DNA from: Microscillaceae bacterium | GTDB lineage: Bacteria; Bacteroidota; Bacteroidia; Cytophagales; Microscillaceae | NCBI GenBank assembly: GCA_011390205.1 | Contig: JAABSX010000016.1 | Location: 1-64,000, forward strand | DNA length: 64,000 nucleotides | Reading direction: 5' to 3' | In this document: one piece after another, positions 1-64,000 of the stretch | Layout: every line of letters begins with the position of its first letter | How positions within the stretch are numbered: the stretch's first letter is position 1 | Notes under the pieces: model-generated | What the model was told of the DNA's origin: nothing | Databases searched by the model: none | The model's input: the letters and a program-made list of their open reading frames with translations, nothing else | Translations under genes and position numbers: made by a program

Positions 1-730
1 CCAAGTGCATGCCGAGGTCTGAGCCATCTTCACTGGTGCGTTGCTCTACATATTCTAAGAGTTGATTTTTTTGGAAAATAGCCGTATCATCCGCAAAAAA
101 CAAGAATAAAATCCTGACCAAAAAGAGTTCTAATACTTCTCCTTTATAGCCACTCTCAAAGAGTTGATCGTGGATAGTTGCCATCAGTTCGGCGGCTTCT
201 ATGTTGAGTGGGTCATCAGGGCGAGTTTCTTTTTTGACTGCCCCAATCATAAATCCAAACAGGCTAATATGCTGATAAAACTCATCTAAGGCAAAGGCAT
301 GCACTTTTCTTTCCAGCACATCATAGAGTCTAAATTGCTGAAAATTAGACACCAATATAAATTTGGGGAGTTCATAATCTTTGAGTCCTTCAAAATATCC
401 TATTGCTTGGTCAAAGGCTTTTTCTAGGTTTTCACCCTTAGATTTATGCTCTACAATCAATACTCCTTTCCAGAATAGGTCAATTCTGCCTGTAGCCCCC
501 CTTCCCCCAAAGGGGGAGTTTTGTTCCCCTCCTTTGGAGGGATTAGGGGAAAGCTTTTTTACGTGGTGTTCAAAACTTGCTACCCTTCTACGGTCTATTC
601 CAAAGACATAAAAAAAGTCATTCCAGAAAGTTTGTGCTTCTGCATTTTCTTTTTCTGCCGTTTGGTATTCACGGCTAAAAGTAATGGCCCTTGATTTGAT
701 TTCGTTCCAAGAGATGCGGTTTTGAATCAT
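1..730 (-). CDS. MmeI-like type IIL restriction-modification enzyme, N-terminal part (runs off the window)
   Basis: Open from the ATG at 730 to the left edge (243 codons, no stop). Enzymes of this family join a nuclease, an N6-adenine methyltransferase and a specificity domain in one chain; only the N-terminal nuclease region and the start of the helical spacer are visible. Seen: RRRVASFEHHVKKL near residue 47, then GRIDLFWKG (81-89), IVEHKSKG (92-99) and ELPKFILVSNFQQFRLYD. This fits the MmeI N-terminal PD-(D/E)xK fold, with D84 and E94-x-K96 as the likely catalytic residues. Residues of about 61-79 are encoded by a C/G-rich repeat (positions 494-550) that has no counterpart in the family pattern as I remember it. 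Methyltransferase motifs lie outside the window, so activity cannot be judged. Confidence 0.85.
   Translation of the reverse strand, partial: MIQNRISWNEIKSRAITFSREYQTAEKENAEAQTFWNDFFYVFGIDRRRVASFEHHVKKLSPNPSKGGEQNSPFGGRGATGRIDLFWKGVLIVEHKSKGENLEKAFDQAIGYFEGLKDYELPKFILVSNFQQFRLYDVLERKVHAFALDEFYQHISLFGFMIGAVKKETRPDDPLNIEAAELMATIHDQLFESGYKGEVLELFLVRILFLFFADDTAIFQKNQLLEYVEQRTSEDGSDLGMHL
494..550 (-). repeat. C/G-rich inverted-repeat element inside the MmeI-like gene
   Basis: On the minus strand the segment reads as a left half (CCCCTAATCCCTCCAAAGG then AGGGGAAC) joined directly to a right half (AACTCCCCCTTTGGGGG then AAGGGGGGCT). The halves match the two ends of the elements at 56525-56660, 58578-58797 and 60290-60495, without their internal sequence. 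Its length is close to 57 bp, a multiple of three, and the reading frame stays open across it. Confidence 0.8.
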
Positions 731-758
731 GGTTGCTTATTTTTTATGTTATGTAAAA

Positions 759-791
759 AGTCCTATAAGATTTTAAGAATCTTATAGGACT
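759..791 (-). terminator. Rho-independent terminator after the M42 peptidase gene
   Basis: Perfect 14-bp inverted repeat (AGTCCTATAAGATT and its complement) with a 5-nt loop. On the minus strand it is followed by TTTTT, 24 nt after the peptidase stop codon. Confidence 0.8.
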
Positions 792-814
792 CAACAGTTA
801 TTTAATGGAAGCCC

Positions 815-1888
815 TTAGGAGAAATACCTAAAATCTTGACCATCTTTTAGCTGCAAGAGTGTTTCGTAGATAAGCTGAATCACATTTTCTACATCGGTCT
901 TGCTTGCCATTTCTACTGTGGTGTGCATATATTTGAGAGGCAGAGAGATGAGGGCAGAAGCCACACCACCATTAGAGTATGCAAAAGCATCTGTATCTGT
1001 GCCAGTGAAGCGAGAAGAAGCCATGCGCTGATAGGGGATTTTTTTGTCATCGGCTACTTCTAAAATCATATCACGCAGATTGTTTTGTACGGCAGGGGCA
1101 TACGTAACCACAGGGCCGCTTCCAGATTTGATAGCTCCATCACGTTTTTTGTCATAGACCAGCGGAGAGTAGCTATCGTGGCATACATCCGTAACAATGG
1201 CTACATTGGGTTTGATACGCTGCGTAACCATCTCTGCACCTCGCAGTCCGATTTCTTCTTGCACCGAATTGACGATATACAAACCAAAGTCAAGCTTATT
1301 TTTATTTTCGGACAGCATGCGAGCCACCTGAGCAATCATATAGCCCCCTATGCGGTTATCTAGGGCTCTGCCCACATAGTATTTGTCGTTGAGCTCTGTC
1401 AGCTCATCCACAAAAGTGGCCACAGTGCCTACATGGATGCCCAACTCTTCTACTTCTGCCTTGGTGCTACAGCCACAATCTATAAAGATATTGCTCAACT
1501 CAGGCTTTGGATTGTCTTTTTCACTGCCCGAACGCACATGAATGGCGGGCCAACCGAAGATACCTTTGACAATCCCCTTTTTGGTATGCAAGTTTACACG
1601 CATAGAAGGGGCAATGATGGGGTCAGAGCCGCCATTGCGGATGACATAGATATAGCCATCATCGGTGATGTGGTTTACAAACCAAGAAATCTCATCAGCG
1701 TGGGCTTCTATCACTACTTTGTAAGCTGCCCCAGGATTGACTACACCTATCACCGAGCCATAGGTATCTACGATGTATTCATCGATATAAGGACGAATAT
1801 AGTCTAACCATATTTTTTGACCAGCACTTTCAAAGCCAGTAGGAGATGGATTGTTGAGGTATTTGAATAAAAATTCTTTAGGAGTCAT
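815..1888 (-). CDS. M42-family metallopeptidase (glutamyl aminopeptidase / endoglucanase-like)
   Basis: A 357-residue cytoplasmic dinuclear metal aminopeptidase of the M42 family, which forms large tetrahedral particles and trims peptides. Visible metal and catalytic residues are H63-x-D65 (EAHADE), D177 (GRALDN), the E211-E212 pair (QEEIGLRG), D234 (VTDVCHD) and H322 (KYMHTTVE), so all active-site elements are present. I chose the ATG at 1888 because the family begins close to MTPKEFL; the 13 upstream codons read like untranslated leader. It is transcribed divergently from the ABC ATPase gene at 2008 and ends at a strong terminator. Confidence 0.92.
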   Translation of the reverse strand: MTPKEFLFKYLNNPSPTGFESAGQKIWLDYIRPYIDEYIVDTYGSVIGVVNPGAAYKVVIEAHADEISWFVNHITDDGYIYVIRNGGSDPIIAPSMRVNLHTKKGIVKGIFGWPAIHVRSGSEKDNPKPELSNIFIDCGCSTKAEVEELGIHVGTVATFVDELTELNDKYYVGRALDNRIGGYMIAQVARMLSENKNKLDFGLYIVNSVQEEIGLRGAEMVTQRIKPNVAIVTDVCHDSYSPLVYDKKRDGAIKSGSGPVVTYAPAVQNNLRDMILEVADDKKIPYQRMASSRFTGTDTDAFAYSNGGVASALISLPLKYMHTTVEMASKTDVENVIQLIYETLLQLKDGQDFRYFS

Positions 1889-1924
1889 ATATATTTTAAT
1901 TTGTTTTAGAGAAATGATAAGATA

Positions 1925-1932
1925 CAAAAATA
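1925..1932 (-). promoter_or_regulatory. Bacteroidota -7 promoter element before the M42 peptidase gene
   Basis: Reads TATTTTTG on the minus strand, an exact TAnnTTTG match 37 nt before the chosen ATG. No clear -33 TTG partner was seen. Confidence 0.45.
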
Positions 1933-2007
1933 AACAAATACATTTATTTGGAAAGTATTTAACTAAAAAACGGTTGGTGTGTTATTTTAAAATAATTAAC
2001 TTCGCTT

Positions 2008-2760
2008 ATGATTGAAATTGAAAATATTCAAAAAGCCTTTAGTGGTAAAGAAGTCCTCAAAGGAATCAGTGGCACTTTCTATGAAGGCAAGACCAATATG
2101 ATTATCGGCGCCAGTGGCACAGGCAAAAGTGTGCTGCTGAAGTGTATCGTGGGGCTGATTATGCCTGACACTGGCAATGTATATTATAAAGGGCGTGAGT
2201 TTACGAGGGGTGACCGTGATACCAAGCGTGAAATCAGGCGTGAAATAGGGATGCTCTTCCAAGGTGGTGCTCTGTTTGACTCCAAGACTGTAGAAGAAAA
2301 TATTATGTTTCCTCTAGAAATGCTCACTGACATGGGCCGAGCCGAAAAAAGAGAAAGAGTTGATTTTTGTCTGGAAAGAGTAGGGCTGAGCAGTGCCGCC
2401 ACCAAAATGCCCTCAGAAATAAGTGGTGGTATGCAAAAACGTGTGGGCATCGCCAGGGCGATAGTGTTACAATCCAAGTACCTCTTTGTGGATGAGCCCA
2501 ACTCAGGGCTAGACCCTCTGACTGCCATCAAGATTGACAACCTTATTCAAGAAATCACACACGAATACAACACCACCACTGTAATAGTAAGCCATGACAT
2601 GAACTCAGTGATGGAGATAGGTGAACACATTATGTTTCTACACGAAGGGCATAAAATCTGGGAGGGCAACAATAAAGAAATAGCACACTCAGATGTAGAA
2701 GAACTCAATGATTTTGTGTTTTCTAATAAATTACTTCGTGAATTAAAAAGTCATTTATAA
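2008..2760 (+). CDS. ABC transporter ATP-binding protein, MlaF-like
   Basis: A 250-residue ATPase of the Mla/Mkl phospholipid-transport type. It shows a Walker A motif (GASGTGKS), a Q-loop (LFQGGALFDS, typical of MlaF), the signature SGGMQKR and a Walker B motif (LFVDEPNSGLDP). In Mla systems this ATPase works with an MlaE permease and an MCE-domain protein; neither is adjacent here, so the partners are either elsewhere or the module is split. Its TAA stop directly abuts the ATG of the following hydrolase gene, which indicates translational coupling. Family assignment is firm; the transported substrate is inferred only. Confidence 0.88.
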   Translation: MIEIENIQKAFSGKEVLKGISGTFYEGKTNMIIGASGTGKSVLLKCIVGLIMPDTGNVYYKGREFTRGDRDTKREIRREIGMLFQGGALFDSKTVEENIMFPLEMLTDMGRAEKRERVDFCLERVGLSSAATKMPSEISGGMQKRVGIARAIVLQSKYLFVDEPNSGLDPLTAIKIDNLIQEITHEYNTTTVIVSHDMNSVMEIGEHIMFLHEGHKIWEGNNKEIAHSDVEELNDFVFSNKLLRELKSHL

Positions 2761-3639
2761 ATGGTCATTCACAGTGATTACCCCTACCCTGTCAGGCAGC
2801 TTACACTTGATGGAGGACACAAAATAGCCTATATCCAAGTAGGCAAAGGCGAAAAAACACTCTTGTTTGTGCACGGCTTTGCTGGTTTTTTGCCCATCTG
2901 GGAGCGAAACATAGAGCGGCTAAAAAAATATTTTACTTGTATTGCCTTAGATTTACCTGGGCACGGGCTTTCTAGTTCGGGAGATTATCCTTTTACGATG
3001 GCATTTTATGCACAAAGTATTCAGGAGTTTATCACTAAATTGGGGCTAAAAAAAGTTGTCTTGGTAGGTCATTCTATGGGTGGACAGATTTCTATAAGAT
3101 TGGCACTGAATCAACCTGAGTTGGTTTCTGAGCTTGTGCTGATTGCTCCTGCGGGCTTTGAGACCTTCACTGCATCTGAGCGTTTTTTCTTGGGAAATCT
3201 CATCAGCTCAAGTGTATTTAATGCAGCACAGTATTTCAGAAATTGGTTTAACCTCAAAGATTTTTTCTTTGACCTAGACGAAAAAGAATACGCCAAGCTA
3301 GAAGAATTTAGCAGAGATTTTTATTCTCTCAAAGACAATCCTTACCTTCTCAAGGTGCTCACAAGGTCTTCGCAGAGTATGCTCAATCATCCTGTATTTG
3401 ATGAGCTAAACCAGCTCCAGATGCCCGTGTTGGTGTGTTTTGGCAAACAAGATAAACTAATCCCGAATCCACTGATTCACCACGAAAGCACCCAAAAAGT
3501 AGCAGAGCGGGCTGCAGCACAGGTTCCAGACTGCCAGCTAAGAATTTATGACAAGGGAGGGCATTTCTTGCAATTTGAGCAAGCAGCAAGCATTAATATA
3601 GAAATTTATAAATTTATAAATCCCGAAACTTTTGACTAG
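2761..3639 (+). CDS. alpha/beta hydrolase
   Basis: A 292-residue alpha/beta-hydrolase-fold protein without a signal peptide. The oxyanion-hole region is VHGFAGFLPIW, the nucleophile elbow GHSMGGQ, the acid probably the Asp in FGKQDKLIPNP, and the base the His in GGHFLQFEQ, so a complete Ser-Asp-His triad is present. The sequence resembles lipase/esterase and hydroxymuconic-semialdehyde-hydrolase-like members; the substrate cannot be read from sequence. The gene starts on the base after the MlaF-like stop codon and ends before a bidirectional terminator. Co-transcription with an Mla-type ATPase suggests, but does not show, a lipid-related role. Confidence 0.88.
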   Translation: MVIHSDYPYPVRQLTLDGGHKIAYIQVGKGEKTLLFVHGFAGFLPIWERNIERLKKYFTCIALDLPGHGLSSSGDYPFTMAFYAQSIQEFITKLGLKKVVLVGHSMGGQISIRLALNQPELVSELVLIAPAGFETFTASERFFLGNLISSSVFNAAQYFRNWFNLKDFFFDLDEKEYAKLEEFSRDFYSLKDNPYLLKVLTRSSQSMLNHPVFDELNQLQMPVLVCFGKQDKLIPNPLIHHESTQKVAERAAAQVPDCQLRIYDKGGHFLQFEQAASINIEIYKFINPETFD

Positions 3640-3671
3640 AGCAGCTTGCGGCGATGGTTTTCAAGACACTA

Positions 3672-3710
3672 AAAAAAAGCCCTGTGTAAAGTTTCACACA
3701 GGGCTTTTTT
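3672..3710. terminator. Bidirectional terminator between convergent genes
   Basis: Long hairpin AAAAAAGCCCTGTG...CACAGGGCTTTTTT with a 9-nt loop. It has a U-tract in both directions and lies between the hydrolase gene (+) and the secreted protein gene at 3726 (-). Confidence 0.9.
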
Positions 3711-3725
3711 AGTTTTTAGCCTTTT

Positions 3726-4199
3726 CTAGTTATCATCACCGTCATCATCACCCTCAGATTCTTTAAATTTTCCTTTGCCTCTGCCGTTTTTTCCTTTCAT
3801 TCCTTTACGCTCTTCCATTTTTTCTTTTCTGAGCTCTTTCATTTCGGCATATTTGGTATTTTGCTCCGTGTTTAATACGGCTTGAATGGCAGCATCACGG
3901 GCTTTTTCATTTTCTACACGGGCATTGCGGAGTTCTTCATTTTTCCCCATTTGCTCTTGTCTGCTGGCCCTTAGTTCTTCATTTTTTGTGGCAGCACTAA
4001 GATTGATTTCGTAGATTTTGGCTTTTTGCTCCGCACTGAGTCCTAATTTTTTCTCGAGGGCATTGGTCTGAGTAGTAGCACGCTCGGTGGCTGTGCGAGG
4101 CTCTCCTTCACCTCTTCTTCCTAGCTCACCACGTTGGGCAGACACACTCATAGAAATCACTAAACTTAGCAAGAAGCTCATAAAAATTTGCTTTTTCAT
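3726..4199 (-). CDS. Secreted Spy/CpxP-like helical protein
   Basis: A 157-residue protein with an N-terminal signal peptide (MKKQIFMSFLLSL... ending at SVSAQ). The mature part is highly charged and probably helical: a KKLGLSAEQKAKIYEI segment is followed by repeated Glu/Arg/Lys-rich stretches, a Gly/Lys-rich stretch (KGKNGRGKGKF) and an acidic tail (EGDDDGDD). The LSxEQ pattern recalls the LTXXQ motif of periplasmic Spy/CpxP proteins, which act as chaperones or envelope-stress modulators. That similarity rests on pattern rather than alignment. The acidic tail could bind metal ions, which is speculation. Confidence 0.6.
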   Translation of the reverse strand: MKKQIFMSFLLSLVISMSVSAQRGELGRRGEGEPRTATERATTQTNALEKKLGLSAEQKAKIYEINLSAATKNEELRASRQEQMGKNEELRNARVENEKARDAAIQAVLNTEQNTKYAEMKELRKEKMEERKGMKGKNGRGKGKFKESEGDDDGDDN

Positions 4200-4276
4200 A
4201 ATTATTTTTTGTTAATTGGTTCATACACTTTCATAGACTTCTTATCTGAGGAAAGGTTTAAACCTCTATAAAAAAA

Positions 4277-4729
4277 TTACTCTTGAAGTTTCATATTTTT
4301 AACCACGAAGACAGTGCAAGTAAAATCTTCTTCTCTGCTTTCGCCCGTGATAGGGTCATAGCTCACAGGTCTTTGAGAGATTTCTGCGGGATTCTGACTT
4401 GATTTATTTTCTATGGTTTTGGTGCTGATTATTCCTTTTAAAGCCACTTTTTTGCCTATCATGCGGGCTATATTCTTTTTTACTGCAATTTCTAGCACCC
4501 ATTCATTGCCTGTTTTGTCTTCTACAAGGCAATAATACTCACTTCCTTGTGCACAATAGCTTTGAAGACTCTTGCTCCAAGAGCGTTTTTCTAGAGTGCC
4601 TGTGAGATTTTCTTCCAAGAAGGCTTCTGAAGGCATCGTTTCTTGTATGGTTTGGTTTTGTGCCAATATCGGGGCGTCAAGTGTGGCAAAGTAAAATACG
4701 GAAGCAATACAAATAATTCTAATCATCAT
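4277..4729 (-). CDS. Hypothetical secreted protein
   Basis: About 150 residues with a signal peptide (MMIRIICIASVFYF... up to ILAQ). I place the start at the double ATG at 4729/4726; an in-frame GTG at 4765 would add 12 residues before a normal signal sequence. The mature part has two Cys in the Ser/Tyr/Cys-rich segment LQSYCAQGSEYYCLVED and one in DFTCTVFVV, with beta-like segments (WVLEIAVKK, KKVALKGIIST). The layout resembles a small OB-fold-like secreted domain, but I do not recognise the family. It lies between the Spy-like gene and the biotin carrier gene, on the same strand. Confidence 0.6.
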   Translation of the reverse strand: MMIRIICIASVFYFATLDAPILAQNQTIQETMPSEAFLEENLTGTLEKRSWSKSLQSYCAQGSEYYCLVEDKTGNEWVLEIAVKKNIARMIGKKVALKGIISTKTIENKSSQNPAEISQRPVSYDPITGESREEDFTCTVFVVKNMKLQE

Positions 4730-4928
4730 AAAAATAGATTGAGTGATAATTTTAAATACATACACCCATACATACGTAGGTATGCCTTTAAACGATAGGT
4801 TCTTCTATGATTTTATCAAAAACAGAAACACAACAAGCCTCTTGCTTCCTACTAAAAATAGATTTATTTTTATGATTCATAGCACAAGGCACTGACAAAC
4901 AAGGACTTATAAAAAAACAAGCTTTTGG

Positions 4929-5450
4929 CTATTCAAACTGAATCATTACTTGGTTTTTATCTACATTTTGACCAGAGTTTACTTTGATGGCTTTTATCTT
5001 GCCATCAATGGGAGATTTGATGACGTTTTCCATCTTCATGGCTTCCAAAATCAAGAGTGTATCTCCTTTTTTGACTTCATCTCCTATGTTTACCTTGGTG
5101 CTAATCAATAACCCAGGCATGGGGGCTTTTACTTCAGTGATTTTGGCAGTGGCTACCTTGTCCATGCCCAGCTTCTGGAGGAGCATGTCCAAGTGATTCT
5201 GGGCTGTGAGTTCGTAGAGATGTCCATTGACTTTGATGCTGAATGTTTTGGTGGTTTTGTCTGCCTCGAGCACTTCTACCAGGTAGGCTTGGTCATCTTT
5301 GATGATGTGGTATGTATTGGGTTTGATGTTGATTAAATCCCAAGATTGAGGTTTTTGATTGACAAAAAGTTGCCCTTTTTCTTGGTGTATTTCAAAACTT
5401 TCCTCGAGACCTTCTTTCTGATAAGCTGTTTTGGCTTTTACTTTAAGCAT
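4929..5450 (-). CDS. Biotin carboxyl carrier protein-type subunit
   Basis: A 173-residue protein. The C-terminal third is a biotinyl/lipoyl domain with the biotinylation motif EAMKMEN (K139) and the paired PMPG (110-113) turn typical of acyl-CoA and pyruvate carboxylase carrier domains. The N-terminal part (residues 1-95) is the extended segment seen in propionyl/methylmalonyl-CoA or oxaloacetate-decarboxylase-type carriers. It would carry carboxybiotin between the carboxylase and carboxyltransferase subunits, and neither is encoded nearby. An orphan position is common for this subunit in some Bacteroidota, but the partner cannot be named here. Confidence 0.85.
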   Translation of the reverse strand: MLKVKAKTAYQKEGLEESFEIHQEKGQLFVNQKPQSWDLINIKPNTYHIIKDDQAYLVEVLEADKTTKTFSIKVNGHLYELTAQNHLDMLLQKLGMDKVATAKITEVKAPMPGLLISTKVNIGDEVKKGDTLLILEAMKMENVIKSPIDGKIKAIKVNSGQNVDKNQVMIQFE

Positions 5451-5773
5451 ATTATTGAAATATTAGTGCATAAAAATATTTTTAAAAAGAAAAACTACAC
5501 GGCAGGGCATTCACCCAAAGAGAAAAAAACTTTTGAATCAGTAAATAAACGCTGCACTGTGTGTATCCAAAAGTAAATAAAAATCCTAAAAATGTTTCTT
5601 TATTTTAAAATTATCTCAGACTATCCCTCCCAACTTGCCCTGTAATGTATCAGAAACCCTCACATCTAGGGCATACTTCTCTGACGAAGCACAGAGAGTC
5701 TTAGCATATTTTCAAAAAATGATTACTTTTGCATTAAATGACCGTTAGTCAAAAAATGAATTAGAATCAAATA
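5451..5773. other. 323-bp divergent spacer
   Basis: A+T-rich region between the carrier-protein gene (-) and the DUF6051-like gene (+). The only thing I can support in it is the -7-like element at 5724-5731; no gene, RNA or convincing hairpin was seen. Confidence 0.5.
5724..5731 (+). promoter_or_regulatory. Bacteroidota -7 promoter element before the DUF6051-like gene
   Basis: TACTTTTG matches TAnnTTTG and ends 42 nt before the ATG at 5774. Confidence 0.45.
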
Positions 5774-7018
5774 ATGACAAATACACTTACTTATTCACAA
5801 GAGTATGAGGCACTTAAGACAGCATACGACTTCCATACACCCGAAATACTGCTGCCAGAATCTTCTGTCAAAATCCTTAATTTACCTTTTACATCTCAGA
5901 GTGAGTTAATATTTCCTGCCGACAAGGTCTATTATGCCCCCAAGCTCAGTGGCAGCCCGCTCAACTTAGATACCATCTTTTTTGAAGGAGATATGGACAA
6001 AATCTTGCAACAAAGCGATGACCAAATCTTGGACAATAAAATATTTACCTATCCTATGGTATTGCCCAAACAGGCAGAGGCAGTACAGGGAGTCGTGTTT
6101 TTGTTTCATGGCTTAAACGAAAAAGACTGGACCAAATACCTCCCTTGGGCAAAACGAATCTGTGATTTGAGTAAAAAAGCCGTGATTTTATTTCCTTTAG
6201 CTTTTCATATCAATAGAGCAATGCCTGCTTGGTATGATACAAGGGCAATGAACCGAATCAGCCAAAAACGCAAAAGTTTGTTTATCAACATTGCCGAAAC
6301 CTCTTTCACAAATGCAGCCATGAGCACACGCCTGCATTTTGCGCCGTCTCGTTTTTTTCTCTCTGGCCTAGAAACCTACAGCGACATCATACAGCTCACC
6401 CAAAAAATAAAGGCAGGCGGCTTCCCTGAAATCTCTGCCAATGCCAAGATTGATTTCTTTGGATACTCCGCAGGTGCTTTTCTTGCCCAGATTCTGCTTA
6501 TGGCAAATCGGGACAATCTCTTTGAGAAAACCAAAGCTGTTTTGTTTTGTGGTGGCCCTTTATTGAGCCGCATGCACCTGACCTCACGCTACATCATGGA
6601 CAGTGAGGCACACCATGCCATTCAAGATTTTTATATTGATGGCTTTGACAGAAACCTCCTCCTAGACCAAAAACTAGGTACACTTTACGAAAATGCAAAA
6701 AGAGGTGGTGCTTATTTTAGAAGTATGCTCAGTGAAAGCTACGGAGCTGCCAACATACAAAGGCAAAAAAGACTAGAAGAACTTGAGCATCAAATTATGA
6801 GCATTGCCCTTGCACAAGATGATGTGATGACACCCTCCGAGATACAAGCCTCACTCATAGGCACGAAAGGCAAGCCTGTGTTGCCTATGAAAGTCCTTGA
6901 CTTTGCATATCCGCATTCTCACGTAAACCCCTTCCCTGTAGTCCCGAAATATGCCGATACTGTAGAATTAGCCTTTAATGAAATGATGCAAGAAGTCGTA
7001 GATTTTTTCGAACACTGA
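5774..7018 (+). CDS. DUF6051-like alpha/beta-hydrolase-fold protein
   Basis: A 414-residue protein with hydrolase-fold marks: FLFHGLNEKDW (109-119) as the oxyanion strand-turn, FFGYSAGAF with S232 as nucleophile elbow, and a late His cluster (YPHSHVNPF, H381/H383) as candidate base. A conserved-looking insertion with LHFAPSRFFLSGLETYSDI lies between strand and elbow. I believe this corresponds to the Bacteroidota family DUF6051, but that name is from memory. No signal peptide was seen, so it is probably cytoplasmic. No function is known to me; serine esterase or peptidase activity is an inference. Confidence 0.7.
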   Translation: MTNTLTYSQEYEALKTAYDFHTPEILLPESSVKILNLPFTSQSELIFPADKVYYAPKLSGSPLNLDTIFFEGDMDKILQQSDDQILDNKIFTYPMVLPKQAEAVQGVVFLFHGLNEKDWTKYLPWAKRICDLSKKAVILFPLAFHINRAMPAWYDTRAMNRISQKRKSLFINIAETSFTNAAMSTRLHFAPSRFFLSGLETYSDIIQLTQKIKAGGFPEISANAKIDFFGYSAGAFLAQILLMANRDNLFEKTKAVLFCGGPLLSRMHLTSRYIMDSEAHHAIQDFYIDGFDRNLLLDQKLGTLYENAKRGGAYFRSMLSESYGAANIQRQKRLEELEHQIMSIALAQDDVMTPSEIQASLIGTKGKPVLPMKVLDFAYPHSHVNPFPVVPKYADTVELAFNEMMQEVVDFFEH

Positions 7019-7163
7019 TGCTCTAAACGCACGGTGTATTCTTGAGTAAGTGATTGTGTAACGTTGGTATCTATTATTTTTTTTAGTACAATGTATTGAT
7101 AATCAATAATTTATGTAACTTTTAATTCTCAATTTTCAATTTTCAATTCTCAAAGGTTTTGTA

Positions 7164-7171
7164 TAAATTTG
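7164..7171 (+). promoter_or_regulatory. Bacteroidota -7 promoter element before the 124-residue unknown
   Basis: TAAATTTG matches TAnnTTTG and ends 43 nt before the ATG at 7215. It follows three near-identical CAATTTT words (7131-7153). Confidence 0.4.
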
Positions 7172-7214
7172 TAAAGTAGATTAATGCCTTGCTTTGATTC
7201 AATAAAACGATACG

Positions 7215-7589
7215 ATGATGAAATACACCAAATTTGTCGCCCTACTTCTTGAAGAAGATGATCAAGAAACAGGCTTCTTGGCAGCAGCCCAACACCTTCA
7301 CGAGGAAGGAATGTTAGAGAAAGAAGTACATAAAATTCTTCTCCAAAATTTACTTTGGATAGAAGAGCACCTGCCCAAACGCCCTGATTTCCCACAAAAC
7401 CAAAATGAACCCAGCAGCCCCATGTCTTGGCTAAAAGATACTTCCACACAGCACCTGAAGGCTATGCAAAATATCCAAGAAATCTTGGAACAGAATGACA
7501 TCTTGGTAGAAGTATTGGAGGTAGATAATCCTGGAAAGATTATCTATGAAGATGAATGGCAAATCGTAGCAATGCCTTTTATGAGATAA
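7215..7589 (+). CDS. Hypothetical protein, acidic, 124 residues
   Basis: I do not recognise a family. The protein is soluble and acidic, with a helical N-terminal half (KFVALLLEEDDQ...VHKILLQNLLWIEEHL), a Pro/Asn-rich linker (KRPDFPQNQNEPSSP) and a C-terminal part ending in a short beta-like segment (GKIIYEDEWQIVAMPF). Start at the first of two consecutive ATGs. A promoter-like element upstream and the 46-nt gap to the metallophosphoesterase gene suggest the two could be co-transcribed. Confidence 0.6.
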   Translation: MMKYTKFVALLLEEDDQETGFLAAAQHLHEEGMLEKEVHKILLQNLLWIEEHLPKRPDFPQNQNEPSSPMSWLKDTSTQHLKAMQNIQEILEQNDILVEVLEVDNPGKIIYEDEWQIVAMPFMR

Positions 7590-7635
7590 ACAAAATAACT
7601 TTCTTTTTAGCTTTCACCAAAAAATCATTTTCTCA

Positions 7636-8259
7636 ATGACCAAAATCATATGTATCTCTGATACCCATGGCAGACACCGCAAAATGAACATCCCTGAGGG
7701 CGATATCCTTATCCATGCAGGTGATTTATCTCCCAAAGGAAGGGTAAAAGAAATCAAAGACTTTAATAATTGGCTCAAACGCCTGCCACATCCGCACAAA
7801 ATAGTCATCGCTGGCAACCACGATTTTTTGTTTGAAGAGCAGCCCGAAGAAGCACAGGCACTTCTCACACATGCTACCTATCTAGAAGACAGTGGCACAG
7901 AGATAGAGGGCATCAAAATATGGGGCTCCCCCATTACTCCTTGGTTTTTTGATTGGGCATTTAACCGAAAACGTGGGGAAGACATCAAACAATCTTGGGA
8001 GAAAATCCCAGAAGACACGGACATCCTCATCACACACGGCCCACCTTGGGGCATCTTAGACCGAACCATACACGGGCAGCAAGTAGGCTGTGAAGAACTG
8101 CTGACGGCTGTAAAGAGAATCAAGCCTCGCTTGCACATCTTCGGGCATATCCATGAAGAACACGGAATCGTACACGATGCACACACCCAATACATCAATG
8201 CAAGCATGGTGGATGTGCACTACCAAGCCACCCAAGAGGCCATTGTAATAGAATGGTAA
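7636..8259 (+). CDS. Calcineurin-like metallophosphoesterase
   Basis: A 207-residue single-domain phosphoesterase. All five metallophosphatase blocks are visible: ISDTHGRH (D9, H11), HAGDLSPKG (D30), AGNHDFLF (N61-H62), ITHGPPWGILD and FGHIHEEHG. The GPPWGILD element is typical of the subgroup related to mammalian MPPED1/239AB rather than of YfcE or Icc. Members cleave phosphomono- or diesters with two metal ions; the substrate is not predictable. No signal peptide. Confidence 0.9.
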   Translation: MTKIICISDTHGRHRKMNIPEGDILIHAGDLSPKGRVKEIKDFNNWLKRLPHPHKIVIAGNHDFLFEEQPEEAQALLTHATYLEDSGTEIEGIKIWGSPITPWFFDWAFNRKRGEDIKQSWEKIPEDTDILITHGPPWGILDRTIHGQQVGCEELLTAVKRIKPRLHIFGHIHEEHGIVHDAHTQYINASMVDVHYQATQEAIVIEW

Positions 8260-8339
8260 AATAGACAAGCTGGAAGAAAATAAAATCTAAAAGCCTGTAA
8301 GTTCGTTGCTTGATTAGTAAAACATCTTGAAATAGCCTT

Positions 8340-9848
8340 ATGAAAAAATTAGCATTTATACTTATCTTACTCTTTCCGTATCTCTTGGCAGCACAAGACC
8401 TAGAGAATATAGGAGAAGCCATCAACTCTCGCTACGGAGAATATGCCCCTATCATCTCGCCCGATGGGCAGACACTTTACTTCGTGCGTGAAGGACATCC
8501 CGAAAATAAGGGAATCAATAAAGGGCAAAACATCTGGATTTCACAAATCCAAGAAGATAATACATGGGGGGAGGCAATTCACCTCAAAAGCAACCTCAAT
8601 TCAGAAAAAAACTCTGCCATCTTGGGCGTAACTCCCGACGGAAACACAGCCCTCATCTTCGGATATTATGAAAATGGCATCAAAATAAAACCAGGCTTCT
8701 CACTCTCTAAAAAAGGAAAACTAGGCTGGGAATCTCCAGAAGGAATGTTTATCGAGGGCTTTGACACGATGAACAAAGGTAAGTACTCTAGTGCAAGCCT
8801 CGCAGGAGATGGCAAAACCCTCATCTTGGCATTTTTAGAAAAACCCGAACAAAATTTTGACTTGTTTATCAGTGTACTCAAAGAAAACGGACGCTGGTCT
8901 AGACCCCAAAGCCTCGGAAGCCAAATCAACACACGTGGCGGAGAAGTAACCCCTTTCATAGCCTCTGATAGCCGAACACTGTATTTTGCAAGCACCAGAG
9001 AAGATTCTTATGGCTCGTATGATATTTATGTATCCAGAAGATTAGACAGTACTTGGCAAAAATGGAGCGAACCCATCAACCTCGGAGCCCCTATCAACAA
9101 TGAGGAAAGCAATATCTATTTTAGTATCCCTGCCTCCGGCGAAACTGCCTACATCTCTAGCATTAACCCTGAATCAGGCAATTTTGATATTTTTAGAATC
9201 CCTATTACAGCCTCTCTCCGACCCGAGCCCGTGCTGCTGGTCTATGGAAAAGTCTATAACGCCAAAACAAAAGAAGAAATATATGCCTCCATCGTGTATG
9301 AATCACTTACGACAAGCCAAGAACAAGGAAGGGCGCGCTCCGACCCCAATGACGGTAGCTACAAAATCACCCTCCCCAAAGGAGATAATTATGGCATCAT
9401 CGGGCAGGCAGAAGGCTATTATTCTGTCTCTGAGCAACTTGATTTGAGCAATATCACTCGCTATGAAGAAATAGAAAAAAACCTCTATCTCATGCCCATA
9501 GAAGTAGGACAGGTATTTAGACTTAACAATATCTTTTTTGATTCTGCCAAATCTGAGCTACGCCCAGAATCCTATGGAGAGCTGAACAGACTGATTGCAT
9601 TCTTAAAAGCAAATCCGCAAACACAAATAGAACTACAAGGGCATACAGATGCTCTAGGAGAAGAAAATGCCAACCAGAAACTCTCTGAAAGCAGGGCAAA
9701 ATCTTGTAAAACTTACCTTACTAGTAAAGGAATCTCAGAAAATCAGGTCATCGCCAAAGGATTTGGCGAGAATGAACCCATCGCTGACAATGCCACAGAA
9801 GCAGGTAGGCAACAAAATAGAAGGGTTGATTTTAAGATTCTGAAATAA
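8340..9848 (+). CDS. OmpA-family outer membrane protein with PD40/beta-propeller repeats
   Basis: A 502-residue exported protein (signal peptide ending at LLAAQ). Residues of about 30-290 contain PD40/TolB-like repeats (PIISPDGQTLYFVREG, FIASDSRTLYFASTRED, IYFSIPASGETAYISS), about 300-370 a carboxypeptidase-regulatory-like beta-sandwich (KVYNAKTKEEIYASIVYE), and 390-502 an OmpA C-terminal peptidoglycan-binding domain (IFFDSAKSELRPES, ELQGHTDALG, NRRVDFKI). This domain order is common in Bacteroidota, including proteins linked to type IX secretion and gliding. The role is envelope anchoring or sensing; the propeller ligand is unknown. A hairpin follows the stop codon. Confidence 0.9.
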   Translation: MKKLAFILILLFPYLLAAQDLENIGEAINSRYGEYAPIISPDGQTLYFVREGHPENKGINKGQNIWISQIQEDNTWGEAIHLKSNLNSEKNSAILGVTPDGNTALIFGYYENGIKIKPGFSLSKKGKLGWESPEGMFIEGFDTMNKGKYSSASLAGDGKTLILAFLEKPEQNFDLFISVLKENGRWSRPQSLGSQINTRGGEVTPFIASDSRTLYFASTREDSYGSYDIYVSRRLDSTWQKWSEPINLGAPINNEESNIYFSIPASGETAYISSINPESGNFDIFRIPITASLRPEPVLLVYGKVYNAKTKEEIYASIVYESLTTSQEQGRARSDPNDGSYKITLPKGDNYGIIGQAEGYYSVSEQLDLSNITRYEEIEKNLYLMPIEVGQVFRLNNIFFDSAKSELRPESYGELNRLIAFLKANPQTQIELQGHTDALGEENANQKLSESRAKSCKTYLTSKGISENQVIAKGFGENEPIADNATEAGRQQNRRVDFKILK

Positions 9849-9871
9849 ACTGAGTAGATTATATACACAGG

Positions 9872-9901
9872 AGGAAGAGTCATTTAGAAATGGCTCTTCC
9901 T
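9872..9901. terminator. Hairpin between convergent OmpA and kynureninase genes
   Basis: AGGAAGAGTCAT and ATGGCTCTTCCT form a stem with one mismatch around a 6-nt loop. There is only a weak T-rich tail, so termination is plausible rather than certain. Confidence 0.5.
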
Positions 9902-9922
9902 CTTGGCACTTTCTTTTCATCC

Positions 9923-11212
9923 TTACACCTTGCTTAATGTCTGAATCGCTTCTCGGAGCATCTGCCCAAAATTAAACATATCTTCAAAAGTATTATAAAG
10001 TGGCACAGGTGCAAGACGTATGACATCAGGCTCACGCCAATCACCAATAACGCCCGCCGCTTCTAGCTTCTCAAAGAGGCTACGCCCTTGCTGCCTCACC
10101 AAAAGTGAAAGCTGACAGCCTCGCTCTTCAGGGTCAGAGGGCGTAATGATTTGGATAGGATAATCTTCTTCTTGGCTTACCTCAAGGATAATGGATTCTA
10201 GAAAAGCAGTCAATACTTTACTCTTCTTACGCAAAGCCTGCACACCGCCCACTTCCTCAAACATTTCTAAAGAAGCTCTGTGTGCTGCCAGCAGCAAAAT
10301 AGGGGCATTGCTCATCTGCCAAGCATCGATGTTAGGCTCAGGCACAAAGCCTTTTTTCATTTTGAAGCGAGTGCTTTCTTCGTAGCCCCACCAGCCTGTA
10401 AGCCGAGGAAGTGCTGGATTTTGATGGTGCTTGTTGTGCACAAATATACCTGAGATTCCACCAGGGCTAGAGTTGAGGTACTTGTAAGAACACCAAGCCG
10501 CAAAATCTATGTCCCACTCATGTAGTTTCAGTGGCAGATTACCTACTGTGTGTGCCAAGTCAAGCCCTACCACAGCCCCTACTTCATGCCCAGCCTTGCT
10601 AATAGCCTCAATATCAAAGAATTGCCCTGTGTAGTAGTTTACCCCACCTAAAAGGACAAGGGCGAGTTCATCTCCTACTTCTTTAATCTTGGCAATCATA
10701 TCTTCGGTGCGGAGAGTCAGCTCACCTTCTCTGGGCAAAAACTCAATGACATTCTCTTGGGGGTTTAATCCGTGAAAACTACTTTGTGATTCTGCCACAT
10801 ATTGGTCTGAGGGAAAAGCAGCCGCCTCCATGAGTATTTTGCTGCGCTTGCCTTCTGGCCTAAAAAAGCTCGCCATGAGCAGGTGCAAATTGACTGTAAG
10901 GGTGTTCATCGCCACTACCTCAAGGGCATCTGCACCCACAAGGTCAGCCAGTGGTTTTCTGAGCATTTTATGGTAATCATACCACTGCTCATGAATGTTA
11001 AAATGCCCTTCTACACCTCTTTTTTCCCATTTGCTCATCTCCAATTCTATGTATTTTCGGGCAGACTTTGGCTGAAGCCCCAGTGAATTGCCTGTAAAAT
11101 AAATAACTTCTTTGCCATTTTTCTGGGGCATAAAGAAGTCCTCTCGCCGTGTCTGGGCAGCAAACTGATGGTCTAGGGCTTGTGCAGCACTGAGTGTATT
11201 TTGAAATTCCAT
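9923..11212 (-). CDS. kynU: Kynureninase
   Basis: A 429-residue PLP-dependent fold-type I enzyme that hydrolyses kynurenine or 3-hydroxykynurenine to anthranilate or 3-hydroxyanthranilate plus alanine, in tryptophan catabolism and de novo NAD synthesis. The PLP-binding lysine is K244 in CSYKYLNSSPGG and the cofactor-pyridine aspartate D218 in VVGLDLAHTVGN. The substrate-binding N-terminal segment (YFTGNSLGLQPKS) and the C-terminal RLAPVPLYNTFEDM motif are characteristic. The length matches the family. No other kynurenine-pathway gene is adjacent. Confidence 0.96.
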   Translation of the reverse strand: MEFQNTLSAAQALDHQFAAQTRREDFFMPQKNGKEVIYFTGNSLGLQPKSARKYIELEMSKWEKRGVEGHFNIHEQWYDYHKMLRKPLADLVGADALEVVAMNTLTVNLHLLMASFFRPEGKRSKILMEAAAFPSDQYVAESQSSFHGLNPQENVIEFLPREGELTLRTEDMIAKIKEVGDELALVLLGGVNYYTGQFFDIEAISKAGHEVGAVVGLDLAHTVGNLPLKLHEWDIDFAAWCSYKYLNSSPGGISGIFVHNKHHQNPALPRLTGWWGYEESTRFKMKKGFVPEPNIDAWQMSNAPILLLAAHRASLEMFEEVGGVQALRKKSKVLTAFLESIILEVSQEEDYPIQIITPSDPEERGCQLSLLVRQQGRSLFEKLEAAGVIGDWREPDVIRLAPVPLYNTFEDMFNFGQMLREAIQTLSKV

Positions 11213-11267
11213 GTGTATTTTTTATCTGAAATGATTGTATCCTCGTGTGAGGCAGTGCTCACAAAAA

Positions 11268-11275
11268 CAAAACTA
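11268..11275 (-). promoter_or_regulatory. Bacteroidota -7 promoter element before kynU
   Basis: Reads TAGTTTTG on the minus strand, an exact TAnnTTTG match, 56 nt upstream of the kynU ATG. Confidence 0.4.
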
Positions 11276-11483
11276 CACATAAAAAATAAATCTTCTCAAG
11301 AAAGCATTTTACTTTCTCTTGGCATCTCCGAGCACAGTAAAACTGAAGCCAAAAACTATGAAATATCCCAAAATATTAAAATTCAACAGTTTACGTAAAT
11401 TCTTATACTCAAAATTTGATTATCCTGTTTAATAAACGTAAATTGAACTCCATAATGATTTAACAAAACACCTTACTAAAGAT

Positions 11484-14400
11484 ATGAAACTCAATACTAC
11501 ACTGCTCCTCATTTGGCTTATCCTCCCGATGCTCTTAATCACTTGCGCACCTTCTAATTTTGTGGAAGTTACCCAGACCAATTTCAAGCAAGAAGTAAGC
11601 ACACAAAGCAATCTAAAATTTACTTTTAACCGAGCCATTGTAGGAGATAGCCTGCTCAATGTATGGGATACCACGGCTTACCTACAGTTTACGCCCAGAG
11701 TACAGGGCAAATTCAAGTGGGTCTCTCCCTCTGAGGTGATTTTCTCTCCCGAAAAAGGATTCAGAGCCAGCACCGACTATGAAGCCAAGCTCAGCAAACA
11801 GCTCATCCCTCTATCTAGCAAACTAAAAATAGATGAAAGCAAAAGCCTAAAATTTCACACTACTTACCTCAAGATAGAAGGTGCAGATGTGTTTTGGGCT
11901 ATGGATGAGCGGCGCACCAACCAGCTCCGAATCAATCTTAATTTTAATTACAAGGTAGAGCCCAGCAGCCTTCGCTCCCTGATTACTGCCACAGTAGGAG
12001 AAAATAAAATCACCGCAGTCAAAGTGCTCAACCAAGAAAACGCCCATGTTGTAGAGCTTTTGATAGAAGAAATCAACGGAAACTCCTTAGATGCCCAAAA
12101 ACTCTCCCTTAGCATAGCCCCAGGCATCAAATGTGCAGAAAGTAGCTACATCAGCCGTGAAACCCTCCAAACTACCCTAGACAGCCCCAACAAAGACCAA
12201 CTCGATATTCAGCATATAGTAACTGAATATGAAAATTTTCAGCCACAAATGTTTGTCAAAACCAGCCAATCCGTAAGCATCGTGCAGGTACTCAATAACC
12301 TCAGCATCAGCCCCAAGATGGTCTATGAGGTCTTACAACGTGAAAACGGCTTTGTCATCAAAGGAAATTTTCTAGAAAATAAGTCCTATACAGTCTCTAT
12401 TGACAAAAGCATGCAGGGGTTTTTGGGGGCTGCACTTGGTGAAGATTTTAGAGAAGAAGTAATCTTTGGCAATAGCAAACCTGTCATTAGCTTTACTTCC
12501 AGAGAAGGGGTTTATCTGAGCAATAAAGGCAATAAAAACCTCGGCATCCGCATCAATAATGTACCTAAAGTCAAGGTTACGATTTATAAAATCTATGAAA
12601 ATAACTTGGCACATTACCTCAGAAATAATGGCTACAATTATGACAATCAGTCTATGTATGATTTTAGCCGCAAGCAAGCTTTTGGAGATATTGTAGTGGA
12701 TGAAGAGTACGACACCAAGACACTCCCCCTTGTCAATGATTTTAGGGTATTGAATCTCGACTTTCAACAAATGAAAGACCCTTACGGGATTTATGCCATA
12801 TTAGTAGCCTCCACAGAAGACCTCTGGCTCAATAGCAGCACCCTTGTGTCTATGTCTGATATTGGCTTCATAGCCCGTGAAACCAAAGAAGGACTGTATG
12901 TATTCGCCAATGCCCTCTCTGATGCCAAAGCAATGCAAGGACTAAAAATCAGCCTTATCAGTGAAAGCAATCAAGTAATCAGCACTGCCAGCACAGACAA
13001 AGACGGCGTGGCTACCTTCCCCGACATCAAAAAGAAATATCCAGATAACAGTGTAAGGCTCATCACAGCACGCAGCGGAAATGATTTTAACTACTTGTAC
13101 CTTGACCAAACCGCAGTCAATAAATCTGACTTCGAGACGGATGGCTACTACCCCAATGCCGCTGGCTATATGGCATTCTTGTACGGAGAAAGAGACCTCT
13201 ACAGGCCAGGCGAACAGATTAACCTCAATGTAATCGTCAGAAATCATGCTTGGAAAGTAGCCGCCAAAATGCCTATTCATCTCAAACTAAAACTCCCCAA
13301 TGGCAAAGACCTCGTGAGTATGCGTGGAGTCTTAGATGCACAAGGAGCTTTCAATACAGGCATAGCCCTCCCTCCTACTGCCCTCACAGGCATTTATCAA
13401 GCAGAGATTTATACAGCCACAGGCATCCTGCTGAGTGCCATGCCCATCAATGTAGAGGAGTTTATGCCTGACCGAATCAAAGTAAAACTTAGCCTGCTAG
13501 AAAAAAACTTCCGAACAGTACAAAAAGAATCCCTCAATACAGGCGACTCCGCCAGAGTGCTGCTAGAGGCAGTCAATCTTTTTGGGCCTCCTGCTGCTGA
13601 CCGTAATTACCAACTTAACTTCTCACTTGTGCCACAGGCATTCAGGGCGAAGGCATACCCTGACTATGATTTTGAAATAAAATCAGCCTCTGAATTTAAT
13701 AACTTTTACACACTAGAATCTAAAAATACCGAAGGCAACACAGATGCCAAGGGCAAAGCCTATGAAAGTTTTATGATTCCTGAGAAATATACAGGAATGG
13801 GACTGCTACAGGGCAGGGTGTATGCCACTGTATTTGATGAAACGGGGCGTTCGGTGAGCCGCTCTATCAGCATGGATGTATTTACACAATCTACTTTCTT
13901 AGGAATAAAATCTAGCGAAGAATATGTAAGCACCCAACGCAACGTAAGCATCAGCTTGGTAGCACTTGACAAAAAACAAAATCCCATCAGCACGAGCGCA
14001 AATGTGCAAGTCATCCGATACAAATGGCAGACTGTCTTAGAAAAAGATTATGCAGGGCGCTATAATTATGTGTCTCGAAAACAAGAAACACTCCTCAAAG
14101 AAGAAAACATCAGCATCAATGCAGCACAAGTGTATAACTACACCCCTCAGCTTTCAGGAGAATATGAAATCAGGTTCAAAACACAGGGCAGCAGCAATTA
14201 TGTGGCGAGTAGCTTCTACGCCTATGGCTATAGTTATACCAATTCTACTTCTTTTGAGGTCAATAAAGATGGCAAAGTAGAAATTAAATTTGACAAGGAA
14301 AGCTACCAAGTCGGTGAAAACGCAAACATCCTCTTCACTACTCCCTTCAACGGAAGACTGCTCGTAACCGTAGAAAGAGACAAAGTAATGAAGCATTTCT

Positions 14401-16934
14401 ATTTAGAAACCAAAAATAAAACAGCAAACATGCAGCTCAATATCGAGGAAGCTCACTTGCCCAATGTATTCATTACTGCCACACTCATCAAACCCGTAAG
14501 TGATGGTGCAATTCCTCTCACTGTAGCACATGGTTTTGAATCATTGCCTGTAGAATCTAACAACAGCAAACTGACACTGAGCATACAAGCAGTAGAAAAA
14601 TCAGAATCTAACCAGAAACAGACCATCACAGTACGCACCAACAGAGCAGAGGCAGGCATACAAGTTACGCTTGCGGTGGTAGATGAGGGAATCTTACAGC
14701 TTAAAAATTACCAAACACCCCAACCTCATGATTATTTTTTCCAAAAAAGAGGATTGGAAGTCAAGGCATATGATTTATATCCGCAGTTATTTCCTGAGAT
14801 AAGCATAGGTAGCACAAGCACAGGAGGTGGAGATGGCGAACTCAGCAACCGAGCCAACCCTATGGTCAATAAAAGGGTGAAATTGGTTCGCTTCTGGAGT
14901 GGGGTCTTGCAGACCAATGCCGCTGGTGAAGTCAGTTATAGCATAGACATCCCACAGTTTTCGGGTAGCCTACGGATTATGGCTCTAGCTTACAAAGAGG
15001 GCGCTTTTGGTGCAGCCGCCCAAAATATGAAAGTAGCTGACCCTATGGTTGTTTCTACAGGTCTGCCTAGATTCTTATCTCCTGGTGATAAGCTAAAAGT
15101 ACCTGTATTTGTGAGCAATACCACAGAGCAAAATAGCAATGCACAAATACAAATCAGCACGAGCAGCAACCTAAAAATCACTTCTCAAAAACAATACTCA
15201 AGCAATATTCAAGCAAATCAAGAAGGGCAAGTAGAGTTTGAGATAGAAGCAGGCAATGTCATAGACAGTGCAAAAGTGGAGGTAACTGTGCAGGCATTTG
15301 GCAGAACTTTTAAGGAAAGCCTAGACATCAATATCAGGGCCATCACTGGGCTCAGCAAACAAGCAGGCAATGGGCAAGTAGCAGGTGGTGCAAGCAAGGC
15401 TTTTGACATCCATAGTAATTTTTTGCCCACCACTGTGCGCAGCAAATTACTGGTGAGCAAATCACCCATGATTCAGTTTAGCAATGACCTAGAATACCTG
15501 ATACAGTATCCGCATGGCTGTGTAGAGCAAGTAACTTCCTCGGTATTTCCACAGCTATATGCCCAAGATTTGATGCGTGCCAACAAGCCCTCACTCCAAA
15601 ATACCAATCTCTACGATGTGCAAATCCGAGAAAATGTGCAAGAAGGCATTATGCGTTTACTCTCTATGCAAAGCTACAGCGGAGGGCTGCAATACTGGCC
15701 AAATACTTATGAAGAAAGCTGGTTCGGAACAGTCTATGCCGCGCATTTTATGATAGAAGCCCAAAAAATAGGCTACAATGTGCCCCAAAAAGCCCTTGAC
15801 GAAATGCTTGTATATATCCGAAACAAAACAAGCAGCAAAAATCAAGAAAACTACTACTACCTAGATGAAAAAGATACCAGACGCAAAAAAAGAATCGCAC
15901 CCAAAGAGGCTGCTTACTCTCTGTATGTACTTGCCCTCGCCAAGCAGCCCGATGTATCTCTGATGAATTATTACAAAGAAAATCAGAATTTACTCGCCTT
16001 AGATTCTAAATACTTGCTGGCTACTGCTTACTTATTGCTCGGAGATAAAAATACCTACCAAGGGCTTCTGCCTGATAGATTCGAGGGCGAACGCTCCGAA
16101 CAAGTACTCTCAGGCAGCTTTTATTCTTACATCAGAGATGAAGCACTGGCACTAAATGCACTCCTCGAGGGAGACCCCGAAAACCCACAAGTGGCTTTTA
16201 TGGCAAAAGAGCTTTCAACCAATTTTAAAAATGCCCAATCACCCAATACCCAAGAATGTGCTTTTACCATCTTGGCACTGGGCAAAATCGCACAGATTAA
16301 CAATGAAAGCAATGTAACAGGCAGTATTTCTGTAGATGGCACAGCCACCAACTTCCTTAATAAGGATGTGCTGCTCAACTTTAATAAAAACAAAGCAAAA
16401 GTAAATCTAGCGGCACAAGGGCAAGGAAGTCTGTATTATTTCTGGCAAATGGAGGGCTTTGACCCGACAGGCCAAGTAAAAGAAGAAGACAATAAACTCA
16501 AGGTCAGAAAAACTTTCTATGATACAGAGGGGAATGTCATTCGTAACCTTACTTTCAGACAAAATGACCTCGTAGTGGTCAAGGTTTCTATCTCAGCAGA
16601 GCCTTACTTCCGAAATCTAGAGAACATCGTCATCACAGACATGCTGCCCGCAGGTTTTGAGATTGAGAATCCTCGCCTCACTCCTAACCGTGAAATCCGC
16701 TGGATTAGAACCCAAGACCGCCCCCAACATTATGACATTCGTGATGACAGGATTAACTATTTCGTAACTGCCACAGGCAAGACACAAAACTTCTACTACC
16801 TAGCACGTGCAGTCAGCAAAGGTTCATTCAAAATGGGGCCTATCAGTGCCGATGCCATGTATAGCGGAGAATATTATTCTTATTATGGTGCAGGAAATGT
16901 CAATATCATAGACCGAAAAGACCAAAGTAATTAA
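11484..16934 (+). CDS. Alpha-2-macroglobulin-like lipoprotein with thioester motif
   Basis: An 1816-residue envelope protein. Lipoprotein signal with lipobox LITC (C21); next, macroglobulin-like beta domains including the MG bait-region style segment DLYRPGEQINLNVIVRNHAWK; then the A2M family signature region (VKLVRFWSGVLQTNAAGEV...); then an alpha/alpha-toroid thioester domain carrying YPHGCVEQ, with C1346 and Q1349 as the thioester pair; finally a receptor-binding-like beta domain near residues 1670-1790. Bacterial members are thought to trap periplasmic proteases and usually pair with penicillin-binding protein 1C, which is absent here. Two or more hairpins follow the stop. Confidence 0.93.
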   Translation: MKLNTTLLLIWLILPMLLITCAPSNFVEVTQTNFKQEVSTQSNLKFTFNRAIVGDSLLNVWDTTAYLQFTPRVQGKFKWVSPSEVIFSPEKGFRASTDYEAKLSKQLIPLSSKLKIDESKSLKFHTTYLKIEGADVFWAMDERRTNQLRINLNFNYKVEPSSLRSLITATVGENKITAVKVLNQENAHVVELLIEEINGNSLDAQKLSLSIAPGIKCAESSYISRETLQTTLDSPNKDQLDIQHIVTEYENFQPQMFVKTSQSVSIVQVLNNLSISPKMVYEVLQRENGFVIKGNFLENKSYTVSIDKSMQGFLGAALGEDFREEVIFGNSKPVISFTSREGVYLSNKGNKNLGIRINNVPKVKVTIYKIYENNLAHYLRNNGYNYDNQSMYDFSRKQAFGDIVVDEEYDTKTLPLVNDFRVLNLDFQQMKDPYGIYAILVASTEDLWLNSSTLVSMSDIGFIARETKEGLYVFANALSDAKAMQGLKISLISESNQVISTASTDKDGVATFPDIKKKYPDNSVRLITARSGNDFNYLYLDQTAVNKSDFETDGYYPNAAGYMAFLYGERDLYRPGEQINLNVIVRNHAWKVAAKMPIHLKLKLPNGKDLVSMRGVLDAQGAFNTGIALPPTALTGIYQAEIYTATGILLSAMPINVEEFMPDRIKVKLSLLEKNFRTVQKESLNTGDSARVLLEAVNLFGPPAADRNYQLNFSLVPQAFRAKAYPDYDFEIKSASEFNNFYTLESKNTEGNTDAKGKAYESFMIPEKYTGMGLLQGRVYATVFDETGRSVSRSISMDVFTQSTFLGIKSSEEYVSTQRNVSISLVALDKKQNPISTSANVQVIRYKWQTVLEKDYAGRYNYVSRKQETLLKEENISINAAQVYNYTPQLSGEYEIRFKTQGSSNYVASSFYAYGYSYTNSTSFEVNKDGKVEIKFDKESYQVGENANILFTTPFNGRLLVTVERDKVMKHFYLETKNKTANMQLNIEEAHLPNVFITATLIKPVSDGAIPLTVAHGFESLPVESNNSKLTLSIQAVEKSESNQKQTITVRTNRAEAGIQVTLAVVDEGILQLKNYQTPQPHDYFFQKRGLEVKAYDLYPQLFPEISIGSTSTGGGDGELSNRANPMVNKRVKLVRFWSGVLQTNAAGEVSYSIDIPQFSGSLRIMALAYKEGAFGAAAQNMKVADPMVVSTGLPRFLSPGDKLKVPVFVSNTTEQNSNAQIQISTSSNLKITSQKQYSSNIQANQEGQVEFEIEAGNVIDSAKVEVTVQAFGRTFKESLDINIRAITGLSKQAGNGQVAGGASKAFDIHSNFLPTTVRSKLLVSKSPMIQFSNDLEYLIQYPHGCVEQVTSSVFPQLYAQDLMRANKPSLQNTNLYDVQIRENVQEGIMRLLSMQSYSGGLQYWPNTYEESWFGTVYAAHFMIEAQKIGYNVPQKALDEMLVYIRNKTSSKNQENYYYLDEKDTRRKKRIAPKEAAYSLYVLALAKQPDVSLMNYYKENQNLLALDSKYLLATAYLLLGDKNTYQGLLPDRFEGERSEQVLSGSFYSYIRDEALALNALLEGDPENPQVAFMAKELSTNFKNAQSPNTQECAFTILALGKIAQINNESNVTGSISVDGTATNFLNKDVLLNFNKNKAKVNLAAQGQGSLYYFWQMEGFDPTGQVKEEDNKLKVRKTFYDTEGNVIRNLTFRQNDLVVVKVSISAEPYFRNLENIVITDMLPAGFEIENPRLTPNREIRWIRTQDRPQHYDIRDDRINYFVTATGKTQNFYYLARAVSKGSFKMGPISADAMYSGEYYSYYGAGNVNIIDRKDQSN

Positions 16935-16957
16935 GTAAAAGAGTATCCTCTCAGACC

Positions 16958-16980
16958 TAGCACTTTTCAGAAAAGTGCTA
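16958..16980 (+). terminator. Short hairpin after the A2M-like gene
   Basis: TAGCACTTTTC-AG-AAAAGTGCTA, a compact palindrome 21 nt after the stop codon. It has no U-tract of its own and probably assists the stronger hairpin directly downstream. Confidence 0.45.
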
Positions 16981-16984
16981 CATA

Positions 16985-17027
16985 AAAAAATCCTTTCAAG
17001 GTCTTTATGACTCTGAAAGGATTTTTT
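16985..17027. terminator. Rho-independent terminator after the A2M-like gene
   Basis: AAAAAATCCTTTCA ... TGAAAGGATTTTTT forms a 14-bp stem with A and T tracts on both sides, so it can act in both orientations. Confidence 0.85.
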
Positions 17028-17094
17028 ATGTGTTTTTATTTTTTAAAAAATGATTTGCTACAAATAGAACAAGCCCAGAGTTTTTAGAAATAAA

Positions 17095-17184
17095 AAAGCC
17101 CATAGGGCTTTAATCGGCTGAATCCCTTGTAGAAAATACCGAGCAAGAACAAAAAACGCCGTAGGCATGAAATAGCGGCTTTTT
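17095..17184. terminator. Two hairpins downstream of the TolC-like gene
   Basis: AAAGCCC-ATA-GGGCTTT (17095-17111) and an imperfect stem AAAACGCCG ... CGGCTTTTT (17153-17184). On the minus strand the second lies just after the TolC-like stop codon and could be its terminator. Its loop contains GCCGTAGGCAT (17158-17168), a word shared with the intergenic repeats near 58 and 60 kb. Confidence 0.5.
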
Positions 17185-17214
17185 GAGATAAATCATTCAT
17201 TAAAGTACACTATT

Positions 17215-18528
17215 CTACAAATCCTTCACCAATGCCCCGCTGATACGCAATAAACTCACCTCTGAGAGTTTGAGTTGGTATTGCAAAGAGATAAGGCGGC
17301 TTTCTGCTTGCAGTGCGATGAGCTGGGCATCCCTAAACTCTATGGCAGAGACCAGCCCGAGCCTGTATCGCTCTATGGAGATATCTAAATTTTGACGGAC
17401 TACTTCTATATTTTCTTGCTCCAAGAGTAAGAGAGATTTTTGTCGGAGATAATTTTGGTAGCTAATCTCAAAACTCGTTTGGGCTTCTAGCTGCACATTC
17501 ATTGTCTGCTGTTCTGCCTGTGCTATCCTGATGCGGGTGTTTTGGGTTTCTCGCTTGCGGTTCGCTCCATCAAAAATAGGGTAAGCAAGTGTCAGCCCGT
17601 AGGTCAATCCTCTATTGCGGTTAGAAACCACGAAGCCCGCATCAGAGTTGGAGTTAAAAAAATTGTAACCTGCATCAAAACTAAGTGTAGGCAGTTGATT
17701 TCCTTTGGCAAGCTCTAAGTCTGTTTGTCTGATTTCTTGCTGCTTTCGGGCTACCAAAATACTTGAATTTTCACTTTGTAAAGATGATTTAAGACTGGCA
17801 TAGTCTAGGTCTAGGTTTACCAAAATGCTATCACTTACAATAAAAAGATTTTCGGGGTTTTCTCCCATAAGTTGGTTAAGCCTTGCTTTGCTGCCAAATA
17901 AAAGCTGCTCTTGTGTAATGACTTGTGCACTGTCACTGTTAAAATCTACCTTTGCCCTCAAAAAATCTGCCTTAGAAAATGCCCCTAGTTCAAACCTATC
18001 TTGTGCCACTGCAAGGCGTTCTCGAGAAACCTGCAAGTTTTGGTGAAGCACTTCTAGGGCTTTTTTTTGCAAGATAATTTCATTGTAAGATACAAACACT
18101 GATTCTAGGGTCTGCTCTATGTTTAGGCGAAGGTCAAGCTTAGATGCATGGTGATTAAGCTCTAAGAGTTTATAGTTTTCAAACATCCGCATACCATCAA
18201 ACAATACCCAATTCACTGCCAGACCTGCATTTTGCTGACGGGTTTGGGCGGCATTTACCTCTTGGCTACGCCCATCTAAAAAAAGCAGTTGTGTGTTATT
18301 GACACTTCCATTCAAACGCCCTTGCAGAGAAACTGTAGGCAGAAAACCTGCATTTCCGAGTGTAATGTTATTTTCAGAAAGAAGGGTATCCTTGGCGGCA
18401 ATTTGAACAGAGAAATTTTGTCTTAGTGATTTCTGAACAGCCTCTTCTAGCCCGATAAGAACTTGTGCTTGCAAGGCATAAAATCCTGAAAGGAGAAAAA
18501 GACAAGCTGCATTGATGAGTGTTTTCAT
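17215..18528 (-). CDS. TolC-family outer membrane efflux protein
   Basis: 437 residues from the ATG at 18528, with a signal peptide (MKTLINAACLFLL... to LQAQ). The two internally related halves of the OEP family are visible: LEEAVQKSLRQNFSVQIA near the N-terminus and LELAKGNQLPTLSFDAGYN, SFEISYQNYLRQKSL, NLDISIERYRLGLVSAIEF in the second half. TolC-like proteins form trimeric barrel-tunnels that export drugs or proteins for RND, ABC or MFS systems. No adaptor or inner-membrane pump gene is adjacent, so the partner is unknown. Upstream in-frame codons beginning at 18570 precede the signal peptide and are unlikely to be translated. Confidence 0.9.
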   Translation of the reverse strand: MKTLINAACLFLLSGFYALQAQVLIGLEEAVQKSLRQNFSVQIAAKDTLLSENNITLGNAGFLPTVSLQGRLNGSVNNTQLLFLDGRSQEVNAAQTRQQNAGLAVNWVLFDGMRMFENYKLLELNHHASKLDLRLNIEQTLESVFVSYNEIILQKKALEVLHQNLQVSRERLAVAQDRFELGAFSKADFLRAKVDFNSDSAQVITQEQLLFGSKARLNQLMGENPENLFIVSDSILVNLDLDYASLKSSLQSENSSILVARKQQEIRQTDLELAKGNQLPTLSFDAGYNFFNSNSDAGFVVSNRNRGLTYGLTLAYPIFDGANRKRETQNTRIRIAQAEQQTMNVQLEAQTSFEISYQNYLRQKSLLLLEQENIEVVRQNLDISIERYRLGLVSAIEFRDAQLIALQAESRLISLQYQLKLSEVSLLRISGALVKDL

Positions 18529-18682
18529 AGGTTTTTGTAAATAAATATATTTCTTTTGTGGCATGTTCATCTAAAATGAATACAGATGTGAGTATAACAA
18601 GATGCTAAACTAAAGCTTTTATGCTGATATATGACCGCTTCTCTGTGTACTTAACATTTTTTTTTGAATCTGATTTTTGGCT

Positions 18683-20131
18683 TTACAGGCTTGTGCTCAG
18701 TTTAAAATAAACAGCCCCCTCTCCCCCACTATTGAAGGCATAGTTAAATCTTAGGATAAGGTTATAAAAACTCACAAAATCTACTCCAGCGCCCCAGCTG
18801 TAGATAAATTTATTAGAAAAGCGACTGCTGAAATCGGTGAAATTACTGTCTGATACATAGCCAGCATCTGCATACAGTGTAAAATAAAGAGCCAACGGAA
18901 TGGTCTGAAACTGCCTAACTGGGATAAACTTCGCCTTTTTCTCGATGTCAAAAACTTGATAGCGGAGTGTGTTTTGGTTCAAGAAAAAACCTTGCCCATC
19001 TATGACATATAGCTCAAAACCTCGAAGCACATCTTGCCTATAGCCCAGTGCTTGAGCATTGGTATAGGGTTGGTTTTTTTGGATGAGTAGCAGCCCCTTG
19101 ACCCTGTTAGAAGCATAAAATCTATGCCCTAAATCTGTAAAAAAACTATAATCGGCTGCTACCTGTGTTTGAAGTAAATCTCCAAAAATGCCCAGACCAT
19201 TTTGCTGGATTTGCACTCCCAAAACATCTCCATGCAAGGGGTAGTTTCGGTTATCTCGAGTATCGTGTGTGTATTGGTAGCCCAAATAAAAATGACGCTG
19301 CACATTTTTTCCATTTAAAAAATAGCGGGGATTGTTGCGTGCAAGGCTGTCTTCTACAGATTTAGACTGAAAGCCCGTATAAATGCTATGATAATCAAAA
19401 ATACCCACTCTTCGGTTGAGAGATACGCTGCCCATATACCTCTCAAAGGCAATGCCTTCTGATTCATAAAAGCTGAGCTGATGCTCGTCTGAGCGAAAAG
19501 CAATGGACTTATTTTGACCATACACGAAGTTAAATCCAAGCCCCAAGACCTGTTTTCGGTTGAGGTAAGGGATTTGATAATTGAACCCAAATTTTTTGGT
19601 AAATCCAAACTGGGCATACGCATCTAGTTTTTCTTTTCTCCCCCGAAAGTTTTCGATAGAGATACGCATTCCGTAATTGGTGCGGTTGAGGTCTGCATTG
19701 TAAGTGCGTACCCACTCATTAAAATTTCTATCAGACAGCTCGAAGATGGGTCCAGGAAAGATGTACCATCTTTCCTCCAGATATATTTTGAGTATGGCGT
19801 GCTGTGGTTTTTGATAGACAAGATCAAGCCTGACAGACACAAACAAATTGGTGTTAAAGACATTGTTTCGGTTTTGGTCCAGCAAGCTATCTACTTTGCC
19901 CAAGTTGAGGGTATCTCCTACTTTGATGCTCAATTCTCTGTAAATGATAGATGGCTTTGTGATGCGGTTGCCCAACAGTTCAATATCATGTAATATAAGC
20001 CACTTCACATCTTTGCTGAGGTGTAAGCTATCTATTTTGGGAGATGAAGTAAGCGTAACTTGGGCTTTCAGTGCCCAAGTCATAGAGCTTAGGAGTGTCC
20101 CAACGAAAACAAATAGAATCTTGTAGAGCAT
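18683..20131 (-). CDS. BamA/TamA-like (Omp85 superfamily) outer membrane protein
   Basis: 482 residues from the ATG at 20131, with a signal peptide (MLYKILFVFVGTLL...). The N-terminal part has one or two POTRA-like domains (ILHDIELLGNRITKPSIIYRELS ... FVSVRLDLVY); residues from about 140 form a beta-barrel rich in alternating aromatic strands (FGFTKKFGFNYQIPYL, FYLGYQYTHDTRDN, GYRQDVLRGFELYVIDGQGF), ending at a strand with LRFNYAF and FKLSTSL. This is shorter than BamA and closer to the surface-antigen (D15) proteins of Bacteroidota. Role in outer membrane biogenesis or translocation is inferred from the family. The longer in-frame extension upstream lacks signal-peptide character. Confidence 0.85.
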   Translation of the reverse strand: MLYKILFVFVGTLLSSMTWALKAQVTLTSSPKIDSLHLSKDVKWLILHDIELLGNRITKPSIIYRELSIKVGDTLNLGKVDSLLDQNRNNVFNTNLFVSVRLDLVYQKPQHAILKIYLEERWYIFPGPIFELSDRNFNEWVRTYNADLNRTNYGMRISIENFRGRKEKLDAYAQFGFTKKFGFNYQIPYLNRKQVLGLGFNFVYGQNKSIAFRSDEHQLSFYESEGIAFERYMGSVSLNRRVGIFDYHSIYTGFQSKSVEDSLARNNPRYFLNGKNVQRHFYLGYQYTHDTRDNRNYPLHGDVLGVQIQQNGLGIFGDLLQTQVAADYSFFTDLGHRFYASNRVKGLLLIQKNQPYTNAQALGYRQDVLRGFELYVIDGQGFFLNQNTLRYQVFDIEKKAKFIPVRQFQTIPLALYFTLYADAGYVSDSNFTDFSSRFSNKFIYSWGAGVDFVSFYNLILRFNYAFNSGGEGAVYFKLSTSL

Positions 20132-20601
20132 ACATTTGTATTCTTCTCGACCTGATAAAGATAGAATATGTTTAAGGTCAGGCTTGTATGTTATAGTCAT
20201 TTGTTTTATTGGGAAATCTCTGTGTGGCTGGACTACAAAGGATGCTACTCCATTGAAAATCTTAGAAGCTACTTTTGCCTATATTTCTTGACAAATTATT
20301 TTTAATTATCTTACCAAACCAGCTTACTTGCTATGTGAGTAGCAGGGATTGGATGTTCATTTCGAGGATAACTTTAGCTTATACGGCTAATTTTGGGTCT
20401 ATACCCTGATTGTAAGAGGTATAAATTGAGATTTTACGCTTTCCGAAAGATTTTTCAGTGCAACCCTATTATCTCTTAACTATATTTCAAAGAACTTTTG
20501 ATAATTAATAATACAAGCATTTGTCCATATAAGTTAATAAAAAATTATTAACTTATATTACAACAGATTACTGAGCAGCAAGATAGAGTCACCTGTGCAG
20601 G
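20132..20601. other. 470-bp spacer with an A+T-rich inverted repeat
   Basis: No credible gene on either strand. The one distinct structure is the 14-bp inverted repeat at 20527-20558. The promoter of the BamA-like gene presumably lies here, but no exact -7 match was found. Confidence 0.5.
20527..20558. repeat. Perfect 14-bp A+T-rich inverted repeat
   Basis: ATATAAGTTAATAA-AAAA-TTATTAACTTATAT, 44 nt beyond the stop of the gene at 20602. It is almost free of G and C, so a stable terminator is doubtful; an operator or a weak hairpin are alternatives. Confidence 0.6.
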
Positions 20602-21108
20602 TTATAGCTCATCATCTATATCAAAAGAACGTAGATTTTCATTTAGCTCGAGAGACTTTGCATTGAAATTACGGATAAAATCCTGAATGACTTTGTCATC
20701 GATTTTTCGTACATCAAGCGTAATATCTAGCTCCATACACTCTCCTGAGTTACTTGGGTGCACTGTGATATTTTCTTGTACTTTGATAAGGTCACTTCGG
20801 TAAATACTCTCAAAGATGTTATCATATTCATCTTTTTGAAGCTCCGTAAAGTCATCATAGCTTTCTTCTTCTAATTCAGGATAGAGGTTGAGCATTCTCT
20901 CTTCAGTTTGCTCAGTGATGTTCATCCTATAATCTTGGATGAGTGTCATCATAAAGGCATCGAAGAGCATTTCTTTGCCTTCGAATTTTCCTAAAAACAT
21001 AAATGAGGCGGTCTGAAATTCATCATCTAATTCTGCTTCAGGGCTAGGGATGAATAATTTTCCAGTTTGGGCAAATACCCTTTTGAGTTCTTCAATTTGC
21101 TTTTTCAC
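20602..21108 (-). CDS. Hypothetical acidic protein, 168 residues
   Basis: Family not recognised. Soluble and strongly acidic (runs such as YPELEEESYDDFTELQKDE and SFDIDDEL at the C-terminus). The first half looks like mixed alpha/beta, with FMFLGKFEGKEMLFDAFMM; the C-terminal half contains VHPSNSGECMELDITLDV followed by a helix with VIQDFIRNFNAKS. Translation appears to begin with GTG at 21108 (MKKQIEELKR), as no ATG precedes the conserved-looking N-terminus. It sits in the long minus-strand run from lepA but has its own 140-bp upstream spacer. Confidence 0.65.
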   Translation of the reverse strand: MKKQIEELKRVFAQTGKLFIPSPEAELDDEFQTASFMFLGKFEGKEMLFDAFMMTLIQDYRMNITEQTEERMLNLYPELEEESYDDFTELQKDEYDNIFESIYRSDLIKVQENITVHPSNSGECMELDITLDVRKIDDKVIQDFIRNFNAKSLELNENLRSFDIDDEL

Positions 21109-21250
21109 GACAGATTAATACTTAATTTTCGGGGGGTTAGTTAATTATTTATTTTGAAAATGGATGTTTTTTAAATGAATGCTTTTCTTTTAAATAAACG
21201 CCTAAATATACGATATACAAGTCAGTTATGGTATGATATATCTAAAATTC

Positions 21251-21718
21251 TTAAAAATTTTGTGTCAGTTGGTGTAATTGTCTTGCCCAAAGAGCATCTG
21301 CCAAGGCATGGTGTGCCTTCGTTTTAGAAGGGAACTTCTCTTCGGGTATCTTGAGTCTGTCTATTTCTTGGCGGAGTTCGTGGCAATACACAGGAAAGTT
21401 ATAAGGTAATTTTTCTACACCTCCATACATTCTGAGCAGCATGAGCCAGTCAAAAGTAGCAAAATAAGCCCATATTTGAGGGATTTGATATCCTATAAAT
21501 TCTATCATCTCTTGGCGGATAAGTGCCAAGGGCTTGTGTGTGTGTGCGGGTTCTAGCTGTGCAAGCACATTCTCTCTGACCCAAGAGCTTGCTTTTGCTG
21601 CCTCAAACTCCGAAGAGACAGCATAATAATTTTCTCCATTTTCTTTTACCAAAGCCATAGATACAAGGCTACACGTATTGCCATCGTCTATAAATTCAGT
21701 ATCAAGGTAAATGTTCAT
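21251..21718 (-). CDS. Rv2179c-like 3'-5' exoribonuclease (DEDDh)
   Basis: 155 residues from the ATG at 21718. The RNase H-like exonuclease motifs are visible: YLDTEFIDDG (first Asp and Glu), the region FATFDWLMLL (second Asp) and KAHHALADALWA (His and Asp of Exo III). This matches small DEDDh exonucleases of the Rv2179c type (PF16473), which degrade single-stranded RNA 3' to 5' with divalent metals. A TTG nine bases upstream is in frame but the family starts directly at the first beta strand. Separated by only 11 bp from the preceding lipoprotein gene, so probably co-transcribed. Confidence 0.75.
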   Translation of the reverse strand: MNIYLDTEFIDDGNTCSLVSMALVKENGENYYAVSSEFEAAKASSWVRENVLAQLEPAHTHKPLALIRQEMIEFIGYQIPQIWAYFATFDWLMLLRMYGGVEKLPYNFPVYCHELRQEIDRLKIPEEKFPSKTKAHHALADALWARQLHQLTQNF

Positions 21719-21729
21719 AAGCTTCAAAC

Positions 21730-22629
21730 TTATTTTTGATAAATATACAAACGTGCAGGAAAAACAGGGCTGGGCTCTTCACTAAGGGTATAAAACGCCT
21801 GTTCGTCTTTGGTCAGTGCTATAGCTTCTCCTTGCGGCTCTATGGCATAGCTCCCGACTGTCTGGGGCGTTTGATTGAGTAGATAGTTTTCGTAGTTTTC
21901 TCCGTCACTGCTGTTGCCTTGCCAATACAGCACCTGCGTATAAGTTTTGAGAATGACCCCTTGTGCGGCATCTCCACCTACTATCTGCCCACTGATTGTG
22001 ATTTCACCCAGTTTACTGAGTGTGTTGAGCTCAGAAGTAGATTGAGGAAAGCTGGCTTTATAAATGCCTGCCTTGTTATTTTCTTTGCTAATGATGTAAA
22101 TATCTCCTTTAGAATTTACGAGTATGGTTTCGGCATTTCTAGCAGCATCGGGGTAGCTAAGTCGGATGGTTTCTATATTTTCGGCAGAGATATTCTGTGT
22201 TTGGGGGCTATTTACTTGGCTTACATCGGGTTCTGCCAAGCGATAGACAATAATTTCACTTCGGCTAGAAGCATTGTCGCCTATGTCTGCAATGTGTAAA
22301 TACTGGATATTTCCTCTTTGAGCGATGGCCATATCTTCCCAATCTACATTGCTTGCTCCTGAGAGGGTATAAGTGCCATAATCATCAGCATTTGTACCTA
22401 TCAAAAACAAGCGTGGAAGGTCTCCGCTGTCATTATGAGTCCAAAGTCTGAGGGGGTTACTGGCGCTGATGGCAAGCCCTGAGGCTTCATCAAGAGCGTT
22501 ATTTTCTATCAAACCCAAATCTTGCGGCCCCTTAAAGTCTTGACGAGGCTGCGGTGCTTCGGTCTGGCTTTTGCAAGATGAGCCAAAGTATATCAAAGCA
22601 ATCAGTAAAAGTGTGTGTGTAATTTTCAA
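21730..22629 (-). CDS. Lipoprotein with beta-propeller-like domain
   Basis: 299 residues. The lipobox is YFGSSC (C19), indicating lipidation after export. The rest is beta-rich, with propeller-like strands (GLAISASNPLRLWTHNDSGD, DWEDMAIAQRG, YLHIADIGDNASSR, EAIALTKDEQAFYTLSE), similar to phytase/esterase-like or NHL-type propellers. The start is a TTG at 22629: an in-frame TAA lies five codons upstream and there is no ATG before the signal peptide, so the TTG is effectively forced. Substrate and activity unknown. Confidence 0.75.
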   Translation of the reverse strand: MKITHTLLLIALIYFGSSCKSQTEAPQPRQDFKGPQDLGLIENNALDEASGLAISASNPLRLWTHNDSGDLPRLFLIGTNADDYGTYTLSGASNVDWEDMAIAQRGNIQYLHIADIGDNASSRSEIIVYRLAEPDVSQVNSPQTQNISAENIETIRLSYPDAARNAETILVNSKGDIYIISKENNKAGIYKASFPQSTSELNTLSKLGEITISGQIVGGDAAQGVILKTYTQVLYWQGNSSDGENYENYLLNQTPQTVGSYAIEPQGEAIALTKDEQAFYTLSEEPSPVFPARLYIYQK

Positions 22630-22724
22630 TTTCTTAAAATTTTATAGCACAAATGTAATCAATCAAAGTGAACAATTCTAACTGAAACAGACATTCAAGC
22701 AAATGACCTTAAGCAAGGGCTTGT

Positions 22725-24227
22725 TTATCTTGGTTTGCCAAGTTTTTCTTGAATCATCTTAAATACTTTCTCTGACAAAGCTGTGATTTCTGGTGAAAAC
22801 TTAAAGTAAAGTGTCGCAAAGCCCCACAGGAGCGCAATGAGTGTTGATTTGAACAATATACTAGGCCAAGCCCAAGCGATGAACGGAAAAAAAGAAAACA
22901 AGATATACACCAAGATAGCCAGTAGCCCTACATAAAAAATCTTCCAACTAAAGGGATGAATTTTAAACCGATACCATATAAAAAAACCTTTGGCAAGGTT
23001 AAACACAATGAATGCAAGCAAAGTAGAGAGTGCAGCCCCGCTGATCCCCATCCATGGAATCAGGGCATAGTTTAGCCCAATATTGAGCCCTGCCAAGATA
23101 CTCAAAGCCACTAAATTAAAACGATAATAATTAGACTGAAGCAAAATCTCACTATTGACCCCTGTTACCATATCTATTAGCCGTGTCAGTCCTATCAATA
23201 AAATGACATATTTGCCTTCCAAAAACCGCTCACCATTGGGGATAATCCTAAAAATATCATCTGTGTTGAGCCAAACAAGCAAAAATAAAAGCAAACCCAC
23301 AACCCATTGATTCAGGGCAGAGCTCCGATAGATTTTTTGAATCATCTGCAGGTCATGCCTCGCCCAAGCCTGTGCTATAATCGGGGTGCTAATTTGCCCA
23401 AGTGCTTTGCGGGGCACTTCTATAATCGTACCCATAAAAAAAGCCAGTGCATAGATGCCCAAATCACTTGCACCAAGCAAGGCAGGAATCATGAGCATGT
23501 CTATCTTGCTAATCGCCAAATTGCTCAAACCTGACAATACTATAAAAGCTCCATATTGTATGATTTCTCTAAACAATGAGGGGGTAATAAAGCCAAGAGG
23601 GCTGTGCCAAAAAAGAATCTTGAGATGATTCAGATAAAAAAGTAAACCCACAGCAGCAAAAAAGAAGGCGGCAATCCGTAAAATAAGCAAACTTGTGAAA
23701 TCATACAAGCCTATACCATAACCCACGATAGAAAACAGAATAAAAATCCGTAAAATCACATCACGATAAAGGCTCGGCACTACTATCCGCAAATGCACGC
23801 GGGCATAACTCTCTAATAGGCTGAAATACATCAGACTGAACATAAAGGGAATCAAATAATAAAAATAATCCAAAGCCTGTGGTGCTTTGCGGGCATAGAT
23901 ACCTAGCCAGAAATCTTTGAATATCAAAAGGACGGCCGTTACCAACAAAAAACCAATGAATAAGTAAGCCAGCAAAAACACCAAATAACCATGGTGCTTG
24001 GCTTCCTTGTCCTCAAAACGGCTGAAAAACTTATCAGTAATGTTATACACACCCAAACTCCCGAAAGAAAGAAAAGTCCAAGCTACTGTCTCTAAAAAGG
24101 CGAGCAAACCTATCTCCGCAGGTGATAAAAACCAAGGATAAAAAAAGAGGATTGTAAGTGCACTGATGCCTACGCCACCAAAAGAGACAATAGAACCTTT
24201 AATGCTTTGCCTAATGATGATGCCCAA
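22725..24227 (-). CDS. Wzx-like polysaccharide flippase (MOP superfamily)
   Basis: About 500 residues with some 12-14 hydrophobic segments and the features of O-antigen/teichoic-acid flippases: the N-terminal RQSIKGSIVSFGGVGIS, a region with ALLGASDLGIYALAFF near the middle and LNIGLNYALIPWMGISGAALS toward the C-terminus. Such proteins flip undecaprenyl-linked sugar repeats across the inner membrane. No glycosyltransferase neighbours exist, so it is not within a polysaccharide locus. The best start is TTG at 24227; no in-frame ATG precedes it before the repeat at 24269, so the exact N-terminus is uncertain. Confidence 0.85.
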   Translation of the reverse strand: MGIIIRQSIKGSIVSFGGVGISALTILFFYPWFLSPAEIGLLAFLETVAWTFLSFGSLGVYNITDKFFSRFEDKEAKHHGYLVFLLAYLFIGFLLVTAVLLIFKDFWLGIYARKAPQALDYFYYLIPFMFSLMYFSLLESYARVHLRIVVPSLYRDVILRIFILFSIVGYGIGLYDFTSLLILRIAAFFFAAVGLLFYLNHLKILFWHSPLGFITPSLFREIIQYGAFIVLSGLSNLAISKIDMLMIPALLGASDLGIYALAFFMGTIIEVPRKALGQISTPIIAQAWARHDLQMIQKIYRSSALNQWVVGLLLFLLVWLNTDDIFRIIPNGERFLEGKYVILLIGLTRLIDMVTGVNSEILLQSNYYRFNLVALSILAGLNIGLNYALIPWMGISGAALSTLLAFIVFNLAKGFFIWYRFKIHPFSWKIFYVGLLAILVYILFSFFPFIAWAWPSILFKSTLIALLWGFATLYFKFSPEITALSEKVFKMIQEKLGKPR

Positions 24228-24268
24228 GTTGATGTATTGATTTGATGGTGTACTTGTTTGGTAAAAAT

Positions 24269-24297
24269 GCCCCCTTTGGGAGTCAGGGGGCTTCTAA
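24269..24297 (-). repeat. Half copy of the C/G-rich element after lepA
   Basis: On the minus strand AGAAGCCCCCTGACTCCC then AAAGGGGGCA, eight bases after the lepA stop. It corresponds to the left end of the elements at 56-60 kb. The self-complementary GCCCCCT...AGGGGGC part could also fold as a terminator-like hairpin, followed by TTTTT. Confidence 0.7.
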
Positions 24298-24304
24298 GGA
24301 TTGT

Positions 24305-26098
24305 CTAATTATCTAACTTCAATACAGCCATGAAAGCCTCTTGCGGAATCTCTACATTGCCGACTTGCCTCATGCGTTTCTTGCCTTTTTTCTGTTTTTC
24401 TAAGAGTTTTCGTTTACGGCTGATGTCGCCTCCGTAGCATTTGGCAGTTACGTTTTTACGCATTGCCTTTACGGTTTCTCTTGAGATGATTTTTTGCCCG
24501 ATGGCAGCCTGAATGGCAATCTCAAACAACTGACGTGGGATGAGCTCCCTGAGTTTTTCACAAAGTCTTTTGCCCCATTCATAGGCTTTGTCACGGTGCA
24601 CGATGGCAGAGAGCGCATCCACTTTATCGCCATTGAGCAGAATATCTAACTTCACCATGGTGGAGGCCTGAAAGCCCATCAGCTCATAGTCTAGCGAGGC
24701 ATAGCCCCTAGAGAGTGTCTTGAGTTTGTCAAAAAAGTCAAAGACAATTTCGGCAAGAGGAAGCTCAAAAATCATCTCTACACGGTCTGCAGTGAGGTAA
24801 TGTTGGTTTTTAATCATCCCTCTTTTTTCTATGCAGAGATTCATAATAGGCCCTACAAAATCGGATTTAGTGATGATTTGAGCCCTCACAAATGGCTCTT
24901 CTACGTGTTTAATTTTGCTTGGGTCAGGCATCTCCGAAGGTGCTTGCACTCTGAGCTCATCGCCATTGGTCATAAATGCCTTAAACTGCACTGAGGGCAC
25001 TGTAGTGATGACCGTCATATTAAATTCTCTCTCGAGGCGTTCTTGGACGATTTCCATGTGCAGCATCCCTAAGAAACCACATCTAAAACCAAAACCTAGA
25101 GCGGCAGAGGTCTCAGGCTCCCAAATGAGAGAAGCATCATTGAGCTGAAGCTTTTCCATGGCATCTCTAAGGTCTTCAAATTCACTGGTTTCTACAGGAT
25201 AAATCCCTGCAAACACCATAGGCTTGACATCTTCGAAACCTTTGATGGCGGGTGCAGGCTTTGATTTGTGCGTAATGGTATCACCCACTTTGACTTCTTT
25301 GGCATTCTTGATGCCTGAGATAAGGTAACCTACATTGCCTGCTTCTATGACCTCTTGTGGGTCTTGTTTAAATTTGAGAATGCCTATTTCGTCAGCGCCA
25401 TACTCTTTGCCTGTTGCCACGAATTTGACCTCATCGCCTTTTCTAATTCGCCCTTGGAAGACCCTAAAAATAACTTCTACCCCACGGAAGGGATTGAATG
25501 TAGAGTCAAAAATCAGTGCTTGTAAAGGTGCATTTTCATCTCCTTTGGGTGCGGGGATTCTCTCCACGATGGCAGCCAAAATGTTTTCCATGCCTATGCC
25601 TGTCTTTCCACTTGCCAAGATAATGTCTTCTTTCTCACAGCCGATAAGGTCTATGATTTCATCACTTACCTCTTCGGGGCGTGCATGCGGGAGGTCTATT
25701 TTGTTCAATACAGGGATGATTTCTAAATCATTGCCGATGGCAAGATAAAGGTTAGAAATCGTCTGTGCCTCTATGCCTTGTGATGAATCTACGATGAGCA
25801 AAGCCCCCTCACAAGCCATAATAGAGCGGGAGACCTCATAAGAGAAATCCACGTGCCCAGGTGTGTCTATAAGGTTAAAAGTATATTCGTCACCCTTGTA
25901 TAAATACTTCATCTGAATTGCGTGACTTTTAATGGTGATGCCTCGCTCACGCTCCAAATCCATATTATCAAGCAGTTGTGCTTGCATATCACGGTCTGCT
26001 ACCGTGTGTGTGTGCTCTAGCAATCGGTCTGCAAGTGTACTCTTGCCATGATCAATGTGAGCAATGATGCAGAAATTTCGGATAAATTTTTTGTCCAT
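24305..26098 (-). CDS. lepA: Elongation factor 4 (LepA)
   Basis: 597 residues, the normal length for LepA, a ribosome-associated translational GTPase that back-translocates or remodels stalled ribosomes. GTPase motifs: G1 AHIDHGKST (13-21), G2 region [10 protein letters not shown]3 DTPGHVDF, G4 NKIDLP, G5-like LASGKTGIG. The LepA-specific C-terminal domain is present ([34 protein letters not shown]). It is divergent from the OmpA gene at 26235 and is followed by a C/G-rich repeat. Confidence 0.98.
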
Positions 26099-26234
26099 AT
26101 TGTTACAAAAATAGATATAAATCCGATTTAAGATAAATTATTTTGCTAAAAATTAATTATTTGCTTATTGGTAATTCTTTCTTAAACCTTACGTTGCTAA
26201 AAAGTATTGACTATTCATTCTTATTTTAAGCTAA

Positions 26235-27539
26235 ATGTCTATTCAAAAAGTTTTATACACCAGTCTTTTTATTTTGTTTGCAAGCTATTCTGATGCACTT
26301 GCCCAATCATCTTCTTCGGCAAATATCGTCAATAACCCTGGCTTTGAGATACTGACCGAATGCCCAGCAAACTATGGCAGCATCGAGAGCGCTACAGGCT
26401 GGATACCTGTGCAGTTTACGCCTGATTTGTTTCACGCTTGTGCCACTGACCCACGTGTGGGTGTTCCTAGTAATTATTTTGGTACACAAAGCCCTGCAGA
26501 GGGAGAAGCATATGCAGGGATTCTGCTTTACCATGAGCGCTCACCTCTGGAGATGATAGCCACGCATTTTGTAGAGCCTATGCAAAAAGGTGAAAAATAT
26601 GAAGTGAGTTTCAAGATTTCTTGGGCAAGGATTTACTCCAATTATGCTTGCAATGGCATCGGGGTTCTTTTTACCAATGACCCTAGTGATGCCTCAGAGA
26701 TAAGCACCCCCGATATTGTCTTGAATGAACTAATGACCGAAGACAAGACTTGGACTACAGTTTCTAAGACAGTCATCGCAGGAGATGACTATGAATTTTT
26801 GGTAATCGGGAATTTTAGAGGAAAAGAAGCTACCAAGATTTATCAGTTTCAGCGCACGGGCTATCCTGGTGCTTATTATTTTATTGATGATATTCAGGTA
26901 AAAAAGGTATTCAATGAAAGCGAAAACTTCATCAAAATATCAGGCAAAATTCAAGATGTTATTACTCAGAAACCCATTGTTGCACGCATTGATTATGTCT
27001 TAGATGAGCTAAATTATAGGGCATTTGAAGAGAGCAAAGCCGAAGACGGGCAATACGAATTTAGTTATATGCAGCAAAACAAAGGGTTTTATCTGGAGGT
27101 CAAAGCCGAAGGTTATTTTAGCCAACGTATCAAAATCGGTGAAATCACAGACAGCACCATTGAGCAAAACTTCAGCCTGCAGCCCATCGAGAAAGGGCAG
27201 TCAGTCATCTGGAATGAGATTACCTTTCAAACAGGAGAGGCTGTGCTGACAAAAGAATCCACTCCTTCTCTCAAAATACTGGCAAAATTTTTACAGGAAA
27301 ATACTGATTTTAGGATAGAAATAGCTGGGCATACAGACAATCAAGGAGATGCTACAAAAAACCAAATACTCTCTCAAGAACGGGCCAATCGGGTGATGAA
27401 ATACTTGATAGAAGAAGGCTTTATCAGCCCCAAACGCCTAGAAGCAAAAGGCTATGGTGATGCCAAACCTATCACAGACAACGAAACTGAACAAAATCGA
27501 CAAAAAAACAGGCGTGTAGAGATTAAAATCATTGATTAA
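26235..27539 (+). CDS. OmpA-family protein with carbohydrate-binding-like N-terminal domain
   Basis: 434 residues, exported (signal peptide ending near SDALAQ). Residues 30-220 form a jelly-roll-like beta domain with NPGFEILTECPANYGSI and four or more Cys, a pattern frequent in Bacteroidota secreted proteins. Then comes a carboxypeptidase-regulatory-like segment (ISGKIQDVITQKPIVAR), and from about 325 the OmpA domain (ITFQTGEAVLTKES, EIAGHTDNQGDA, NRRVEIKI), which would bind peptidoglycan. A smaller counterpart of the 8340-9848 protein, with a different N-terminal module. Confidence 0.9.
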   Translation: MSIQKVLYTSLFILFASYSDALAQSSSSANIVNNPGFEILTECPANYGSIESATGWIPVQFTPDLFHACATDPRVGVPSNYFGTQSPAEGEAYAGILLYHERSPLEMIATHFVEPMQKGEKYEVSFKISWARIYSNYACNGIGVLFTNDPSDASEISTPDIVLNELMTEDKTWTTVSKTVIAGDDYEFLVIGNFRGKEATKIYQFQRTGYPGAYYFIDDIQVKKVFNESENFIKISGKIQDVITQKPIVARIDYVLDELNYRAFEESKAEDGQYEFSYMQQNKGFYLEVKAEGYFSQRIKIGEITDSTIEQNFSLQPIEKGQSVIWNEITFQTGEAVLTKESTPSLKILAKFLQENTDFRIEIAGHTDNQGDATKNQILSQERANRVMKYLIEEGFISPKRLEAKGYGDAKPITDNETEQNRQKNRRVEIKIID

Positions 27540-27672
27540 AACTCTTGTGTTTTGGTTTTATTTTTTCTTGTAGATTTTTATGGTTAGCATTGTATGGTGT
27601 ATTGGCATCTAGAGCAACTTATTGCAGGGCGAGAAAGCCATACAGACTTATTTACCACAAAAAAATTACATT

Positions 27673-28389
27673 ATGAATTTTCAAGAAAAAACCTTCATCA
27701 TCACAGGTGCATCCAAAGGCATTGGGCGAGCCCTTGCACTTGAGCTGGCTGCCCAAAAAGCAAATCTAGGGCTAGTAGCAAGAAGTGAAGATACACTCAA
27801 AAGCCTTCAAGCAGAGATAACAGCCCTTGGTGCATCAGCAGAGATATTTGTGGGAAGTGTCTCAGAAGAACCCCTCACAGAAAAGGTAATCAGCACAATG
27901 CTGGATCGGTTTGGCAAGATAGACTTTCTTATCAACAATGCAGGCTATGGGGCGTTTGGCAATGTCGAGCACATCGATGCCCAAAACTGGTCAGACCTCA
28001 TGGATACTAACGTAAAAGGAACTTTTCTGTACTCCAAGGCGGTCATTCCTCACATGAAAAAAGCCCAAAAAGGGCACATCATCAACATTGCCTCTGATAT
28101 TGCAAAGCGTGTATTTGAGGGAGGCAGCTTGTATTGTGCTTCTAAATATGCCCAAGATGCTTTTTCTATGGCATTGCGCAAAGAAGTAAGGAAGCATGGC
28201 ATCAAGGTATCGGTGCTTTACTCGGGCTTGGTAGATACAGATTTTCATGCGCACCCACAAGGTGACGAAAAAGCCAAAGACTGGCTAAAGCCTAAAGATA
28301 TGGTAGATGCTATTTTGTATGTGGCAGGCATGCCTGCACATGTAGTCATAGATGAGCTGATGATTCATCCACTTTCTCAAGAATACTGA
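27673..28389 (+). CDS. Short-chain dehydrogenase/reductase
   Basis: 238 residues from the ATG at 27673. Classical SDR marks: the cofactor loop TGASKGIGRALA, NNAGYGAFG, the catalytic Ser in NIASDIAK and the Tyr-x-x-x-Lys YCASK. The Arg after the second strand (VARSEDT) suggests NADP(H) preference. Resembles the FabG-like or ketoacyl reductase subgroup with unspecified substrate. The 17 in-frame codons upstream of this ATG do not fit the family's N-terminus. It ends 7 bp before the convergent RsbW-like gene. Confidence 0.9.
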   Translation: MNFQEKTFIITGASKGIGRALALELAAQKANLGLVARSEDTLKSLQAEITALGASAEIFVGSVSEEPLTEKVISTMLDRFGKIDFLINNAGYGAFGNVEHIDAQNWSDLMDTNVKGTFLYSKAVIPHMKKAQKGHIINIASDIAKRVFEGGSLYCASKYAQDAFSMALRKEVRKHGIKVSVLYSGLVDTDFHAHPQGDEKAKDWLKPKDMVDAILYVAGMPAHVVIDELMIHPLSQEY

Positions 28390-28396
28390 AGCAAAA

Positions 28397-28828
28397 TTAG
28401 GGCTTTGTAGTGGAAGATTTGAGCTCTTTGGTGAGCTGCCAAGTGCAGGTATCATCTTTGACATTCACGCTTACATCATCCATGATTTCACTCACCAACA
28501 CCAAGCCAAGCCCTCCTTTGCGTCTTTCTTGCACTATCTTAGAAAGCGGCGGATTCTGATAAGCCTTTAAATCAAAGGGCTGATGGTCACGGTTGATAAT
28601 CTCAAAAATGAGTTGATGCTCCTGTTGATGTATATTGATTTGAATATTGTCTTCAGGGTTACATTGGTGTGCATGGATAATCAAATTAGCACAGACCTCA
28701 TCTACAGCCAAGACCAAGCGGTTACGCTCAACCTCAGAGAAGGCTAAGCTCGCAATGGTTTCCTCGACAAATGTACGAATCGATTTGAGGTTATCACAGA
28801 TGCATGTCGCTTTGTAAGAATGAGTCAT
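28397..28828 (-). CDS. RsbW-like anti-sigma-type ATP-binding protein
   Basis: 143 residues of the GHKL ATPase fold. The N-box is VDEVCANLIIHAH and the G-box RKGGLGLVLVSEIMDD. Such proteins are serine kinases that bind a sigma factor or another partner and are released when they bind an unphosphorylated STAS antagonist. The gene for a STAS antagonist lies 6 bp upstream in the same operon. The target sigma factor and the PP2C-type phosphatase that would reset the switch are not encoded in the window. Confidence 0.88.
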   Translation of the reverse strand: MTHSYKATCICDNLKSIRTFVEETIASLAFSEVERNRLVLAVDEVCANLIIHAHQCNPEDNIQINIHQQEHQLIFEIINRDHQPFDLKAYQNPPLSKIVQERRKGGLGLVLVSEIMDDVSVNVKDDTCTWQLTKELKSSTTKP

Positions 28829-28834
28829 CTTGTA

Positions 28835-29167
28835 TTATAAGTGTATTTTTGCCGCTTCCTCAGTATCTTCCATTTTTAAGAGATTATCCAAGCCTAAAAT
28901 CTGAAATACATCTTTCACCTTTTCATTCAAGCCAAAAAGCACAAATTGAATATTTTTTTCTTTGAAAGGCTCAATATATGAAATGAAGACACCCAGACCT
29001 GCTGAAGCGATGTAATCTAAATGAGTACAATCTACCAGTATTTTTTCCTTCTTTAGGGAAAGTACTTTGTCAAATGCCTTGTCTAAGTTAATGGAGGAAG
29101 CTGCATCCACATCACCAAAAATTTGAATGGTATAAAACACTTCTTCTTCTATTTCTTTAATTTGCAT
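28835..29167 (-). CDS. STAS-domain anti-sigma factor antagonist
   Basis: 110 residues, a single STAS domain. The conserved loop is DCTHLDYIASAGLGVF; the Ser in ASAG is the expected phosphorylation site that controls binding to the RsbW-like partner encoded just downstream. The short N-terminal strand region (FYTIQIFGDVDAASS) is typical. First gene of a two-gene operon. Confidence 0.9.
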   Translation of the reverse strand: MQIKEIEEEVFYTIQIFGDVDAASSINLDKAFDKVLSLKKEKILVDCTHLDYIASAGLGVFISYIEPFKEKNIQFVLFGLNEKVKDVFQILGLDNLLKMEDTEEAAKIHL

Positions 29168-29418
29168 AAATATTATACGGTTTTGCTTCTAAAAAGTTTG
29201 TGTAACACTAAACGTTTAGGCCTCGATAGGCATCACACAATGCATTTTGAATGGCTTGTGAATACTTTTTGTTCAATTATTTTTGGTAAAAGTACGAAGT
29301 AAAACGCTGATTTAAAAAGCAAATTTTACAATTTACTTTTACTTCGCCTTAAGTTAGGCTTCCTTGTTGAAAAATACGTTCACGTAGATTTTTATCTTAA
29401 CAAAGTATGTATGCTGTT

Positions 29419-30189
29419 TTACAACCTTCTAAATCGGTTTAAAATGCGTTGTCGGCGGCTAAGAACACTTACAGGCTGTAGTGCCAGTTGTTCGTCAGTC
29501 TCTTCAGGGATAAATTTATTGAGCTGATGAAAAATCGCTTTTGAAAAGGGAGCCCAAGTAGCCGTTCGAACTTCTGCCAGTTTGAGGGCATCATTTACCC
29601 AGCAGTTGCAAGTTTTGAAAAAATGATAACGCCCCATAGCCTCAAAAAAATGATAATTAAGGTGCTCATAAGCAGGCAGCCCTGCAAACTCTATAGGCAT
29701 TAATTGCTTTTGGGGGGTATATCTAAAGCTACGCTTGACATATTGGATGATGTTATTGTATTGGTTTGCATTGAGTTTAATGGCTTTTTTATATTTAGGG
29801 TTTTGGGGGATTTCTTCATACAAAACAACCTGCATGGCCGTCTCACCGAGGTAAAACAAAGCCTTAAAAGCTACTTTGGGCTGAAGCTCTGCCCAAGTAG
29901 GTGTTTCTAAATAAAACCCCTTATCGCCCCAGCCAAATGAGATGTATTGGTAATTTGTATGCTCAAAAAGCTCAAGGTCTATAAATTCCGTCCAGTCAAT
30001 GTCTGGCGTTTTGAGGGGAAATATAAGGTCCGAATGTGCCCCATTGGAGATTACCCACATAGTAGTACCTTCAGCATTGGGGCGGGCTTTGCGGTTGGTG
30101 GGTATCCATTTGAGCAAAGTAGCCATCAAGATATACCCTATCACAAAAGCAGGTGCAAGAAGAATGAGTATAAGTATAATCCAAATCAT
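29419..30189 (-). CDS. TIGR02117/DUF2459 family protein
   Basis: 256 residues with one N-terminal transmembrane segment (WIILILILLAPAFVIGYIL). The soluble part has the family marks VISNGAHSDLIFPL, ISFGWGDKGFYLETPTW and the C-terminal CNCWVNDALKLA, with a Cys and conserved His/Asp that suggest a papain-like or NlpC-like fold. The family is widespread but uncharacterised and has been described near urease or PHA genes in some genomes; nothing like that is close here. Probably faces the periplasm. Function unknown. Confidence 0.8.
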   Translation of the reverse strand: MIWIILILILLAPAFVIGYILMATLLKWIPTNRKARPNAEGTTMWVISNGAHSDLIFPLKTPDIDWTEFIDLELFEHTNYQYISFGWGDKGFYLETPTWAELQPKVAFKALFYLGETAMQVVLYEEIPQNPKYKKAIKLNANQYNNIIQYVKRSFRYTPQKQLMPIEFAGLPAYEHLNYHFFEAMGRYHFFKTCNCWVNDALKLAEVRTATWAPFSKAIFHQLNKFIPEETDEQLALQPVSVLSRRQRILNRFRRL

Positions 30190-30536
30190 GTTTTTATGCT
30201 ATGCTATGTTATTTTACCAATCATCAAAGGTAAATATTATTTTAAAACTTTGATTATACCTAGTAACGTATTTTTCTGAAATTGATTCATTACTTGAATA
30301 AATAATACTTAAATCACTCATAATCAGATGCTTATTTGACAAATACTTTCTCCTATTTTTAGTTCATTTTATTTGTATTATTTTGATGATTGCCTAGATT
30401 TGTGGGTGAGCCTGACAAAGTAAAAATATACAAACACAAAACCTCAGAAGTTTTTTGTCATTGTGCTAGGGGCTCAAAACTAAATGCCTCTTTTCAGCGT
30501 AGTATTTTATGAAGCCAAAGTACAAACGTGAGCTTT
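30190..30536. other. 347-bp divergent spacer
   Basis: A+T-rich region between the TIGR02117 gene (-) and a small membrane protein gene (+). Apart from the -7-like element at 30225-30232 I see no gene, hairpin or repeat. Confidence 0.5.
30225..30232 (-). promoter_or_regulatory. Bacteroidota -7 promoter element before the TIGR02117 gene
   Basis: Reads TACCTTTG on the minus strand, an exact TAnnTTTG match 36 nt before the ATG. Confidence 0.45.
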
Positions 30537-30911
30537 ATGAACTATATCCACTATATTTATTTTAGATTGTATCGGGTTGTCGCCTCATTTGGAGACAAGC
30601 CTGAGTACGGAAAAAAAGATGTACTCTGGCTTATCTTGCTTTTCATTATGTTTTATAGTGGGATGGGAAGTATTTTTTATGAAACCTGCACGAGCATCGA
30701 AGTAAGCAAAGAAACAAGGCTGGTGTTCATCTTAACACTCACATTCAACTATTTTTATTTGATGTGGAGCATCAGAATAACAGATTTAGAAATTATCATC
30801 AATAAGTTCAAAAACAAAAAAGTTTCTTTGTCATATCACCTTGTATTCTGGATATTTGTGTCTCCTCCGTTCATTGTATTTATCTATTCATTCATAAATC
30901 ACAAAAACTAA
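30537..30911 (+). CDS. Small hypothetical membrane protein
   Basis: 124 residues from the ATG at 30537; a GTG nine bases upstream is also in frame. Three hydrophobic segments are visible (LWLILLFIMFYSGMGSIFY, LVFILTLTFNYFYLMWS, LVFWIFVSPPFIVFIYSF) separated by charged loops. No family recognised. The gene stands alone between divergent and convergent neighbours, and its codon use looks more A/T-rich than that of adjacent genes, which may point to lower expression or recent arrival. Confidence 0.55.
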   Translation: MNYIHYIYFRLYRVVASFGDKPEYGKKDVLWLILLFIMFYSGMGSIFYETCTSIEVSKETRLVFILTLTFNYFYLMWSIRITDLEIIINKFKNKKVSLSYHLVFWIFVSPPFIVFIYSFINHKN

Positions 30912-30939
30912 GTTACAAAGTATCTATGTACAAGCCACG

Positions 30940-32415
30940 TTATCTTCTACGAGGTCTTTGCTTTACGTGCCTGCCTAGTATGCGTTGGTTTTCTTGGCGT
31001 ACTTGAGGAGATTTTTTAAGTAAATGAAGACAAGCCGAAGCCTCTTTATAATTTTTCTTAAAATCTATCATCGGAGCAGGGTAGTGCAGCCCTATCTCAC
31101 AGTGATAGAGTTTTTGCTCAATCGCAGTCATTTTTTCGGGCTGATGCAAAAGTTTATTGGGCAAAAGAGCCAATTCTGGCACCCATTTTCTGATAAAAAC
31201 ACCCTCAGCATCTTTTTCTAAAGATTGCTTCAGCGGATTGTATATCCGAATGGTATTGATGCCCGTTACGCTTGCCTGCATCTGAAACTGGCTAAAATGA
31301 ATCCCAGGCTCATAATCCAGAAACATCTGTGCCAGATGATATACTCCACTCTGCCAAGGCTGCCAAAGTGAATGTGTCAGAAAAGAAACAACCATGGCAC
31401 GCATCCTAAAATTAAGATAACCCGTAGCAGCCACACAGCGCATGCAGGCATCCACAATCGGGAAGCCCGTCTGCCCTGCCTTCCAAGCCTCTAGATACTC
31501 AGGGTTAAAAGGCTGATTCAGAGCTTCATAGCCCCTATTGACATGCTCAAACTCAATGCGTTCTTCCATCTCAAACTTCTGGACAAAATGGCATCTCCAC
31601 TGCAATCTTGACCTAAAACTCTTAAGCTGAAAGCGATAGGGAGAACAAGCCAAGGCCTGCTCATAAAACTGATAGACTTGTCTAGTACTGAGGTTGCCCC
31701 AAGTGATGTAGGGAGAAAGACGGCTGCAACTGATACGCCCTAGCGCAGGCTCAGAGATGTGTCTGTTATAATTGGCTACTCTTTTGCTCACAAAACTCTG
31801 GTAATATTGCCATGCAAATGCCTCGCCCGCAGGCTGAAAACCCGCAGGATAATTTTCTAAATCCGATTTTAATGCTGAGGGCATGGGATATTTATTTGTG
31901 AGCTGCATGTCTTTGACTGAAACAAGTGCCTGAAGATCAGCTTGTTGCTGAGGACTCTTCATAAAATCTATCCAAGCCTCGTCCCAAATATCTCTGTTTT
32001 GCTGCCCTCGCAGCACGCCATTGCATTGGTATTCTTTCCAGCTAATTTGCTGCTGTTTGAAGTATTTTTGGAGTGCCAAATCACGCACATACGTAGGCAG
32101 TACACCAGTTTCTTGGTGTGAGAATATTGTGTCTATTTGGTAGATACTGGTCAAAAACCCAAAAACCTCAGAAGCCTCTCCGTAAGTTATTTCAATATTG
32201 CCCTGATAAGTCTCAAGAGATTGATTCATCTTTAAGAGAGATTGATAGACAAACTGCCAGTGCCTAATATTCCAATCAGGATAGGCTTGCAGGGAGGGTT
32301 CGAAGATATACAACAGCAGCAAAGGCTTTTTGGCAAAGATACCCTCTTTGAGGGGGAGATGATCTCTGAGCCTCAGGTCTTTTTTAAACCACAGGATATT
32401 GATTTCCTTTTTCAT
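30940..32415 (-). CDS. Photolyase/cryptochrome-family flavoprotein (atypical)
   Basis: 491 residues. The N-terminal alpha/beta photolyase domain begins [13 protein letters not shown]; the C-terminal FAD-binding helical domain has [18 protein letters not shown] (317-326) and RIYNPLKQS. Compared by eye with E. coli PhrB, two of three electron-transfer tryptophans are kept (W311, W354) but the FAD-proximal one (W382 in E. coli) aligns with F377, the flavin-contacting N378 with H373, and the substrate-contacting W384 with M379. It therefore belongs to a subgroup with a changed active site, and a plain CPD photolyase function is uncertain. No antenna-chromophore gene or regulator is adjacent. Confidence 0.88.
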
Positions 32416-32478
32416 ACCTCCTAAACCCAGAATGTACGACTTGGGTTTTGGGCAAGACTGCTGCTCCTAAATAATGCT

Positions 32479-32907
32479 TTAGCTACAAGCGATTTTATCT
32501 ACCCTCAGGGCATGTCTGCCGCCTTCAAAAGTATTTTCTAAGAATGACTGTACGATGTCTTGAGCCAGCTCAAGGGCAATAAACCTTGCAGGAATCGCCA
32601 CTATGTTGGCGTTGTTGTGTTGCCGAGCAAGGGCTGCCAATTCGGTATTCCAGCAGAGAGCACAGCGAATGTCTTGGTGCTTGTTGGCAGTGATTGCCAC
32701 GCCATTTCCACTCCCACAGATGACGATTCCTAGCTCGTATTCTTTACTCTCTACGGCTGCAGCAAGGGGGTGCACATAGTCAGGATAATCTGCTGATGCA
32801 TCACTGTAAGGCCCAAAATCTTTGACTTCGTGCTGTGTTGAGAGCATTTTGATGATGGATTCTTTGTATTCAAATCCAGCGTGATCACCTCCGATGGCTA
32901 TTTTCAT
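32479..32907 (-). CDS. rpiB: Ribose-5-phosphate isomerase B
   Basis: 142 residues, the typical RpiB/LacA-type length. It interconverts ribose-5-phosphate and ribulose-5-phosphate in the pentose phosphate pathway. The N-terminal GGDHAGFEYK (D8, H9) binds the sugar, C64 in ICGSGNGVAITANK is the catalytic base, and the segment CALCWNTELAALARQHNNANI is characteristic. The usual CGTGIG is replaced by CGSGNG, a conservative variation. Preceded by an exact -7 promoter match at 32941. Confidence 0.95.
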   Translation of the reverse strand: MKIAIGGDHAGFEYKESIIKMLSTQHEVKDFGPYSDASADYPDYVHPLAAAVESKEYELGIVICGSGNGVAITANKHQDIRCALCWNTELAALARQHNNANIVAIPARFIALELAQDIVQSFLENTFEGGRHALRVDKIACS

Positions 32908-32940
32908 TTTTATGGTTTGATTTTATGCTAAAATATTCGG

Positions 32941-32948
32941 CAAAAATA
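32941..32948 (-). promoter_or_regulatory. Bacteroidota -7 promoter element before rpiB
   Basis: Reads TATTTTTG on the minus strand, 34 nt upstream of the rpiB ATG. Confidence 0.45.
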
Positions 32949-33036
32949 ACCATAAAATTCTAAGTCTAAACCTCATTTGCAAGAAAATACTTGTCTTTCT
33001 GCAAGTATTTGAGTGTGTATATCCTAATAATTCTTG

Positions 33037-33044
33037 TAAATTTG
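33037..33044 (+). promoter_or_regulatory. Bacteroidota -7 promoter element before the first SpoIIAA-like gene
   Basis: TAAATTTG, 35 nt before the ATG at 33079. A TTTG word 25 nt upstream could serve as a loosely spaced -33 element. Confidence 0.45.
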
Positions 33045-33078
33045 TAAATTAAAAACTTTATATATTTAACTGATAACT

Positions 33079-33489
33079 ATGATAGAGCTAGACAACCAAT
33101 ACTGGACCATTGAATACGATGAGGTTCAAAAAACAGTCATCTGTGGCTGGAAAGAGGGTGTAGGGGATTTACTAACCGATGATATATTCAAAGAAGAGAT
33201 GAGCAGCTATGTAGAAATAGTAGAGAAATACCAAGCCCCCAAATTGTTGCTCAATTTACGGCAAAGCAACTATACTGTAGTGCCAGAGGTACAAGAGTGG
33301 GTAGCACATAATATCGCCCCTAGAGCCATCAAAGCAGGGCAAAGAAAAATAGCTACATTGCTTTCAGAAGAGCTTTTCGCACAAGTAGCTACGCAACAAT
33401 TAATGGAAGAAGGTATAATTTCTACCATTGAGCAGCAATACTTTGATGATTTAGAAGAGGCAAAAGCTTGGCTATTTGAAGATGAATGA
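33079..33489 (+). CDS. SpoIIAA/STAS-like small protein (copy 1)
   Basis: 136 residues, cytoplasmic. Pattern of alternating strands and helices: DNQYWTIEYDEVQKTVICGW, then APKLLLNLRQSNYTV, then KIATLLSEELFAQVATQQL, ending with the C-terminal helix DLEEAKAWLFED. This matches the small SpoIIAA-like/STAS-related proteins common in Cytophagales, whose function is not known. The same layout recurs in the gene at 34178, and the two flank a MaoC dehydratase gene. Confidence 0.65.
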   Translation: MIELDNQYWTIEYDEVQKTVICGWKEGVGDLLTDDIFKEEMSSYVEIVEKYQAPKLLLNLRQSNYTVVPEVQEWVAHNIAPRAIKAGQRKIATLLSEELFAQVATQQLMEEGIISTIEQQYFDDLEEAKAWLFEDE

Positions 33490-33667
33490 TGAGTAACAGG
33501 TTCTCTCAGCAAAAGTCTGGTGATTGCCTATCCTTGTTTGGCTTTGAGCATTTATCTACACATAAACCAACCCTCAGAAAGACGTATCACTGCCCAAGAG
33601 GATATACAAAGTATAAATTCCTAAAAAAATACTATATTAGCAATAAATTAAAATACTAAAATTCTTT

Positions 33668-34120
33668 ATGAAAATTATCAACGGATTAGAAGAACTAAAA
33701 AGCCTTGCGGGGCAAGAAATAGGGGTAAGTGACTGGCTACTCATAGACCAAGAGCGCATCAATGCTTTTGCAGAGGCTACAGGTGACCACCAATGGATTC
33801 ATATTAACCCTGAAATGGCAGCCAAATCACCCTTCGGCTCTACCATCGCACATGGCTTTTTGACTTTATCTCTCATGCCCATGCTCATGGATCAAATCTG
33901 GAAACTAGAAGGCGTAAAAATGGGGGTAAACTATGGCACAAACAAGATGCGTTTTACAGCACCAGTGCCTGTCAACAGCAAAATACGCCTGCGTGCCCAC
34001 TTAGAAAGAGTAGAAGACATCCCTGGAGGAGCTCAAATTATCAATAAATCTACTTTTGAGATAGAAGGGCAAAACAAACCTGCTTGTATCGTAGAGGGAC
34101 TTTCCTTGGTCTATTTTTAA
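33668..34120 (+). CDS. MaoC-family dehydratase
   Basis: 150 residues with a hot-dog fold. The hydratase motif is present (ATGDHQWIHINPEMA, with the catalytic Asp and His) followed by GSTIAHGFLTLSL. Family members hydrate (R)-specific enoyl-CoA, linking beta-oxidation to polyhydroxyalkanoate or fatty acid metabolism. A single-domain protein of usual length for NodN/MaoC-type hydratases. No PHA synthase or other fatty acid gene is adjacent, so the pathway is unknown. Confidence 0.9.
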   Translation: MKIINGLEELKSLAGQEIGVSDWLLIDQERINAFAEATGDHQWIHINPEMAAKSPFGSTIAHGFLTLSLMPMLMDQIWKLEGVKMGVNYGTNKMRFTAPVPVNSKIRLRAHLERVEDIPGGAQIINKSTFEIEGQNKPACIVEGLSLVYF

Positions 34121-34177
34121 ACCTGATGATTTATTTTATCGCATTTATCAATCTATCAAAAACTTCCTAAAATAATT

Positions 34178-34585
34178 ATGACAATATTCCAACATCCTGC
34201 CCTACACGTGCAATATGATGAAAAAATAAATGCCATACTAGAAGAATGGCAGCTAGATTTTACGACCAAACTCAGCAGTGATGAGTTTAGAGAGGTCGGC
34301 AACAAAATTATAGAAGCATTCAAAAACAAAAAAGTAAGCAAATGGTACTGTGACCTGAGTGAGCAAAAAACAATAGATGTCGAAGATCAACTCTGGCAAG
34401 AAGAATTCTTCTATCCTGAATTACTCAAAAATGGACTCAGTGTAGCTTGCCTGGTAGATACCAAAAATATCTTGGGAACTGTCTATACTAAAAATTGCCT
34501 CCAAAATATAGACAACCAACAAGTGAAGATTGAAGTCTTCAATGAACAATCCGAAGCAAAGAAATGGCTTGCAGAGGTCAATTAA
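34178..34585 (+). CDS. SpoIIAA/STAS-like small protein (copy 2)
   Basis: 135 residues with the same organisation as the 33079 protein: an N-terminal strand pair (HPALHVQYDEKINAILEEW), a helix (SDEFREVGNKIIEAFK), the strand-loop SKWYCDLSEQKTID, a second half around SVACLVDTKNILG and a closing helix EAKKWLAEVN. Sequence identity to copy 1 is low but the layout and length are alike, which suggests an old duplication. Function unknown. It lies 57 bp after the MaoC gene on the same strand. Confidence 0.65.
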   Translation: MTIFQHPALHVQYDEKINAILEEWQLDFTTKLSSDEFREVGNKIIEAFKNKKVSKWYCDLSEQKTIDVEDQLWQEEFFYPELLKNGLSVACLVDTKNILGTVYTKNCLQNIDNQQVKIEVFNEQSEAKKWLAEVN

Positions 34586-34703
34586 GTAGTGATTGTTTTG
34601 CTCGCATTAGAGTTATAAATAAGTTTTGGTAAGGTATGCTGCTTTGCCAAAGCTTTGCTTTTCATCAACAAATTGATGCTCACTCAAGAAAAATAAACAC
34701 TTT

Positions 34704-36221
34704 ATGAAAATATTCTCTGCTACACAAATCAAGGCTTGGGATACCTACACTATGCAGCACGAACCTATTGATTCTATTGACTTGATGGAGCGTGCTTCAG
34801 AAGCCTTTGTAAAGGTGTTTTGTACGTATTTCACTCCTGATAAACAAGTGAATATTTTTTGTGGAATGGGTAACAATGGAGGAGACGGGCTGGCAGTTGC
34901 AAGATTACTCTCACAAAGAGGCTTTCAGGTAAAAACAGTGGTGATTTGCCATGCCGAGCAGGGAAGCAGTGATTTTCAAACAAATTTTGAGAGAGTCAAA
35001 GATACTCTGAAGCCTGTGCTGGTAACACAAGCAGAAGAGATACACACCCACCTACCCCAGAAAGAATCAGAAATCATGGTGGATGCTGTGTTTGGGGCTG
35101 GGCTAAACAGACCCCTATCGGGCTGGGTGGCAGAGGTAGTTCATTTACTCAATCAATCCGAAGTCATCAAGGTAGCCATTGATATTGCCTCAGGATTGTA
35201 TGCAGATGCTGCCTCTGTCTTGGATTGTGTGCTTAAGGTAGATTACACCATTTCTTTCCAGACTCCTAAATTGGCTTTTTTTATCCCTGAGAATGCCCCT
35301 TATGTAGGTGAATGGCTGGTAGTAGATATAGGCTTACATCCTGATTATGAGCTAAATACAAAAAGTAATTATGAGACACTAGATGCCTCACTTGCAAGAC
35401 AGATACACCGCCCTCGCCCTAGGTTTGCACACAAAGGCAGTTTTGGGCATGCCCTGCTCTTGGTAGGGGCTTATGGCTCAATGGGTGCGGGTATCTTGGC
35501 AAGCAAGGCAGCCCTCCGCGCAGGCACAGGGCTTCTGACTGCACACGTCCCTAATTGCGGCTATGACATCATGCAAATGGCAGTGCCAGAGGCAATGCTA
35601 TCCATAGATTCTAAAAGTAAGCTTATCAGCCAATTTCCAGACTTAAAAAACAAAAAATATACTGCCATAGGGCTTGGCTGTGGCATAGGGCAAGGCAAAG
35701 CTACTGAACAAATGCTCAAAAGCATGCTCGAAAAGGCACAACAGCCCCTTGTTTTAGATGCAGATGCACTTAACCTCATCGCTGAATTGCCCTCAAAATA
35801 TAAAAGCCTGATTCCTGAAAAAAGCATTTTGACCCCACATCTTAAAGAGTTTTCAAGATTGGTGGGTGCATCCGAAAACCACTTCGAGCACTTGGAGGTC
35901 TTGCAAAACTTTGCAGAAGTGTATCAGGTCTATGTCTTGCTCAAAGGTGCTCACTCCGCCATCGCCACGCCTGAAGGCAAGCTTTATTTTAACACCACAG
36001 GAAACCCTGGCATGGCAACCGCAGGAAGTGGAGATGTACTGACGGGCATCATCACTGCTTTGCTGGCACAAGGTTATTGCTCAAAAGATGCCTTGCTCTT
36101 GGGAGTTTACTTACACGGAAAAAGTGGAGATTTGGCAGCCAAAGACAAGGGGCAAGAAGCCCTTATCGCCTCTGATTTGATAGAGTATTTAGGAAAGGCT
36201 TTTCTATCTATACAAGCATAA
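34704..36221 (+). CDS. nnr: Bifunctional NAD(P)H-hydrate repair enzyme
   Basis: 505 residues. The N-terminal YjeF_N epimerase domain (about 1-215) contains GMGNNGGDGLAVARLL and VDAVFGAGLNRPLSG; the C-terminal ADP/ATP-dependent dehydratase domain (about 225-505) contains HKGSFGHALLLVGAYGSMGAG split across the ATP-binding region, VLDADALNLI and the strongly conserved NPGMATAGSGDVLTGII. Together they epimerise S/R hydrates and dehydrate damaged NADHX and NADPHX back to NAD(P)H. Length and domain order are standard. Confidence 0.96.
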   Translation: MKIFSATQIKAWDTYTMQHEPIDSIDLMERASEAFVKVFCTYFTPDKQVNIFCGMGNNGGDGLAVARLLSQRGFQVKTVVICHAEQGSSDFQTNFERVKDTLKPVLVTQAEEIHTHLPQKESEIMVDAVFGAGLNRPLSGWVAEVVHLLNQSEVIKVAIDIASGLYADAASVLDCVLKVDYTISFQTPKLAFFIPENAPYVGEWLVVDIGLHPDYELNTKSNYETLDASLARQIHRPRPRFAHKGSFGHALLLVGAYGSMGAGILASKAALRAGTGLLTAHVPNCGYDIMQMAVPEAMLSIDSKSKLISQFPDLKNKKYTAIGLGCGIGQGKATEQMLKSMLEKAQQPLVLDADALNLIAELPSKYKSLIPEKSILTPHLKEFSRLVGASENHFEHLEVLQNFAEVYQVYVLLKGAHSAIATPEGKLYFNTTGNPGMATAGSGDVLTGIITALLAQGYCSKDALLLGVYLHGKSGDLAAKDKGQEALIASDLIEYLGKAFLSIQA

Positions 36222-36226
36222 ATAAA

Positions 36227-37225
36227 TCACGTAGTAGGTTTTTCTAAAGAAAAAAAGCCTAAACGAAGACAAACTGCAGTGCTTACACCTATAAAAAACA
36301 GCCCTGATATTATGCCTCCCAAAAATCTCCAAACAGGCTCACTTGGCAAAATACGACTCAACAAAGCAGTTATCCCCACAAAAAGACTTGTGGCTATCAA
36401 GACACGGAGCAACCTTGTCCAAAATTTTCCCTGACTGTATGGCAAGCCTGTATGTGATAAAATAAAAAAACTTAGATTCATACCCCACAACAGCCCTAAG
36501 TTGTTCCATAAATCCATTGGCACAAGCATCAAAAAAACCAAAGGACTAATGAGCAAAACTACCCAAGTAAAAGGATAATTCCGAAAAGGAAGAGAAGACT
36601 GAATAAGGTAATTTTGGAGAGGTCTGGGCTTAAGAATGAGCCTATAAGTGAGCCAAAACATCAAAAAACCAATCACATAGCCTCCCAATACATCTCCCAA
36701 AAAGTGCACTCCTAGATACATCCTAGAAAAGGGCACTAGAATAATCAGCAGCACACAAAACAGCCTCAGCCAAGCAGAACGGAAAAGATACGCTGTGATG
36801 CCCCAAAGTGTAACTGCCATGCTCGTGTGCCCTGAAGGAAATCCGTAGGGAATCGGCTCGGAAAGATTACGGTAATAATTGACTACCGACTCAGGAATCA
36901 AAGCAAAAAAACCCTTAGCACCCATCCTCTCAAAGTGAAGCTCACGGGCAGAAGGCAGCCCCCCATCTAACAGCCTCACAGTGCTATCCACATGATAAGG
37001 GCGTGGAAGTGCAAAATAGTCTTTGAAAAAAGTGGTAACGAGGGCTGTCCAGAGCATCCCTTGCATAATGATAAAACCCTTTCGAAAATCTACCCCGAAA
37101 ATCAGCACTACCAAAAACAACACGATGAAGTTTCGATAACCCAAGGCTGTCAAAGCTTGCATGAACTGCGTCATAACTGCCGTCTCAAAAGACTGTATGT
37201 AATGAATAATTTCGGTCTGAAACAA
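36227..37225 (-). CDS. PAP2-family membrane phosphatase
   Basis: About 332 residues, integral membrane. The three phosphatase motifs are KDYFALPRPYH, PSGHTSM and SRMYLGVHFLGDVLGG, with the catalytic His in the last. The first 200 residues make up the PAP2 core; the remaining 130 add several hydrophobic helices (FTWVVLLISPLVFLMLV, GLLWGMNLSFFILS). Substrates in this family are lipid phosphates, undecaprenyl diphosphate or similar. The start is either TTG at 37225, which fits the usual N-terminus, or ATG at 37174. Confidence 0.88.
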   Translation of the reverse strand: MFQTEIIHYIQSFETAVMTQFMQALTALGYRNFIVLFLVVLIFGVDFRKGFIIMQGMLWTALVTTFFKDYFALPRPYHVDSTVRLLDGGLPSARELHFERMGAKGFFALIPESVVNYYRNLSEPIPYGFPSGHTSMAVTLWGITAYLFRSAWLRLFCVLLIILVPFSRMYLGVHFLGDVLGGYVIGFLMFWLTYRLILKPRPLQNYLIQSSLPFRNYPFTWVVLLISPLVFLMLVPMDLWNNLGLLWGMNLSFFILSHTGLPYSQGKFWTRLLRVLIATSLFVGITALLSRILPSEPVWRFLGGIISGLFFIGVSTAVCLRLGFFSLEKPTT

Positions 37226-37464
37226 AATATTTTAATTTTAAATTTTAACCATTCATTGGAAACCTAGGAAAAATCTTGCTCTCTAAAATTTGTTTTAGAA
37301 ATAAATGGTTTCAACGAGCATTGTATGTCTAGAGGGCTTTCATCTTTGTAGCAAAGCTCAATATGCCCAAACCTACACGCCTTCGGGGTTTTTTGATTCC
37401 CTAAGCTTCCAACTATTAAATATTTTATGGCTTTGATAGATTTTCTTTCAAGGCTTGTGCAATT

Positions 37465-38283
37465 TTATTTATTCACGGGGTATGTATGCACGTCCATTTG
37501 AGGGAAAGGGATAGAAATGCCCTCACGGTCATAGGCTTTCTTGACTTTTTCGAGCATATCAAAATAAAGCCCCCAATAATCGGCAGATTTTGCCCACATC
37601 CTCACGGTGATATTCACAGAGCTATCCGCAAGTGCTGTTACACGCACAAAAGACTCACGCCCTGTCTGGTTTTGAATCACACGCTCATCAGCAGCTATAA
37701 AATCTTTGATTATCTGCATCGCTTTGTCCATATCATCTGAGTAGCTAATCCCGAAGAGCATGTCCACACGTCTTTCTTGTTCGGTAGAGTAATTGACCAA
37801 ACTGCCATTTGCCAATGCCCCATTAGGAATGATAATCGTCTTATTATCAAAACTTTTCAGAATAGTAGTGAAGATGCTAATCTCGTGGACAATCCCTGTA
37901 AAACTTTGTGCCTCTATGACATCTCCTACTTTGAAAGGACGAAACAATATCAAAAGCACTCCCCCTGCAAAGTTGGCTAGGCTGCCCTGCAAGGCAAGAC
38001 CTACGGCAAAGGCGGCTGCCCCTAACACTGCCACAAAGGAGGTCGTCTCTATGCCTACCATAGATGCCACACTGATGAGCAACATCACTTTAAGCGCTAT
38101 GCCGATGATATTCTCAAGAAAACTGTTTAAAGTAGGATCTCCTTTTTTGGCAAGTTGGTTACTCGCAATTTTGACCAGCCGCTTAATCACCCCAAAGCCA
38201 ATATACATCACCAGGATTGCAAGCAGCACACGTGGAACATACAATACAAGTGTTGAGGAGATTATTTGAATAATTCTTTCCAT
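37465..38283 (-). CDS. Small-conductance mechanosensitive channel (MscS family)
   Basis: 272 residues. Three N-terminal transmembrane helices, the third containing the pore-lining small-residue pattern ALQGSLANFAGGVLLILF, followed by the MscS beta domain (FKVGDVIEAQSFTGIVHEI, NKTIIIPNGALANGSLVNYS) and an alpha/beta vestibule domain. The channel opens on hypo-osmotic shock to release solutes. Length is close to E. coli MscS (286). An isolated gene. Confidence 0.95.
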   Translation of the reverse strand: MERIIQIISSTLVLYVPRVLLAILVMYIGFGVIKRLVKIASNQLAKKGDPTLNSFLENIIGIALKVMLLISVASMVGIETTSFVAVLGAAAFAVGLALQGSLANFAGGVLLILFRPFKVGDVIEAQSFTGIVHEISIFTTILKSFDNKTIIIPNGALANGSLVNYSTEQERRVDMLFGISYSDDMDKAMQIIKDFIAADERVIQNQTGRESFVRVTALADSSVNITVRMWAKSADYWGLYFDMLEKVKKAYDREGISIPFPQMDVHTYPVNK

Positions 38284-38369
38284 TATTTTTAGGTTTAGTG
38301 TTGAAAAATATTTTTATGTGTATGCAAATTTACACACAAAAACATAAAACTCTAAATAATAGAGGCAAT

Positions 38370-38399
38370 AAGCCCACTGCTGCTATACAGTGTTGGCTT
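38370..38399. terminator. Hairpin after the DUF294 gene
   Basis: AAGCCCACTG pairs with CAGTG(TT)GGCTT, a 10-bp stem with a 2-nt bulge. It is flanked by a T-run on the plus strand and lies 12 nt after the stop of the gene at 38411 on the minus strand, where the U-tract is weak. Confidence 0.45.
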
Positions 38400-38410
38400 T
38401 TTTTTGTACT

Positions 38411-40363
38411 CTATCGGATAAAATTAAGTCTGTAGCGCACTTCTAAAATTTGGTGTATCTTATCAATGGTTTTGAAAGTACTCCGAATGGTCTGTCTTTC
38501 TAATTTGTTAAAATGCTCAGGGTTAATGTATCTTCCTGAGTTTTTATTTTTTAGACCATAAATCGCCCTTTGCCTGAGCAGAATCTCATAAGCCATGGCA
38601 GCCGCCTCACAGATAGAGGTCAGGTTTTTGTCTAGGCGTGCTATCTCCTCGAATCGCTCGAAGGTGCTTCCGTAGCTTTTAATTTTAAAGCTATACGCCA
38701 GCACACGGGCGGCATCTGCGAGGGGCATCATTGCGCGGGCTTTGATGTCAAATTCATTTTTGTGTGTGCCTCCCTTTTCTACAATAAATGACCTGAAAAA
38801 GCTAAGAGGGGGCGGATTTTGCAGGGCATTCTTGGCAAGCAAGGATAAAAACAGCTCATTTTTATCTATTTCCTGAAAGATAAACTCTTTGAGTTCGTGG
38901 GCAAGTGTCTCCTCTCCTATGATAGGTCTAAAATCAAAGAAGATAGTGGTGTGCATGACAGATTGTGGGTCAGGTTGTCTAATCCAATCTTGAAAATATT
39001 TTTTCCATTGAGAGATGGGCTGGCACCACTTGGGGTTACTAGCCATCATGTCTGCGGGGCACTTCACAAATCCAACTTCTAAGAGTGTATTGGTGATTTC
39101 TCGGCTCATCTTCAGGAAATACGATTTGGCATAGGCGGCCTCTGACTCACTTGGGTCTTCGTAGATAAGGGCATTGTCTTGGTCAGTACGTAAGAGCTGC
39201 TCACGCCTGCCCTCACTGCCTAGAGATATCCAGCAGTATTTTAGTTTGGGAAGTTCTAAGCCTTGTTCTTTGAGTTTTTCTATGGCAAATGTATTGGCTT
39301 TTTGGATAAGCACATCATTGATTTCGGTGATGATGTTAGAGATGAAAGGGACACCTACCTCTTGGTGCAAGTAGCTTTCTACCAGAGATTCAGCCTGTGT
39401 GCGTATCCGGGCGAGCTGGCTTACTTCTTTTGCCTTGATAATTTGCTTTAGAAGCACAGAGGGATTATTGCCTTGTGCAATCAATACATCACGTTGAGAA
39501 GCTACACCGAGGGCAGGCGAGCTAGGCGTGCCGTCTTCTGTTACGACCAAATGCGTAACACGGCTACTAATCATTTTGAGCATGACCTCAGCCACCGACA
39601 GTTCAGGGCGGATGGTCTTGACGGGGCTGCTCATAATGCTGGTTACGAGTTTGTCTTTAATAATCTCTTCGGCTGCTACTACTTTTCGCCTAAAATCACT
39701 GTCGGTGATGATTCCGAGTGGATGTTTTTGCTCATTGGTAATCAAGATAGAACCTACATTAAAGATACTCATAATCTTGGCAGCCTCTCTGACAGTATGC
39801 TGTGGGCTACAGTCTATGATTTTTTTTTGAGAATCTATCTGTAAAGTATCAATTTCAAGAGGCTGTGAAGTGAAGTGGTCTTTTTGATTTAGAAGTCTCC
39901 TTACATTGATTACGTTGTCATCTTGGTCACTTTTAAGGATAGAAAGCCCTGAGGCAAAGCCCGCTGCCAGAAAAAGTGCCACTCTTGGGTTCGCTGCCAT
40001 GACCTCATTAAACTGTGCCATAGGGATGGTATAAAGCAAAGATTCTTCTTCGGCAACGGCATCAGCGATGTATTCATCTTGTGCTATAGAGGCCCTCACA
40101 CCGAAGATATCCCCTTCATCACATTGGTCAATAAGGACATCTTCTCCGTCTTGGTTTTCGGTAATCAGGATACTGCCTTTGTGCACCACAAAAAAGTAGT
40201 CTAGTGGCTCATCTCCTTTTCTGAGAATGGCCTCTTGAGCTGCTACATATTTCATGCGTACTCCTGAGGCGATGTTAAGTAACTCCTGCTCTTCCATCAA
40301 ATCAAAAGGCGGAAAACGCTTCAAAAAATTATAAACATCTAGTGCAATGGTATCGGAAGCCAT
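38411..40363 (-). CDS. cNMP-binding/CBS/DUF294 nucleotidyltransferase-like protein
   Basis: 650 residues. Domains in order: cyclic-nucleotide-binding-like (about 15-135), a pair of CBS domains (about 170-295), a GlnD-like DUF294 nucleotidyltransferase domain with GSEGRREQ (382-388) and D394-x-D396 as metal ligands, and a helical C-terminal domain. The order is that of signal-transduction proteins that may control transporters or polymerase III subunit-like exonucleases; no exonuclease gene is adjacent. Ligands cannot be deduced from sequence. Confidence 0.92.
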   Translation of the reverse strand: MASDTIALDVYNFLKRFPPFDLMEEQELLNIASGVRMKYVAAQEAILRKGDEPLDYFFVVHKGSILITENQDGEDVLIDQCDEGDIFGVRASIAQDEYIADAVAEEESLLYTIPMAQFNEVMAANPRVALFLAAGFASGLSILKSDQDDNVINVRRLLNQKDHFTSQPLEIDTLQIDSQKKIIDCSPQHTVREAAKIMSIFNVGSILITNEQKHPLGIITDSDFRRKVVAAEEIIKDKLVTSIMSSPVKTIRPELSVAEVMLKMISSRVTHLVVTEDGTPSSPALGVASQRDVLIAQGNNPSVLLKQIIKAKEVSQLARIRTQAESLVESYLHQEVGVPFISNIITEINDVLIQKANTFAIEKLKEQGLELPKLKYCWISLGSEGRREQLLRTDQDNALIYEDPSESEAAYAKSYFLKMSREITNTLLEVGFVKCPADMMASNPKWCQPISQWKKYFQDWIRQPDPQSVMHTTIFFDFRPIIGEETLAHELKEFIFQEIDKNELFLSLLAKNALQNPPPLSFFRSFIVEKGGTHKNEFDIKARAMMPLADAARVLAYSFKIKSYGSTFERFEEIARLDKNLTSICEAAAMAYEILLRQRAIYGLKNKNSGRYINPEHFNKLERQTIRSTFKTIDKIHQILEVRYRLNFIR

Positions 40364-40507
40364 GGTTTTTGGTGTTGTTAGAGAAATGAAATATTTTTTG
40401 TCTTGCCAATCACTTTAAATAAACAAGCTCTCGGTATCAGCTTACAGACAATGAGTGCATTGACAAATTAATAAATTTACTTAATCAATTGTAAATTGTC
40501 CATTTAC

Positions 40508-41497
40508 TTACTCTTTATTGATAGGTACATTTTGTAAAATGCTAGCGACTACCTCAGAAGTGGTGATACCCTCGGCTTCAGCTTCGTAGTTAAGTGAGAT
40601 TCGGTGATTAAACACATCATTGCTCACCTCTTTGATGTCTTCTGGAAGCACGTAGTTGCGTTCGTCCATGTATGCGAGTGCCTTGGCAGAGCGGTGCAAA
40701 TCTATACAAGCCCTTGTAGAAACACCAAATTGCACATAATTTGCTTCATTTTTGAGCCCATAATCAGCTGGGCTGCGGGTGGCATAGACCAGCTCTATCA
40801 TATATTTTTCTAAGGATTCAGAGATACTGACTTGGTTAATCTGGTCACGAATCGCAAAGATGTCATCTCTGTCTAAAATGGGCTGAATCTCTGCCTTAAA
40901 ATTCATGTTAGACATACGCCGCATAACTTCTAACTCTTGCTCTTTGCCAGGGTAACTGACGTGAATTTTCATCATAAATCGGTCTATCTGAGCCTCAGGC
41001 AGGGGGTATGTCCCCTCGTGTTCTATTGGGTTTTGGGTAGCCAATACTAAAAAGGGCTTGTCTAGCTGATATGTAGTCTCTCCGATGGTTACTTGCTTTT
41101 CTTGCATAGCTTCTAGCAAAGCAGATTGTACTTTGGCAGGGGAGCGGTTTACTTCATCTGCCAAGATAAGGTTGGCAAAGATAGGGCCTTTTTTTACCTG
41201 AAACTCTCCCTCTTTCTGGTTATAGACCATCGTGCCTACCAAATCAGCAGGCAGCAAATCAGGTGTAAACTGCATACGCTGAAACTTAAGGTCAAGTACT
41301 TTGGAGAGTGTATTGACAGTAAGTGTCTTGGCAAGCCCTGGCACGCCTTCCAATAAGATATGCCCATTGGTGAATAAACCTATCAGTAGGCGGTTAATCA
41401 TATAATCTTGCCCTATGACTACCTTCCGCATTTCACGGAAAACCTGTCTTATTTTGGCGTGATAATCTATTTTGAGTTCTTTGATTTCTGAATCCAT
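40508..41497 (-). CDS. MoxR-family AAA ATPase
   Basis: 329 residues from the ATG at 41497. The Walker A motif is GVPGLAKT (51-58), Walker B NLILADEVNRSPAKVQ, sensor 1 ATQNPIEHEG and sensor 2 follows in the C-terminal domain (TRACIDLHRSAKALAY). MoxR ATPases act with VWA-domain partners as chaperones in maturation of complexes and in stress responses. The usual operon partners (DUF58, VWA proteins, BatA/B) are not seen next to it, as the genes around it are unrelated. The 19 extra N-terminal residues from 41554 were left out because homologues start near MDSE. Confidence 0.92.
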   Translation of the reverse strand: MDSEIKELKIDYHAKIRQVFREMRKVVIGQDYMINRLLIGLFTNGHILLEGVPGLAKTLTVNTLSKVLDLKFQRMQFTPDLLPADLVGTMVYNQKEGEFQVKKGPIFANLILADEVNRSPAKVQSALLEAMQEKQVTIGETTYQLDKPFLVLATQNPIEHEGTYPLPEAQIDRFMMKIHVSYPGKEQELEVMRRMSNMNFKAEIQPILDRDDIFAIRDQINQVSISESLEKYMIELVYATRSPADYGLKNEANYVQFGVSTRACIDLHRSAKALAYMDERNYVLPEDIKEVSNDVFNHRISLNYEAEAEGITTSEVVASILQNVPINKE

Positions 41498-41750
41498 GTA
41501 TATTTGTTTTTTGTGTAGCAATGACACAAATTTTTCTTGCGTGCTTTGCTGCATTAAGTTACAGATAATTTACAAAAGAGCAAAACTTGGCCAAAAAAAG
41601 CAAACTATTGAGCCTTTGAATCTGATTACACTGTCTGAATCCCAAAAATATGTTTTTTTTTTAAGATGATTTTGATTAATTACTTGATTTTCAGATAATA
41701 GCAATTATTTTTGGGTTTCTAAATTAATCACTAAATTTATCCTCTAAGGT

Positions 41751-43280
41751 ATGCACCTCCAATACACAAACACAGCCATTCTTGTTTTCTTGATATTTGC
41801 ACTCTCTACTTGCCAAAATAAATCTGCTCAAAATCAAAAAAACAAGGATACCATCACCATCAAAAGAGCCAAAATCAATGTGCCTGAGGTAGAAGAAATC
41901 CCTGGCATGAAAGACAATGAGCGCAACAGACTTGAAGATGTATTGCCTTACTACCAATCCGAAGGGTTGTATTACTCCCTCGGAGAAGCCCTCGAAAACC
42001 CCGAAAATGTGCACAGACTGCGTCTAAGAGGCATGAGGCTGCGTGAGCTGCCCCTAGAGATTTATCAACTAAAAAATCTTAAAGAATTAGACCTCTCCGA
42101 TAATAGCCTCTCTGCCCTTCCTGACTCTTTTGCAAGCAAATTTAAACGCTTAGAAATCTTAGATTTAAGCAATAATCAATTCGGAAAACTTCCCCCACAG
42201 ATTACACAAATGCCTAACTTGGGCTACCTCAACCTGCGAAGCAATCAACTTAGCCAACTCCCCGAAGACATCACAGCCCTCACGCAGCTGCAATGGCTAG
42301 ACCTAGGGCGAAACCAATTCAAACAGCTACCCGAAGGCATTACACGGCTTTCTAACTTAAAAAACTTGGCACTAGACGATGCCAAAATAGACTCACTCCC
42401 AGAGGCTTTCAAAGATATGGTACGGCTTCGTTTTCTGAGCCTTCGCCGTACAGGATTGAGTAAAATCCCCCAAGAAATAATGGCACTCCGTGAGCTAGAG
42501 GAGCTTATCCTTGCTGAGAACAAAATCAGTGAGCTCAGCCCTGAGCTTTCAAAACTTGAAAAACTCAGCTACCTCAATGTAGAAAAAAACCGACTTACAG
42601 AAGTGGCTTCTCTCGTAGGGCTGCCTACTTTGGTCAATCTAAACCTAAGCCATAACCCCATCACTGCCCTCCCTACAAATTTTTTTGAGCGGCTAAGCAG
42701 CTTAAAAGCACTCAATCTCTCTTATACGGCTCTTTCTTCGCTGCCCAGTGAGATTTCACTTTGTCAGGGGCTTGTGTGGCTCGCCTTGCAAGGCAACAAA
42801 ATCAATCAACTTCCCGAGGGAATCTCAGCTTGCAGCCGACTAAGGGTGCTATTTTTAGGAGATAATCCTGAAATAGATGCAGAGGCTTATCTTGGCCCTC
42901 TCAAAGGATTGGACAAACTGCATACGCTTCGATTTGCCCAAATTCCTGGAAACGCCCAGAAAAAAGTAGTGCTGCCTGCTATGCTTTTAGAGTTGAAAAG
43001 TCTTGTAGAACTAGATTTGCGTGGCAATAAACTTGCAGATGCACCCGCCGAACTCGTCAAATTGGCGACACTAAGCAATCTTCAAGCCCTCAACCTCTCC
43101 AACTCTGACATCAGACAGGCACACAGTGAGTTTAAAAACTTTTCCAGTCTGAAAGTATTGGGGCTAGACTTAAAGAATGTTTCATTCTCGGAAGTACAAA
43201 AACTGGCTGAAATCCTGCCTCCAGATGCCGAAGTGGTGGATGGTACTGAATTTTTTAGCTACAAATACTGGCTGGACTAA
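41751..43280 (+). CDS. Leucine-rich-repeat lipoprotein
   Basis: 509 residues. Signal with lipobox ALSTC (C21), then a low-complexity polar stretch and from about residue 85 to the C-terminus some 15 LRRs of the LxxLxxLxLxxNxLxxLP type (for example LKELDLSDNSLSALPDSF, LGYLNLRSNQLSQLPEDI). Bacterial LRR proteins of this kind make solenoids for protein or ligand binding; function unknown. Repeats 9-14 are less regular. The gene is followed by a strong terminator at 43301, separating it from the permease gene. Confidence 0.9.
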   Translation: MHLQYTNTAILVFLIFALSTCQNKSAQNQKNKDTITIKRAKINVPEVEEIPGMKDNERNRLEDVLPYYQSEGLYYSLGEALENPENVHRLRLRGMRLRELPLEIYQLKNLKELDLSDNSLSALPDSFASKFKRLEILDLSNNQFGKLPPQITQMPNLGYLNLRSNQLSQLPEDITALTQLQWLDLGRNQFKQLPEGITRLSNLKNLALDDAKIDSLPEAFKDMVRLRFLSLRRTGLSKIPQEIMALRELEELILAENKISELSPELSKLEKLSYLNVEKNRLTEVASLVGLPTLVNLNLSHNPITALPTNFFERLSSLKALNLSYTALSSLPSEISLCQGLVWLALQGNKINQLPEGISACSRLRVLFLGDNPEIDAEAYLGPLKGLDKLHTLRFAQIPGNAQKKVVLPAMLLELKSLVELDLRGNKLADAPAELVKLATLSNLQALNLSNSDIRQAHSEFKNFSSLKVLGLDLKNVSFSEVQKLAEILPPDAEVVDGTEFFSYKYWLD

Positions 43281-43300
43281 ACCCATATCTACACTCAAAT

Positions 43301-43347
43301 AAGCCCTCCCTCCCACAAAAGAAGGTGGAGAGGGCTTGTGTTTTTTC
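43301..43347 (+). terminator. Terminator after the LRR lipoprotein gene
   Basis: AAGCCCTCCCTCC ... GGTGGAGAGGGCTT (one mismatch, 10-nt loop) followed by GTGTTTTTT. It overlaps the possible upstream start codons of the next gene and so supports the later ATG at 43364. Confidence 0.8.
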
Positions 43348-43363
43348 TAGAACGCATGCCTTT

Positions 43364-44419
43364 ATGAAAGCCACTCAGCCCTCCATACATTTGCCTTTGC
43401 TTTTTATCGGATTGACTTTTGCCGTACTGGGGCTTTTGCTGCTTGATATTGGGCTAGGCTCTGTAAAAATCCCTGCTTGGGTGAGTGTGCAGCTACTTTT
43501 GGGCTTGGAGCAAGAGAACGAAGTTTGGAGCAATATTCTCTATAAAATACGCCTTCCGAGAGCCCTTACGGCGATGCTTGTGGGGGCAGGGCTTTCTGTG
43601 AGTGGGCTACAGATGCAGACCTTGTTTCGGAATCCTTTGGCAGGGCCTTCTATCCTAGGCATCACCTCGGGTGCAAGTCTGGGAGTAGCTTTTGTGATGC
43701 TTTTCTCAGGTTCGGCATTGGGTTTTGCTTTCACGAAAAGTCTGGATTTTTGGGGGAGCTGGATAAGTGTGGGAGCAGCTATTTTGGGTGCTTCTGCGGT
43801 CATGCTTTTGCTTCTTTTGCTTGCTTGGCGGGTAAAAGACAATGTCATATTGCTGATATTGGGGCTGATGATTGGCAATCTTACGATGGCACTGGTCAGT
43901 GTTGGGCAATATTTTAGCCGCCCCGAAGAGATACAAGCCTATTTGCTTTGGTCTTTTGGCAGCTTGGGCGGTCTGAGCTATGTACAGCTTCAGATATTAT
44001 TTGTCTTGGTGCTTTCTGGGCTTTTGCTCAGTATGTTTTTGGCACAGTCACTCAATGTGTTGCTGCTTGGTGAGGCATATGCCCAAAGTCTGGGCTTGCC
44101 TATTTATCGGATACGTCTTGCACTTATTTTGCTCACGGGCGTTTTGTCTGGGAGTATCACTGCTTTTTGTGGGCCCATTGCTTTTGTGGGTGTGGCAGTA
44201 CCTCACCTTGCAAGGGCTGTCTCGCCTGTGTCAGACCATAAAATACTCACTCCACTGACGGCACTCTGCGGCATTGCTTTGATGCTATTTTGCGACATCA
44301 TCGCCAAACTACCAGGCAGCAGCTACACCCTGCCCATCAATGCAGTTACGGCATTGATAGGCTCACCCATCATTATTTTGGTGATTCTCCGAAGCAGGGG
44401 TTTGCGGCATTCTTTTTAG
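43364..44419 (+). CDS. FecCD-family iron-siderophore/cobalamin ABC permease
   Basis: 351 residues with about 10 hydrophobic segments. Family marks: KIRLPRALTAMLVGAGLSVSGLQMQTLFRNPLAGPSILG (split over the first loop region), GAILGASAVMLLLL, ITAFCGPIAFVGVAVPHLAR and NAVTALIGSPIIIL at the C-terminus. Imports ferric siderophores, haem or B12 with a periplasmic binding protein and a FecE-type ATPase, none of which is encoded next to it. The start at 43364 is chosen because the alternative at 43325 is inside the terminator stem. Confidence 0.92.
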   Translation: MKATQPSIHLPLLFIGLTFAVLGLLLLDIGLGSVKIPAWVSVQLLLGLEQENEVWSNILYKIRLPRALTAMLVGAGLSVSGLQMQTLFRNPLAGPSILGITSGASLGVAFVMLFSGSALGFAFTKSLDFWGSWISVGAAILGASAVMLLLLLLAWRVKDNVILLILGLMIGNLTMALVSVGQYFSRPEEIQAYLLWSFGSLGGLSYVQLQILFVLVLSGLLLSMFLAQSLNVLLLGEAYAQSLGLPIYRIRLALILLTGVLSGSITAFCGPIAFVGVAVPHLARAVSPVSDHKILTPLTALCGIALMLFCDIIAKLPGSSYTLPINAVTALIGSPIIILVILRSRGLRHSF

Positions 44420-44427
44420 GCAGATTG

Positions 44428-47100
44428 TTAGTCTTCTTCTCTCATCATTTTTAGTTTTCCTTGAATCTGGAGAATTTCACTGACATATCTTATGTGTAGC
44501 TGCAAAGCATTTTTGATTTCATTTTTCTGAGTTTCTAAGCGTGATGTTTCACTTTCTGCTGAGTTTGTGTTTTCCAGCAAGGCTTGCACAAGGCACTCAA
44601 TGCTTGTTTTTTTACCCAAACGGTGTTTTAAGACATCGGAAGGAATCTGCTCTATGAGCCATTCACTGTGCTGGTCTTGGATGAGCAGTTCACCTTTTTC
44701 TTCTGAGCAATTTAGTTTTATTTTCTTGGCTTTTTTTCGGAGGTATTTTTCAGAGATTTTAAGCGGCTTTGCATTGTATTGCGTGTTTTTGTGGTTGAGC
44801 TGTATGTTTAGTAATTCTTTTCCCAATTCTGCCCATCTCCAAAAATCTCGGTACAATGGTATTTGAATTTGTTTTTTTGGCAGATGTATTTCCCAATCAA
44901 TCACTTGCAATGCGGCAAAGCAATACTCGAAGAGGGCTGCATAACTTATTTCTTTTTCTAGGTCTATTTCTTTGCGGGCAGCTTCTTCTAAGTGCTCTTC
45001 TAAGTAAGCAAGGGCTTGGCTTCCTTCACTAAAATACTGCTGTAATGCATCATACGTTTCTTTGCCTCTGCAGTAGCGTTTGCCCATCTGCCTAAAAGCC
45101 TTTTGAGTAGCCAAAAAGCCCTCTCTGAGTGTTTTGAAATGCTTTTGTGTAGCTTCATTGGGTTTGTAGATGGTCTGAAATAACTGCTTTGCAAGCACTG
45201 TATCCTCACTCAATAGTACAAGAGGGCGTAGCTCTAGCGCAAATTCTGGCTCCACTTGACAATTCTCTAAATAACTCATATTCAGCAGATTTTGCAGTGC
45301 GATTCTGAGATTTTCTGATTTTTCTTGCCACTGGGTTTCATAGTATGATTTGAATTTTTGCAGGGCCTTTTGCCTGATGTTTTCGTGGGCTTTGCCCTGC
45401 ACATCGTATTGATACCTGCTGATGGTCAGCATCTTACCCATAAATCCACGTACAAAAGGCAGTTTGCTTGCATAGATGCTGTCTGCAGCTAGGTGTATAA
45501 AGATTTGGGGCTGAGAAGGGCTAAAGACCTGTGCAAAGTGCAGACCTTCCTTCCAGAGTGTGGGCTCAAAATAGATATTCGTTTTTTGGAATGGGGCAGT
45601 CTCTAAAGCTGTGATGTATTGAGGCTTAAAGTCAAGTAAAGGTTTCTCAAAAAGTGCATTTATTTGAATTTTTGGCTGATTTTCGGGGAGAATCTGTGTA
45701 AGATATTGGGTAACTTGTTGTTGTAAATCATCTGCTGAGTGGGCATAGAGGTATTTTTCTTTAGGTAAATTTAGGCCCTTTGCCTCCATAGAAAAAACCC
45801 CCTCCCCTAGTTCTTCCGTGGCATTGTCTGGTGCTAAAAGTGGATAAAAGGCTCTAGACTGTGCCTGTTTTGCCTGTTTTTTTGAAGAGAGATAAATAGG
45901 TGATGCTTCTGCTACATTGGGCTGCTCTTCTGCCTGCCCAAATATGTCTTTCAGTACTTTCATGCTTAAAGGAAAAACCAAATGAGGTATATGATAAATA
46001 CCTATAAAACAAGGACTTATATCTCTGGGAGCTCGCTTTGTTCCAAAAACAACGCCCCTGTCTTGCCCAGTAAATTGCCAGATAAAAAGCTGAGAGAAAT
46101 CCGCTTGCAAGGCCTTGTATTTTTCTGCTTTTAAGTCGTTTTTTGATAAAATACCTACGTAAATCGCTTTGCTCTGAAGCAGATCCATGTTTTGTAAAAG
46201 CTGGCTGAGCTGAGAAAAAAATACGACTGAAAATTGCTTTTGCCGAAAATTCTGTAGTCTGGTTTGCTCCTCCGAAACGGGTGTAAAAAGTGTAGGCTGC
46301 ATACTTTTAGACTGTGATTTTCGGAGCTGTGTAAGCCCTCCCCAAGTGAGGTAAGGGCCTGGGTGTTTTTCTTCTTTTTTGTGATGTTGATAGTAAAGCA
46401 ATAGCCGCTCTGTGTGCCAAAATATGTCTTGTCTGATTTTATGCTTAAGCCCTTTTTTGGGCAGAGAATCAATAAAAACACTCAAAATACTTTGCCCAAA
46501 ATCTCCCTCAAAAAGACTCGCCTTGCCTACCTCTAAGAGTGTATGCCCAAGGTATTTCTCTGCATAATACACTGCACCTGCCAGCACAAACGAGGTATAT
46601 CCCATCAAATTATCGGGCAAATTTTGCTCAGGCTTGTATGACTCTAAACTACTGACTATTAAGTATTTAAAATCATTAATGCTTTCGGTAGCAGCTATTT
46701 TCTCGAGCCATTGCTGAAACTGTACAGAAAAATCGAGCGACTGTTCTTTTTGTAGGCTTCTGAGAATGGTATGTATTTTTTGAAAAATAATCGGGCTATT
46801 TTCTGAGGTATATTTTAAGCCCATGTCCATTTCTTGACTTTTCTCAAAAAGATGCTGCAAAGCCAATATTTCCATGCCCTTCTCTTTGTCAAAATCATCT
46901 CCTAAGAAGTCCTTATAAAAAGTTTCAAGGGCTTTCCAAGCAGGATGTGATTTAGAGAATAATTTGTGTGTATTCTTCCAGTAATGCAGTTCTTTCTGCC
47001 AATAAAGAATGCCTTCTTCTATCATCTCTTGCTGCCTCACAGACAAATAACTCTGTGGTGCAAACTCTGTATTTTGGGGGAAATAGACAGCACTCGGCAT
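44428..47100 (-). CDS. 890-residue protein with type ISP restriction-enzyme-like C-terminus
   Basis: No signal peptide or membrane segments. The N-terminal 250 residues are helical and unfamiliar. A middle stretch (about 320-400) resembles the region of N6-adenine methyltransferase/type ISP enzymes that follows the catalytic motif (AIYVGILSKNDLKAEKYKAL, LFIWQFTG, RGVVFG). The C-terminal 170 residues resemble the LlaBIII-type specificity domain: ALFEYCFAALQVIDW, QIPLYRDFWRWAELGKELLNIQLNH (747-770) and IPSDVLKHRLGKKTSIECLV (819-838). No SAM-binding FxGxG motif and no NPPY motif was found, so it may be a degenerate or a DNA-binding-only relative. The resemblance is by eye and needs a profile search. 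Confidence 0.5.
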   Translation of the reverse strand: MPSAVYFPQNTEFAPQSYLSVRQQEMIEEGILYWQKELHYWKNTHKLFSKSHPAWKALETFYKDFLGDDFDKEKGMEILALQHLFEKSQEMDMGLKYTSENSPIIFQKIHTILRSLQKEQSLDFSVQFQQWLEKIAATESINDFKYLIVSSLESYKPEQNLPDNLMGYTSFVLAGAVYYAEKYLGHTLLEVGKASLFEGDFGQSILSVFIDSLPKKGLKHKIRQDIFWHTERLLLYYQHHKKEEKHPGPYLTWGGLTQLRKSQSKSMQPTLFTPVSEEQTRLQNFRQKQFSVVFFSQLSQLLQNMDLLQSKAIYVGILSKNDLKAEKYKALQADFSQLFIWQFTGQDRGVVFGTKRAPRDISPCFIGIYHIPHLVFPLSMKVLKDIFGQAEEQPNVAEASPIYLSSKKQAKQAQSRAFYPLLAPDNATEELGEGVFSMEAKGLNLPKEKYLYAHSADDLQQQVTQYLTQILPENQPKIQINALFEKPLLDFKPQYITALETAPFQKTNIYFEPTLWKEGLHFAQVFSPSQPQIFIHLAADSIYASKLPFVRGFMGKMLTISRYQYDVQGKAHENIRQKALQKFKSYYETQWQEKSENLRIALQNLLNMSYLENCQVEPEFALELRPLVLLSEDTVLAKQLFQTIYKPNEATQKHFKTLREGFLATQKAFRQMGKRYCRGKETYDALQQYFSEGSQALAYLEEHLEEAARKEIDLEKEISYAALFEYCFAALQVIDWEIHLPKKQIQIPLYRDFWRWAELGKELLNIQLNHKNTQYNAKPLKISEKYLRKKAKKIKLNCSEEKGELLIQDQHSEWLIEQIPSDVLKHRLGKKTSIECLVQALLENTNSAESETSRLETQKNEIKNALQLHIRYVSEILQIQGKLKMMREED

Positions 47101-47299
47101 AAAACTGTTACTTTAATGAGCAATAGGCACAAATTTATAAAAATTTTAGCATTTAAAGCTCATTTCCGAACAACAATCTGTCATAACTATATCGTATCAA
47201 AGGACTTCTATCCCAATTTCGCATCATCAAACCCTATACTCACAGAATAAATTCTCAAAAAAGAAATCAACTTCCAAAATAATATTTTTTTCAAAAAAG

Positions 47300-47367
47300 A
47301 AAAATTATTCCAGAATATCAATTAAATTCCAAAATTGGAATACGGTTTCAATTTTGGAATAATTTTT
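47300..47367. promoter_or_regulatory. Overlapping inverted repeats built on ATTCCA/TGGAAT
   Basis: The right arm (CAATTTTGGAATAATTTTT, 47349-47367) can pair with ATTCCAAAATTG (47326-47337, 12 bp) or with AAAAATTATTCCA (47300-47312, 13 bp). A 7-2-7 palindrome (ATTCCAA-AA-TTGGAAT, 47326-47341) overlaps. Because the flanking genes diverge, this is not simply a terminator; an operator cluster or alternative leader structure is possible. Confidence 0.55.
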
Positions 47368-47461
47368 GCTGTAAGAGTATTATTAGAAAAATAATTTTAC
47401 ATATAAATCACTCATAATCAATTAATTACAAATTATTTTTTTTCTAACATCCCTACTGCTA

Positions 47462-47469
47462 TATTTTTG
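47462..47469 (+). promoter_or_regulatory. Bacteroidota -7 promoter element before the secreted protein gene
   Basis: TATTTTTG, an exact TAnnTTTG match ending 29 nt before the ATG at 47499. Confidence 0.5.
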
Positions 47470-47498
47470 CAAAGGGTGAATAAAAAACTACTCATACA

Positions 47499-48572
47499 AT
47501 GAAACACTTATTTATCTATCTTTCTATTTTATTCTTTTCACTACAAACCTCCTTATCTGCTCAAACCTGTGATGTGAGCCTAGATGGCGTAAAAAATTAC
47601 AGTAGTCTCGGCTGTGGTACTACGCTTACTGAATTGGGCATAGATGATATCGGGAGCAATGAAGAGCTTACATTTGATGTAAACCTCACTGTCAATGGGG
47701 ATGCTATCTTCAAATTCAAAGCAAATGGTAGCGAAATTATCGTTGCAAATGGAGTAACTGTAACTATTACGGGTAACTTAAGCTTTCAGGGAAGCAGTGC
47801 GCCCAAGAATTTCACTGTCAATGGGACACTCATCGTAAATGGCAACTTAAATGCACAGAACAATATAGAATATGGTGGAAGTGGACAAATCAATGTAGAT
47901 GGAGACTGGACAGGCAATGGCAACAATGGGTCTTTGTGCGTTAGTCCTTGTGCCCTCACCTTTGATTTGGGAGGTGCTTGCACTGATCCTAATAGCCCTA
48001 TTTGTCAATCAGTAGCTACTCAATCTTTGCCCATCACTTTGATTGGTTTTGAGGCTACCTACAATGCAGGTAAATTACTTTTTCACTGGCAGACAATTCT
48101 GGAAGAAAACAATAGTTTTTTTACGATAGAAGCTTCAAAAGATGGTGAAAACTACACTGCGATTACCACAGAAGATGGTGCAGGAAATCACATAGGTTTG
48201 TTGTCTTATCAAAAAGAAGTCCCTTTTGAAGGCTATGGTGTGTATTATTTCCGCCTCAAGCAAACAGATACTGATGGAAAATACAGCTACTCCCCTAGCA
48301 TAGCACTTAGAGTAGATAGTGGTCTTTTAAATTTAAAAGTGTATAGAGATAGGAATAACCCTCAATCCATTTATATAGAATCAGACCAAGACCACACAAA
48401 AGTAGAGGTTCTTATCAATGATGCACTGGGCAGGGTACTTTATCACGGACATATCACTGGCTCTCAGCGTGGTATAGCAGAAAAACAAGAAATCAAACTT
48501 CAGCAAACTAGCACTTCTTTCTATATTGTGAAGCTGGTGCTCGGAAATGAATCTAAGATTGTCAAGATTTAA
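47499..48572 (+). CDS. Secreted protein with type IX sorting-like C-terminus
   Basis: 357 residues. Signal peptide (MKHLFIYLSILFFSL... to LSAQ), then a beta-solenoid-like region of short repeats (TVNGDAIFKFKAN, TVTITGNLSFQG, TLIVNGNLNAQ) with four Cys nearby. Then a Bacteroidota-typical beta-sandwich (LPITLIGFEATYNAGKLLFHWQT, YYFRLKQTDTDGKYSYSP) and an 80-residue C-terminal domain (VEVLINDALGRVLYHG, YIVKLVLGNESKIVKI) that fits type A type IX secretion sorting signals. Presumably delivered to the cell surface or medium by the T9SS, whose own genes are not in the window. Confidence 0.8.
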   Translation: MKHLFIYLSILFFSLQTSLSAQTCDVSLDGVKNYSSLGCGTTLTELGIDDIGSNEELTFDVNLTVNGDAIFKFKANGSEIIVANGVTVTITGNLSFQGSSAPKNFTVNGTLIVNGNLNAQNNIEYGGSGQINVDGDWTGNGNNGSLCVSPCALTFDLGGACTDPNSPICQSVATQSLPITLIGFEATYNAGKLLFHWQTILEENNSFFTIEASKDGENYTAITTEDGAGNHIGLLSYQKEVPFEGYGVYYFRLKQTDTDGKYSYSPSIALRVDSGLLNLKVYRDRNNPQSIYIESDQDHTKVEVLINDALGRVLYHGHITGSQRGIAEKQEIKLQQTSTSFYIVKLVLGNESKIVKI

Positions 48573-48590
48573 ACAGATAGATATTAAATA

Positions 48591-48633
48591 CAAAATCCAC
48601 CTCATGCAAGATAATTTGCACGAGGTGGATTTT
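48591..48633. terminator. Bidirectional terminator between the two secreted protein genes
   Basis: AAAATCCACCTC ... GAGGTGGATTTTT, a 12-bp stem with T-tract on one side and A-tract on the other. It lies between the convergent genes ending at 48572 and 48654. Confidence 0.85.
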
Positions 48634-48653
48634 TATTTTAAAAGGATTTTTGA

Positions 48654-51600
48654 TTAATAAAGCACTGCCTTCTTTCTACCCCTCAGCCCACCTAAGTCTA
48701 GCTCTAAGATATAAACTCCTCTAGATAAATGCCCTACTTTGAGTACATTCTGCCAAACGATGCCGTCTTTCATAGATTCAGAAGTAGCTACAGTTTCTCC
48801 TTGCATGTTGATGAGTCTAACATTTATTTTGTCATTTTTAGGATATGATAATTTGATATTGAGGTAGTCTGTGCTAGGGTTAGGGTATAGCTCTAGAGCA
48901 GGATTGAGTGAGAAATCTTCATTGGCAGTAACACCTACCAGCACTGCATTGGAGGTAGAAGAGCAAGCTCCGACGGTAGCTATGACATAATATGCCCCTG
49001 ACTGAATGGGCGTGTATTTGTCTTGGTTTGCACCAGGGATTTGCACAAAATCCAAATACCATTCATAGCTATCTGCATCACGCACAGATGCTTGAAGCCC
49101 TCCCCCCTCTTGTGTGAGTTGTAGATTATCTGGAGAGCCGGACACGATTACCAATAATTGATTGATAGATACCACACTGCAGCCTCCACCTGAGCCTACA
49201 GTTACTACACAGCTGTATTGACCTGTCTCAGAGGCAAAATAATTCGTAAAAACAGCCCCAGGTATGTCTATGTTATTTTTACGCCATTGGTAGCTTGCCC
49301 CGAAAACACGGGCACTAATGGTCATAGAGGCAGTTTTGCCTCCACAAATAATCTCGCTCCCGCTATCATCTCTAATTACTACAATTTGTAGATTGCAAAA
49401 AGCAACTGCACTCACTATCTGACTATATGCGGATTCACCTCCAGAAGTAGTCGCTTTGATTCTGTAAAAATATGTTGTATTTTCTTGCAGATTCAGGGTG
49501 TCATTGTATCTTTTGGTGCTTATAAACTCCAAGCTTACAAAATCAGCAAGGGGCTGAAAGTTGGCGGTATTTCCTACCGAACGCTCTATCTTAAAAACGA
49601 CATTGGGGTCTGTGGTGTACTCCCATAAGAGGTCAATTTGCTGTGGCGATACTGACACTGCTTGCAAACTAAAAGGAGGCAAAGGCACACTCGCACTGGG
49701 GTCTGTGGGGGTAGTAATGATGGAGCGGTTAGAATACGGAGAGTTTCCTACTATCCCGAAGGCACGTATTCTGTATCTATAACGCACATTGCCAATCACG
49801 TCATTGTCTATGTATGAGCGGCTTCCAATCTCTACCACGGCTATCTCTACGAATTGGTTTTCTGTAAATGGGCTCGCCCTTTCTATTCTGAACCCTTGCC
49901 CATTGGTCTGGCTATACTCCCAAATGAGCAGCACTTGGTCAAAACTTAGGGCTGCGGCATTCAGATTAAAAGGAGCATTGGGTACATTGGCGGGCTGTGC
50001 ACAAGCAATGTCAGTATAAGCTGAAAAACCTATACCACTGACCTCCGCCCTGACTCTGTAGCAATATTCTACATTGACATTGAGCCCAATGTCTTGGTAT
50101 TCTGTAGTGTTGGCGGGTAGGCTGGCTACTTCTGCAAAAGAGCCCGTCAGCCCTACCCTGCGCTCTATGATGTATCGTGTCTCTATACTGCTGTTGTCTT
50201 CCCAAGATAAGTCTATTCTGATGATAGATACGACCGTTGCTGTAAATGCAGAAGGGGCTTCTGTTGCAATGCCTGTATCTACGGTGATGACATTAGATGC
50301 AGAAGAACTGCCTGTGGCATTGATGGCAAATACCCTGTAAAAGTACTGTGTGGAGGCTGTCAGCCCCGTAACTACAAAAACATTTGAGAACACTTGTTCA
50401 TCTCGTATGAGGTTGATAAAGTCGATGTCTGTTGCCACTTGTATTTGGTAACGGCTCAGCCCTGACAATGCTTGCCAGTTTGCCTGAAAGCTTCCTCCTT
50501 GCACATCAGTAGCTGCAGTAGCCACAGGGATTTTAGGGAATGTGAGTTGGCTTCCTAAAATGGGATTGGTAGATACTGCACAAGTATTCTCTGCACTCAA
50601 AGAAATGAAATACTCGGTATTGGAGTCTAACCCTGAGATGATTTGCGTATTGTCTGTGATGGCTACATTATCATAAGCACTCAATACACTCAAAAAATTG
50701 GCATCAAGGGCAACCCTTAATCTATAAGCCGTGGCATTGGGTACAGCAGGCCAAGTAAGTGTAAAAGCCGTATCTGTTATGTCGCTGATACCCAGTGTAC
50801 TAGGAGATAATATCTCTTCACAGACCAAGAAAGAGGCTGCTAAAGCAGAAGTATTGTTATTTTCTGGATTGCTGATGGCTGTGGCTGTAGCCGTTACATA
50901 CTCTCCATTTTCTAGCAAAGCTGCTCCTACACTTAATACCCATGATTTATCTGCTTGGACAAGTGCCCTCCCGATAAATTTCCTTGCTTGTGGATTCGTG
51001 TTGGTAGAAGGGCAAGCAGTGCCTTCATCAGAAAACACTTCTATCACTTCACTCACTGTACAAGTGCTGCAAGTGCCTGAGACTGAGCTAGGATTGGCAT
51101 CTAAGATAATGGGTGCTGCCTTGCTGTCATTGCCCCCTGTAAGTATTATTTCATTGTCTTTGTTGCAATAAATGAGGTTTTCCGAGAGCTCATTATGAAT
51201 CGTGATTAATCCGTTTACTGAGATTCCTGCTACATCATGGTGGGCGATGGTGTTACCTTTTATGAGGTTATTATTCGCTCCTGCACTGATGACAATGCCT
51301 TGTGCATTGGGCACAGAGGTAGTGCCATCTAGCCCTAGCCCGATTTTGTTGTTTAAGACATTTATCTTGGTAGCATTCACTCTGATGGTCAGGGCTGTCT
51401 GGTTGCCTGAGATGACATTACCAAAGATGGTGGCTTCAGTGGCACTGCTGATGGCGATCCCCACTGCATTGCTGCTGGCTGCTGTGCCTGTGTCATTCGT
51501 GCCGATGAGGTTTCCTGTGATGCTGGTGCCTGAGCCTCCTATGAGGCTGATGCCCGTATTACAAGCACTCACAATACAATCTTCTATTGCGACCAAGTCT

Positions 51601-53183
51601 CCTTCTATCTCTATGGCACTGCCACCGTTTCCAAAGTTTACCAGTTTTAAGCCTTTTACCTGCACAGCATCCGCTATGATGTCAAAGCCGATGCCACTGC
51701 CTACATCTAGTCCGATACCATCAATGGTAACAAGCCCTCCTGCGGTGCTTCCATCTATGAGCATAGTACGAGCAATGTCTGGAAGTTCGGTCTGTAATGG
51801 AATCGTGCCTCCGCTGGGCAAGTCAAAATCAATCACAGGGTCAATGCTGCTTGTGCTTGCGTTGGCGTTTTCTATGGCCCATCGAAGTGAGCCGCCCGTA
51901 TTGTTGTTCAGATTGACTACGGTATAGGGTTTAGCAAAGCCCACTCGAACATTGACCCTAGTCCCCCTGATGTATAAAAGCACAAAGTTTGAGAAGTCCA
52001 TTCCTATCATTGTAACCCCCTGAACATTACTGTTATTAAACTGTGTGCTTTCACCAATATTAAAAGAAGTGGCCTGCACATCTAATATCCTTGTGCTGCC
52101 TGAGTTGGTTTGCCCAACTACTATGTTGGCATCTGCATAGCTAATCCCGATTTGGGTATCATTTAGTTTAGTGGCAGAGAATGTTACAGCATTGATATTG
52201 GCGATGGTCTGTGGGGTAGTAAAGCTGATACTTGTGCCTGAAATATCACCCAAGCGGCCTCTGATGGCATTTGAAAATTGGGTATCTCCATAAAAAACAG
52301 CCAAGCGAGTGGTATCAAGCAACGTAAGTTTGATGTCGGTCAGAAAACCACCTGAGTAAAACACATTGGCACTGCCTGCGAAACTCAAATTAAGCCCTGA
52401 AATGTCCAGAAATTGTATTTTGCCATTGATGACATCTTTGTATGCCACTGCTATCCTAGAGGAAGACAAAGCTATGGCATCAAAATTTTCCACCTCCCAG
52501 TCATTGCCAGCAGTTATATCAAAGGATGTTCCCACACTGTAAGGCTCAGAATTTAGATTGATGACCCTGCCCAGAATATCACTATTTCCTGGTAAATCAA
52601 TAGAGCTATAGAGTGCGACAACATTGTTGGCATCAAGTGGAACAAAACGCAACTGATAAATATTCTCTTGGTCATCAAAACCCTCTGTAAACATAGTGGC
52701 ACTGCTCAGTGATATGGCAGTACCTGTTACGGTTCCTTTTCTGATAAAGCCCTCTTCGGGTGGGCCAGCATACCCTATCACAAACTCTGTATCGCTGAGG
52801 CGAGCCAAAGCAAGGTCATTGTAAGAGTTAGAGATGGTTAATTCTGCTCCGTAAGTAATTGTTCCTGTGTTGGTGATTTCTCCGGCCCTCAGTATAACGC
52901 TTGGGCCCGTGTTTGCGTCAATGGCAAGTACAAATTTAGTACCCGTAAGTGGCACTGCGGTTACTTGGCTAGCACTAAAGTTAATAGTGGTTTCAGTACC
53001 CAAGAGAGGCGTTTCGGCATGGGTGTTATCTTCTCTAAGTAAAACTTTGCGTAACAGTTCGGGGTTTTCTGCGAGCTCATAGGCATTGTAGGGGATGCTG
53101 TCTGTGTCTATGGCAAATGAAGATGTGACAAAACCTACCGAGCAAATGAAGCAAAATGATAGAAAAAGTAGTGTTTTTTTCAT
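48654..53183 (-). CDS. Large modular secreted protein with beta-helix, FN3 and Ig-like domains and T9SS sorting region
   Basis: 1509 residues from the ATG at 53183, with a signal peptide (MKKTLLFLSFCFI...). In order: a repeat-rich N-terminal region (about 60-420), a right-handed beta-helix (about 440-700; GTSITGNLIGTNDTGT, NLIKGNTIAHHDVAG), five fibronectin type III-like domains (about 840-1270; each with WEY/W-S-W strands and pairs such as YRIRA), an Ig-like domain with two Cys (CGGKTASM ... YSCVVTV), and a C-terminal type A sorting domain (LELYPNPSTDYLNI, GVYILELDLGG). Likely an extracellular adhesin or carbohydrate-interacting surface protein; no catalytic motif was found. Confidence 0.88.
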   Translation of the reverse strand: MKKTLLFLSFCFICSVGFVTSSFAIDTDSIPYNAYELAENPELLRKVLLREDNTHAETPLLGTETTINFSASQVTAVPLTGTKFVLAIDANTGPSVILRAGEITNTGTITYGAELTISNSYNDLALARLSDTEFVIGYAGPPEEGFIRKGTVTGTAISLSSATMFTEGFDDQENIYQLRFVPLDANNVVALYSSIDLPGNSDILGRVINLNSEPYSVGTSFDITAGNDWEVENFDAIALSSSRIAVAYKDVINGKIQFLDISGLNLSFAGSANVFYSGGFLTDIKLTLLDTTRLAVFYGDTQFSNAIRGRLGDISGTSISFTTPQTIANINAVTFSATKLNDTQIGISYADANIVVGQTNSGSTRILDVQATSFNIGESTQFNNSNVQGVTMIGMDFSNFVLLYIRGTRVNVRVGFAKPYTVVNLNNNTGGSLRWAIENANASTSSIDPVIDFDLPSGGTIPLQTELPDIARTMLIDGSTAGGLVTIDGIGLDVGSGIGFDIIADAVQVKGLKLVNFGNGGSAIEIEGDLVAIEDCIVSACNTGISLIGGSGTSITGNLIGTNDTGTAASSNAVGIAISSATEATIFGNVISGNQTALTIRVNATKINVLNNKIGLGLDGTTSVPNAQGIVISAGANNNLIKGNTIAHHDVAGISVNGLITIHNELSENLIYCNKDNEIILTGGNDSKAAPIILDANPSSVSGTCSTCTVSEVIEVFSDEGTACPSTNTNPQARKFIGRALVQADKSWVLSVGAALLENGEYVTATATAISNPENNNTSALAASFLVCEEILSPSTLGISDITDTAFTLTWPAVPNATAYRLRVALDANFLSVLSAYDNVAITDNTQIISGLDSNTEYFISLSAENTCAVSTNPILGSQLTFPKIPVATAATDVQGGSFQANWQALSGLSRYQIQVATDIDFINLIRDEQVFSNVFVVTGLTASTQYFYRVFAINATGSSSASNVITVDTGIATEAPSAFTATVVSIIRIDLSWEDNSSIETRYIIERRVGLTGSFAEVASLPANTTEYQDIGLNVNVEYCYRVRAEVSGIGFSAYTDIACAQPANVPNAPFNLNAAALSFDQVLLIWEYSQTNGQGFRIERASPFTENQFVEIAVVEIGSRSYIDNDVIGNVRYRYRIRAFGIVGNSPYSNRSIITTPTDPSASVPLPPFSLQAVSVSPQQIDLLWEYTTDPNVVFKIERSVGNTANFQPLADFVSLEFISTKRYNDTLNLQENTTYFYRIKATTSGGESAYSQIVSAVAFCNLQIVVIRDDSGSEIICGGKTASMTISARVFGASYQWRKNNIDIPGAVFTNYFASETGQYSCVVTVGSGGGCSVVSINQLLVIVSGSPDNLQLTQEGGGLQASVRDADSYEWYLDFVQIPGANQDKYTPIQSGAYYVIATVGACSSTSNAVLVGVTANEDFSLNPALELYPNPSTDYLNIKLSYPKNDKINVRLINMQGETVATSESMKDGIVWQNVLKVGHLSRGVYILELDLGGLRGRKKAVLY

Positions 53184-53343
53184 AACAAGCAAGTGATAGT
53201 TACAAGTATATTTTTCTTAAAACCTAAAATTAGCATTGGCGAAGCTGTTTGTATTCTTTGATGAATACAGACTCAGCCATACGAATCTACACAAATTTTA
53301 TTTAATTCAAAAAGGTTTTAAAGTAAGATTTATCTAAGGGACT

Positions 53344-54795
53344 TTAGTGGTCAAAATCCTGCTCTGTAGTTGCCTGCTTCGTGCTGAGATAAAACGCAAT
53401 GGCTGAGCCTAGATACTCTGCTGCTTTCTCCAAAAAATCAAGTTCATAAGGTTCAAAATTTTCTAGACTTGCGAGCTCAAGCACTCCATTTGATTTGTCA
53501 TTTCGTTTGAGTGGAACCAGTATGAGTTGAGCCACGGCTGTCTGCCCTAGTCCTGAAGTAATTTTGAAATAATCACTGGGGAGTTTGTCTATAATTTTGC
53601 TTTTTCCCTCTTGAAAGACTTGCCCTGCCAGGCCTTCTCCAGCAGCAAAACATTTTTGGGTAAGCTGTCTGGCATCTAAACCAAAGGCAGCGAGCAGCTC
53701 CAGTTCTTCCTGTATCGCACTGGTATTTTTTTTATTGAGATAGATAGCTCCTTTGTAAGCTTCTAAATAACGAGCCAAAAAAGACAAGCCATTTTGGAGC
53801 AATTCTCTTGGTTCTTCTTGGTATGTACGGATGATTTCAGAGAGTGTATTTAGTCCTTGATTTACCCAGTTTCTTTGCTCGTGTTGGGTTTTCAGTTTTT
53901 GAAGTCTTTCTTTCATATCTTGTAATGCCCCAGCTAGGTTTTGCTGGTTAAATTCCAATCTTTTGACCTCTTCCCAGCCTTGCCACTCCACCTGATAATT
54001 CCCCTTTGTGAGCTGCTGCACAAAGCGGGCAGCCTCTTTGAGGTTTCTGACCGTTTCTGTAATCATGGCTTTGTCAGTGATTTCTTCTTCAGACATTAAG
54101 TTTCCGTCATCAAAGAGATATTCTTGGTTATTGTTCTGTAAGTTCATAAGGAGTTTTCTTCTTGCTTTTTGCTCTCGGTGTAGCCAGATAAGCACCAAAA
54201 GTAAAGTAGGTACGCCGATTCCGACAAGAAATATCTGCACCAAAATATTGCCATTGAGGGCTTGCTGATAGGCTGTCTGGGCTTGCTCTAGTTTTTTGTT
54301 TTCTTTTTTATTGACTATTTGTACAAATTCATTGTAAAAATTCCAGAGTTTATCCCCTCTGTCTTCTTCAAAGAAGGTTTTAAATTTATCCATTTCTCCT
54401 GCTTCGGCAAGCTGCATCATATATTCTTGAAAGTCATAATACTTCAGAATCGCATCTTTGACGGCATAGAACTGTGTGAGTTGGTAACCTTCAGATTTGA
54501 GCAATCTTTCTAGAGTATCAAGGTTTTGTTGGGTGATTTTTCGTACTATGTGCATTTGCTGATAATGCTCAGACTGCACAAGTGCATAGCCTCTCAGGGT
54601 CAGGTCAGAAGATTTTACCCCTCTAAAATGTAAATCGGCAGTCGTTTCCTTAATAAGTTCAGATTTTTGCTTGATTTCCGTATTTTTGAGCATCACTTGT
54701 CTGTTATACAGTGAGAAAGTCAGGCTTGCCAGCATTAAGAAAATACTGACAGAAATTAGACTGGGTATCAAGCGTTTTGCTGTGTTATTTTTCAT
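53344..54795 (-). CDS. CHASE3-like/GAF membrane sensor without an output domain
   Basis: 483 residues from the ATG at 54795. Two transmembrane helices (LIPSLISVSIFLMLASLTF and ILVQIFLVGIGVPTLLLVL) bracket a helical, CHASE3-like extracytoplasmic region rich in Gln, Lys and Glu. Then HAMP-like and coiled-coil helices (LKEAARFVQQLTKGNYQVEW, MKERLQKLKTQHEQ) and a C-terminal GAF domain (AAFGLDARQLTQKCFAAGEGLAGQVFQ, LILVPLKRNDKSNGVLELAS). Neither a histidine kinase nor a GGDEF/phosphatase domain follows, so it would signal through a separate partner. Sensory role inferred from domains. Confidence 0.82.
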   Translation of the reverse strand: MKNNTAKRLIPSLISVSIFLMLASLTFSLYNRQVMLKNTEIKQKSELIKETTADLHFRGVKSSDLTLRGYALVQSEHYQQMHIVRKITQQNLDTLERLLKSEGYQLTQFYAVKDAILKYYDFQEYMMQLAEAGEMDKFKTFFEEDRGDKLWNFYNEFVQIVNKKENKKLEQAQTAYQQALNGNILVQIFLVGIGVPTLLLVLIWLHREQKARRKLLMNLQNNNQEYLFDDGNLMSEEEITDKAMITETVRNLKEAARFVQQLTKGNYQVEWQGWEEVKRLEFNQQNLAGALQDMKERLQKLKTQHEQRNWVNQGLNTLSEIIRTYQEEPRELLQNGLSFLARYLEAYKGAIYLNKKNTSAIQEELELLAAFGLDARQLTQKCFAAGEGLAGQVFQEGKSKIIDKLPSDYFKITSGLGQTAVAQLILVPLKRNDKSNGVLELASLENFEPYELDFLEKAAEYLGSAIAFYLSTKQATTEQDFDH

Positions 54796-54829
54796 AAATA
54801 TCTTTTTATACAAAGCTGTTTAGTATTCT

Positions 54830-56521
54830 TCAAAGCCCAAAACCCTCTCTAAATGCCCCCTGAATAGATACAGGAAGTTTACCTGTGCTTGGTAGCCTGC
54901 CTTGTAGGTGTTTGAGTACTGCTTTTTCTAAGTAATGATTGTATTGATAAAGAACCGCTATGGTGTTTATCTGCTCTGTGTTGTTTATGAGCGGCAAAGC
55001 ATAAGGATTTCCAAATAAATATAAAACACTGTTTTTATTTTCTGCCACTTTATCTATTATATTAAGTACATTCTTTGAAATCCCAAAGCCATGAGTTGGC
55101 TTCATTATCTTTGGGTAGAGTGCAATAATAATGCTTTTCTTGGTGTTTAGTTTTACTTCCAAATGTTCAAAACTTGCTGAATCATCTTCAGATACTATTT
55201 TGAAAGCATCCAATGCATATTTTTCTTTTAATTCGCTTGCCAAGATACTTTCTGAGGGAGGGTCTATCTGCAAGAGGGCATAGTTTTTTATGGCATCCTC
55301 ACAGGGCAAGGGCAAAAGTGTGGCATCATGTTTTAGCAGTGTAAAAGCAGCTTCAGCGGCTTTTGTTTGCAGTTTTTCTAAGTCTTCATTAAATAAATCC
55401 TCGTAGATGTTTTCTGTTTTGATGGCTACTGGCTGAATGTACAATCTTAATTTTGCTTTGGCTTGGAGGATTTTTTTGGTTTTTTGATGGATTTCTTCCT
55501 CAGTGATTTCTTGGGTATGTAGCTTATGGTTGAGGTATTCAAATGCACTTTCTACATTTTCACTATACAACAGCACATCATTCCCTGCTTTTAAAGCTTT
55601 CAATTCTAGCTCACCTACTTCGCCAAAGGCATTGGCGACACTTTTCATATTAAGGGCATCTGTAAAGACAATCCCCTCAAAGCCCCATTCTTTTTGAAGA
55701 AAATCTCTCAAAATGGTAGGAGAAAGAGAAGCTGCCAGTTCTTCTTCTGCGTTTTCTATCCATTTTGGCAGAGAAATATGCCCCGACATCATCGTGTCTA
55801 AACCTGCTTTGATGGCTTCTCTAAATGTATAAAGTTCTATCTCTTGCATTTCTGCTCGGGTCTTGTCTATGCTTGGCAAAGCAAGGTGAGAATCTATGTG
55901 GGTATCTCCATGCCCAGGGAAGTGCTTGCCACAAGTAAGCAATTGGGCAGATTGCATGCCTTTCATATATGCAATGGCTTTTTGGCTGACCTGCTCGGGG
56001 TCTTCTCCGAAAGCACGGTGGCCTATCACAGGGTTGGCGGCATTGGTATTGACATCTAAAACAGGGGCAAAATTAATGTGTATGCCCACACGCCGACAAT
56101 GTTCGCCTATTTTTTTGCCTACTTCATAAATAATTTGATTGTCTTGTATCGCTCCTAAAGTCATTGCGTAGGGTAGCTGGGGCATTTCCTCGATACGCAT
56201 TGCCAAGCCCCACTCAGCATCTATGCTAATCAGCAAGGGGATTTTAGAAAGGCTTTGATAATGATTGACCAGCTCTACAAGCCTCAAGACACTCTCAGGA
56301 TTATAGATAATATCGCCTTTTTTCTCATAATTGGCGGCAGCGCTGATTTCGCTATGAAAAAAAGTCAATCCTCCTATTTGCTGATGCTGTATTAATTGGC
56401 TTATCTTCTCAATGTGTTCCTCTGAGGCATTGATAAAAGTGGCCGCAAAGAATAACTGCCCAAGTTTTTGCTTGGGGCTTAGTTCTTTTAATGTATTTTC
56501 TATCCAGTTTTCAGTATTCAT
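54830..56521 (-). CDS. Glycoside hydrolase family 3 (NagZ-like beta-N-acetylhexosaminidase)
   Basis: 563 residues, no signal peptide. The (beta/alpha)8 domain carries KHFPGHGDTHIDSH, with the Asp-x-His loop that acts as acid/base in NagZ enzymes, and IVFTDALNMKSV with the catalytic nucleophile Asp. The remaining 200 residues form a second alpha/beta domain as in Bacillus NagZ (YbbD). It removes GlcNAc from anhydro- or non-reducing ends of muropeptides in peptidoglycan recycling. The adjacent AmpG-like gene supports that reading. Its start is 4 bp from the end of a C/G-rich element. Confidence 0.9.
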   Translation of the reverse strand: MNTENWIENTLKELSPKQKLGQLFFAATFINASEEHIEKISQLIQHQQIGGLTFFHSEISAAANYEKKGDIIYNPESVLRLVELVNHYQSLSKIPLLISIDAEWGLAMRIEEMPQLPYAMTLGAIQDNQIIYEVGKKIGEHCRRVGIHINFAPVLDVNTNAANPVIGHRAFGEDPEQVSQKAIAYMKGMQSAQLLTCGKHFPGHGDTHIDSHLALPSIDKTRAEMQEIELYTFREAIKAGLDTMMSGHISLPKWIENAEEELAASLSPTILRDFLQKEWGFEGIVFTDALNMKSVANAFGEVGELELKALKAGNDVLLYSENVESAFEYLNHKLHTQEITEEEIHQKTKKILQAKAKLRLYIQPVAIKTENIYEDLFNEDLEKLQTKAAEAAFTLLKHDATLLPLPCEDAIKNYALLQIDPPSESILASELKEKYALDAFKIVSEDDSASFEHLEVKLNTKKSIIIALYPKIMKPTHGFGISKNVLNIIDKVAENKNSVLYLFGNPYALPLINNTEQINTIAVLYQYNHYLEKAVLKHLQGRLPSTGKLPVSIQGAFREGFGL

Positions 56522-56524
56522 ATT

Positions 56525-56660
56525 TTCAGCCCCCCAACCCCCAAAGGGAGCGTTTTTTTAGTTTGTAAATTTATTTTCAGTCTTAGTATCCTGTTTTCAG
56601 CCCCCAAAGGTAGAGTTCATTATTCGCCTTGTTCCCCCTTCGGGGTTTAGGGGGCTTCTA
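56525..56660 (-). repeat. C/G-rich inverted-repeat element between AmpG-like and GH3 genes
   Basis: On the minus strand, left end AGAAGCCCCCTAAACCCCG... with AAGGGGGAA, an internal stretch that includes a second short CTTTGGGGGCTGAAAA copy, and right end CCCTTTGGGGGTTGGGGGGCT followed by GAAAAT and the GH3 ATG. It fills almost the whole spacer. Confidence 0.75.
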
Positions 56661-56667
56661 GTGGCTT

Positions 56668-57939
56668 TTATTTTTTCCCAAAATCAGCAGGAATATTGAC
56701 AAAATATACCACTAAAATCCCTGGCAAAGCACAAAAACCCACCCACACAAAAAAGGAAGTATAGCCCAATGCCTCTTGAATCGCTCCACTAAACATCCCA
56801 GGAATCATCATTCCCAATGCCATAAAACCTGTGGAGAGGGCATAGTGGGCTGTCTTAAAACTGCCTTGTGCTGCATAAATCATAAACATCAAATAAGCTG
56901 TAAATCCAAAGCCATAGCCAAACTGCTCTAGCATCACGACTCCCCCGATGGATAGCCAAGAAGTAGGCTGGTAGGCTGCCAAAAACGCATACAAAAAATT
57001 AGGTAGGTTGATGGCAAATACCATAGGCCATAGCCAAGCTTTTAAACCGTGAAGCGATACGAGCCAACCACCCAAGATGCCTCCTATCACCAAAGCAATC
57101 ACTCCAAAAGTGCCATACAAAGTGCCTACCATCGTATTGGAAAGCCCTAAACCTCCTTTGTTCATTTCATCTAACATAAAAGGCTGTGCAAGCTTGACCA
57201 ACTGAGCCTCTCCAAAACGGTAAGTAAGCAAAAAGGCGATGATAAGTAGGATGTCCTTTTTGCCAAAAAAATTTACGAAAGTAAGAAAGAACTCTTTAAA
57301 AAAATCTTTGAATTTGACAGTATTTACTGCCTCAAGCTGGCTGGGAGTCGTGAGGCTGTGATACAAAAAAAGCCCCAACATCATCACCGCCAATACCACA
57401 AAGGTAATAGACCAAGCCGCAGCCACATCTCCATAATAAACAATGAGTTGCCCCGATAAAATCACGACCAAACCCTGCCCTGTAATCATTGCAAGTCGAT
57501 ACGCTGTACTGCGAATTCCTAAGAAAAAAGCCTGCTCTGACTCCCGCAATGCTATCATATAAAAGCCATCCGCAGCTATGTCGTGTGTAGCCGAACTGAA
57601 TGCCATCAACCAAAAAAAAGCCAATGTAAGCTGAAAAAAATAGGTAGTCGGAATCGTAAAAGCAACACAAGCCAAGGCTACGCCCATCACTAGCTGCATG
57701 CTGATAAACCAAAAACGTTTGGTCTTAAAAATATCTACCAAAGGACTCCAGAGTGGCTTAATCACCCAAGGCAAATAAAGCCAACTGGTATAAAAAGCGA
57801 TATCGGCATTGTCTATTCCTAGATTTTTGTACATAATCACCGAGATACTCATCACCACTACGTAAGGAATGCCTTCTGTAAAATAAAGACTTGGTACCCA
57901 TAGCCACGGTTGTGCGTTTTTGTGTTTTGTTTGATTCAT
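56668..57939 (-). CDS. AmpG-like MFS muropeptide transporter
   Basis: 423 residues with about 12 hydrophobic segments. It has the family's N-terminal pattern (WVPSLYFTEGIPYVVVMSI, LPWVIKPLWSPLVD) and the central region FSSATHDIAADGFYM typical of AmpG/PAT-type permeases. AmpG imports anhydro-muropeptides into the cytoplasm for recycling; the NagZ-like gene downstream would process them. Alternative acetyl-CoA-transporter-like members of the same family exist, so the substrate is inferred from context. Confidence 0.85.
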   Translation of the reverse strand: MNQTKHKNAQPWLWVPSLYFTEGIPYVVVMSISVIMYKNLGIDNADIAFYTSWLYLPWVIKPLWSPLVDIFKTKRFWFISMQLVMGVALACVAFTIPTTYFFQLTLAFFWLMAFSSATHDIAADGFYMIALRESEQAFFLGIRSTAYRLAMITGQGLVVILSGQLIVYYGDVAAAWSITFVVLAVMMLGLFLYHSLTTPSQLEAVNTVKFKDFFKEFFLTFVNFFGKKDILLIIAFLLTYRFGEAQLVKLAQPFMLDEMNKGGLGLSNTMVGTLYGTFGVIALVIGGILGGWLVSLHGLKAWLWPMVFAINLPNFLYAFLAAYQPTSWLSIGGVVMLEQFGYGFGFTAYLMFMIYAAQGSFKTAHYALSTGFMALGMMIPGMFSGAIQEALGYTSFFVWVGFCALPGILVVYFVNIPADFGKK

Positions 57940-57988
57940 TCCAATTTTATATTACAGTATCTGTTTCATATTTCCGCAGCATGCTTCT

Positions 57989-58021
57989 GTCATGCCGTAG
58001 GCATCTGCTGTATGGCGTAGC
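57989..58021 (+). repeat. Inverted copy of the element core sequence
   Basis: GTCATGCCGTAGGCATCTG followed by CTGTATGGCGTAGC reads on the plus strand. The same sequence occurs on the minus strand inside the elements at 58578-58797 and 60290-60495. No C/G-rich ends are present around this copy. Contains the hairpin TGCC-GTA-GGCA. Confidence 0.7.
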
Positions 58022-58089
58022 TTTTTGACATGTCTTCAGATTCCTAACGGAATGACAAAGCAAGTTCATCCTTTCAAACCCTTCACTTT

Positions 58090-58572
58090 TCAATCCTCTT
58101 TTCTCAATAAATGCTTGTAAACTCCTCCTTCTGAATGAGGTATCAAAAAAGCTCCCACTGTTTTTTCATAATATTCGTGAGGGCCTACGCCGCCAATAAT
58201 GCCATAAGCATAGCCCCTATTTTTGAGCCCCTCAAGGGCTTTGATGAGCAATACTTTGCCGATTTGCTTGCCCCTGTAGCTCTCTAATACGCCTGTAGGC
58301 CCGAAAAAACCTCGAGCAGTGGTTTCGTAGCAAGCAAAACCTAAGATTTCATTTCCTTGATGTGCCACGATGCAAGTTACGGGCTGCCTTGCAAAAGCTA
58401 CCTCCATTTCACTTGCCCAATATTGGCTAAAATGCGCTTTTGTCCAAGCCACCAAGAAGTGCTTTTCGGGTGCAATGGCATTTCTAAAAATAATCTTTTC
58501 TGTTTCTAAAAGGCTTTTTTCTAATTCGCTTACATTCGGCAAATCATACAGCCTGACTAGCATGTCTTGCAT
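58090..58572 (-). CDS. GNAT-family N-acetyltransferase
   Basis: 160 residues from the ATG at 58572, or 157 from the ATG at 58563. The acetyl-CoA-binding region is visible as GPTGVLESYRGKQIGKVLLIKALEGLKNRGYAYGIIG, interrupted in the family pattern by the usual RxxGxG/A motif (RGKQIG). The preceding strand ILGFACYETT and the C-terminal FYEKTVGAF-like segment (PHEYYEKTVGAFLIPH) are characteristic. The substrate is not predictable; a sugar amine or peptide is possible given the peptidoglycan-recycling neighbours. In-frame codons upstream are part of the C/G-rich element. Confidence 0.85.
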   Translation of the reverse strand: MQDMLVRLYDLPNVSELEKSLLETEKIIFRNAIAPEKHFLVAWTKAHFSQYWASEMEVAFARQPVTCIVAHQGNEILGFACYETTARGFFGPTGVLESYRGKQIGKVLLIKALEGLKNRGYAYGIIGGVGPHEYYEKTVGAFLIPHSEGGVYKHLLRKED

Positions 58573-58577
58573 GTTAA

Positions 58578-58797
58578 GTCCTCCAGCCCCCAAAGGGGGA
58601 GTTTTTTAAGTTTAATAATTGTTTTTATGTTTGGTCATTGGGCATTGTGTTGCTTACTAAACTCTCAGTCCTTCACCCCCTCAGCCCTTCAATCATTCAG
58701 TCTAGGCTACGCCATACCACAGATGCCTACGGCATGACAAAAGAAGTTCCCCCTTCGGGGGCTAGGGGGCTATCCCTTCGGGGGTTAGGGGGCTGCA
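58578..58797 (-). repeat. C/G-rich inverted-repeat element between GHL10 and GNAT genes
   Basis: On the minus strand: two tandem left ends (GCAGCCCCCTAACCCCCG and AGCCCCCTAGCCCCCG, each with AAGGG), then the core with GTCATGCCGTAGGCATCTG, then a homologous tail, and the right end ACTCCCCCTTTGGGGGCTGG just before the GNAT start. The first left end overlaps the stop codon of the hydrolase gene (58785-58787). Homologous over most of its length to the element at 60290-60495. Confidence 0.8.
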
Positions 58798-60284
58798 CTC
58801 TCCAAATGAAATCTATCTACTAAGGTAATCTTGTATTGGTATTTCTTGTGTGCTTTGCGTTCAAAATCTGTAAATTCATATTCAGTTTTGCCTTTTTGAT
58901 AAGGAATTTTAGCAAATAAATGACCTGCTTTTTCTAAATCGATAGCTGCATTGTGAGGAATTCTATACACTAAAAAATAGCGATTTTCCTCATTTTGTTC
59001 CATTGTCCAAGTAAGGGTAGTTGCTTTTCTTCGTTTTTTGATTTTTTGGAAAATGGGTGATTTTGGCAGAGCTTTGTTTTTATCTCTAGAATGAACAGGG
59101 ACTAAGGCAGGATGTGAGAATATATTTTCTTTCACATGAAAAGCAATATTTAAAGGGCTGTCTATCAGTGATTTGGCACTAAAAAACGCACTGCCTTGTA
59201 CTTTGGGGAGCAGACGGTTAAACACTACTTGATTGCTGATTTGTGTAGGATTTTCCCAGCTTTTGTCTGCATTGTTATTGACCTTGTAAGGTCCTTGCCC
59301 CATGTAGAGTGCTACCTCATAGGGCTGACTTGCCCACCATTCTGTGAGTTTGCTATAAGAGGCAGGTGTGAAACCAATGCTCCAGTAAGCCTGTGGAATG
59401 ATGTAATCTATCCAGCCGTTTTTTATCCAGCTAAGGGGGTCTGCATAAAGGTCATCATAGCAAGTCTGCCCTGCCTGTGTATCCGAGCCTGCGGGGTCTT
59501 TGTCTTTGTTGCGCCATACCCCAAAGGGGCTAATCCCAAACTTGACATGGGGTTTGGATTTTTTGATGGCTTCGGACATTTTTCTGACAAATTGGTCTAT
59601 GTTATCTCTTCGCCAGTCTTCTATGTTCTTGAATTTTTTACCATATTTTTTGAAGGTAAGTGTATCATCAAAATACTCATCTTTGACTTTATAGGGGTAA
59701 AAATAATCATCAAAATGAACCGCATCTATGTCATAATTATTGACAGCTTCCATGATTACATTGAGGGCATATTGCTGCACTTCGGGCAAACCTGGGTTAA
59801 AATAGTACTTTGTGCCGTATTTTATCATCCAATCTCTGTGCTTGTAAAAGGGGTGATTGCTTGCAAGTTGGGTCGTATCTAGGGTCATAGTCGCTCGGTA
59901 AGGATTAAACCAAGCGTGAAATTCTAGTCCTCTTTTGTGGGTTTCTTCTACCATAAATTTGGTGGGATCATAGCCAGGGTCTTTGCCCTCTGTGCCAGTA
60001 AGGTATCTTGCCCAAGGTTCATATTGAGAAGGATAAAACACATCTCCAGCTGTGCGAATTTGGGCAATCACAGCATTAAAATTCATTGCATTATAAAAAT
60101 CAACTATTTTAATAAAATCTTCTTTTTGCTTTTCGGGAGTATCTTCCTTTGTTTTGGGCCAGTCTATGTTATACACTGTAGCCACCCAAATGCCTCTAAA
60201 CTCATACTTAGGAGTAAGGTAATCTTGGGCAAAGGTAAAGTGAGTAATTAACAGCAGGAAAATCAATGGTAGTGTCTTTTTCAT
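58785..60284 (-). CDS. Family 10 glycoside hydrolase-like (GHL10/DigH-like) protein
   Basis: 499 residues with a signal peptide (MKKTLPLIFLLLITHFTFAQ). The barrel begins FRGIWVATVYNIDWPKT and continues with NFNAVIAQIRTAGD, YPSQYEPW, GLEFHAWFNPYRA, AVHFDDYFYPY, FGISPFGVW and DYIIPQAYWSIGF. This is the DUF187/GHL10 pattern shared with E. coli DigH, which cleaves denuded peptidoglycan glycans; the acidic residues in HFDDYF are candidate catalytic groups. An Fn3-like C-terminal domain follows from about residue 400. The final four codons and the TAA are contributed by the repeat element, so the C-terminus may be altered. Confidence 0.88.
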   Translation of the reverse strand: MKKTLPLIFLLLITHFTFAQDYLTPKYEFRGIWVATVYNIDWPKTKEDTPEKQKEDFIKIVDFYNAMNFNAVIAQIRTAGDVFYPSQYEPWARYLTGTEGKDPGYDPTKFMVEETHKRGLEFHAWFNPYRATMTLDTTQLASNHPFYKHRDWMIKYGTKYYFNPGLPEVQQYALNVIMEAVNNYDIDAVHFDDYFYPYKVKDEYFDDTLTFKKYGKKFKNIEDWRRDNIDQFVRKMSEAIKKSKPHVKFGISPFGVWRNKDKDPAGSDTQAGQTCYDDLYADPLSWIKNGWIDYIIPQAYWSIGFTPASYSKLTEWWASQPYEVALYMGQGPYKVNNNADKSWENPTQISNQVVFNRLLPKVQGSAFFSAKSLIDSPLNIAFHVKENIFSHPALVPVHSRDKNKALPKSPIFQKIKKRRKATTLTWTMEQNEENRYFLVYRIPHNAAIDLEKAGHLFAKIPYQKGKTEYEFTDFERKAHKKYQYKITLVDRFHLESAAP

Positions 60285-60289
60285 ATTTC

Positions 60290-60495
60290 AAGCCCCCAAC
60301 CCCCAAAGGGGGAGTTTTATTTAGTTAATTGATACTTTCAAATTTATTGTTTAATTGGTTATTGGTCATTGGGTTACTTTCTAAACTCTCGGCTCTTCAA
60401 TCTAGGCTACGCTGTATAACAGATGCCTACGGCATGACAAAAGAAGTTCCCCTTTCGGGGGCTAGGGGGCTTTCCTTCGGGGGTTAGGGGGCTTT
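60290..60495 (-). repeat. C/G-rich inverted-repeat element between methyltransferase and GHL10 genes
   Basis: On the minus strand: tandem left ends (AAAGCCCCCTAACCCCCG, AAAGCCCCCTAGCCCCCG), a core with GTCATGCCGTAGGCATCTG, a tail sharing AATGACCAA-type words with the element at 58578, and the right end AACTCCCCCTTTGGGGGTTG before GGGGCTTGAAATATG, the start of the next gene. The left end includes the stop codon of the methyltransferase gene (60484-60486). Confidence 0.8.
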
Positions 60496-61164
60496 CACCA
60501 CAAAAATCATTGACTGCGGCTTTTGTGTAATAGGATTAAGCGGTTCTTGAATCTCTTGAATTTGATACCCTGTATTCACCAAAAGGCTCACCCAATCACC
60601 CAGTGTTCGGCTAAACCATTTGAATGGCTCAGTATATTGCTCGCCCAAACCTGCCCATCCGTTTTCTTCCCAGTTACTAAGATAAGGTTTATCTTGATTA
60701 AGTATAGAAAATGGATGTAAAGTCTGAATGAGTATTTTTCCATTGGAAGTCAAAGATAGATTCAATTTTTCTAAAAGTGCTTGTACTTCCTCATCCATAA
60801 ACAGCCCAAAATTAATCACAATACAATCAAAAGGTGCATGCGGAATTTCTACTCCACCAATGATTTCTTCATAAGTAATCACTTCAAAAATACCCTTGTC
60901 TTTTTGAAGTGCATTCTCTATTAGACCCTTTGTGCCATCTATCCCTACTGCTTGAAGTCCTTTTTCGGTGAGCGTGCGTGTCAGCCAGCCTTCCCCACAG
61001 CCAAGGTCGAGCACTTTTGAGGGTTTGTACTTCAAAATCGCTTCTACAATGGCCAGATTGGTAATCAGTTTTCGGCTTTCTATTTGGTTTTGGTCTATGC
61101 TTTCAATCCAATGGTGTGCATTGCTTTGCCATGAGTTCAAAATATGTTGAGATTTTTCCATCAT
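60484..61164 (-). CDS. Class I SAM-dependent methyltransferase
   Basis: About 226 residues from the ATG at 61164 (61161 also possible). SAM-binding motif I is KVLDLGCGEGWLTRTL, the acidic residue after the second strand is in AVGIDGTKG, and motif IV corresponds to FDCIVINFGLF. The N-terminal part (SWQSNAHHWIESID) resembles the small-molecule methyltransferases of the UbiE/Methyltransf_11 type. Substrate unknown. The last codons (VVKAP, stop) come from the C/G-rich element, which would change the native C-terminus if the insertion is recent. A hairpin lies between this gene and the SusD gene. Confidence 0.85.
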   Translation of the reverse strand: MMEKSQHILNSWQSNAHHWIESIDQNQIESRKLITNLAIVEAILKYKPSKVLDLGCGEGWLTRTLTEKGLQAVGIDGTKGLIENALQKDKGIFEVITYEEIIGGVEIPHAPFDCIVINFGLFMDEEVQALLEKLNLSLTSNGKILIQTLHPFSILNQDKPYLSNWEENGWAGLGEQYTEPFKWFSRTLGDWVSLLVNTGYQIQEIQEPLNPITQKPQSMIFVVKAP

Positions 61165-61171
61165 AAGAGTT

Positions 61172-61204
61172 AGCCATGGCACTTCTCCACAAAGTGCCAC
61201 GGCT
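61172..61204. terminator. Hairpin between susD-like and methyltransferase genes
   Basis: AGCCATGGCACTT ... AAGTGCCACGGCT forms a 13-bp stem with one mismatch and a 7-nt loop, 15 nt after the SusD-like stop. There is no clear U-tract, so it may be a weak terminator, an attenuator or an mRNA-stabilising structure at the 3' end of the SusCD transcript. Confidence 0.5.
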
Positions 61205-61218
61205 GAGAAGGGTTTAAT

Positions 61219-62562
61219 TTAGATGTTAGGATCAGTAGGTGTATTTGGATTATTATTCCTTTCTGTAACAGGATAGGGATAAAAATTACGATTACGCTCA
61301 TCTGTAAAGGTCTGAGGAGTATTAGTAGGTTGAGGTCTATTAAACCTCCTACTGTCTTCAAGACTCATCCCTGTTAGAAATAGTTCTGCTCTTCTGTTTT
61401 GGTATATCTCAAGCAAAAGCGCTTCGGCAGTTGTCGCACCAGAGTAGGCAGCGATATTCGCATTTACGCCAAAGATATCATTGTTTTTTGTTCTTACAGC
61501 ATTGATGGCATTGACAGCGGCCGCCAAATCAGGAGCAGCTTTTCTTACATTTGCTTCTGCCATAATTAAAGACATTTCGCCTGGAAGATACACAGGAATA
61601 GGAGCATTATTGGTTTGAAAAAATCCTTTCAAATCCTCTATTGCTAGTCCATTTTGATTATCATCATCCAAGTCAGTCAGATAAAAGTCTAAGCGTCCGT
61701 CATTGGCATCAAATACAAAAGAAGCAGGCAAGCCAAAGTTATCACGAGGCTTAAAATTTGGGTTATTGTTTTGAAATACCCTTCCCCAGACAGGGTTTTG
61801 ATTCAAGTTATCATACGTAAACTGTGAAGCGATACTAATATCTACTTGGTTAGCAAAGGTAATGGCATTGTCATAGTTACCTGCAAATAAATGATACCTT
61901 GCTAGAATAGCTTTGATAGTGTTAGGAAGGTTAATTTGACCTCCTAAAATTGTAGTTTCAAATTCAGTAGATACAGGTGTGTTAGTCAGCAAAGTATTGG
62001 CTTCTGTCAATAGGCGAATAGCCTCTGCATAGCCATCTGCTCTACTTACAAAACTAGCCTGATTATCTAAGCTTGTATTGATGATAACTTGCTCATAGTT
62101 TTGAGCCATAGAGCCAATACACATGGCTTTAAATAAATGACCATAAGCAATCATACCGCTTCTTGTGCCTTCAGCAAGTTGCACATTAGATGCTCCCTCT
62201 ATTAAATTATCACACATTCCATTGACTCTTAGTAAATTAGCCCAAAGACCTTCCACATTGCTGTTAAAGTTAGGCAGTGCACTTGCTCCATCTTCTAGCT
62301 CCACCATGTTTAGAAAAGTAGTAGTGATTCCACCTTCACGGGTAGTGATGGCAGGCGTTTCTATAATGAATCTCAGGGTAGAAGTAGAATAAACCTGACG
62401 GATACCTACACTGAGGTTTAACAAGCCTTCCCTTGAATTGATTATCTGTAAATCAGTCGGAGAATTGGGGTTAGGAAATTCGGTATCGCAGGATACCATA
62501 GTAAAAACTGCACACAAGGCGAGCAGCCTATTTAGGAGATATTTTATATTTATTTTTTTCAT
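61219..62562 (-). CDS. SusD/RagB-family nutrient-binding lipoprotein
   Basis: 447 residues. Lipobox TMVSC (C25), then the SusD N-terminal pattern (LQIINSREGLLNLSVGIRQVY), TPR-like helices including ILARYHLFAGNYDNAITFANQV, and the C-terminal region EMSLIMAEANVRK, AAVNAINAVRTKNN and AELFLTGMSLEDSRRF. A surface lipoprotein that forms the lid over the SusC TonB-dependent transporter encoded 11 bp upstream. The loaded substrate may be a glycan or peptide and cannot be told from sequence. No glycoside hydrolase belonging to a utilisation locus directly follows, unless the recycling cluster is co-transcribed. Confidence 0.93.
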   Translation of the reverse strand: MKKINIKYLLNRLLALCAVFTMVSCDTEFPNPNSPTDLQIINSREGLLNLSVGIRQVYSTSTLRFIIETPAITTREGGITTTFLNMVELEDGASALPNFNSNVEGLWANLLRVNGMCDNLIEGASNVQLAEGTRSGMIAYGHLFKAMCIGSMAQNYEQVIINTSLDNQASFVSRADGYAEAIRLLTEANTLLTNTPVSTEFETTILGGQINLPNTIKAILARYHLFAGNYDNAITFANQVDISIASQFTYDNLNQNPVWGRVFQNNNPNFKPRDNFGLPASFVFDANDGRLDFYLTDLDDDNQNGLAIEDLKGFFQTNNAPIPVYLPGEMSLIMAEANVRKAAPDLAAAVNAINAVRTKNNDIFGVNANIAAYSGATTAEALLLEIYQNRRAELFLTGMSLEDSRRFNRPQPTNTPQTFTDERNRNFYPYPVTERNNNPNTPTDPNI

Positions 62563-62573
62563 AATTCTTTTTT

Positions 62574-64000
62574 TTAAAAACCAATAGAAACACCAAGTTG
62601 ATAAGTTCTAGGAATAGGCACAGCCCCAAAATCGAAACCACGCACACCATTGCTCTGCCCTGGTGTGTTTACTTCTGGATCCCAGCCACTGTAATTGTCA
62701 AAAGAGAGTAGATTTCTGCCTACTAAACTAAACCTTATACTGCTGATGTAAGGAGTTTTGGGATAAATAGTATAGTTGAAAGCCAGTTCACGTAGTTTTA
62801 CAAAAGAGCCATCTTCTACAAACTCTTCAAATATTCCTGCTTGTGCTCCACCATATCCTTTTGGGCGATTGCCTAATAATTCTTCTCCTACATTAGCCCC
62901 TCCTCCAAAGATAACATTATCTAGCAGACGGCGATTCCAGTTGAATACATCAAAGCCTTGTACAGCATCAAACTGAATTCTCAATGAAAAATTTTTATAG
63001 CTAAATTCATTGATAAGAGAACCAAACCAATCTGGGTTAGGGTCTCCGATAACTCTAGAATTAGTCCCATCCTCATTGACACCTGTGAAAGGAAGTCCAT
63101 TGGCATTTAATGAAATACTGCCATCTGCATCACGGGCATAAAACTGACGATAGAAAACACCCAAAGGCTCACCAGGTATCACAAAACTGGTGGCAAAGCT
63201 TCCTGGCAAAGTGATTCTCTCACCTACTACCCTTGTAACTGTATTTTCATTAGAGGCATAGGTCATGCTTAGATTCCATTGAAAATCAGGAGTTTTTACT
63301 GGAGTAGCACGGAGCATAATTTCAATACCTTTATTCTCAAGTGCACCAATATTCTCAAATCGTGTAGCAAAACCTGTGGAAGGTGCTAGCTCACGTCTTA
63401 ATAATAAATCATCTACGGTTTGCTTGTAATAAGTAAATTCTATTCCTACTCTATCATTTATCAAGCCCATATCAAAACCTATCTCGATTTCTTCTTGTCT
63501 TTCAGGGGCTAGATTTTCATTTCCTTGTAAGGTAGAAGGCACTACTCCGCTTGTGCCATTGATGGCGATTGGGTTATAGACCGAGAATCTATCAAAAGCT
63601 CCGATGGCTGTGAGGTTGCCTGCCTGCCCCCAAGAGGCCCGTAGTTTGAAGCTATTAATCACACTTCCAAGAGAATTCTTCCAAAACTCTTCACTAGAAA
63701 GCACATACGAACCACTAAATTTGGCATAAAGCTGTGCCCTGTCATCTTCACCAAATACTGAAGCCCCATCTAATCGTAAAGCCCCTGTGACGAATAATCT
63801 ATCATTGTAGCCGATTGTTTCTTGTATAAAAGCTCCCCAATAAGAGACTTGACTTCTTGCATCAATCTGACCAATAATAGTACCCCCTGTAGCTACTTGC
63901 ACAGTAGGTGAAAGCCTGTCAGCAGTCAGCCCAATTCTCTCAAATTGCTCATATTGCCAAGTGCCACCCAAAATGGTAGTAGAGGTAAATTTAGAGCTAA
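62574..64000 (-). CDS. SusC/RagA-family TonB-linked outer membrane transporter, C-terminal part (runs off the window)
   Basis: About 475 residues of the barrel are visible and the frame stays open to the right edge, so the signal peptide, plug and TonB box lie outside. Typical SusC barrel segments: LFVTGALRLDGASVFG, KLRASWGQAGNLTAIGAF, ENLAPERQEEIEIGFDMGL, KGIEIMLRATPVKTPDFQW, ending with LVGRNLLSFDNYSGWDPEVN and an aromatic terminal strand TYQLGVSIGF, the usual BAM-recognition end. Co-directional with SusD 11 bp downstream, forming a SusCD uptake pair. Confidence 0.93.
   Translation of the reverse strand, partial: SSKFTSTTILGGTWQYEQFERIGLTADRLSPTVQVATGGTIIGQIDARSQVSYWGAFIQETIGYNDRLFVTGALRLDGASVFGEDDRAQLYAKFSGSYVLSSEEFWKNSLGSVINSFKLRASWGQAGNLTAIGAFDRFSVYNPIAINGTSGVVPSTLQGNENLAPERQEEIEIGFDMGLINDRVGIEFTYYKQTVDDLLLRRELAPSTGFATRFENIGALENKGIEIMLRATPVKTPDFQWNLSMTYASNENTVTRVVGERITLPGSFATSFVIPGEPLGVFYRQFYARDADGSISLNANGLPFTGVNEDGTNSRVIGDPNPDWFGSLINEFSYKNFSLRIQFDAVQGFDVFNWNRRLLDNVIFGGGANVGEELLGNRPKGYGGAQAGIFEEFVEDGSFVKLRELAFNYTIYPKTPYISSIRFSLVGRNLLSFDNYSGWDPEVNTPGQSNGVRGFDFGAVPIPRTYQLGVSIGF

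Follow-up and report, generated by a model that had tools for sequence, protein, structure and literature searches.

The MmeI-like gene at the contig start and its insert

The window, i.e., the whole stretch of 64,000 nucleotides analysed here, represents contig C32 from base 1 of a draft genome of 4.51 Mb in 124 contigs, labelled G000. Its features, with the evidence for them where applicable in parentheses, are:

2..730, minus strand: MmeI-like type IIL restriction-modification enzyme, N-terminal 243 codons, cut by the contig start (Pfam, PDB)
443..451, minus strand: E94-H95-K96, equivalent of MmeI E80-M81-K82 (E94 and K96 invariant in 92/92 rows)
479..481, minus strand: D84, equivalent of MmeI D70 (invariant in 92/92 rows)
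491..550, minus strand: codons 61-80 (SPNPSKGGEQNSPFGGRGAT), a 20-residue stretch as against 4 residues in nearly all homologues (alignment)
494..555, no strand: coding palindromic element, two inverted ends with a spacer of ~9 nt (sequence, direct repeat family D3, genome pattern search, hairpin fold)
494..517, plus strand: conserved element end, 2 mismatches against the consensus (genome pattern search)
527..555, minus strand: diverged (degenerate) inverted end, whose outer AAGCTT doubles as host codons K59-L60 (sequence, fold, alignment)
24269..24292, minus strand: single intergenic end, 3 mismatches (pattern search)
56528..56656, no strand: intergenic element, 129 bp, inverted ends (direct repeats, clusters)
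58577..58794, no strand: 218-bp intergenic element with inverted ends, a further right end and a long spacer, borders overlapping two ORF ends
60290..60493, no strand: intergenic element, ~204 bp, whose right part shares 84% identity with the corresponding part of the copy at 58.6 kb

The ORF at 2-730 (243 amino acids) stays open across the palindrome and is cut by the contig start. It matches the Pfam models MmeI_N (1.8e-39) and MmeI_hel (3.2e-10), its sole PDB match is MmeI (5hr4, E 5e-67), and it combines the D-x9-E-x-K nuclease core with the MmeI N-terminal domain, both features of MmeI-like type IIL enzymes. The catalytic residues of MmeI are reported to be D70, E80 and K82, mutation of which abolishes cleavage, and its endonuclease domain is described as disordered in the crystal (PMC4833311).

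The first-pass annotation had described positions 494-550 as a pair of inverted repeat ends placed back to back within this gene, and the sequence bears this out: the plus strand at 494-517 reads AGCCCCCCTTCCCCCAAAGGGGGA, two mismatches away from the family end consensus AGCCCCC[C/T]A[A/G]CCCCC[A/G]AAGGGGGA. The palindrome itself extends from 494 to 555 and measures 62 bp rather than the 57 bp first proposed; because the AAGCTT at its left border also encodes the conserved K-L of the host, the element is likely to be somewhat smaller, at 57-60 bp. The in-frame placement stands, with the inserted residues running from about 61 to 80 instead of 61 to 79. The net insertion amounts to 16 residues (20 in the window protein as against 4 in relatives), which suggests either that a few host codons were replaced or that the borders have become blurred. 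Folded as RNA, the 62 nt of the minus strand give a single long hairpin (-35.7 kcal/mol, z -2.2), a weaker fold than that of a copy in a type IIG gene (-57.8 kcal/mol, z -8.1), from which we infer that the window copy is the older-looking of the two. No Rfam family matched the window at gathering scores, and the element carries no DUF559 nuclease, nor has it room for one.

The loop was compared in a 92-row alignment of the window protein, 80 named homologues and 11 further matches, including a paralogue from the same genome; at least two contigs were entered twice (L011/L194, L012/L209), the matches L020-L024 and L026-L029 were left out, and two of the rows (L143, L162) have stops. Along the stretch from L60 to G81 the window protein has 20 residues, 90 of the 92 rows have 4 and one has 3, the paralogue likewise lacking the insert. 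The segment is absent from all 91 other rows, so that the possibility of its being ancestral to the family failed as a refutation, and the insertion is lineage-specific. Further, G81, D84, E94 and K96 are invariant throughout the alignment; the insert does end five residues before D84 of the D84/E94/K96 core, as had been pointed out earlier, and the residues and their spacing are intact. MmeI itself, which lies outside the alignment, has 9 residues at this position, indicating that the loop is naturally variable. Such variation could be taken to mean that the segment is merely a native loop of an MmeI-like enzyme with a chance resemblance to the repeat. This is scarcely credible, however, given that the segment is unique among the 92 rows and that its 24-mer stands 2 mismatches from a family with zero control matches. 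As judged from alignment and pattern search, the segment in the window protein is a copy of the repeat, and the same family lies in frame in other genes.

A dispersed repeat family and its copies within genes

The 24-base end is found at 54 places in the 4.51 Mb genome at up to 3 mismatches, its G variant at 45, and the combined end consensus at 50 with up to 2 mismatches, the reversed-pattern control giving 0 each time. Merging the places from these pattern searches yields 62 half-ends in 43 clusters; this, with the empty control, meets the criterion of a dispersed palindromic repeat family for coding palindromic elements. The earlier link of the insert to the intergenic family at 56-60 kb holds insofar as the family is the same, but that family is genome-wide and reaches beyond the cluster. 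ORFs of at least 150 amino acids cover ~86% of the window, which points to a depletion of copies in genes, gene-breaking insertions not being in the count. A second repeat (GCCGTAGGCATCTG... type), with inverted and direct copies at 57984-58021, 58706-58743 and 60406-60443, is located close to, or inside, the long spacers of the intergenic elements. Several repeat copies lie no more than ~500 bases from contig ends (G000 C31, C32, C60, C84, C103), and the repeats may hence break the assembly.

Across 15 genomes of the family, half-ends number 388 in G007, 103 in G002, 60 in G004, 50 in G000 and 1 in G009, with zero in the other ten. A phylum survey recovered matches in 16 of 395 genomes, all from one class and with no more than 24 each apart from G000, while a sister end, with TAAAT as its linker, is present in seven of 149 genomes of the class, G000 included. 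Exact end matches are also present in 27 viral-contig stretches; a plasmid search returned no match.

By an ORF rule, 10 of the 43 clusters in G000 are internal to genes, and two of these were discounted. The copy in AlaRS (C61), considered as an essential-gene insertion, adds only 2 residues relative to 16 relatives (G012 left out), indicating that some in-ORF matches are not insertions. In the other (C41), the true gene is HypD, with the copy near its C-terminal end, and as the tail may vary it was not counted. Copies at the N-terminal ends of ORFs (PurK, HypF, a glycosyltransferase and a glycosidase) were also left uncounted because the gene start may be misplaced. The eight remaining clusters fall in seven genes, encoding the MmeI-like enzyme, a type IIG enzyme, an HTTM protein (two clusters), a type ISP enzyme, an RND pump, an FGE-like protein and a TnpB-like protein; the type ISP gene has two repeat copies. 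Absence of the insert from homologues could be established for the MmeI-like protein (92 rows), the type IIG enzyme (15 rows) and HTTM site 1 (17 rows). HTTM site 2 was not called as an insertion, its loop being too variable, and the type ISP, RND, FGE-like and TnpB-like proteins rest on domain matches only, PDB alignments of the RND and FGE proteins having left the insert unresolved. The genome-wide search for copies inside other genes, proposed as a check in the first-pass annotation, found several in frame, e.g., in the type IIG and HTTM genes, as part of a dispersed family; neither of the two refuting conditions named in that annotation was fulfilled.

The 15 loci inspected from other genomes of the family include copies within ORFs in G002 (L089, L092, L095/L098) and copies near ORF ends in G004 (L094) and G007 (L093/L096). 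In the viral contigs and sister-family loci taken together, 13 of the 76 ends fall inside an ORF. One viral-contig ORF of 333 codons (L291, 3-1001) contains three in-frame ends. In two genomes of one genus (L307, L308), a single protein has QPPKSP[K/E]GGL, an in-frame insert of the sister family, at the same site. In the alaS gene of G016 (L228), sister palindromes lie in frame, along with SKSEIRN repeated in tandem and the REP-like insert KSERSGDPDL; that of G002 (L227) has an 83-residue in-frame insertion near residue 400 without a visible repeat peptide.

At the type IIG site, 5 of the 15 rows (G000, G020, G033, G004, G005) carry repeat-derived inserts, the other ten having short residues and no repeat. 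These inserts differ in length and involve at least two end subfamilies, which argues for more than one event. The G005 enzyme has further repeat inserts elsewhere, one of them surrounded by a nuclease-like segment, with the aligner splitting it over two adjacent positions. Additionally, an MmeI homologue from a Ferruginibacter MAG (L142) has a different palindrome, encoding TLSLGEGLGVR, at the loop occupied in the window protein, the aligner placing it just before the counted L60-G81 stretch. This 33-nt insert agrees at 31 of 33 bases with the right end of a DUF559-containing insert in the LeuRS of G033, and no second copy of it was detected in its own 6.7 kb locus. Peptides of the LSFGEGLGVR type are common in Bacteroidota proteins; a literature search for such strings gave nothing relevant, the sole match being unrelated by title. 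The alignments demonstrate that one and the same loop of a given protein can hold repeat-derived inserts in separate genomes.

The recurrence of restriction-modification genes as hosts, together with an insert end five residues before the first catalytic residue, might indicate that the insertion is adaptive or disabling, i.e., that it modulates or abolishes nuclease activity and leaves methylation in place. Against this, housekeeping genes are hosts as well (see below), the catalytic residues are intact and the length of the loop varies naturally, and we hold such a role to be very unlikely. The weakened nuclease envisaged in the first-pass annotation is without support, yet not excluded: catalytic residues and spacing are intact, and cleavage would be an inference from these alone. 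Most likely, the insert is expected to have little effect and the host enzyme still works, its activity being inferred and the remainder of the gene lying off the contig.

Nuclease-bearing inserts in relatives and the spread of short copies

The nuclease-like segment in the G005 type IIG enzyme led to a search with PF04480 (DUF559) of 24 chosen genomes, with and without the repeat, in which matches of at least 85 bits were regarded as strong. Matches were recovered in 15 of the 24 genomes at 23 places, 15 of them strong; the eight weaker ones were set aside, seven being usable for flank scoring. Twelve of the strong matches are in-frame parts of longer host ORFs and three are free-standing. 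The hosts are LeuRS (six), MetH (two), type IIG enzymes (two), RecG (one) and one N6-methylase-like protein, identified by Pfam in 7 of the 12 cases, by match to the type IIG query in G001, and by reading the sequence in the others; in terms of Pfam, DUF559 falls within or between host domains. Thermus LeuRS, for example, has 6 residues where G004 has 167. LeuRS site 1 lies where the editing domain starts; it is occupied by DUF559 in five genomes and by a short palindrome of 111 nt in G033. Site 2 holds DUF559 in G033 and, in G004, a short repeat-type insert rich in Pro/Gly.

The borders of these inserts resemble the short copies. The MetH insert of G408 is in frame, starts with AGCCCCCCAACCCCCAAAGGGGGA, a family end also recovered by the pattern search (C1:305348-305371), and finishes with GGGGGGCT; in the LeuRS insert of G004, the inverted ends measure 38 bp and pair with a single mismatch. 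An inverted flank pair scoring at least 16 accompanies 10 of the 15 strong DUF559 matches, none of the seven usable weak ones and 5 of the 26 usable loci of RAYTs (REP-associated tyrosine transposases). Four RAYT loci were left out of that count, one being too short and three (L110, L123, L126) having a match that does not start at 1501. As RAYTs have palindromes of their own, their loci are not a clean control, and random windows in the same loci were used: of the 24 windows at insert boundaries (the right one of G001 being a contig end), 14 contain a strict hairpin, as against 46 of 1937 control windows. Such hairpins are found on at least one side in 9 of the 12 inserts and on both sides in 5. 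Several end subfamilies are represented among the DUF559 inserts, and the window family is matched by some only. In relatives, then, by comparison of aligned loci, similar inverted ends flank in-frame DUF559 within essential proteins, and long and short inserts alternate at two LeuRS loops.

DUF559 is described as a PD-(D/E)XK, Vsr-like domain (PMC12907096), a DUF559 gene has been placed in the EDxHD homing family (PMC9403480), and fused DUF559 has been reported in alphaproteobacteria (PMC1829167). The aligned copies retain the DF, E-x-DG and H positions. Their dN/dS ratios are 0.229 (G014/G006), 0.208 (G408/G357) and 0.143 (G004/G014), rough figures with dS above 1 in each case; the near-identical G014/G013 pair gives 0.107 on few changes, and two more pairs have saturated dS. 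From the low ratios and kept positions we infer that the DUF559 inserts are probably translated and functional. The copy number of the repeat does not track the nuclease: no DUF559 match was found in G000 (50 half-ends) or G007 (388) and only a weak one in G002 (103), while G005, G006, G013 and G014 have DUF559 and lack the exact 24-mer.

Each end looks like a REP-type hairpin with its tag and the pair like a BIME, and Y1_Tnp genes are present in 10 of 12 genomes searched, G000 included. A repeat of REP/BIME type moved by a RAYT would account for this, the DUF559 link being incidental, and another palindrome (GAGCGAAGCG type) indeed flanks the RAYT of G000, with like sequence in frame in the alaS of G016, which implies that such repeats can enter genes. 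However, none of 30 RAYT loci has the present ends at up to 5 mismatches within as much as ~1.5 kb per side, and G003 and G012 have 6 and 7 Y1_Tnp matches but no ends, leaving a RAYT an unlikely mover of this family. The genome's own RAYT gene (L107, G000:C47) has the flanking palindrome CAAGTCTGAGCGAAGCGGGGACTTG, which differs from the window ends.

Spread could also have proceeded with no dedicated enzyme, through replication slippage, template switching or gene conversion between hairpins, the in-gene copies being survivors. The nested and tandem ends (C103, C50, C58), the replacement of a few host codons without clean duplication, and the existence of two repeat-rich genomes without a DUF559 match would all fit. 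The 388 ends in one relative as against none in ten of the 15 family genomes, however, suggest bursts, and ends of this kind also occur on forms that carry a nuclease; on balance we doubt that slippage and its like suffice.

We consider it likely that the window contains a lineage-specific, in-frame palindromic insertion before an MmeI-like nuclease core, representing a MITE-like, nuclease-less form of a DUF559 element in a host that probably still works, a reading drawn from sequence comparison alone. The long form has DUF559 between two ends, in frame at loops; the short form, to which the window copy belongs, consists of end joined to end (~57-92 bp in G000, 111 in G033) and would be a nuclease-less derivative of the DUF559 element type. 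By inference, the Vsr/EDxHD-like nuclease once cut empty sites, and repair would have copied the element in, leading to its spread. Selection may then have purged out-of-frame hits and those in structured parts, the survivors being inert loop peptides. The main difficulty of this DUF559-based model lies in G000 and G007, which lack DUF559: the nuclease may have been lost, may have acted in bursts only, or may not be the mover. The DUF559 forms of other genomes share ends of this kind and would be candidates for a full-length partner, none having been found in G000. The data show no transposition event, no target duplication, no activity and no close empty allele, though distant empty sites in the MmeI and type IIG alignments point to replaced codons.

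A wider generalization can be put forward only tentatively, as a possibility that falls somewhat short of being probable: Bacteroidota may harbour unspliced in-frame homing elements, with palindromic ends and DUF559, that insert at fixed loops of essential genes (LeuRS, MetH, RecG), remain in the protein as a translated domain, and shed nuclease-less palindromes like that of the window across the coding loops of genomes. If true, protein loops in a large bacterial phylum would be landing sites for mobile DNA that survives by its translatability, and, as a type of element, the nuclease-bearing form would stand between Rickettsia palindromic elements (RPEs) and inteins. It would also account for Pro/Gly-rich insertions in Bacteroidota enzymes. 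Work on Rickettsia is said to have left the origin of in-frame palindromes open; that origin would become testable through a candidate enzyme, target loops and long/short pairs (LeuRS sites 1 and 2). No Bacteroidota coding palindrome or in-frame DUF559 element appeared among the literature matches listed, subscription papers being mostly outside their scope.

Comparison with known systems

The host shares MmeI_N, MmeI_hel and the D/E/K spacing with MmeI (type IIL), the loop having 20 residues here as against 9 in MmeI. The long forms resemble inteins in being in-frame, nuclease-containing inserts in conserved genes. That they are inteins was rejected, as neither a splicing domain nor a C-terminal His-Asn is apparent at the borders from the lengths and inspection of the residues: where both borders are available (11 inserts), the length is 143-205 residues, and what remains beside the ~105 residues of the nuclease is too short for a splicing domain. 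With the EDxHD/Vsr-like (DUF559) homing endonucleases, the long forms share DUF559 in inserts at fixed sites of conserved genes; here, by contrast, the nuclease lies in the reading frame of the host protein and the insert has palindromic ends, with no recognised intron or intein.

REP/BIME repeats and their RAYTs provide a parallel in the paired, inverted small hairpins, the high copy number and the frequent position beside gene ends. A published REP table includes Bacteroidota, namely two Flavobacterium species and Thermoflavifilum (PMC12306157), and the intergenic side of the present family may thus be known, as far as the available text of that source allows. REPs are stated there to be seldom found in coding regions (PMC12306157), whereas the present family has in-gene copies, and its ends are at none of the RAYT loci examined. 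Another source deals with CGTC repeats in Bacteroidetes and with RPEs as in-frame repeats, and its available portion names no coding repeats in Bacteroidetes (PMC3733652).

The comparison with Rickettsia palindromic elements made at the outset fits the literature (PMC3767692, PMC2229807, PMC10969869). Like the present inserts, the RPEs and Wolbachia palindromic elements are in-frame palindromes in protein genes, with recurrence at the same locus (PMC3767692, PMC2229807, PMC10969869). RPEs are reported to be ~100-150 bp long and to lie in solvent-exposed regions of proteins of intracellular alphaproteobacteria, and an RPE-bearing guanylate kinase to be active with altered substrate affinity (same sources). 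The present family differs in its C5-AAA-G5 hairpin ends, in its in-gene short forms of ~57-92 bp and in its occurrence in Bacteroidota. Further, the accessible text of those sources makes no mention of a nuclease-bearing RPE, whereas here DUF559 forms are present in relatives.
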